Shown in pieces: positions 1 to 22,758 of a stretch of 22,758 nucleotides of DNA. Made by a program: the position numbers and the translations under genes. Below the pieces are notes generated by a model, which worked only from the letters and a program-made list of their open reading frames with translations, was not told the origin of the DNA and made no database searches. How positions within the stretch are numbered: position 1 is the first letter of the stretch; the number at the start of each line of letters is the position of its first letter. Location: the IMG/VR virus record IMGVR_UViG_3300042691_003588, positions 1-22,758 of that record; one strand, given 5' to 3'. Source of the stretch: a virus.

Positions 1-463
1 TTATGCTAAATCTGCTGGTTCATGGCAAACTGGAACTGCATATACCGCCACAGGTGCAACATCCGTAGTAGGAACAAACGGAGCAACTTTCTACATCACA
101 GGAGTTCAGCTTGAGGTAGGCTCTACAGCTACTAGCTTTGATTACAGACCTTATGGAACTGAATTACAGCTTTGCCAACGGTATTACTATCAAATTGGAA
201 CAACAGATGGATTTCCTATAATTCAAGGGTATGTTAGCGGAACAGCAACAATTGCAACTCTTTTAAGTTTTGCAACAACAATGAGGACAATTCCAACCGC
301 AACAAAAAGCGGAACTTGGCAAGTTAGTAATTGTGGTCAACCGTTTTTTGATTATCTTGGTGTTAACTCATGTGCTATGCGTGCTACTTCTACTGGAACA
401 GGAATGATTTATGCTTATCCAGATTCATCTGATGATATTTGCACATTTTCTGCGGAACTATAA
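1..463 (+). CDS. Tail fibre / receptor-binding structural protein, C-terminal part (5' truncated by window)
   Basis: The open frame begins at base 2 with no start in the window and ends at TAA 461-463, leaving about 153 residues. The sequence is rich in Gly, Thr and Ser. It contains FYITGVQLEVGSTATSFDYR followed by PYGTELQLCQRYYYQ, a pattern I recognise from the ends of many aquatic phage tail fibre or carbohydrate-binding structural proteins, where a beta-sandwich domain is followed by a short C-terminal knob. It is therefore probably part of the receptor-binding apparatus. It lies directly upstream of the lysis cassette, the usual end of a late operon. The family assignment rests on this motif only, and the N-terminal trimerisation or attachment domain cannot be seen. 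Confidence 0.7.
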   Translation, partial: YAKSAGSWQTGTAYTATGATSVVGTNGATFYITGVQLEVGSTATSFDYRPYGTELQLCQRYYYQIGTTDGFPIIQGYVSGTATIATLLSFATTMRTIPTATKSGTWQVSNCGQPFFDYLGVNSCAMRATSTGTGMIYAYPDSSDDICTFSAEL

Positions 464-465
464 TT

Positions 466-672
466 ATGTATAAATTAATTCAAGAAACAAATCCAACTTG
501 GAAAGCAATTAAACGCTTGTTTGATGGTGCAACAATCCCATTAGCTCCAGCTAACACCGACTATCAAAACTTCAAAAAGCAAATTAACGCTGACGAAGCA
601 CAGCTTGAAAATGCCGATGGTAATTTGATGAGTGCTGAACAGGCCAAGGCTTATGTAGCCACGCTCCCGTAG
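466..672 (+). CDS. Small tail-fibre-associated hypothetical protein (68 aa)
   Basis: The ATG at 466 comes two bases after the fibre stop, so translation is probably coupled. An in-frame upstream start at 439 would overlap the fibre gene and is less likely. The protein contains a central IPLAPANTDYQNFKK segment. The 'N-x-DYQ-x-F/Y' pattern is common in small proteins and C-terminal modules found next to phage tail fibres. The rest is polar and helical, with no membrane segment or signal peptide. A fibre chaperone or accessory role is inferred from position and motif only; its function is not known. Confidence 0.65.
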   Translation: MYKLIQETNPTWKAIKRLFDGATIPLAPANTDYQNFKKQINADEAQLENADGNLMSAEQAKAYVATLP

Positions 673-679
673 GTGATGT

Positions 680-910
680 ATGAGTTTTGAGATTGACCCC
701 GTCAAATATGGAGTGCTTTGGCAAAAAGTAGAAAACTACGAGGCCAAGTTTGATGATATGTCAAAAAAGATTGACAAAATGGAAGCCTCAATTGAAGAAC
801 TGGTCGCTATGGCTAACCGTTCACGCGGCGGTTTATGGGTTGGCATGGGCATTGTTTCTGTTATTAGTTCATTAGTAGGTTTTATCGCACATTGGCTTGG
901 GAATAAATAG
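680..910 (+). CDS. XhlA-like coiled-coil membrane protein of the lysis cassette (76 aa)
   Basis: An N-terminal amphipathic coiled coil (about residues 14-47, with heptad-like spacing of Val, Phe, Met, Ile and Leu) is followed by one C-terminal transmembrane segment (about residues 51-71, ending in W-L-G-N-K). This layout matches the haemolysin XhlA / small holin-accessory type found beside phage endolysins. An AGGTGAT ribosome site precedes the ATG. It is the first of three membrane proteins upstream of the GH19 endolysin and may be a holin, a holin modulator or a membrane anchor. Family identity is inferred from architecture rather than from a conserved motif. Confidence 0.6.
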   Translation: MSFEIDPVKYGVLWQKVENYEAKFDDMSKKIDKMEASIEELVAMANRSRGGLWVGMGIVSVISSLVGFIAHWLGNK

Positions 911-921
911 GGGCTATCAAT

Positions 922-1359
922 GTGTCTGACGGTTTATTAGAAGGCGCGAAATCATTAAGCAGTTCATTAAATGCCAGCAGGGACGTTAGTAAAGAACTCT
1001 CTAAAAGCATTTCAGATGTACAAAAAGAAGCAATTAATGTAGCGGCACAGCGTAATCTTGACCGCCGCAGGGAACTAAAAGAGAACGCAATTCGTCAAGA
1101 ATTGTTTCTTAAAAAAGTCCTGATGCAGTGGGAACACGAAGAAAAGGTCAGGCGCGAAGAAGCAAAACTACGTGAGGATTTTTTAAAGAAGTACGGCAAA
1201 CGTTGGGCAGAAGTCGAAGCACTAAAAGCAAAGTTAGAAAAGCAGGAAAAAGAATTACGCAAGGAGTTTGACAAAGACCTAAATCGTGCAAGAACCGCGC
1301 AGTTTTGGTGTTTTGCAGTAGCCGCATGGATTGCTTATTTTTTAGTATGGGGTAAATAA
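922..1359 (+). CDS. Coiled-coil protein with C-terminal membrane anchor in lysis cassette (145 aa)
   Basis: The gene begins with GTG at 922, with AGGGG upstream; the ATG at 920 is in another frame and quickly fails. Residues about 20-120 are a very highly charged Lys/Glu/Arg helix, probably a long coiled coil. They are followed by a single hydrophobic C-terminal segment (AQFWCFAVAAWIAYFLVW) and a basic end. The topology, with a soluble N-terminal rod and a C-terminal anchor, is opposite to a classical inner-membrane spanin, so I do not call it a spanin. Its stop abuts the next ATG exactly (1359/1360). Position suggests a role in lysis or envelope association; no family is recognised. Confidence 0.6.
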   Translation: MSDGLLEGAKSLSSSLNASRDVSKELSKSISDVQKEAINVAAQRNLDRRRELKENAIRQELFLKKVLMQWEHEEKVRREEAKLREDFLKKYGKRWAEVEALKAKLEKQEKELRKEFDKDLNRARTAQFWCFAVAAWIAYFLVWGK

Positions 1360-1764
1360 ATGTTTCCATTAACCGCATTGTTTGACGTAGGAATGAAGGT
1401 CTTAGATAAGTTCATTCCTGACCCTGAAGCCAAAGCCAAAGCCCAGCAAGAACTCATGCGACTCCAGCAAGAAGGTCGTTTAGCTGAACTGCAAGCAGAC
1501 AACATTGAAGCCCAAGAACTGACTAAGCGCCAGCAATCGGATATGGCAAGCGATAGTTGGTTATCAAAGAACATTCGTCCCATGACCCTAATTGCGATTC
1601 TTGCCGGATACTTCCTATTTGCTGGAATGTCGACCTTTGGCTACAACGCGAACGAAAAGTACGTGGAACTGCTTGGTCAGTGGGGAATGCTCATTATGTC
1701 GTTCTATTTTGGCGGCAGGACGCTAGAAAAAATCATTGATATGAAAGCTAAAAAAGATGCTTGA
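1360..1764 (+). CDS. Holin of the gene-transfer-agent '3TM' type
   Basis: The sequence has an N-terminal short helix, then DKFIPDPEAKAKAQQELMRL and a long Gln/Glu-rich helix, then S-W-L-S-K-N-I-R-P and two clear hydrophobic segments (about residues 72-91 and 104-120). The 'D-x-x-IPDP-(E/Q)A-x-A' start, helical linker and 'RP' before the first membrane segment are characteristic of the Pfam GTA_holin_3TM family. These proteins are thought to permeabilise the inner membrane for endolysin release. The gene overlaps the endolysin by 8 bp. The endolysin has no signal peptide, which fits a need for a holin. Confidence 0.75.
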   Translation: MFPLTALFDVGMKVLDKFIPDPEAKAKAQQELMRLQQEGRLAELQADNIEAQELTKRQQSDMASDSWLSKNIRPMTLIAILAGYFLFAGMSTFGYNANEKYVELLGQWGMLIMSFYFGGRTLEKIIDMKAKKDA

Positions 1765-2374
1765 AAGCCAGCTTTTAGCCTTGGGCATTGACCCAAAATG
1801 GACTGAAGCCCTCAACAACACCTTTACCAAGTATCAAATCAACACCCCCAAACGCAAAGCCTGCTTTCTTGGGCAGTGTATGCATGAGTCCGGCGGGTTT
1901 AAGTTCCTGCGCGAAAACCTTAATTATTCAGCTAAAGCCTTGATGGCAACGTGGCCCAGCCGGTTTCCTGACCTAGAAACCGCGACAGCTTTTGAACGCC
2001 AGCCGGAAAAAATAGCAAACAAGGTGTATGGCGGCAGGATGGGCAATACCGAGGACGGAGACGGCGCTAAATACATCGGGCGCGGGTTAATCCAATTGAC
2101 CGGCAAAGATAACTATGCGGCCGCCAGTGAGGCTTTAGGCGAGGACTTGGTATCTAACCCTCACCTCGTGGAAGAACCGCGCGTAGCGGCTCTTACAGCG
2201 GGCTGGTTTTGGAATAAACGCGGATTGAATGAATTAGCTGACCAAATGGACATTACCACCATGACCAAACGCATCAATGGTGGTAATTTGGGTATTGCTG
2301 ACAGGGAAGAAAAGATTAAAAAAGTCCTGACGGTGCTAAGTTCTGAGCCAAATAATCAAAAAGACGAATACTAA
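1757..2374 (+). CDS. Endolysin, glycoside hydrolase family 19 (chitinase/muramidase-like)
   Basis: A 205-residue cytoplasmic lysin. The GH19 signature is visible: CMHESGGFKF with the probable catalytic Glu44, a second acidic residue at Glu53 (LRENLNY), then YIGRGLIQLTGKDNY (residues 106-120), which forms the substrate-binding floor in this family. A late Trp-rich segment (AGWFWNKRGLNELAD) and INGG follow, as in other phage GH19 lysins. It cleaves the glycan strands of peptidoglycan. There is no signal or SAR sequence at the N terminus and no separate cell-wall-binding domain. The start overlaps the holin gene, giving coupled expression. The 3' end overlaps a gene on the other strand by 39 bp. 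Confidence 0.92.
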   Translation: MLESQLLALGIDPKWTEALNNTFTKYQINTPKRKACFLGQCMHESGGFKFLRENLNYSAKALMATWPSRFPDLETATAFERQPEKIANKVYGGRMGNTEDGDGAKYIGRGLIQLTGKDNYAAASEALGEDLVSNPHLVEEPRVAALTAGWFWNKRGLNELADQMDITTMTKRINGGNLGIADREEKIKKVLTVLSSEPNNQKDEY

Positions 2375-2539
2375 AAGCGCGATGTAAGCCTTACGCGCCC
2401 AGTATTGCTTACGCAAGCGTACTGGGTCATCAATCAACCAAGCCTGCAAATCCAGCATATCAGGGTCGCTTTCGACGTATCGCTTGGGGACGTAATTTGC
2501 CCCGATTTTAACCTTACCGGTGTTGTATGGAACAGTCAT
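2336..2539 (-). CDS. Small C-terminally anchored membrane protein (67 aa)
   Basis: The ATG at 2539 overlaps the stop of the preceding minus-strand gene (ATGA), and AAAGGA lies 12 bp upstream. The N-terminal part is polar (KIGANYVPKRYVESDPDM) and carries a short acidic-basic stretch. A C-terminal transmembrane helix follows (about residues 50-65, YIALLVFVFLIIW). Its 3' end overlaps the endolysin gene antisense by 39 bp, so late lysis transcription and this early transcript collide here. No family is recognised. A membrane role early in infection, for example in exclusion or host takeover, is possible but not shown. Confidence 0.6.
   Translation of the reverse strand: MTVPYNTGKVKIGANYVPKRYVESDPDMLDLQAWLIDDPVRLRKQYWARKAYIALLVFVFLIIWLRT
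2377..2426. other. Tandem hairpins just after the lysis operon stop
   Basis: Two inverted repeats begin three bases past the endolysin stop. The first is GCGC/GCGC around an inner GTAA/TTAC pair. The second has perfect arms CCCAGTA (2398-2404) and TACTGGG (2420-2426) around an inner TTGC/GCAA. Neither is followed by a T-run, so a standard intrinsic terminator is not shown. They lie inside the coding region of the opposing gene. They may slow or stabilise the end of the lysis mRNA, or be incidental. Confidence 0.35.
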
Positions 2540-2643
2540 TTCCAGCCCGTCCTTTCAATAAAAACCCACATTAGAAAGCCTGCTAACAAACCGCCCATGA
2601 CGGCGGCTCCCAACATATCCCAAACCGATGGTTCTTTTTTCAT
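2536..2643 (-). CDS. Tiny membrane protein (35 aa)
   Basis: The reading frame on the minus strand starts MKKEPSVWDMLGAA, continues through a glycine-rich hydrophobic helix (VMGGLLAGFLMWVF) and ends IERTGWK. Its TGA shares bases with the ATG of the next gene, a typical coupled pair. The start is preceded by GGAG seven bases upstream (GGAGCCGGTC). A charged N terminus, a single membrane span and a charged end fit a real small membrane protein. Its role is unknown; with its partner it forms a two-gene membrane module at the end of this short operon. Confidence 0.55.
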   Translation of the reverse strand: MKKEPSVWDMLGAAVMGGLLAGFLMWVFIERTGWK

Positions 2644-2653
2644 GACCGGCTCC

Positions 2654-2932
2654 TTATCGTGCGGTTACTTTTAAGGTGATAACTGCGGTGGTCTTTGTAT
2701 GCTTGGCAATCAATTCTGCTGGAACGTTAGCCTCGGCAAATACCGCCTTGTTATCCACTACGTTGCGTTGAGAAAGCGTAACACAGGCCTTGTAAAGGTT
2801 ACCCTCAATGTGACCCTCGTTTTGCTTAAGTTCGGCTTTTAGCGCGTCTGCTTGTGCCTCTAAATCGGCGATTTGAGCCAACAACATACCTAATTGGTCA
2901 ACCTTGGTAACTGCGATGTCTAAAACTTGCAT
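2654..2932 (-). CDS. Phage early hypothetical protein with N-terminal coiled coil (92 aa)
   Basis: I chose the ATG at 2932 because AAAGGAG lies just upstream and because the preceding sequence is a promoter and leader shared with another gene; a longer in-frame start at 2998 would lie inside that promoter. The protein has a helical N-terminal half (VDQLGMLLAQIADLEAQADA) followed by a compact half ending AVITLKVTAR. Small proteins with 'QIADLEAQADALKA...HT..T.V.T.KVTAR' layouts occur in many proteobacterial phages and lack an assigned function. It is the first gene read from the operator-controlled promoter at 2975-3003, so it is probably made early and under repressor control. Confidence 0.75.
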   Translation of the reverse strand: MQVLDIAVTKVDQLGMLLAQIADLEAQADALKAELKQNEGHIEGNLYKACVTLSQRNVVDNKAVFAEANVPAELIAKHTKTTAVITLKVTAR

Positions 2933-2953
2933 TTGATTCTCCTTTTCTATCTC

Positions 2954-2968
2954 ACTCCCCAATGGAGT
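2954..2968 (-). promoter_or_regulatory. 5'-terminal mRNA stem-loop (copy A)
   Basis: On the minus strand ACTCC and GGAGT (positions 2968-2964 and 2958-2954) pair around a 5-base loop. The predicted transcription start from the -10 at 2975-2980 is about 2968, so the hairpin would form the extreme 5' end of the mRNA, ahead of GAGATAGAAAAGGAG. The second module (6395-6410) carries a hairpin at the same place with different but still paired bases. Confidence 0.5.
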
Positions 2969-2974
2969 AATGAC

Positions 2975-3003
2975 AGTGTAGTTAAGAAATCTTAACAATG
3001 CAA
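2975..3003 (-). promoter_or_regulatory. Early promoter A with operator in its spacer
   Basis: Read on the minus strand: -35 TTGCAT (3003-2998), 17-bp spacer (2997-2981), -10 TACACT (2980-2975). The spacer holds the palindrome GTTAAGA-TT-TCTTAAC (2981-2996), a likely repressor operator. An AT-rich ATAAAATAA lies just upstream, like an UP element. A further near-palindrome, AGGGTTTATCCCT (3028-3016), lies above that. It should drive the 2932-2336 small-gene operon. The remaining bases of the 2933-3181 gap contain no convincing gene. Confidence 0.75.
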
Positions 3004-3181
3004 GGATTATTTTATAGGGATAAACCCTAGGGTGGGGTCAAGATTTGGCTTTTTAATGCAAATAGGCGAGAAAGCCACAAAATCGCCTAATATCGGCATC
3101 CTCTTGCGGTGGCTTAACGACCCCGATACTCTGCCTACTCGGTACGTGAAGGGAGCTTTTGGCCCCACCTTTCGGCATTGC

Positions 3182-3949
3182 TTATATGTTATTACGGATT
3201 TTGTAAAACTTAAGCAAACAAGAGAAACATTCCCACCCTTTTTGTAGGTCTTCCTCAGAAACATTCACGACTTTGACCTCGTTGGTTGTACCGTTCACAA
3301 AACAGATGGCCGCCTTGGCTTTGGGGATTTCTAAGCCTTGGCGATACGCGGCCAATTGCATGATATGCTCAAAGTACACCTCGGCTTTGTCGAGAGGGGT
3401 ATCTTTTGTCTTGAAATCCACGACTGCCCCATCCCAGTGGCTTGCGTAATCTGACCGGCTCATCAAATCGCACTTGCCACCATACCCATCCGGATGTGCA
3501 AACGAGCGTTCTGAGAGCCACAAACGCGGCCCAAAATGCTCATTTATCGCGGCCTCAACGATTTTGACGTAGGGCGGCAATTCGGGCATATAAACGTTCT
3601 CATAAAACGACTGGATGATTGCATGAATAGCCTCGCCACGTTCTGCCGCCTTGCGTCCGGTTTCTTTGGAGTCTTGCATGACCCGCGCAAGCCAGTCCTG
3701 CTCCGGTTCCCCGTCAAGCCTTGGTAAGGTCAGCGCGGCTAAGAGGACTTGTTGTTGTTTCCATGTATCAAGGCCGCTTTTTGATAGCAGTCCGTTAATT
3801 GTTGTAACACTTGGCAAAAGTCCGAGTTTTCGCGCGTCCCGTAACGTTGTTGCACGTTCGTTCCCGTTGGCCCCAACCGTTGTATAGGCTGGACTGCCGT
3901 CTTTGGTATACCAGTGACCTGACTCACTTGTTTTCTCCTTAACTATCAT
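3182..3949 (-). CDS. PD-(D/E)XK exonuclease, RecB/Cas4-like phage recombination nuclease
   Basis: A 255-residue protein with the full RecB-nuclease-type motif set: RGEAIH (residues 104-109), a conserved Glu at 147 in LSERSFAH, GYGGKCDLM with metal-binding Asp161, AVVDFKTK (Asp178, Lys180; the D-x-K core) and QLAAYRQGL (198-206), the Q-x-x-x-Y motif. Such enzymes resect double-stranded DNA to make single strands for recombination or replication restart. It follows an SSB-like gene by eight bases and ends the leftward early operon, which fits an exonuclease/ssDNA-binding pair. The N-terminal region (VTTINGLLSKSGLDTW) resembles other phage exonucleases of this class. No single-strand annealing protein was recognised in the window. 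Confidence 0.88.
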   Translation of the reverse strand: MIVKEKTSESGHWYTKDGSPAYTTVGANGNERATTLRDARKLGLLPSVTTINGLLSKSGLDTWKQQQVLLAALTLPRLDGEPEQDWLARVMQDSKETGRKAAERGEAIHAIIQSFYENVYMPELPPYVKIVEAAINEHFGPRLWLSERSFAHPDGYGGKCDLMSRSDYASHWDGAVVDFKTKDTPLDKAEVYFEHIMQLAAYRQGLEIPKAKAAICFVNGTTNEVKVVNVSEEDLQKGWECFSCLLKFYKIRNNI

Positions 3950-3957
3950 TATCTACC

Positions 3958-4590
3958 TCAAAATGGAATGTCTGAATCTGCTGGGCCAAAACCATCATCG
4001 TCTTGGATTGGTGGTGTTTCTTTGGCTTTCTTAGCCGCGGCCCCTCGCCATTCCGATGATTCTGCAATCTTTTCGCGGTAATACTTTGGCAGGGCATCGT
4101 ACTTGGCTTGGTCAAACTCCTGCAACCAAAAGTGCGTTACTGGGTTGATTGCCTCAGGAAGGCTATTACGCAGTGCTGTTGGCACAGCGCTAATACCCGA
4201 CACGTTTGCGTATTTACCGTCCTCAGAATGTACGACCGACAACATACAGAACTTACCTAATAAGTTCTTCATGTCGAAGTTCTTACGGTCTTCTGTGGTC
4301 ATTTTCTTACCTGACCAGCTTTCTAAGTCTTTACGCAGGGTGGATTGGTCGCCAAGGCTTACGGTGTAACGCTTAGAAACAATTAGCGGCTTGCCATCGT
4401 CTGTCAACAGTTTGCCACCGGTTTCGTCCTCACCATGCAGTTCCCACGTCAAAACCATTTTGTGCATGATTTTGGTCTCACCTTTCCAATCTACGGATTG
4501 GTGGCCTAAGTCAATACAGGAATAAAGCCTTGCCAAATGGTTGCCTGCGGGCGCGATTTTAAAATCTCTAGTTGTATCTGAAATAATCAT
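3958..4590 (-). CDS. SSB-like single-stranded DNA-binding protein
   Basis: A 210-residue protein whose C terminus is an acidic tail, DDDGFGPADSDIPF, matching the DDDIPF-type tip by which bacterial SSB recruits partner proteins. The N-terminal half is beta-rich (HLARLYSCIDLGHQ, KMVLTWELHGE, LIVSKRYTVSLGD, LLGKFCMLSVVHSEDGKYANV), consistent with an OB fold. Trp/Tyr residues could stack on ssDNA. Location between the ParB-like gene and the exonuclease supports a role in DNA replication and recombination. The overall sequence is unlike host SSB, so the call relies on the tail and context. The gene begins 4 bp after the stop of the upstream gene, with AAAGGATAAAAAA before its ATG. Confidence 0.7.
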   Translation of the reverse strand: MIISDTTRDFKIAPAGNHLARLYSCIDLGHQSVDWKGETKIMHKMVLTWELHGEDETGGKLLTDDGKPLIVSKRYTVSLGDQSTLRKDLESWSGKKMTTEDRKNFDMKNLLGKFCMLSVVHSEDGKYANVSGISAVPTALRNSLPEAINPVTHFWLQEFDQAKYDALPKYYREKIAESSEWRGAAAKKAKETPPIQDDDGFGPADSDIPF

Positions 4591-4594
4591 TTTT

Positions 4595-5383
4595 TTATCC
4601 TTTGTTTAATTTGTTTTTTACTACCTCGCGGCAAAATACGGTAGCGGCAACAATTTCTGACTCGCTAATCTGTAATGCAGTCACATCTTTATAGCTTTGA
4701 TTAAACATTTTTAAACTTCTAGCCAATAAGTCTGGTTTTTCCGTTGTATTGATTTTTCCGTTATTTGCTTGGCGCACAAAAGATTGGGCAATATTTGGCA
4801 TATTTCCAAACTTTTGATGGCATAAATTGCTATACAGTTCTTTAATGTATTGCGCATCATGACCGTCAAGGATTAAACAAACTGCGGCAGTTCTTACTAA
4901 TGCTGAACCAAACAATTTAATTTTTGATGGGCAATATTCAACCAAATTATCGTGAACTGCGCCCACTCCACAGTTATATATTTCAAGACACTGTTCTGCG
5001 CTAGTCTGACCGCCACCGGAAACTATCCTAGACAACACGCGGCATACTTCTGCTGTTCTTTGGTTCATTCCTGTAAGGTCAGCCAAAGTTCGCTTAACAC
5101 CGCTATCTAGCACTTTAAAGGCATCATCCGGCACATTAATAGCTACCATCATTTTTACCGGCTTATTAGCCAATACAATGGCCTCTAACCGATGCTGACC
5201 GTCTAACAGCTTGCCATTTTCAGCAAAAGCAATACCTTGATGCGTTGTAACCCATTCGCCGCGCTGAATCATGTTTGCTAAATCGCTAATCCAACGTCCA
5301 CGTTTTGCACGATTACTGGTGTTTTTTTGTAAAAACGCTTTAGCCAGTTCGGGAGTAACCTCCATTATTTGATGTTCCATCAT
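4595..5383 (-). CDS. ParB/DGQHR-like nuclease-fold protein
   Basis: A 262-residue protein. Residues 20-70 read as a ParB-N-like fold: RGRWISDLANMIQRGEW, then HQGIAFAENGKLLDGQHRL (the DGQHRL signature at 61-66), then PVKMMVAINVPDDAF. DGQHR-type proteins are common in phages and in DNA-modification islands and share the ParB/Srx fold with ATP/CTP-binding or nuclease activities. The C-terminal half is helical with no clear helix-turn-helix. The start overlaps the previous stop (ATGA) and GGAG lies upstream; a second ATG follows immediately. Its role is unknown. Members are often annotated as ParB-like, but nothing here shows partitioning activity. Confidence 0.7.
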   Translation of the reverse strand: MMEHQIMEVTPELAKAFLQKNTSNRAKRGRWISDLANMIQRGEWVTTHQGIAFAENGKLLDGQHRLEAIVLANKPVKMMVAINVPDDAFKVLDSGVKRTLADLTGMNQRTAEVCRVLSRIVSGGGQTSAEQCLEIYNCGVGAVHDNLVEYCPSKIKLFGSALVRTAAVCLILDGHDAQYIKELYSNLCHQKFGNMPNIAQSFVRQANNGKINTTEKPDLLARSLKMFNQSYKDVTALQISESEIVAATVFCREVVKNKLNKG

Positions 5384-5589
5384 TTGTTGACTCCATAAGG
5401 GTTGAGGTCAGCAAACACTTCACGCAAGAAGTTACGTTGACGGTCTACAGGCTCAAAGCCGCAACCGTAGCGCAGGAGGTCAATTTGCTCTTTGGATAAG
5501 TCTGTGCCGCCCTCTAGCACAGTAAAGATACGTTCTAGTTCGCCTTGCAGTTGTAGCAAGTCGTTGGTTTGTGATTCTATTTCACTCAT
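5380..5589 (-). CDS. Small early hypothetical protein (69 aa)
   Basis: The first gene of the leftward early operon. I chose the ATG at 5589 because AAAGGA lies eight bases upstream; an upstream TTG at 5619 would also be open but lacks a ribosome site. The sequence is acidic and helical (NDLLQLQGELERIFTVLEGG) with a probable short coiled coil, then a Cys-Gly-Phe segment and a Tyr-Gly-Val end. No family is recognised. Its stop overlaps the ParB-like start by four bases. Confidence 0.7.
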   Translation of the reverse strand: MSEIESQTNDLLQLQGELERIFTVLEGGTDLSKEQIDLLRYGCGFEPVDRQRNFLREVFADLNPYGVNK

Positions 5590-5631
5590 ACGAGTCCTTT
5601 CAAAATATTCACCGGCCAATCCGGTAACACC

Positions 5632-5660
5632 ATGTTAACCTATCTTAATTCCAAATGCAA
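5632..5660 (-). promoter_or_regulatory. Leftward early promoter with degenerate operator
   Basis: On the minus strand: -35 TTGCAT (5660-5655), spacer of 17 bp, -10 TAACAT (5637-5632). ATTAAGA-TA-GGTTAAC (5649-5634) spans the spacer and the -10. It keeps the TTAAGA half-site exactly, while the second half is altered relative to the clean palindrome at 2981-2996. It should drive the 69-residue protein, ParB-like, SSB-like and exonuclease genes. Confidence 0.7.
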
Positions 5661-5675
5661 ACTTTATTTGAATTA

Positions 5676-5704
5676 TTGCGGTTGTAGCCAAGGTCTGTTA
5701 AGAT
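5676..5704 (+). promoter_or_regulatory. Repressor promoter predicted to give a leaderless transcript
   Basis: TTGCGG (5676-5681), 17-bp spacer, TAAGAT (5699-5704). The expected start, seven bases after the -10, falls on the A of the repressor ATG at 5711, and no ribosome site is present. The -10 lies within a GTTAAGA half-site (5697-5703), suggesting the repressor could control its own gene. The two divergent -35 boxes (5655-5660 and 5676-5681) are 15 bp apart. Confidence 0.55.
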
Positions 5705-5710
5705 ACCCTA

Positions 5711-5941
5711 ATGAATCCAACAGCAATTATTAACATTTTGGGTGGGGCCACCAAGGTTGCAAAACTTTGTGGAGTTTCTGTTCCAGCGGTATCTATGTGG
5801 CAAAAAAGCGACATTCCGCGCGATAAATTGATATTTTTGGCGGCAACGTTGGAACGCGAAACAAACGGGCTAATTACTCGCAAAACTTTATTTCCCACGA
5901 CTTATGGGATTATTTGGCCGGAGTTGCACAGCAAACAATAA
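5711..5941 (+). CDS. Cro/YdaS-type helix-turn-helix repressor
   Basis: A 76-residue protein. Residues about 10-33 (GGATKVAKLCGVSVPAVSMW) form a clear helix-turn-helix. The end, TRKTLFPTTYGIIWPEL, matches the 'R-x-x-LFP-x-x-x-x-x-IWPEL' tail of YdaS/Cro-like phage regulators. It lies alone on the plus strand between divergent promoters, the classical place for a phage repressor or Cro. It is the best candidate to bind the GTTAAGA-N2-TCTTAAC palindromes in the three early promoters. No peptidase domain is present, so RecA-stimulated self-cleavage of the LexA/CI type is not expected. Whether it acts as a lysogenic repressor or an early-gene shut-off factor cannot be told from sequence. Confidence 0.8.
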   Translation: MNPTAIINILGGATKVAKLCGVSVPAVSMWQKSDIPRDKLIFLAATLERETNGLITRKTLFPTTYGIIWPELHSKQ

Positions 5942-5953
5942 ACCGGTTATACT
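5924..5953 (+). promoter_or_regulatory. Predicted promoter for the structured small RNA
   Basis: TTGCAC (5924-5929), 18-bp spacer, TATACT (5948-5953; five of six bases of the consensus -10). The expected start is about 5960, five bases before the first paired strand of the RNA. The -35 lies inside the last codons of the repressor gene. The -35 resembles the TTGCAT used at the early promoters. Confidence 0.5.
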
Positions 5954-5959
5954 GTGCTG

Positions 5960-6089
5960 GCAGATTGAACCCTGCGTAGTACAAATAATCGGTAAAAAGA
6001 CCCTATAGGGTTGCTTTGAGCGTTTAGGTAATACTACCGATTTATTACTTAAGCGGGTTCAACTTAGAGCAACCTTATGGGGTTTTTTT
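5960..6089 (+). ncRNA. Probable ~130-nt structured small RNA with two alternative folds
   Basis: Three complementary pairs occur in the order A-B-C-B'-A'-C'. A is 5965-5972 with 6055-6062 (8 bp, extended by GC after a bulge). B is 5987-5994 with 6035-6042 (8 bp). C is 5994-6020 with 6063-6089 (27 contiguous pairs including a few G-U). A/B and C/C' cross each other. With no linker between the strands they cannot both form fully, so the RNA should switch between a nested hairpin and a long terminator stem. It has its own predicted promoter and ends in a seven-base T-run. No open frame or known RNA family is recognised. The 206-base gap between the repressor and the next possible gene is mostly taken up by it. 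Confidence 0.6.
5994..6089. terminator. Intrinsic, probably bidirectional terminator with 27-bp stem
   Basis: The arms 5994-6020 and 6063-6089 pair without interruption, and the 3' arm ends GGGGTTTTTTT. On the other strand the arm ends in TTTTT (complement of 5994-5998), so it could stop transcription from either side. The 42-base loop contains strands B' and A', which can pair upstream instead. Confidence 0.7.
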
Positions 6090-6147
6090 ATTTCTGCCGT
6101 ACTTCTCACGATAGCAATGGGGTTAAATCGCCCGCTAGAAAGAAAAG

Positions 6148-6246
6148 ATGGGCTGGTTTACACCTAACAGCAAGCCCCGCGAACTTGAGTGGGTATCGCA
6201 CAAGACGGACAGGACAATGGTGATAGACAACCTGACCATCGAATGA
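6148..6246 (+). CDS. Possible small protein (32 aa)
   Basis: The ATG at 6148 opens a frame beginning MGWFTPNSKPRELEW and ending NLTIE, with TGA at 6244-6246. The composition (Trp, Pro, charged residues) looks protein-like. Only a weak purine tract (AGAAAGAAAAG) precedes it. The stop overlaps the ATG of another short frame at 6243. No family or promoter is recognised. It fills part of the otherwise empty 6090-6335 stretch. Confidence 0.35.
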   Translation: MGWFTPNSKPRELEWVSHKTDRTMVIDNLTIE

Positions 6247-6386
6247 ACACTACCTTCGGGAGCATTAGTTTGGCAAAAGCCAAATGGATGGGGTGCTATC
6301 ACCTTTGGGGAATCTATGACAAAAAAACAACACTAAGGGTAAATCCCTATAAAATAACTGTTGCATTGTTAAGATTGCTTAACTAA
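6243..6386 (+). CDS. Doubtful small protein overlapping early promoter B (47 aa)
   Basis: The ATG shares bases with the previous stop (ATGA), which argues for coupling. The frame begins MNTTFGSISLAKAKWMG. However, its last third reads through the AGGG box, the -35 and the operator of promoter B, so the C-terminal sequence (LLRLLN) is dictated by control DNA. It is either a real gene whose 3' end was replaced when the promoter module was copied here, or a chance frame. Confidence 0.25.
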   Translation: MNTTFGSISLAKAKWMGCYHLWGIYDKKTTLRVNPYKITVALLRLLN

Positions 6387-6389
6387 ACT
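6361..6389 (+). promoter_or_regulatory. Rightward early promoter B with operator in its spacer
   Basis: TTGCAT (6361-6366), 17-bp spacer, TAAACT (6384-6389). The spacer holds GTTAAGA-TT-GCTTAAC (6368-6383), one base from the perfect palindrome of copy A. ATAAAATAA (6349-6357) upstream is UP-element-like. It should drive the long rightward early operon from 6432. Confidence 0.78.
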
Positions 6390-6394
6390 GGTAA

Positions 6395-6410
6395 CACTCA
6401 ATAACGAGTG
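6395..6410 (+). promoter_or_regulatory. 5'-terminal mRNA stem-loop (copy B)
   Basis: CACTC (6395-6399) pairs with GAGTG (6406-6410) around AATAAC. The predicted start is about 6396, so the hairpin caps the 5' end. It sits 14 bases ahead of the AAAGGAG ribosome site. The stem bases differ from copy A but still pair. Confidence 0.5.
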
Positions 6411-6431
6411 AGATAGAAAAGGAGCAATAAA

Positions 6432-6719
6432 ATGTACGACCAAACAGCACAAAAAGCCGCAATTGCAATTAGAAAAGCAATGTATAAAAACCCAGCATGG
6501 CACGTTGGCCGCCATAGCGATGGCACACCAGCCCTTGACATTGACGCGATGGAGCGCGAACTTGAGGACGGTTTAATTGAAGGCTGGCTCGGTATCAAAG
6601 AAGTTGAGGCCTGCACCTTGTCACAATGGTCTTGCGCGATGGATTGGTTAATTTCCCAAGAGCGTAACGCACACTGTGAATCTGACCGCTTTGATTACAC
6701 CAACCGAATTGACCGATAA
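6432..6719 (+). CDS. First protein of the rightward early operon, hypothetical (95 aa)
   Basis: The ATG at 6432 follows AAAGGAG by seven bases, in the leader shared with copy A. The protein is acidic in its middle (IDAMERELEDGLIEGWLG) with several Trp residues (NPAWHVG, LSQWSCAMDWL). It has no signal peptide or membrane segment and no family is recognised. As the first product of an operator-controlled early operon it is a reasonable candidate for a host-takeover or regulatory protein, but that is inference from position. Confidence 0.75.
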   Translation: MYDQTAQKAAIAIRKAMYKNPAWHVGRHSDGTPALDIDAMERELEDGLIEGWLGIKEVEACTLSQWSCAMDWLISQERNAHCESDRFDYTNRIDR

Positions 6720-6726
6720 ATTACGC

Positions 6727-6740
6727 GCCCCGAAAGGGGC
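6727..6740 (+). other. GAAA-tetraloop hairpin between genes
   Basis: GCCCC (6727-6731), loop GAAA, GGGGC (6736-6740), eight bases after a gene stop. This very stable mini-hairpin has no T-run after it, so it is not an intrinsic terminator. It may act as an RNA processing or stability element between the two genes, just ahead of the next ribosome site. Confidence 0.45.
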
Positions 6741-6745
6741 TGAAA

Positions 6746-6761
6746 GGTTCCACGTGAAACA
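6746..6761. promoter_or_regulatory. parS: parS-like centromere site
   Basis: The 16 bases GGTTCCACGTGAAACA match the widely conserved bacterial chromosomal parS consensus TGTTNCACGTGAAACA at every specified base except the first. The core CACGTG palindrome with GTTnC/GAAAC arms is the ParB recognition sequence. It overlaps the ribosome site and GTG start of the exported-protein gene at 6754. I saw no other CACGTG in the window. Confidence 0.6.
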
Positions 6762-7044
6762 CATTGAATTCTTTGCAATTAGCTTTTTTATCATTTTTTG
6801 CGCTGGTATTCAGACCGCAAAAGCCCAAACCTACGTTATTACCAACCCACAGGGCTTTGTGACCGGTACGGTGCAGATACAAGGCACGCAAGGTCAAGTC
6901 GTAAATAACGCGGGTGTGACAACCCAAAACTTTACGATTTACCCCAACCAAGTCGTGACCCCACAGGGCTACGCTATCGGCACACCTAGTTACACCGTAC
7001 CGCTTAGTCCACCCTCACCACCCAGCCCAAGGGTGTTGCAATGA
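6754..7044 (+). CDS. Small exported protein with signal peptide and proline-rich end (96 aa)
   Basis: I chose GTG at 6754 because GAAAGG precedes it and because it places a classic signal peptide at the N terminus: short basic start, hydrophobic core FFAISFFIIFCAGI, then TAKA before QTYV. A longer frame from GTG 6676 would overlap the previous gene by 44 bp and bury the signal. The mature part is rich in Gln, Thr, Val and Gly (TGTVQIQGTQGQVVNNAG) and ends in a proline/serine stretch (PLSPPSPPSPRVLQ). An early gene product sent to the periplasm is unusual and could act at the envelope. The start codon lies inside the parS-like site. No family is recognised. Confidence 0.65.
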   Translation: MKHIEFFAISFFIIFCAGIQTAKAQTYVITNPQGFVTGTVQIQGTQGQVVNNAGVTTQNFTIYPNQVVTPQGYAIGTPSYTVPLSPPSPPSPRVLQ

Positions 7045-7139
7045 TTGAAACGGTCATGACCTTTTTTGCAATCAGCGTGTTTATCCTGTTTGCTACTTTT
7101 ATGATTTTGGCCGCATTTCTTTACTATTGGATGGATTAA
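7041..7139 (+). CDS. Tiny single-span membrane protein (32 aa)
   Basis: The ATG overlaps the stop of the exported-protein gene (ATGA), and the stop abuts the next ATG at 7140. The protein is almost wholly hydrophobic (FFAISVFILFATFMILAAF) and ends YYWMD. Tight coupling on both sides supports it being real. A membrane partner for the exported protein is possible but not shown. Confidence 0.6.
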   Translation: MIETVMTFFAISVFILFATFMILAAFLYYWMD

Positions 7140-7436
7140 ATGAACGCATACGAATTAGCAGATGAATTGCATGAAGATTTGCAATGGATAGTTACATCAA
7201 ATACCGACCTACCAAGTAGACTAGTTTCAGCAATCAATATGCTTCGCCAACAAGCAGACCTCATACGCAATTTGCAAAAGTCACTTGGCTTCAAAAACAG
7301 TGGTTATGAAACTATTAATTTGACACCACAAACAAAGCCATTAACTGATGAGGAAATTCTTAACGAATGGCTTGGAAACGACAGAAATTTTTATTATTTT
7401 GCTAGAGCAATAGAAGAAAGGCATGGGATTAAATGA
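7140..7436 (+). CDS. Hypothetical early protein (98 aa)
   Basis: The ATG follows the preceding TAA with no gap. The N-terminal half is helical and acidic (YELADELHEDLQWIV, LVSAINMLRQQADLIRNLQK). The C-terminal half contains PLTDEEILNEWLGNDRNFYY and AIEERHGIK, a segment resembling short C-terminal motifs of several phage proteins of unknown function ('I...FARAIE..HGI'). It overlaps the next gene by four bases. No function is assigned. Confidence 0.7.
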   Translation: MNAYELADELHEDLQWIVTSNTDLPSRLVSAINMLRQQADLIRNLQKSLGFKNSGYETINLTPQTKPLTDEEILNEWLGNDRNFYYFARAIEERHGIK

Positions 7437-7810
7437 GTTTTGAATCTTTTTATAGCCTATACCCACGCAAAATAGGCAAGCGTGCGGCAGAAAAATCGTG
7501 GAACCGACTCACCAAGGACGAGCAAGCCGAGGCTTTGGCGGCACTACCAACGCACATCGCGTATTGGAAGTTTAAGCAAACAGAGAAGGACTACATTTGC
7601 CACCCTGCTACTTGGTTAAACCAAGGCAGATGGGAAGATGAGTTGGAGTTTGAGCGCGCTAAAAAGCCTGAGTTGCCTTGGTATAGCACCAACGAACTAA
7701 CCCTTAAAAAAGCGGCAGAAGTCGGTGTAACACCGTATGCCGGCGAGGATTGGCCAACGCTACGGACTAGAATCAGTAACCAAATTAAAAGGCTGGAAGA
7801 GCAGTTGTGA
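7433..7810 (+). CDS. Phage replication-associated domain protein (125 aa)
   Basis: The sequence matches a domain that usually ends phage replication initiator or helicase-loader proteins: FESFYSLYPRKIGKRAAEKS, W-N-R-L-T-K-D-E-Q, then a helix, AYWKFKQTEKDYICHPATWL and NQGRWEDEL. Here it stands alone, without the DNA-binding N-terminal domain those proteins carry, followed by about 45 further residues. It is probably involved in replisome loading. Location in the early operon with RusA and nucleases agrees. The exact role is inferred from domain resemblance only. Confidence 0.6.
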   Translation: MSFESFYSLYPRKIGKRAAEKSWNRLTKDEQAEALAALPTHIAYWKFKQTEKDYICHPATWLNQGRWEDELEFERAKKPELPWYSTNELTLKKAAEVGVTPYAGEDWPTLRTRISNQIKRLEEQL

Positions 7811-7980
7811 ACGATGAGAAAGCACGTATTGAATACCTTGCAAACTGGTACATTGGAGTTGGCCAGCGACGCGGGTGGGATGAAGTAAAACGATTAATAG
7901 CGCAGTACCCTGATGATGCCGAAAAGGTGAGAGAAAGGATGAAAGAAATATGGACAAGTACGACCCGCACGAAGCGATAA
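7807..7980 (+). CDS. Small hypothetical protein (57 aa), GTG start
   Basis: GTG at 7807 overlaps the previous TGA (GTGA) and the frame runs to TAA 7978-7980, overlapping the next gene by 31 bp. The protein is charged and helical (NDEKARIEYLANWYIG, RGWDEVKRLIAQYPDD, EKVRERMKEIW), resembling short phage proteins ending in '...R..V...W'. Coupled context and composition support it. The final ten residues overlap the next coding start. Confidence 0.55.
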   Translation: MNDEKARIEYLANWYIGVGQRRGWDEVKRLIAQYPDDAEKVRERMKEIWTSTTRTKR

Positions 7981-8279
7981 ATTACATTTTTACAAACTCA
8001 AACGCATATGCCGAGGCCAAGGGCCACCTTGCAGAACTTGAGGTTTGGAAGTCAAGCCTTAAAGCCATCAAGATGGCAGAGTCTAACGAGCAAACCGTTA
8101 CCGCGCAAGAACGTGAGGCTTACCGGTCAGAGGAATATCAAAACCTTTCCAAGGCTATTGGTGAGGCAACCCGTCAAGTTGAGGCCCTGCGCTGGAAACT
8201 AGAGGCCGCTAAGATGCGGTTTCAGGCATGGCAAACAGAATCCGCAAACAACCGTCAAATAGAAAGGCTCACCGTATGA
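7950..8279 (+). CDS. Helical phage early protein (109 aa)
   Basis: The protein is almost all helix: EAKGHLAELEVWKSSLKAI, KMAESNEQTVTAQEREAY, then EEYQNLSKAIGEATRQVEA and LRWKLEAAKMRFQAWQTESA. The pattern 'AQEREAY...L...EA...LRW.L.AA..R...W' recurs in many proteobacterial phages near replication and RusA genes. Its function is undetermined. Its stop overlaps the next ATG. Confidence 0.7.
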   Translation: MDKYDPHEAINYIFTNSNAYAEAKGHLAELEVWKSSLKAIKMAESNEQTVTAQEREAYRSEEYQNLSKAIGEATRQVEALRWKLEAAKMRFQAWQTESANNRQIERLTV

Positions 8280-8446
8280 ACCTCGCAGAAGAACTTTTAA
8301 TCTTAAAAATGAACGTTAAATTCTTTGAGACCGCGCTTGCCAGCAACGATATTGAGTTGTTACTTGACGTAGTAGTTGACCTCAACGAATCCGCGCAAAA
8401 ACTAGAAAAACTGACCTTTGACCATGCAAACAAAACTAATGCGTAA
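8276..8446 (+). CDS. Small acidic hypothetical protein (56 aa)
   Basis: I chose the ATG at 8276 because it overlaps the upstream stop (ATGA). An in-frame upstream start at 8228 would lie deep within the previous gene. The protein is a leucine-rich helical pair (LAEELLILKMNVKFFETALA, DIELLLDVVVDLNESAQKLE). No family is recognised. Confidence 0.6.
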   Translation: MNLAEELLILKMNVKFFETALASNDIELLLDVVVDLNESAQKLEKLTFDHANKTNA

Positions 8447-8798
8447 TGCGTATGCCACGCACACAGACTACGCAGAATTTAAAGGGCTAATCGAAGAAAA
8501 CCCAAACTTTGTACCTAGCAACGTTGATGGTATTTGCGAACGCAAAGGTAAATTCTTGGTCATGGAGTGGAAACGCGACGGTGAGAAGGTCAGCAAAGGT
8601 CAACAAATACTGCTACAGTCATTAGCCTCACTTCATAACTTCATGGTTGTGATTATTTACGGGGACACCGACAACGAAACGCGGATTGGCAAGTTCTACA
8701 TTGTCCAGCCGACGGGCAGTTGTATATTGGCCGGCAACGGCATTAAGATGTTTAAAGAATATTACAGAACATGGTACGACTGGGCAGATGGCAAGTAA
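8424..8798 (+). CDS. PD-(D/E)XK / VRR-NUC-like small nuclease protein (124 aa)
   Basis: The start is uncertain: ATG at 8424 or 8439, neither with a good ribosome site and both overlapping the previous gene. The core NVDGICERKGKFLVMEWKRD, followed by GQQILLQSLA, shows Asp, Glu-x-Lys and Gln in the spacing of a small PD-(D/E)XK fold, as in VRR-NUC-type phage proteins. Such proteins may cleave branched DNA or other phage replication intermediates. It lies just before an HNH nuclease and RusA, which fits DNA processing. Activity is inferred; many relatives are annotated only as hypothetical. Confidence 0.6.
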   Translation: MQTKLMRNAYATHTDYAEFKGLIEENPNFVPSNVDGICERKGKFLVMEWKRDGEKVSKGQQILLQSLASLHNFMVVIIYGDTDNETRIGKFYIVQPTGSCILAGNGIKMFKEYYRTWYDWADGK

Positions 8799-9063
8799 AC
8801 AGGAACGGGAACATAATCAAAAAATGGCATCCATCGGGTGCATTCTTTGTACGCATCTCGGCTACAGTGAAACACCCGCGGAACTCCACCATATACGAAA
8901 TGGAAGTACTAGAAGAGGCGACGCGCCTGTTATCCCCCTCTGCCCTAATCACCACCGGTTTGGCCCCGATGGATTTCACTTCTTGGGTCGCAGGGCATTT
9001 GAGCGTAAGTTTGGACTCACCCAAGAGCATCTACTACAAATGGCACTGGCGAAACTATGTTGA
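8788..9063 (+). CDS. Ref-like HNH nuclease (91 aa)
   Basis: I chose the ATG at 8788 because the sequence upstream of it in this frame is the out-of-frame part of the preceding gene. Zinc and active-site residues are clear: CILC (Cys18, Cys21), ELHHIR (His34, His35), IPLCPNHH (Cys52, His55, His56), then HFLGRRAFERKFGLT. This layout ('C-x2-C ... AELHH ... PLCPxHH ... GRRAFE') is that of the phage P1 Ref / RecA-dependent nuclease family, which cut DNA at RecA-bound displacement loops. It is shorter than P1 Ref because it lacks the disordered N-terminal extension. It overlaps the genes on both sides. Confidence 0.75.
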   Translation: MASKQEREHNQKMASIGCILCTHLGYSETPAELHHIRNGSTRRGDAPVIPLCPNHHRFGPDGFHFLGRRAFERKFGLTQEHLLQMALAKLC

Positions 9064-9422
9064 TACTGTCACTTCCACTGCCGCCATCTGTGAATCATTA
9101 TTGGGGAAGCCGAGGAAATCGAAGGTTCGTAAACAAAGCCGGAAAAGAGTTCAAACTGAAAGTGCAGGAATATGTGCTGGAATACAGAGTCCCGAAATTG
9201 GGAACCGCCCGCCTGCAAATGACAGTGACGTTGCACCCCCGCGACAAGCGTAAGCAAGACATTGATAATCGCATTAAAGCATTGTGGGATGCACTAAGCG
9301 GTAATGGCGCTGGTGTATTTGATGACGATGAGCAGATTGATATTTTGCTGGTGCAACGGGGTGAAATCGTTAAAGGTGGGGCCTGCCGCGTAGAAATCGA
9401 GGTTTTGGATGCTAGTCAATAA
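9057..9422 (+). CDS. rusA: Holliday junction resolvase RusA
   Basis: A 121-residue protein of normal RusA size. It contains PPSVNHYWGSRG (residues 9-20) and RKQDIDNRIKALWDAL (65-80), with Asp68, Asp70 and Lys74 matching the catalytic Asp70, Asp72 and Lys76 of E. coli RusA. GVFDDDEQID follows, whose acidic residues at 89-91 match Asp91. It cuts four-way DNA junctions as a dimer and so resolves phage recombination intermediates before packaging. The start overlaps the Ref-like gene by 7 bp and the stop overlaps the methyltransferase by 14 bp. Confidence 0.92.
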   Translation: MLILSLPLPPSVNHYWGSRGNRRFVNKAGKEFKLKVQEYVLEYRVPKLGTARLQMTVTLHPRDKRKQDIDNRIKALWDALSGNGAGVFDDDEQIDILLVQRGEIVKGGACRVEIEVLDASQ

Positions 9423-10089
9423 CTTGACCGTTACCGAATACACCGAGGCTTATTACGACGAACACAAAGAACAGGGCCTCGATTACCTTGGCCATGGCTA
9501 CTGGCAAGAAGAATATGCCAAAATGGTCACAGAGGCCTGTAAAACCCCCGCAGACGGGTTTGTTGTAGACGCTGGGTGTGCGTGTGGGTCAATCCTCAAA
9601 GGCTTTCATAAACTTGGTTATCGCGTGTTTGGGGCTGATTTGAACGAACACATGATTCAGATTGGCCAAAAGCACTTTGGCTTTTATGCCAATGAACTGG
9701 TTTGTGGCTCAATATCTGACCTACCGGTAATTACTGAAAGCGTAGATTTAGTTCACACCGCGCAAGTGTTAGAACACATCCCGCAGGAACACATGGACAG
9801 CATATTGGCTGAATTTGCCCGAATATTGAGGCCCAACGGGCGCGTATTTATCTGTTTAGATGCGGTAAAAGACGGTGAAACTAAAGAAATGTACATGGGC
9901 GACCCGACGCACGTAAACATTCAGCCTATCAATTACTGGTACAGGCTGTTTCAAAAACATGAATTTATGTTTGACGTTGAGGCATACAACCGATTTGTGC
10001 GGTCTGAATACAAACCAACAGAAGAACAAAAAAACAATTTTTTTAACGAATATCCGTATTGGAGTGTGTGGATTTTGCAAAAAAGCTAA
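9409..10089 (+). CDS. Class I SAM-dependent methyltransferase
   Basis: A 226-residue Rossmann-fold methyltransferase. Motif I is VVDAGCACG (52-60; note Cys-Ala in place of the more usual Gly-x-Gly). The acidic ribose-binding segment is FGADLNE (74-80), followed by AQVLEHIPQEHM and ILRPNGRVFICLD. These are the marks of the UbiE/Methyltransf_11 type, which act on small molecules, lipids, RNA or protein rather than on DNA bases. There is no DNA-methylase DPPY/NPPY motif, so it is not a standard restriction-protection enzyme. It is the last gene of the rightward early operon. The substrate is unknown; cell-surface or small-molecule modification is possible. Confidence 0.8.
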   Translation: MLVNNLTVTEYTEAYYDEHKEQGLDYLGHGYWQEEYAKMVTEACKTPADGFVVDAGCACGSILKGFHKLGYRVFGADLNEHMIQIGQKHFGFYANELVCGSISDLPVITESVDLVHTAQVLEHIPQEHMDSILAEFARILRPNGRVFICLDAVKDGETKEMYMGDPTHVNIQPINYWYRLFQKHEFMFDVEAYNRFVRSEYKPTEEQKNNFFNEYPYWSVWILQKS

Positions 10090-10095
10090 TATAAT
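10090..10095 (+). promoter_or_regulatory. Possible -10 element (TATAAT) ahead of the Dps-like gene
   Basis: A perfect TATAAT lies 22 bases before the ATG at 10118, with AGGAG in between. No good -35 is found at 16-18 bases, so it would need an activator or other factor. It lies across the end of the methyltransferase stop region, where a new transcription unit would be expected. Confidence 0.35.
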
Positions 10096-10117
10096 TGCGT
10101 AACTACAGGAGTTTCCT

Positions 10118-10477
10118 ATGCAAGAAAATTGCTCACTCTTTTTGGCTACGTTGCTACACTCCGCAACAAATACCCATTTTTTCCACTGGAGTACTGACTC
10201 CTACGCTAAACACGTCGCACTCGCCGAATACTACGACGGGGTGGTGGACTTGACCGACCAGTTGGCTGAATCGTATATGGGCAAATACGGCAAGATAACC
10301 AGCTTTCCAAGCGCATATCACCAGCCCAAAGACCCAATAAAATACCTCGAATCGTTGCAGACTTTTGTGGCCGATGCCCGTCAAGATTTGCCGCAAGACA
10401 GCGAGTTGCAAAACATCATTGATGAGATTGCAGACCTAATCAACACTACGACTTATAAACTTAAGTTCTTGAAATAA
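10118..10477 (+). CDS. Dps/ferritin-like four-helix protein (119 aa)
   Basis: The sequence contains FLATLLHSATNTHFFHWSTD and SYAKHVALAEYYDGVVDLTD, then QLAESYMGKYGKI. The spacing His-x-x-His-W ... H-x-x-L-x-x-Y-Y-D-x-(6)-D-x-(2)-A-E resembles ferritin-like Dps proteins, in which His, Asp and Glu bind iron. Similar phage proteins are annotated as starvation-inducible DNA-binding or as a domain of unknown function. It is shorter than true Dps (about 160 residues) and lacks a lysine-rich DNA-binding tail. It may bind iron or protect DNA, but this is inferred. AGGAG lies 6 bp before the ATG. Confidence 0.6.
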   Translation: MQENCSLFLATLLHSATNTHFFHWSTDSYAKHVALAEYYDGVVDLTDQLAESYMGKYGKITSFPSAYHQPKDPIKYLESLQTFVADARQDLPQDSELQNIIDEIADLINTTTYKLKFLK

Positions 10478-10488
10478 AAGGATAAATT

Positions 10489-10689
10489 ATGCCATTAGAT
10501 AAATCAGGCTCAAAGGCATCGGTCGGCAAAAACATCAAAGCCGAGATGAAAGCTGGCAAACCAAAGAAACAAGCTGTTGCTATTGCTTTAAACGTTGAAC
10601 GCGATAACGCAAGAGGCAAGCGCAAAGCCGCACTGGAAGAGGCTTATGGCCGCTTTTTAGGCAAGCGCGATGAGAAAGAAAAGATGTAA
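10489..10689 (+). CDS. Small basic phage protein, DUF6496-like (66 aa)
   Basis: The conserved core VGKNIKAEMKAGKPKKQAVA followed by IALNVERDNARGKRK is a widespread small-protein motif in tailed phages of aquatic bacteria ('NI..E...GKP.KQAVAIAL'). The protein is strongly basic and could bind nucleic acid. AAAGGATAAATT precedes the ATG. It is the first of four consecutive overlapping basic proteins. Its role is unknown. Confidence 0.75.
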   Translation: MPLDKSGSKASVGKNIKAEMKAGKPKKQAVAIALNVERDNARGKRKAALEEAYGRFLGKRDEKEKM

Positions 10690-10955
10690 TGAGCAGGCGC
10701 GACCAAATACGTGCCGCGATGGATAAGCACGACAAGCCCATCGCCAAGACCACTAAAGGTAAAGGCCGGCATTATTTGAGCGCAGAAGAAGGTGCAGGAA
10801 TGACCGAGGCAGGCAGAAAAGCCTACAACCGGAAGAACAACGCAAACTTACAGGCCCCCACATCCAGCGGCCCAAGACATGACAGTTTTTGTGCAAGGTC
10901 TAAAGGCTGGACTGGTGAACGTGGTAAGGCCGCTAGAGCAAGGTGGAAATGCTAA
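10689..10955 (+). CDS. Small basic phage protein, DUF6321-like (88 aa)
   Basis: The gene starts within the previous stop (TAATG). The motif GMTEAGRKAYNRKNNANLQA followed by PTSSGPRHDSFCARSKGW and ending ARARWKC matches a common phage/cyanophage protein type with a conserved 'SFCAR..G' and a C-terminal basic Trp-Lys-Cys. Its two Cys residues might bind metal. It is highly basic, probably interacts with nucleic acid, and has no assigned function. Confidence 0.75.
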   Translation: MSRRDQIRAAMDKHDKPIAKTTKGKGRHYLSAEEGAGMTEAGRKAYNRKNNANLQAPTSSGPRHDSFCARSKGWTGERGKAARARWKC

Positions 10956-11143
10956 TGAAAGACGGACTTTATGCCAATATTCACCGTAAACGCGCTCGTA
11001 TCAAGGCGGGTTCGGGTGAGCGTATGAAACGCGCAGGCGAAGAAGGTCGCCCAAGCGCACAGGACTTCAAAGAATCTGCTAAGACTGCTAAGAAGCCCCG
11101 CAGACAGCACATTGCCGAGGCCATGGCAAAGAAAGGTATGTAA
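10955..11143 (+). CDS. Small basic phage protein (62 aa), 'GLYANIHRKR' type
   Basis: The ATG at 10955 shares its A with the previous stop. MKDGLYANIHRKRARIKAGS followed by GERMKRAGEEGRPSAQDFKE and SAKTAK is one of the most widely recurring small phage protein signatures. Copies lie in early/middle or pre-terminase clusters of diverse phages and have no known function. The conserved GSGERM and SAQDF are well kept. It is strongly basic and could be a nucleic-acid-binding or packaged protein. Confidence 0.8.
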   Translation: MKDGLYANIHRKRARIKAGSGERMKRAGEEGRPSAQDFKESAKTAKKPRRQHIAEAMAKKGM

Positions 11144-11289
11144 TGTTTAAGAAAGAAAAGATTAAGCCTGAAAACTCCTTATTGCAACCGCACAAAGAGA
11201 CTACGCTAGAAAAGAACCAAAAAATGCGTGAGCGCCGCAAAGCCATGCTGATGAAGCACTTTAACAAGTTTGCCAAGGATATTGCGTAA
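11143..11289 (+). CDS. Small basic hypothetical protein (48 aa)
   Basis: TAATG overlap with the previous gene; the frame runs to TAA 11287-11289 and abuts the next ATG. The sequence begins MFKKEKIKPENSLLQ and continues RRKAMLMKHFNKFAKDIA. It is very Lys/Arg-rich with an amphipathic C-terminal helix. No family is recognised. Perfect packing between two genes supports it. Confidence 0.6.
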   Translation: MFKKEKIKPENSLLQPHKETTLEKNQKMRERRKAMLMKHFNKFAKDIA

Positions 11290-13713
11290 ATGGAAGAGTT
11301 TGGCATAGCCCAAGCACAACCCGTAGTAAATCCAACAGCGGGCAAGATTGCTAATTTGCTAAGACAGGCAAAGGACTTTGGCAACCAGTACGAAATCAAG
11401 AATTATGTGCCTTTTTTTGGCGGCACTGGTCTTGGTGATTTATTTTTGGGTCAGGCCCCCGAAGAAGTAAACCGTTGGTCTTATGGCGATTACCCATTTA
11501 GAAACCCATCATCCGTTGTTGGCACTGGTGGAAACCGCTTAGATGTATGGAAAACCGGCCGCTTTGAACCGACTTTTGATGTTGTTGCTAACGTAGGTTT
11601 GCCAGCAGTAGGAACCGCGCAGATGGTTGGAAAGCCACTTGCAAAGGCACTGGCCCCAAAAGCTGGTGAAATGGCAGAGAATTACCTCAGAACCGTTGGC
11701 GGCATTGCTGACGTTGCACCGGTAGGGCCAAAGCCACAAGAACTAGCACAAGCCCTAAGAATGCCGGAAAAGAACGAACTGGGATTTTATTCACCGCTTG
11801 ATGAAGCAGTCATGAATCTGCAAAACCCTAAAGGTACTGGCCAGCAATACCTTGCACAGCTATTAAAAACTCAGGGAGTTAAGCAAGAAGAAGTAAGCAC
11901 TCGCGGACTTGATACATTCCTTGCAAACAATCCTAAGGTCACGCGCGAAGAAATCGCCCAGTATTTACGTGAAAACCCTGTGACTTTGAAAGAAAAAGTA
12001 TTAGACGAAAACTACGAAAAAGTTGGTAATTTTGACGATTACCAGCTACGTGGTGGCGATGTAATTGATGACACCGGTTACATGGATGACCTTGCCAACG
12101 ATGAATATTTCCGCATCAAATCAGATGAATCTGACCTAATTAGCGAATTAAGAATTAGAGCGTACAACGACCTTGATATTGACCCAGCAACAAACGATTT
12201 AAGCGAACTTAACAAGATTGATGATTACGTTGATGACGCAGTTCGCGAACAAGCTGAACAATATGCAAGAGACGTTTATTACGAAAACCCATATCGTTCT
12301 TACTACGATGATTTAGGCTATGAAGTTACCGGTAATGATGACGTTGGATATTACATAAAAGACCCCCAAGGGCGCGAACTTGCAATTAGCAGAAACGGTA
12401 TTTACGACATCAATGCCGCTGAAAGTGCAATTCGTGAGGATGCCTTAGACCGCGGATTACTAAGCCTGAACGAAGAAGGCCCCAAATACGCTGATTACGT
12501 ACTGCCAAACGGTGAAAACTACCGCGAAGTGCTGATTCAATATCCAAATGAACGACCAGCTTTTTCTGAAAAAGATATTGGTAGATTAAATGATTTATCA
12601 AATAAAACGCGCACACCAGCAGAGGATGTTGAATATAAACAATTAGCAAATCGTTACGATGAATCATTGCGCGGTGAAAGAACTCCTGAATTTAGGTCAG
12701 GTCACTTTGATGAACCAAACATCCTTGCCCATATGCGGGTAACTGACCGCACCATTGACGGTAAAAAGACGCTATTTGTAGAAGAAATCCAATCCGACTG
12801 GCATCAAACCGGACGCAAAAAGGGTTATTTTGACCAAAAAGCCATCGACCGAAACATTGAAGAACAAAAGCAATTAGTTGAAATGAAAACCCAAGCGCTT
12901 AAAGAAGCCGAGCCATACACTGAAAAAGGCATGGATGCGCCGCAAGAAATCATTGAAAAATATACGATGGCTGATGACCGATTAAACGCTTTGCGTAAAC
13001 AGGAAAGCCAACTAAAGAACGCAATTCCCGATGCCCCATTCAAAAAGAACTGGCAAGAATTAGCTATGAAACGGGCTATGCAAATGGCCGCAGAAGGTGG
13101 GTATGAGCGCGTAGCATTTACTACTGGTAAACAGCAAGCAGAACGGTACAACCTAGCCAAATACGTAGACCGCATCATTTATGACAAAGACACAGGAACT
13201 TTGCGCGCATTTGATAAAAACAATCAAAAAGTCATGATGCATGAAGTCCCACTGGATAAGGTTGACGACTACATTGGCAAAGAAGCCGCCCGTAAATTAA
13301 ACGAAACTAAACCTAATGAGTTTGATGAAATCATCCTAAACAACGCTGACTTAGAAATCGGCGGCGAAGGCATGAAAGGCTTTTACGATAAGATTCTGCC
13401 CGACTTTATTAATAAGTACGGTAAAAAGCATAATCTAAAGGTAGGTACAACACAAATGCCTGTTGTCCCACAAAGCGAAATTGATATAGTTAAACAAAAC
13501 GCAGAAAGAGCATTTGGGTTAGGTTCGGATGACTACAATCAAGCCATTAAAAATAAACATGAAACCGTACATTACTTTGACCTAACCCCCGAAGCAAAAG
13601 AATCATTCATTAAAAAAGGCCAACCATTATTTGCTGTACCACCAGCTATGGCTATTACAGATGAAGAAAGCCGTCGTGAAACATTAGAGCGATTGTTTAA
13701 TAATCAAAAATAA
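11290..13713 (+). CDS. Large polyvalent-type protein (807 aa), possibly injected with DNA
   Basis: The N-terminal region has a PVVNPTAGKIANLLRQAKDF segment and a Gly/Pro-rich stretch. Residues about 237-385 are acidic and Tyr-rich. From about 470 a conserved block begins: ILAHMRVTDR, LFVEEIQSDWHQTGRKKGY (about 495-513), a long coiled coil (about 520-580), then FKKNWQELAMKRAMQMAAEG, YERVAFTTGKQQAERY, GMKGFYDKILPDFINKYGKK (about 694-713) and YFDLTPEAKESFIKKGQPLF. This block is typical of the large polyvalent proteins of phages and conjugative elements, which are often delivered with DNA and carry mixed effector domains. No catalytic motif can be assigned with confidence. The position directly before the terminase genes is usual for such genes in aquatic phages. 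Confidence 0.65.
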   Translation: MEEFGIAQAQPVVNPTAGKIANLLRQAKDFGNQYEIKNYVPFFGGTGLGDLFLGQAPEEVNRWSYGDYPFRNPSSVVGTGGNRLDVWKTGRFEPTFDVVANVGLPAVGTAQMVGKPLAKALAPKAGEMAENYLRTVGGIADVAPVGPKPQELAQALRMPEKNELGFYSPLDEAVMNLQNPKGTGQQYLAQLLKTQGVKQEEVSTRGLDTFLANNPKVTREEIAQYLRENPVTLKEKVLDENYEKVGNFDDYQLRGGDVIDDTGYMDDLANDEYFRIKSDESDLISELRIRAYNDLDIDPATNDLSELNKIDDYVDDAVREQAEQYARDVYYENPYRSYYDDLGYEVTGNDDVGYYIKDPQGRELAISRNGIYDINAAESAIREDALDRGLLSLNEEGPKYADYVLPNGENYREVLIQYPNERPAFSEKDIGRLNDLSNKTRTPAEDVEYKQLANRYDESLRGERTPEFRSGHFDEPNILAHMRVTDRTIDGKKTLFVEEIQSDWHQTGRKKGYFDQKAIDRNIEEQKQLVEMKTQALKEAEPYTEKGMDAPQEIIEKYTMADDRLNALRKQESQLKNAIPDAPFKKNWQELAMKRAMQMAAEGGYERVAFTTGKQQAERYNLAKYVDRIIYDKDTGTLRAFDKNNQKVMMHEVPLDKVDDYIGKEAARKLNETKPNEFDEIILNNADLEIGGEGMKGFYDKILPDFINKYGKKHNLKVGTTQMPVVPQSEIDIVKQNAERAFGLGSDDYNQAIKNKHETVHYFDLTPEAKESFIKKGQPLFAVPPAMAITDEESRRETLERLFNNQK

Positions 13714-13721
13714 CCTACAAT
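13693..13721 (+). promoter_or_regulatory. Predicted packaging/head operon promoter with operator-like sequence
   Basis: TTGTTT (13693-13698), 17-bp spacer, TACAAT (13716-13721; five of six of the consensus). The overlapping 13720-13735 reads ATTAATCTATCTTAAT, which matches the + strand of the leftward-promoter operator (5634-5649) at 14 of 16 bases. It lies 33 bp before the small terminase ATG. Confidence 0.55.
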
Positions 13722-13753
13722 TAATCTATCTTAATCAATTACTTGGGTAAGGT

Positions 13754-14050
13754 ATGAGTTCTACAGTAGAAAAAACTAGAAAAAAGACAGGCGGGCGCGT
13801 AGCAGGAGTGCCAAACAAGTCCACAGCACTGGCTAGGGAGGCCATAGCACGTTTTGTTGATGGGAATAGTCATAAGCTACAGGAGTGGCTTGAAGAAATC
13901 GCTACAGACCCCAAATACGGGCCTAAATACGCATTTGATTGTTTCATGCAAGTGGCTGAATACCATGTTCCTAAACTGGCCCGCACTGAACACGCAGGGA
14001 ATGAAGACCAGCCGGTCAAGATTGTCCACGAACACAAGTTCTTAGATTGA
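13754..14050 (+). CDS. Small terminase subunit (putative DNA-recognition protein)
   Basis: A 98-residue protein starting with a basic segment, KKTGGRVAGVPNKSTALARE, then AIARFVDGNSHKLQEWLEEI, DCFMQVAEYHVPKLARTEHA and a polar end. 'GRP.G.PNK.T...REAI..F...N....WL..IA' followed by 'EYH.PKLARTE' is a recurring form of small phage packaging proteins located directly before the large terminase. It would bind phage DNA to start packaging. The ATG lies after a weak GTAAGGT site. The stop overlaps the TTG start of the large terminase. Confidence 0.75.
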   Translation: MSSTVEKTRKKTGGRVAGVPNKSTALAREAIARFVDGNSHKLQEWLEEIATDPKYGPKYAFDCFMQVAEYHVPKLARTEHAGNEDQPVKIVHEHKFLD

Positions 14051-15399
14051 AAGAATTAGTCAAAACGTACGAATACCCGTACAAGGCTAGGCAGGCATTC
14101 GTTGACTTTCATAAGCGCAAGCAACGCTGGGCAGTGCTGGTCTGTCACCGAAGAGCAGGCAAGACAGTGGCCACTATCTGCGACACTATCCGTAGGGCTA
14201 TTACCGAAAATAAGCCCGATGCCCGCTACGCTTACATTGCACCGTACTACGCACAGGCTAAAAACATTGCTTGGGATTACTTACTGAGGTTTGCAGAGCC
14301 AGCTATTGTCAAGGCCAACCAATCCGAATTATGGGTTGAACTGGTCAACGGGGCCAAGATACGTCTATTTGGTGCTGACAACCCTGATGCCTTGCGGGGC
14401 CTTTACTTGGATGGAGCCGTTTTAGACGAGTACGCTGATATGAAACCCCGACTGTGGGGTGAAATCATCCGGCCATTACTGACCGATAGAAAGGGCTGGG
14501 CTACGTTTATTGGTACACCAAAGGGCCACAACACCTTTTACGACATTTACCAGTATGCAACCATTCACAGGGATGAGTGGTACAGCAAAGTCTTACGGGC
14601 CAGCCAAAGTGACCTGATTGACCAAGACGAATTGGACGATGCGCTCAAATCGATGAGCATTGACCAATACCAGCAGGAGTTTGAATGCTCGTTTGAAGCC
14701 GCTATCTTGGGCGCGATATACGGAACAGAACTGCGACTCATCACCGATGCCGGCAGGATTACCAAGGTTGAATGCGACCCGATGTTTCCAGTCCATACTG
14801 CATGGGACTTGGGCTTTAACGATGCCACAGCGATATGGTGGTATCAGGTCGTGCATGGTGAGATACGGGTGTTGGACTACCATGAGGCGCATGGCCAACC
14901 CATCGTTTACTATGCCAACCAAATCAAAGAGCGTCCGTACGAATATGGCACACATTGGTTGCCGCACGATGCAAGAGCCAAAACGTTAGCTAGTGGTGGC
15001 AAATCAATAATTGAACAATTAATTGACAAATTACCCCAAAAAAGTGGAAATTTGTTTAAAATAGTACCAAATTTGTCACTGCAAGACGGTATTCAAGCAA
15101 CGCGCATGGCCTTGGCCCGCACTTGGTTTGATGCCATGAAGTGTCAAGAAGGCATTGAATGTTTGCGTCAGTACCAAAGGGAATACGATGAAGATAAAAA
15201 AGTATTTCGAGACAAGCCTCGACATGATTGGACGAGCCATGGAGCAGATGCTTTTCGTATGCTTTCAATTGCTTGGCGAGATGAAACAGAAATTGAAAAG
15301 CAAAATCAGCCGCTTAAAGGCATATTTGTTGGACAGACTGACGTAACCCTTGAAGAAATGTGGCGAAGCACACCTAAGACTACTCACCAAAGGTATTAA
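14047..15399 (+). CDS. terL: Large terminase subunit (packaging ATPase/nuclease)
   Basis: A 450-residue protein beginning at TTG 14047 within the previous stop. ATPase motifs: Walker A CHRRAGKT (33-40), Walker B GAVLDEYADM (123-132) and coupling motif FIGTPKG (154-160). RNase-H-like nuclease domain: AWDLGFNDATAIWW (Asp254) and, near the C terminus, SHGADAFRML (Asp401). It powers DNA translocation into the capsid and cuts the concatemer. All hallmarks are intact and length is normal. A TTG start with no strong ribosome site implies translational coupling to the small subunit, which would keep the subunits in ratio. Confidence 0.95.
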   Translation: MKELVKTYEYPYKARQAFVDFHKRKQRWAVLVCHRRAGKTVATICDTIRRAITENKPDARYAYIAPYYAQAKNIAWDYLLRFAEPAIVKANQSELWVELVNGAKIRLFGADNPDALRGLYLDGAVLDEYADMKPRLWGEIIRPLLTDRKGWATFIGTPKGHNTFYDIYQYATIHRDEWYSKVLRASQSDLIDQDELDDALKSMSIDQYQQEFECSFEAAILGAIYGTELRLITDAGRITKVECDPMFPVHTAWDLGFNDATAIWWYQVVHGEIRVLDYHEAHGQPIVYYANQIKERPYEYGTHWLPHDARAKTLASGGKSIIEQLIDKLPQKSGNLFKIVPNLSLQDGIQATRMALARTWFDAMKCQEGIECLRQYQREYDEDKKVFRDKPRHDWTSHGADAFRMLSIAWRDETEIEKQNQPLKGIFVGQTDVTLEEMWRSTPKTTHQRY

Positions 15400-15401
15400 A
15401 C

Positions 15402-17702
15402 ATGAATGACACCCTGAACAAGACCTACGAGGATTGGTATAACACCATCGCCCAATATGACAAGTCGTTCAGAGAGTGGGAGGCGCGAGTCCCCCGAATC
15501 ATCAAGCGCTATCGTGACGACAGCCGCACCCGCAATAACCCCAACGCACGCTTTAACATCTTGTGGTCAAACGTTCAGGTTATTAAGCCTGCTATCTTTG
15601 CCCGTTTGCCCCGTCCGGATGTAAGCCGCCGCTTTAGAGACAATGACCCAGTGGCCCGCGTAGCCTCAATGATGCTTGAGCGCGCCTTGGAATATGAGAT
15701 TGAGCATTACAGCGACTACAAATCCTCGATGGATAACGCTGTATTTGACCGTTTGCTCGGTGGGCGCGGTACTGCATGGGTTCGTTACGAGCCACATATT
15801 GTTGCAGAGCAAAACGATTTAAACACTGGACTTGCCGGCCAAGACGTTGGCAACGGTATGCAAATTACTGAGGATGCAGATGAAGCCGAAACACCGGAAG
15901 CTGAATTACTGGAATCGCCGGAGCGCATCGAGTATGAGTGCGCCCCAGTGGATTATGTGCATTGGCGCGACTTTGGCCATACTGTTGCTCGTACTTGGGA
16001 AGAGGTAACGGCCGTTTGGCGCAAGGTTTACATGAGCCGCCAAGCCCTGATTGACCGGTTTGGTGAAGAAGTTGGTAGCAAGATTCCGTTGGATACCAAG
16101 CCTGAGTCTGACAAGTGGGCCACCAAGCAAATGACCACCGAGCATTACCAAGCCTGCATCTATGAGATTTGGGACAAAGAGCAGGGCAAAGTCTTTTGGA
16201 TTAGCAAATCCATGGGTGAGATTCTTGATGAGAAGGACGACCCGTTACAGCTTGAGGGATTCTTCCCATGCCCGAAGCCTTTGTATGCCACGCTGACAAC
16301 AGACAGCCTTGAGCCGGTTCCTGACTTTGTTTTATACCAAGACCAAGCCAAGCAATTAGATACGCTGGCTGACCGTATTGATGGTCTTGTCAACGCACTC
16401 AAAGTTCGCGGTGTTTACGATGCATCCGAATCCAGCCTTGCCCGTCTCTTCTCTGAAGGCGAGAACAACACCTTGATTCCAGTCAAGAACTGGCAAGCCT
16501 TTGCTGAAAAGCAGGGCATGAAGGGCGCGATTGACCTCGTTGACCTTGCACCGTTTGCCCAAGCCCTACAGATGGCTTACCAAGCGATGGAGCAAGTCAA
16601 GGGTCAAATCTACGAAATCATTGGTATTGCTGACATCCAGCGCGGACAGACTGACCCGAACGAGACTTTGGGCGCTCAAATCATCAAGTCCAATAATGCG
16701 GCCGGACGTTTAAAGACCATGCAACACGCAGTCGTAGACTTTGCGACTGACTTGTTACGCATTAAAGCGCAGATTATCTGCAACCACTTTACCGAGGATA
16801 CGATTGTCAAGATTAGTGGCGCGATGCAGTTAAGCCCACAAGACCAAGCGCTTATCCCGCAAGCCTTACAGTTATTAAAGGAAGAGCCAGCAAAGAACTT
16901 CCGCATTGAAGTCACCAGCGACTCGATGATTTACCAAGATGAGCAACAGGAGAAGGCAGACCGGATTGAGTTCCTGACCGCTATGAGCCAGTTCATGAAC
17001 CAAGCCTTGCCTGTTGCCACCACTGCACCTGAACTTACCCCACTTTTGATGGAAATGCTCAAGTTTGGTGTGACTGCGTTCAAGGCCGGTAAGAGCATGG
17101 AAGGTCTCATTGACGAGACCGCCGACCAGTTTAGAAACCAAGCCAAAGCTATGCAGAACCAACCCAAGCCGCCACCCGTTGAGGTTCAGAAGATTCAGGC
17201 ACAGGCACAAGCCAAGATGCAAGAACTACAGATGGCCGCACAGATGGAAATGCAGAAGTTGCAGGCACAGACCGAATCCGAGAAAGCCAAGCAGGAATAT
17301 CAGGCCCAAGAAAACCAGTTGAAGTTCCAGCTTGAAGACCAGCGCAACCAACGCGAGATTGAGATGGAAGCCCAGCTACAAAAGATGAAAGCTGAGATGG
17401 AAAACAACAAGGCTATCCTGTTGGCTTATCTTGATAACAGCACTAAAATTGAAACTGCTCGTATTACTCAGGGGCTTACTGATGGTTCCGAAGCATTTAT
17501 GGAAGCGGTCAGTCAGGCTAAGATTATGCAAGACCAAATGGGGTATCCAAACATGGCAAACCATCCGCTACAACCCGTTATAGAAAATATGCAAAACAGC
17601 AACAATCAAATGGCCCAAGTTTTGGCGGCTTTGATTGACCGATTGAACCAGCCAAAACAAGTTATCCGCGATGAAAACGGTAAAATAGTGGGAGTCCAAT
17701 AA
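15402..17702 (+). CDS. Portal protein (podovirus-type, long)
   Basis: A 766-residue portal. The N-terminal wing has REWEARVPRIIKRYRDDSRT, FNILWSNVQVIKPAIFARLP and RPDVSRRFRDNDPVARVASM, characteristic of P22-like/aquatic phage portals. The middle has QTDPNETLGAQIIKSNNAAG in the stem/crown region. Residues about 580-680 form a long Gln/Ala/Lys/Glu coiled coil, as in portal C-terminal barrels. Twelve copies would form the DNA gate and packaging-motor dock. The length (766) is near the P22 portal (725). It is separated from terL by only 2 bases and its stop overlaps the next start (TAATG). Confidence 0.9.
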   Translation: MNDTLNKTYEDWYNTIAQYDKSFREWEARVPRIIKRYRDDSRTRNNPNARFNILWSNVQVIKPAIFARLPRPDVSRRFRDNDPVARVASMMLERALEYEIEHYSDYKSSMDNAVFDRLLGGRGTAWVRYEPHIVAEQNDLNTGLAGQDVGNGMQITEDADEAETPEAELLESPERIEYECAPVDYVHWRDFGHTVARTWEEVTAVWRKVYMSRQALIDRFGEEVGSKIPLDTKPESDKWATKQMTTEHYQACIYEIWDKEQGKVFWISKSMGEILDEKDDPLQLEGFFPCPKPLYATLTTDSLEPVPDFVLYQDQAKQLDTLADRIDGLVNALKVRGVYDASESSLARLFSEGENNTLIPVKNWQAFAEKQGMKGAIDLVDLAPFAQALQMAYQAMEQVKGQIYEIIGIADIQRGQTDPNETLGAQIIKSNNAAGRLKTMQHAVVDFATDLLRIKAQIICNHFTEDTIVKISGAMQLSPQDQALIPQALQLLKEEPAKNFRIEVTSDSMIYQDEQQEKADRIEFLTAMSQFMNQALPVATTAPELTPLLMEMLKFGVTAFKAGKSMEGLIDETADQFRNQAKAMQNQPKPPPVEVQKIQAQAQAKMQELQMAAQMEMQKLQAQTESEKAKQEYQAQENQLKFQLEDQRNQREIEMEAQLQKMKAEMENNKAILLAYLDNSTKIETARITQGLTDGSEAFMEAVSQAKIMQDQMGYPNMANHPLQPVIENMQNSNNQMAQVLAALIDRLNQPKQVIRDENGKIVGVQ

Positions 17703-18106
17703 TGCCAACAAACCTCAAGTATTCCAATGGAACACGTAACGCTCAACAGCAGGGTCTAATCACCTATGCCGGTTCGGGCGCGTTAATCAATATCTACGCT
17801 GGAAGTCAGCCTGCTAACGCAAACACAGCCATTTCAGGCCAAACTTTGCTGGTTACGCTGACGGTTTCCGGCTCATTCGGTACGGATAGCAACGGTACGA
17901 TTACCTTATCAACGGTTACGAACGGAACAGCGGTAGCCACTGGGACTGCCGCGTTCTTTCGCATAACCCAATCCAACGGTACAACGGTCGTGATGGATGG
18001 CTCTGTCGCAACCAGCGATGCCGACTTGGTATTGAATAACACCAGCATTGCAACCGGACAAGTCGTAAGTATCAGCGCAGGAACTATTATTCGCGCCAAC
18101 CAATAA
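17702..18106 (+). CDS. Small head/structural protein (134 aa), possible decoration protein
   Basis: The protein is beta-rich and Thr/Ser/Ala/Gly-rich. The motif LINIYAGSQPANANTAISGQ, a central GTAAFFRITQSNGTTVVMDG and SVATSDADLVLNNTSIATGQ match small structural proteins common in proteobacterial phages next to portal and scaffold genes. A virion surface or head-completion role is probable. It starts inside the portal stop codon. There is no signal peptide, and charge is low. Confidence 0.7.
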   Translation: MPTNLKYSNGTRNAQQQGLITYAGSGALINIYAGSQPANANTAISGQTLLVTLTVSGSFGTDSNGTITLSTVTNGTAVATGTAAFFRITQSNGTTVVMDGSVATSDADLVLNNTSIATGQVVSISAGTIIRANQ

Positions 18107-18115
18107 GGATAAATC

Positions 18116-19600
18116 ATGGCTTTAGTCCTAAAAGACAGGGTCAAAGAAACGACGACAACCGTCGGGACAGGCTCATTTGCGCTTGCCGGCGCTGTTACCG
18201 GCTACGATTCCTTTGGTCAGATTGGCAACGGAAACACCACGTATTACGCAGTCTATTTGGATGGCGGCTCAGAGTGGGAGGTCGGCATTGGTACTTATAC
18301 CAGCCCATCAACGCTATCCCGCGACACCATCTTGGCATCGAGCAACGCTGGCAGTGTGGTGACGTTCTCGGCAGGACAAAAAACTATTTGGTGTGACTAC
18401 CCTGCTGGCAAGGCTGTATATACAGATGCCACAGGCAGTATCTCCCAAACCATTGTCAACGTTTCAGGGATTACTGGAGACATTTCTACCCCTGATTCGA
18501 TTACCTTTGACACAACCGCCGCAGAGGCATCTGCTACTGGTAAGCTGTTTTGGGATGATGGCGATGGTGTTTTATCCAACGGTTTAAAGGGCGGCAACGT
18601 TACATTACAAGTTGGAACGCAACAATATGCCCGCGTTTATAACGACAGCGGCACAACCATTACAAAGGGTCAAGTAGTCTATATTTCAGGCGCACAGGGC
18701 AACCGAGTCGCTGTCAAGCTGGCAAGAGCAGACGTTGAGGCCACATCGTTTGGCACGATTGGTTTGGTTGCAGAAACCATGACCAACGGCGCAGAAGGTT
18801 TTATTATTGTTTCGGGCGCTTTGTACAAACTGAACACCCAAGGCTTAACTGCCGGTGCAACCGTTTATTTATCGCCAACCACTGCGGGCGCGGTAACGAC
18901 TACAAAACCACAAGCACCTGACCAACTAGTTGTCATTGGATGGGTAGAACGTGTAGATAACACCGTTGGTTCAATTTACGTCAAGATTGACAACGGCTAC
19001 GAGTTAGACGAACTGCATGATGTACAGATTACATCACCCCAAAGCGGCAACGTCCTGATTTATGACGCAACCACCACTCCAATTGGGGTGTGGAAGAACG
19101 CAAACCTGACCGATGGAACGGGTATTACCATCACCGAGGGCGCTGGCTCAGTTACTATTGCTAACGCTGGTGTGACTCAGGCGACAGCAGGCACAGGCAT
19201 ATCGGTATCGGCTGGCACTGGAAACGTAACCATTACGAACACCGCGCCCGACCAAACTGTTAGTTTGACTGCTGGCACAGGAATCAGCGTAAGCGGCACA
19301 TATCCCAGCTTTACGATTACCAATACATCGCCTGACGTCCCATTTACATACACAACAAACTACATTCCGTTTGGTCAAGGCACGACAACCCCCAACCAAT
19401 CGGCAAACTTGACCTTTGATGGCACAACCCAAACCGCACCAATCCAACGGGCAAGCAACGGTATTGTGACTAACAACAAGACAATTTCTACAAGCTACAC
19501 TATCCCATCGACTGACAATGCGATGTCGGCAGGGCCAGTAACGCTATCGGCTGGGGTAACGGTTACGGTATCAAGCGGCTCACGCTGGGTAGTCCTCTAA
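18116..19600 (+). CDS. Structural fibre-like protein (494 aa)
   Basis: The N terminus (VLKDRVKETTTTVGTGSFAL, AGAVTGYDSFGQIGNGNTTY, then TLSRDTILASSNAG) is a conserved module found in virion proteins of many environmental phages. The middle has repeated beta motifs, AGTGISVSAGTGNVTITNT and AGTGISVSGTYPSFTITNT, suggesting a fibrous stack. The end, SAGVTVTVSSGSRWVVL, is a typical fibre C-terminal tip. It is probably a virion fibre or spike, perhaps on the head or neck, since it lies between portal and scaffold genes. AAGGATAAATC precedes the ATG. The fold and location are inferred from pattern. Confidence 0.75.
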   Translation: MALVLKDRVKETTTTVGTGSFALAGAVTGYDSFGQIGNGNTTYYAVYLDGGSEWEVGIGTYTSPSTLSRDTILASSNAGSVVTFSAGQKTIWCDYPAGKAVYTDATGSISQTIVNVSGITGDISTPDSITFDTTAAEASATGKLFWDDGDGVLSNGLKGGNVTLQVGTQQYARVYNDSGTTITKGQVVYISGAQGNRVAVKLARADVEATSFGTIGLVAETMTNGAEGFIIVSGALYKLNTQGLTAGATVYLSPTTAGAVTTTKPQAPDQLVVIGWVERVDNTVGSIYVKIDNGYELDELHDVQITSPQSGNVLIYDATTTPIGVWKNANLTDGTGITITEGAGSVTIANAGVTQATAGTGISVSAGTGNVTITNTAPDQTVSLTAGTGISVSGTYPSFTITNTSPDVPFTYTTNYIPFGQGTTTPNQSANLTFDGTTQTAPIQRASNGIVTNNKTISTSYTIPSTDNAMSAGPVTLSAGVTVTVSSGSRWVVL

Positions 19601-19601
19601 T

Positions 19602-20390
19602 ATGCTGGGCTTTAATGCCTTTTCCGAACAGGCAATATCCGACATTAGCTTGCCGGTTATTACCGGTGTTCTGTATGCGGTAGACAGTAACGATACTGCC
19701 AGCCTTTCAGGCGAGGTCTTGGTTGAGGGTCAAATCAATACGACTGATGGCAACGACTTTGCATTACTTAGCGGCGAAAACCGAGTTGACGGGGTTATTG
19801 ACACCACTGACAGCCCTGACACCGATGCCTTTGTGGGCGCGGTTGCTGTAGCTGGAACTATCAACACAACGGATAGCAACGACACCGCATCTTTGGCCGG
19901 TGAGGTAGGTGTTGACGGCATACTCGATACAACAGACCAAAACGACACAGCGTTGCTTGTAGGGGAAACAGGCCCAGCACCAAGCCCCGACCAACAAGAC
20001 ACCCATGACGGATTCACACCGGAAGAAATCCGCAGAGCAAGAAAGCTGGACGCAAAGATTCGCGCCAAGCAATTAGCACTCTACAAAGCACAGCAAGAAG
20101 CCAAAGCACGCAGGAAACAGCAGATTCGTGACTTGGTTGACCCCAAGCCAGTTGCAAAAGTTAAGAAAAATAAACTACAATCAGGTCAAGAGGTTAAGGC
20201 TGATAAACCGTCAGTCGACACTACAGAACTTGAGCAGTCTATCGCCTACCTTGAGAACCAACGAAGCAAGTTGATGCAGGCGGTAGATTTGAGAAGACAG
20301 CAAGCTGAAATACAAGCACAGTTAGCGATTCTTGAAGCCCAGCGCAAAGCAGAGTTGGACGATGAGGAATCCTTACTGATGCTTTTATGA
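19602..20390 (+). CDS. Repeat-containing structural protein with helical C-terminal half (262 aa)
   Basis: After a short lead (MLGFNAFSEQAISDI) come four full and one partial 21-residue repeats (residues 26-124), each of the form TTDxNDTAxLxGEVxVDGxI(N/D). From about residue 125 the chain changes to Lys/Gln/Ala/Glu helices, including a probable long coiled coil (EEIRRARKLDAKIRAKQLAL; LRRQQAEIQAQLAILEAQRK). The repeats are probably beta-structured, with Asp/Asn able to bind cations. It begins one base after the fibre stop and overlaps the next gene by four bases. It is probably a virion protein; exact role unknown. Confidence 0.65.
   Translation: MLGFNAFSEQAISDISLPVITGVLYAVDSNDTASLSGEVLVEGQINTTDGNDFALLSGENRVDGVIDTTDSPDTDAFVGAVAVAGTINTTDSNDTASLAGEVGVDGILDTTDQNDTALLVGETGPAPSPDQQDTHDGFTPEEIRRARKLDAKIRAKQLALYKAQQEAKARRKQQIRDLVDPKPVAKVKKNKLQSGQEVKADKPSVDTTELEQSIAYLENQRSKLMQAVDLRRQQAEIQAQLAILEAQRKAELDDEESLLMLL
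19677..19973 (+). repeat. 63-bp coding tandem repeats (4.7 copies)
   Basis: Repeats of 63 bp encode the 21-residue units of the structural protein. The unit starts are near 19677, 19740, 19803, 19866 and 19929. Copies are diverged at DNA level, more than at the key Asp, Gly and Thr codons, so this is an old array under protein selection rather than a recent expansion. Confidence 0.75.
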
Positions 20391-21280
20391 CACCTTACGG
20401 TCAATACAAAAAAGGTTTAGATTTGCTCCACATGGGGCATTACCATTCGGGCTTTCGCCTGTACGAGTTCCGTTGGCATCCTAAAACCCGCGAAGCAACG
20501 GGTGAAAAGTGGGAAAAGTGGGTCAAGGCCCCCAAATGGAACGGTGAGCGTTTATACGACAAACATATTACCGTTCAGATGGAACAAGGCTTTGGCGACA
20601 TTATCCAGTTCGCCCGATTCCTGCCAATGCTAAAAGCATGGGGCGCGAGAGAAGTTTCGGTCATGTGCCACAAATCAATGATGCAGTTACTTGGTCAGAT
20701 GGATTGCATTGACACCATATCTTGCATACGTGATGAGGGTAAACCCCTAGAAGCAGACTATTGGGTAGGTAGTATGAGCCTGCCATTTTTTGCTATGCAC
20801 GCGCCCATGTACGTGAGGCAGTCATTCCCAATTAATAAGGCCAAAATTGTCGGTTCAGAAGGTTATTTGAACGCGACACCAAGCCAAATTGAGCGCAAGG
20901 TTGGGGTGAACTGGCACGCAAGCACAGGGCCACTACATTACGTCAAATCCATTGATGTCAAGGTTTTACGGGAAATGCTGGGTAATGACTTGTTTTCGTT
21001 AAACCTAGCAACCGACGATATATTTCAACCCCTGCCACCGGATGGCTGGAAAGAGAACTTTTACCGCACTGCCTGCCACATGAAGGCGATGAAAGCGGTT
21101 ATCGCCCCTGATACAGCAACAGCCCATCTAGCCGGAGCCTTAGGGGTCAAATGCTTTTTACTGTTGCCGGAAGACGCATATATCTGCTGGCGATGGAAAA
21201 ACGGGGTGTGGTATGACTCAGTTGTACCGCTAAAACAACACGACTGGCACAAGTTGCCGCATTTATTGGAGAGCCTATGA
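20387..21280 (+). CDS. Glycosyltransferase-like protein of the heptosyltransferase/GT-B type
   Basis: A 297-residue protein with an N-terminal TPR-like helix (LDLLHMGHYHSGFRLYEFRW), then MEQGFGDIIQFARFLPMLKA, which is the 'G-x-GD-x-(I/L)-x-x-x-R' loop of family 9-like transferases. VGVNWHASTG follows, and near the C terminus VIAPDTATAHLAGALGVKCF, the nucleotide-sugar binding motif 'DTA-x-AHLAGALG'. Related TPR-linked transferases are found in bacteria and phages. It could glycosylate a virion protein or host surface polysaccharide. Its place between structural genes and scaffold suggests modification of the virion. The start overlaps the previous stop by four bases. Confidence 0.75.
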   Translation: MTPYGQYKKGLDLLHMGHYHSGFRLYEFRWHPKTREATGEKWEKWVKAPKWNGERLYDKHITVQMEQGFGDIIQFARFLPMLKAWGAREVSVMCHKSMMQLLGQMDCIDTISCIRDEGKPLEADYWVGSMSLPFFAMHAPMYVRQSFPINKAKIVGSEGYLNATPSQIERKVGVNWHASTGPLHYVKSIDVKVLREMLGNDLFSLNLATDDIFQPLPPDGWKENFYRTACHMKAMKAVIAPDTATAHLAGALGVKCFLLLPEDAYICWRWKNGVWYDSVVPLKQHDWHKLPHLLESL

Positions 21281-21651
21281 TTTGCCCAAAATGTGGATAC
21301 ACCGAATCCAACCACGTTGAAACCAAGACCGACAAAGAAAAGTACCTCGATTTTTGGGGGTATACCCTTGGCACACCGGAGGCCGAAGAGGCATGGAAAC
21401 AAAAGCAGGAAATGACTGCACGCGAGGCCCCGATGGTGATGCCGGACATTGAGGGTTATGTATCTCAAGTTGATGGCACATGGATTAAATCCCGTAGCCA
21501 CCACCGCGAACACCTCAAACAGCACCGCATGATTGAGTTGGGCAACGACGTACCAACCCAGCACAAGCCTGTTGAACTAAGCAAAAAAGACCAAGAAAAC
21601 CGTAAACGCAAGATTGCCGAACTTGCTTACGCAAAACTTAATTACCGTTGA
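21277..21651 (+). CDS. Zinc-ribbon-like phage protein (124 aa)
   Basis: The N terminus is MICPKCGY, a single Cys-x-x-Cys pair with no clear second pair, so any zinc site would be incomplete or formed between chains. The core PDIEGYVSQVDGTWIKSRSH followed by HREHLKQHRMIELGND is a highly recurrent block in phage proteins situated before scaffold and capsid genes. It is probably a virion-assembly or minor head protein; function unknown. The end is basic and helical. It overlaps the previous gene by four bases. Confidence 0.7.
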   Translation: MICPKCGYTESNHVETKTDKEKYLDFWGYTLGTPEAEEAWKQKQEMTAREAPMVMPDIEGYVSQVDGTWIKSRSHHREHLKQHRMIELGNDVPTQHKPVELSKKDQENRKRKIAELAYAKLNYR

Positions 21652-21662
21652 AAGGAGCAATC

Positions 21663-22721
21663 ATGGCAGACCGCAGAGAAATGTTAGAGGCCGCACTGGA
21701 TGAGGCATTAGAGCCTGAAACCGAAGAACAGGAAGTTCAGGAATCTGAACCCGAAGTTGAAGCGGAGCCTGCCCGCAACGAAAAAGGACAATTTGTAAGC
21801 AAGGAGGAGCAACCGGCAGAAGAACAAGAAGAACAGCCGGAAGTTGAGGCAAGCGCCGAGGAAGAGCCGGAGCAAGAGCAGGAGCCAACGGTCGACGACA
21901 TCCCAAAGCCAACCACATGGAAAAAAGACTTATTACCGTTGTGGGATAAGATTGCCAAGGGTGAGACGCTGACTAAAGAAGAAAGCCGCAAGCACCTTGA
22001 ATATTTGAACCAGCGCGAAAACGAGTTTAAAAAAGGTGTGTCGGTCTACAAAGCAGAGGCAGAACGTGCCAAGGCGCTAGAAGAGGCAATCAGTCCATTT
22101 ATTCCTGAACTTCAGCAACAAGGAATCCACCCGACTGCATGGATTAATAACCTTGGCCGCGCCCACATGATTTTGACAAAAGCACCATACGAGCAGAAGG
22201 TGCAAATGTTTCATAGACTTGCACAAGATTATGGAGTAAACTTAAATCAAGTTAACGAACCGCAACAACCGCTTGATGCATACACTCAGCAGTTGATGCA
22301 ACAGCTTAATCAGGTTAACCAAGAGGTTAATACGATTAAAGGAAGGTTCGAGCAGGAAGAACAAACGCGTTTGATGTCAGAAATCGAGCGCGTAAGAAGT
22401 AACAAAGAGCGGTTTCCGCACTTTGACATGGTAAGGGAAGAGATGGCTCAATTACTTGAGCTAGGTAAGGCCCAAGACCTTGAAACGGCTTATGCCAAAG
22501 CTGTGCGCCTGAATGACGAAGTTTGGGCAAAGGAACAGGAACGACTCCTGACCGATGCTAAGAAACAAGCGTCTAAAGCCCAGCAAGTAGCGCGAGCCAA
22601 AGCGACGGCTGTTAGCCCAAAATCCGTTACTCCTAACGGAACACAAGCGAAAGTTGAAGCAAAGGACAGACGTTCATTGTTGATGGCCCAATTGGCCGAT
22701 GCAGAGAACGGTAGGCTTTAA
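21663..22721 (+). CDS. Capsid scaffolding protein
   Basis: I chose the ATG at 21663 because AAAGGAG lies five bases upstream; an in-frame TTG at 21648 is less likely. The 352-residue protein starts with an acidic, Glu/Gln/Pro-rich disordered region (residues 1-80), then TTWKKDLLPLWDKIAKGETL and a long helical stretch with coiled coils (AYTQQLMQQLNQVNQEVNTI), and ends with a basic Ala/Lys-rich segment. Acidic N terminus, helical core and basic C terminus that docks coat protein are normal for podovirus scaffolds. It lies directly before the probable capsid gene. Sequence-level identity is by layout and place. Confidence 0.8.
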   Translation: MADRREMLEAALDEALEPETEEQEVQESEPEVEAEPARNEKGQFVSKEEQPAEEQEEQPEVEASAEEEPEQEQEPTVDDIPKPTTWKKDLLPLWDKIAKGETLTKEESRKHLEYLNQRENEFKKGVSVYKAEAERAKALEEAISPFIPELQQQGIHPTAWINNLGRAHMILTKAPYEQKVQMFHRLAQDYGVNLNQVNEPQQPLDAYTQQLMQQLNQVNQEVNTIKGRFEQEEQTRLMSEIERVRSNKERFPHFDMVREEMAQLLELGKAQDLETAYAKAVRLNDEVWAKEQERLLTDAKKQASKAQQVARAKATAVSPKSVTPNGTQAKVEAKDRRSLLMAQLADAENGRL

Positions 22722-22742
22722 TTAACTTAAAAAGGATATATC

Positions 22743-22758
22743 ATGGCATTTGCTAACT
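22743..22758 (+). CDS. Start of probable major capsid protein (truncated by window)
   Basis: ATG at 22743 with AAAGGATATATC upstream opens MAFAN before the window ends. Identity is inferred only from its place right after the scaffold gene; five residues cannot confirm it. Confidence 0.5.

Follow-up and report, generated by a model that had tools for sequence, protein, structure and literature searches.

Downstream of a small regulator gene in a phage genome lies a stretch of about 130 nucleotides, here termed RNA1, whose complementary segments can pair in two ways, one of which produces a long terminator helix. What kind of element is this, and is the alternative pairing of use to the phage? 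The DNA is a virus record of IMG/VR (IMGVR_UViG_3300042691_003588), analysed over its full 22,758 nucleotides (the window). RNA1 extends from about 5959 to about 6090, directly after a rightward gene (5711–5941) for a small Cro/YdaS-type regulator (Pfam P22_Cro, E 4e-9); recombination-type genes run leftward, and a replication-initiation-like gene (7433–7810) follows RNA1. We conclude that RNA1 (~135 nt) is an undescribed RNA family, abundant in freshwater phages and placed at a key early control point.

Two simpler identities were rejected. ARAGORN found no tRNA, and no tRNA-like or tmRNA-like element was found at RNA1. A mobile DNA element with GCAGA..TCTGC ends does not fit either, as a record normally contains a single copy at a single site; what look like second copies turn out to be alleles at wrap-around contig ends, or palindrome shadows on the opposite strand.

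Elsewhere around the regulator gene, TTAAG..CTTAA-like dyads are repeated at 5634–5648, 5693–5708 and 6369–6383 and are possible Cro operators. A promoter-like TTGCAT-N17-TAAACT at about 6362–6390, 5′ of an ORF at 6432, is also flanked by such dyads.

Structure and folding of RNA1

Read 5′ to 3′, RNA1 consists of a hairpin (P1) with segment A in its loop, a linker that carries B, then C, D, B′, D′, A′ and C′, a U-run and the 3′ strand of a further helix, P0 (Table 1). A preliminary description had proposed the A/A′ and B/B′ helices of 8 bp each, a 27-bp C/C′ helix ending in seven T residues, and a promoter. All are present, the C/C′ helix being contiguous over 27 bp only when G-U pairs are allowed; helix D, the P1 hairpin and the P0 pairing had been missed. 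The predicted minimum free energy is −57.8 kcal/mol, against a mean of −27.9 for shuffled sequences (z = −8.5), and none of 200 shuffles is as stable. The mature fold leaves A (in the P1 loop), A′ (in the bulge), B and B′ (in the apical loop) free of pairing, and all four are compatible with P1, C and D.

Table 1. Positions of RNA1 elements and neighbouring features in the window.
Feature	Position	Strand	Remarks
Promoter-like TTGCAC-N18-TATACT	5924–5953	+	Read directly; TTGCAC 5924–5929, 18-nt spacer, TATACT 5948–5953; predicted start ~5959–5960
P1 hairpin GCAG[AUUGAACC]CUGC	5960–5975	+	Shows A in an 8-nt loop; stem 5960–5963 with 5972–5975
A	5965–5971	+	7-nt kissing loop; eighth pair 5972/6055 possible
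A TTGAACCC with A′ GGGTTCAA	5965–5972 with 6055–6062	+	8 bp
B AATCGGTA	5987–5994	+	In P1-to-C linker, long linkers only; own-versus-swapped test
C	5994–6020	+	Ascending strand of terminator helix; part able to fold as local hairpin ACCCTATAGGGT
D	6021–6033	+	Ascending strand of upper hairpin; 13 pairs, 9 with both-side changes
B′ TACCGATT	6035–6042	+	Apical loop of D; own-versus-swapped pairing test
D′	6043–6055	+	Descending strand of upper hairpin; covariation
A′	6056–6062	+	7-nt bulge immediately 5′ of C′; 0–1 nt from C′ in all five types
C′ and T7 run	6063–6089	+	Intrinsic terminator; pairs with C 5994–6020
P0 3′ strand UCUGCC	6093–6098	+	Past the U-run; pairs with RNA1 5′ end 5959–5964
RNA2	6098–6350	+	Conserved second structured RNA in tandem; ~250 nt

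Folding was modelled with a nested energy model on 87 members. When the RNA ends at A′, the mean probability of A/A′ is 0.90. When it ends in the U-run, C/C′ reaches 0.92 with P1 at 0.64, and A/A′ drops to 0.03. Extension past the U-run lets the 5′ end pair with UCUGC (P0 0.79), and P1 falls to 0.16. These values are in keeping with the refolding during transcription that had been suggested for the RNA. In the window the terminator fold is far more stable than the alternative (−60.8 versus −44.9 kcal/mol), so a lock formed by A and B can win only kinetically. The nested model ignores pseudoknots and kissing contacts, and in one of the RNA1 types described below (type II) a stable P1 of 5–10 bp leaves a kiss of just 7 bp, a contact beyond what secondary-structure models can score.

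The two folds had also been held to exclude each other. This is supported, but not as base competition: A, B and C share essentially no nucleotides, the sole overlap being base 5994, and the inferred exclusion is topological. The A contact is best seen as a loop–bulge kiss from hairpin P1.

Covariation, matched alleles and five RNA types

All RNA1 helices covary across homologues. In an alignment of 37 diverse homologues (A1), from which a covariance model was built, 97.4% of paired cells are pairable, compared with 83.5% after shuffling and 34–56% with slid partners. Both-side changes occur at all seven pairs of the A/A′ core, at 9 of 13 D pairs and at 7 of 18 C pairs, and the P1 stem is paired in 100% of cells. 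G-U cells number 235 and A-C cells 9, which identifies the plus-strand transcript as the constrained molecule. Failure of the A, B and C pairings in homologues had been named as the finding that would refute the original proposal; they are kept, with compensatory changes, in more than 100 homologues.

The A and B contacts are specific to each phage. A scores 7.0 with its own A′ and 3.5 when A′ is swapped between phages; the corresponding values for B with B′ are 7.0 and 4.0, and a B/B′ score of at least 6 is reached by 67 of 78 own pairs and 8% of swapped pairs. We count 23–28 A/A′ alleles and dozens of B/B′ alleles. Close relatives that are identical outside A/A′ differ at 1–4 positions per side, with the changes matched. 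Several near-identical pairs or sets differ only in A and A′, again matched (L128/L099/L058, L087/L073, L025/L024 and L161/L019, in our own locus numbering), and all eight differences between L131 and L126 over 132 nt fall within A/A′. A few members, such as L109 and L157, carry a single mismatch. A U-turn motif, UNR, occupies loop positions A2–A4 in 90 of 91 type I members (the window's type) while the surrounding positions vary, and 12 of 23 type I alleles have the full YUNR.

Two wrap-around contigs, L170/L171 (44.4 kb) and L172/L173 (35.7 kb), carry different RNA1 alleles at their ends within flanks that are 94–96% identical, which indicates exchange or rapid evolution of the locus within populations; the L172 RNA is of a different type without B.

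P0 also covaries: GCGGA accompanies TCCGC in six of six cases, and the flanking pair is G-C in 35 and A-T in 28 of the 91 type I members. Most members were retrieved with a search pattern that included the P0 tail, C[CT]GC (the pattern for the 3′ part of RNA1 fixes TTTTTCTATTTCYGC), so tail conservation in them is by construction; the regulator-protein loci and two sets fetched by RNA2 patterns are free of this bias. P0 is not universal: types II and V, and part of type I, have it only weakly or lack it.

Diverged RNAs at the same site share almost no sequence with the window; together with the window's type they make up five types that follow one plan. A 5′ hairpin presents a loop of 8–10 nt, 7–9 bases of which are complementary to an A′ stretch; A′ ends 0–1 nt before the descending strand of a 21–27-bp terminator helix, with a hairpin between. 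The P1 stems are unrelated among types (GCAG/CUGC, GGUAUUGAG/CUCGAUACC, CAAGGA/UCCUUG and UCGUUG/CAAUGG), and such wholly different stems support P1 as a genuine hairpin.

Some types lack B, and its presence follows the length of the linker between P1 and C. The 19 RNAs with linkers of 0–7 nt have no B helix, whereas nearly all of the 60 with linkers of 11–23 nt have one; long linkers without B are hardly seen. By our own estimate, 21–27 bp of C/C′ span about 60–75 Å at 2.8 Å per bp. With a linker of 0–7 nt, A/A′ in cis cannot coexist with the full C/C′ helix. A long linker lets P1 reach A′, and there B, at the foot of C and paired with the far D loop, makes the folds exclusive again. In one clade (L256, L257, L264, L101 and L209) the B helix has grown to 16–18 positions and also pairs with the D′ strand, so that it competes directly with D. 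The linker rule is, in our reading, the best comparative sign that selection maintains the incompatibility of the A and B contacts with the closed terminator. The argument is partly circular, since B can fit only where the linker is long enough; what carries weight is the scarcity of long linkers without B.

Promoter-like sequence, tandem RNA2 and distribution

A −10 box (TATACT, TATAAT, TACACT or TACAAT) lies 6–9 nt 5′ of RNA1 in 82 of 91 homologues, and the other nine have CATAAT or near variants; the box is kept despite different upstream genes among the phages. Because the box precedes nearly all members and the terminator is kept, RNA1 is likely to be a discrete RNA, a judgement made without transcript data. 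The earlier picture of a separate ~130-nt RNA gene thus holds for its boundaries, with inferred start and end, but RNA1 does not stand alone. A second structured RNA, RNA2, starts 0–4 nt past the RNA1 tail, and no promoter-like site was found between the two in the window.

RNA2 of the window's type has 43 predicted pairs, 14 with both-side changes; several of its hairpins covary, and it is not in Rfam. Among 72 loci fetched only by RNA2 patterns (two sets), RNA1 lies immediately 5′ of RNA2 in 67. The remaining five comprise two without upstream sequence (L192 and L225), two of a diverged type (L187 and L189) and one not separately inspected (L220). In many relatives the place of RNA2 is taken by Betaproteobacteria-1 (RF02932), whose matches begin just past the RNA1 tail. 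RNA1 types and RNA2 types are shuffled independently of each other.

RF02932 was observed at this place in L003 (5383–5504), L004, L011, L012 and L039; in L039 it directly follows the regulator gene and no RNA1 was seen. At least three further unrelated blocks (CACCCGAAACGACAGGGTG.., CTAGCCCGT.. and GTGAGGAAAGAGAAAACACC..) replace RNA2 in other loci (L049, L053, L089, L092, L098, L109, L110, L117 and L163). A search for RF02932 homologues in phage and plasmid records gave none that were useful.

Small samples of IMG/VR alone contain RNA1 homologues on more than 100 phage contigs. A regulator-protein search returned 41 IMG/VR loci, and RNA1 directly follows the gene in most of those with closer regulators. 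A pattern on the 3′ part of RNA1 matched at least 120 contigs, many of them true members; the parsed set contains 91 distinct sequences of the window's type, and the covariance model built on 37 of these detects RNA1 in 48 of 50 records. A DNA-similarity search of isolate phages found no RNA1. The sole copy in an isolate, of a diverged type V, was reached through its RNA2 in MW202674, a related complete podovirus with a 36.6-kb circular genome in which neither an integrase nor CI is annotated. When 84,980 bacterial and archaeal host species, one genome each, were scanned once, the sole outcome was a 3.5-kb RNA1 contig, probably misbinned; a prophage of sequenced hosts was rejected on this result. 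That contig (L169; JAURIG010000133.1, 3,490 bp, from a Bacteroidota MAG) has RNA1 in full and probably comes from a phage, misbinned with the MAG.

The statement that no known RNA family is recognizable holds: Rfam 15 has no match to the window at gathering score, and searches at E values up to 5 returned only chance matches below cut-off, such as mir-454. Across 13 relatives the only Rfam match was RF02932, 3′ of RNA1, and there was no C4 match in the window or relatives.

Other repeated, structured-looking non-coding stretches (..CTTGGCAGGCA.. and ..TGCTTTATCGAAGC..) follow the regulator gene in the more remotely related loci L034–L042; the RNA1 covariance model does not match them.

Proposed conditional termination and competing readings

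The interpretation that we tentatively place first, with a little less than even confidence, is that RNA1 is a conditional terminator (attenuator) that heads an early RNA1–RNA2 unit and carries a kissing lock in cis; its function is inferred, and transcript data are lacking. As inferred from the conserved order of elements and from folding, P1 would form first and present A in its U-turn loop. When A′ and B′ emerge from the polymerase, A would kiss A′ and B would pair with B′, tethering the stretch upstream of C to the bases immediately preceding C′. C/C′ could then zip fully only by tearing these contacts apart, because full closure carries P1 and B more than 20 bp from A′ and B′. Were the lock to hold while the U-run is made, the polymerase would read into RNA2 and the 5′ end would pair with UCUGC to form P0; were it to fail, C/C′ would form and an RNA of about 130 nt would be released. 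In the most speculative step, the released RNA, with A, A′ and B′ unpaired, might bind transcripts of its own allele while they are still being made. That would undo the cis lock in them and tip the balance towards termination, making each allele its own regulator.

We rank the attenuator first because it explains together the position of A′ beside C′, the B/linker rule, P0, which uses sequence made only on read-through, and RNA2. The helix covariation, the near-identical RNAs whose A and A′ change in step, the modelled refolding and the lack of a promoter-like site ahead of RNA2 also speak for it. An attenuator should have a terminator in its leader, and C/C′ with T7 is conserved in all types; it should also have a conserved alternative pairing, which the covarying A/A′ and B/B′ provide, their exclusion of the terminator being a geometric inference. 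The UNR motif satisfies what is expected of antisense kissing-loop RNAs, as the YUNR U-turn is described as ubiquitous in loop–loop antisense pairs (PMC4485353). Several observations count against it. Classical attenuators have shared bases between their alternative strands and RNA1 does not; the ~20-nt linker of type I would be long enough for A/A′ to outlast C/C′ formation, leaving only B to exclude it; P0 is patchy across types; no regulator is known; and both the type II kiss of only 7 bp and the stability of the terminator fold disfavour the lock. No enrichment of trans targets of A or A′ was found elsewhere in the phage, and matches to B in a short-word search were somewhat raised without clear enrichment.

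The allele series also allows other readings. Possibly, though we think it rather unlikely, the 7-nt self-complementary segment (plus a further 7–8 nt) is a barcode by which the RNA recognizes only its own allele, in cis and in trans; alleles would be swapped as matched pairs while the rest of RNA1 stays constant, and co-infecting related phages would each count and control their own early transcription. It is unlikely that RNA1 is instead a discrete small RNA acting as a self-specific homodimer or oligomer, in which cis pairing is irrelevant. Two antiparallel molecules would make two A/A′ and two B/B′ contacts, and pairs would drift because only the self-match matters. The exposure of A, A′, B and B′ in the mature fold suits this arrangement, as does the inability of short-linker RNAs to pair A with A′ in cis once mature. 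Kissing-loop phage RNA oligomers are known: ROOL, GOLLD and OLE are phage or bacterial RNAs with covarying kissing loops that form homo-oligomers (PMC12286853). They are much larger than RNA1 and often lie near tRNA islands, and we found no sequence relation. Self-assembly moreover leaves unexplained the RNA2 tandem, a P0 strand past the U-run and the absence of B exactly where linkers are short. Less likely again is a role in immunity, with RNA1 acting in trans as P4 CI or P1 C4 do: made by a resident phage, it would pair with the nascent RNA1 of an incoming phage that shares its allele and halt that phage's early region. Many matched alleles in otherwise near-identical RNAs, the U-turn loop and the differing alleles at wrap-around contig ends would be expected of it, but it is weakened by the absence of any sign of lysogeny, given the single doubtful contig in the host scan and MW202674 without annotated integrase or CI. 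C4 pairs at the ribosome-binding site of a downstream ORF, and no such site is found at RNA1, where A′ and B′ lie inside the RNA with no ORF start beside them.

The remaining readings dispense with specific recognition. That RNA1 is a mere strong terminator insulating the cro unit from downstream units is improbable. The intrinsic terminator is strong and conserved, and A and B could be by-products, for instance of quasi-palindrome correction in the DNA, in which one arm is copied onto the other; a co-change of A and A′ without other changes is the outcome expected of template-switch correction of an inverted repeat. Such correction would not select which stretches remain matched, and a bare terminator needs no P1, UNR, A′ fixed beside C′ in five types, B in long linkers or conserved promoter. 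Least probable of all, in our view, is that RNA1 serves as a decoy or structured target for a host protein such as ProQ or NusA, or that RNA1 and RNA2 form one larger RNA whose U-run is an internal loop. The long hairpin with a U-tail, the nearly constant adjacency of RNA2 and the enclosure of RNA1 as a domain by P0 would agree with one or other version, yet the terminator is canonical in all types, and hypervariable paired segments are unexpected for a fixed protein site.

Tests of membership leave RNA1 as a new family that resembles the pT181, IsrK and P4 systems and belongs to none of them. The antisense attenuators of pT181 and pIP501 likewise combine a leader, an intrinsic terminator, an alternative fold and hairpin-loop kissing, with specificity from a few loop bases (PMC3753616). 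RNA1 differs in having the matching loop in the same RNA, on the 5′ hairpin P1, so that no opposite-strand antisense gene is needed, and what it is inferred to control is another structured RNA, not a rep gene. The phage RNA IsrK, encoded by prophage Gifsy-1, is likewise transcribed from a promoter of its own and ended by an intrinsic terminator; some transcripts continue past it, and a second RNA species arises downstream (PMC4825925). That a phage RNA can exist in both terminated and read-through forms counts in favour of the attenuator reading. The IsrK read-through product is an mRNA, whereas RNA2 is non-coding. We know of no IsrK counterpart to A/A′ and B/B′ locks with an allele series.

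The preliminary description had likened the locus to lambda OOP and P1/P7 C4, and this survives only as a similarity of working style. OOP-type RNAs run opposite to, and overlap, a regulatory gene; RNA1 shares the strand of cro and begins past its stop codon. P4 CI and P1/P7 C4 are, like RNA1, short RNAs from a phage leader that is not translated, and they are complementary to sites within that leader; P4 CI acts through premature termination (PMC4825925), a point in favour of the immunity reading. They are processed from the leader, unlike RNA1, and the RNA1 phage group shows no lysogeny. The put RNA of HK022 is another early-region phage element that bears on termination (PMC9378689), but put suppresses pausing and termination during later transcription and RNA1 contains the terminator itself.

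Should the attenuator reading hold, RNA1 would represent attenuation kept open by a kissing contact within one RNA and not by shared strands, and its natural orthogonal alleles could serve as ready-made RNA regulators. Should the barcode reading hold, it would offer an explanation at the RNA level, open to test, of how co-infecting virulent phages recognize self. Betaproteobacteria-1, although directly 3′ of RNA1 in many relatives, is a separate element whose model does not match RNA1, and the RNA1 locus supplies a genomic setting for this orphan Rfam family. In MW202674, small minus-strand ‘hypothetical’ ORFs are annotated across RNA2.
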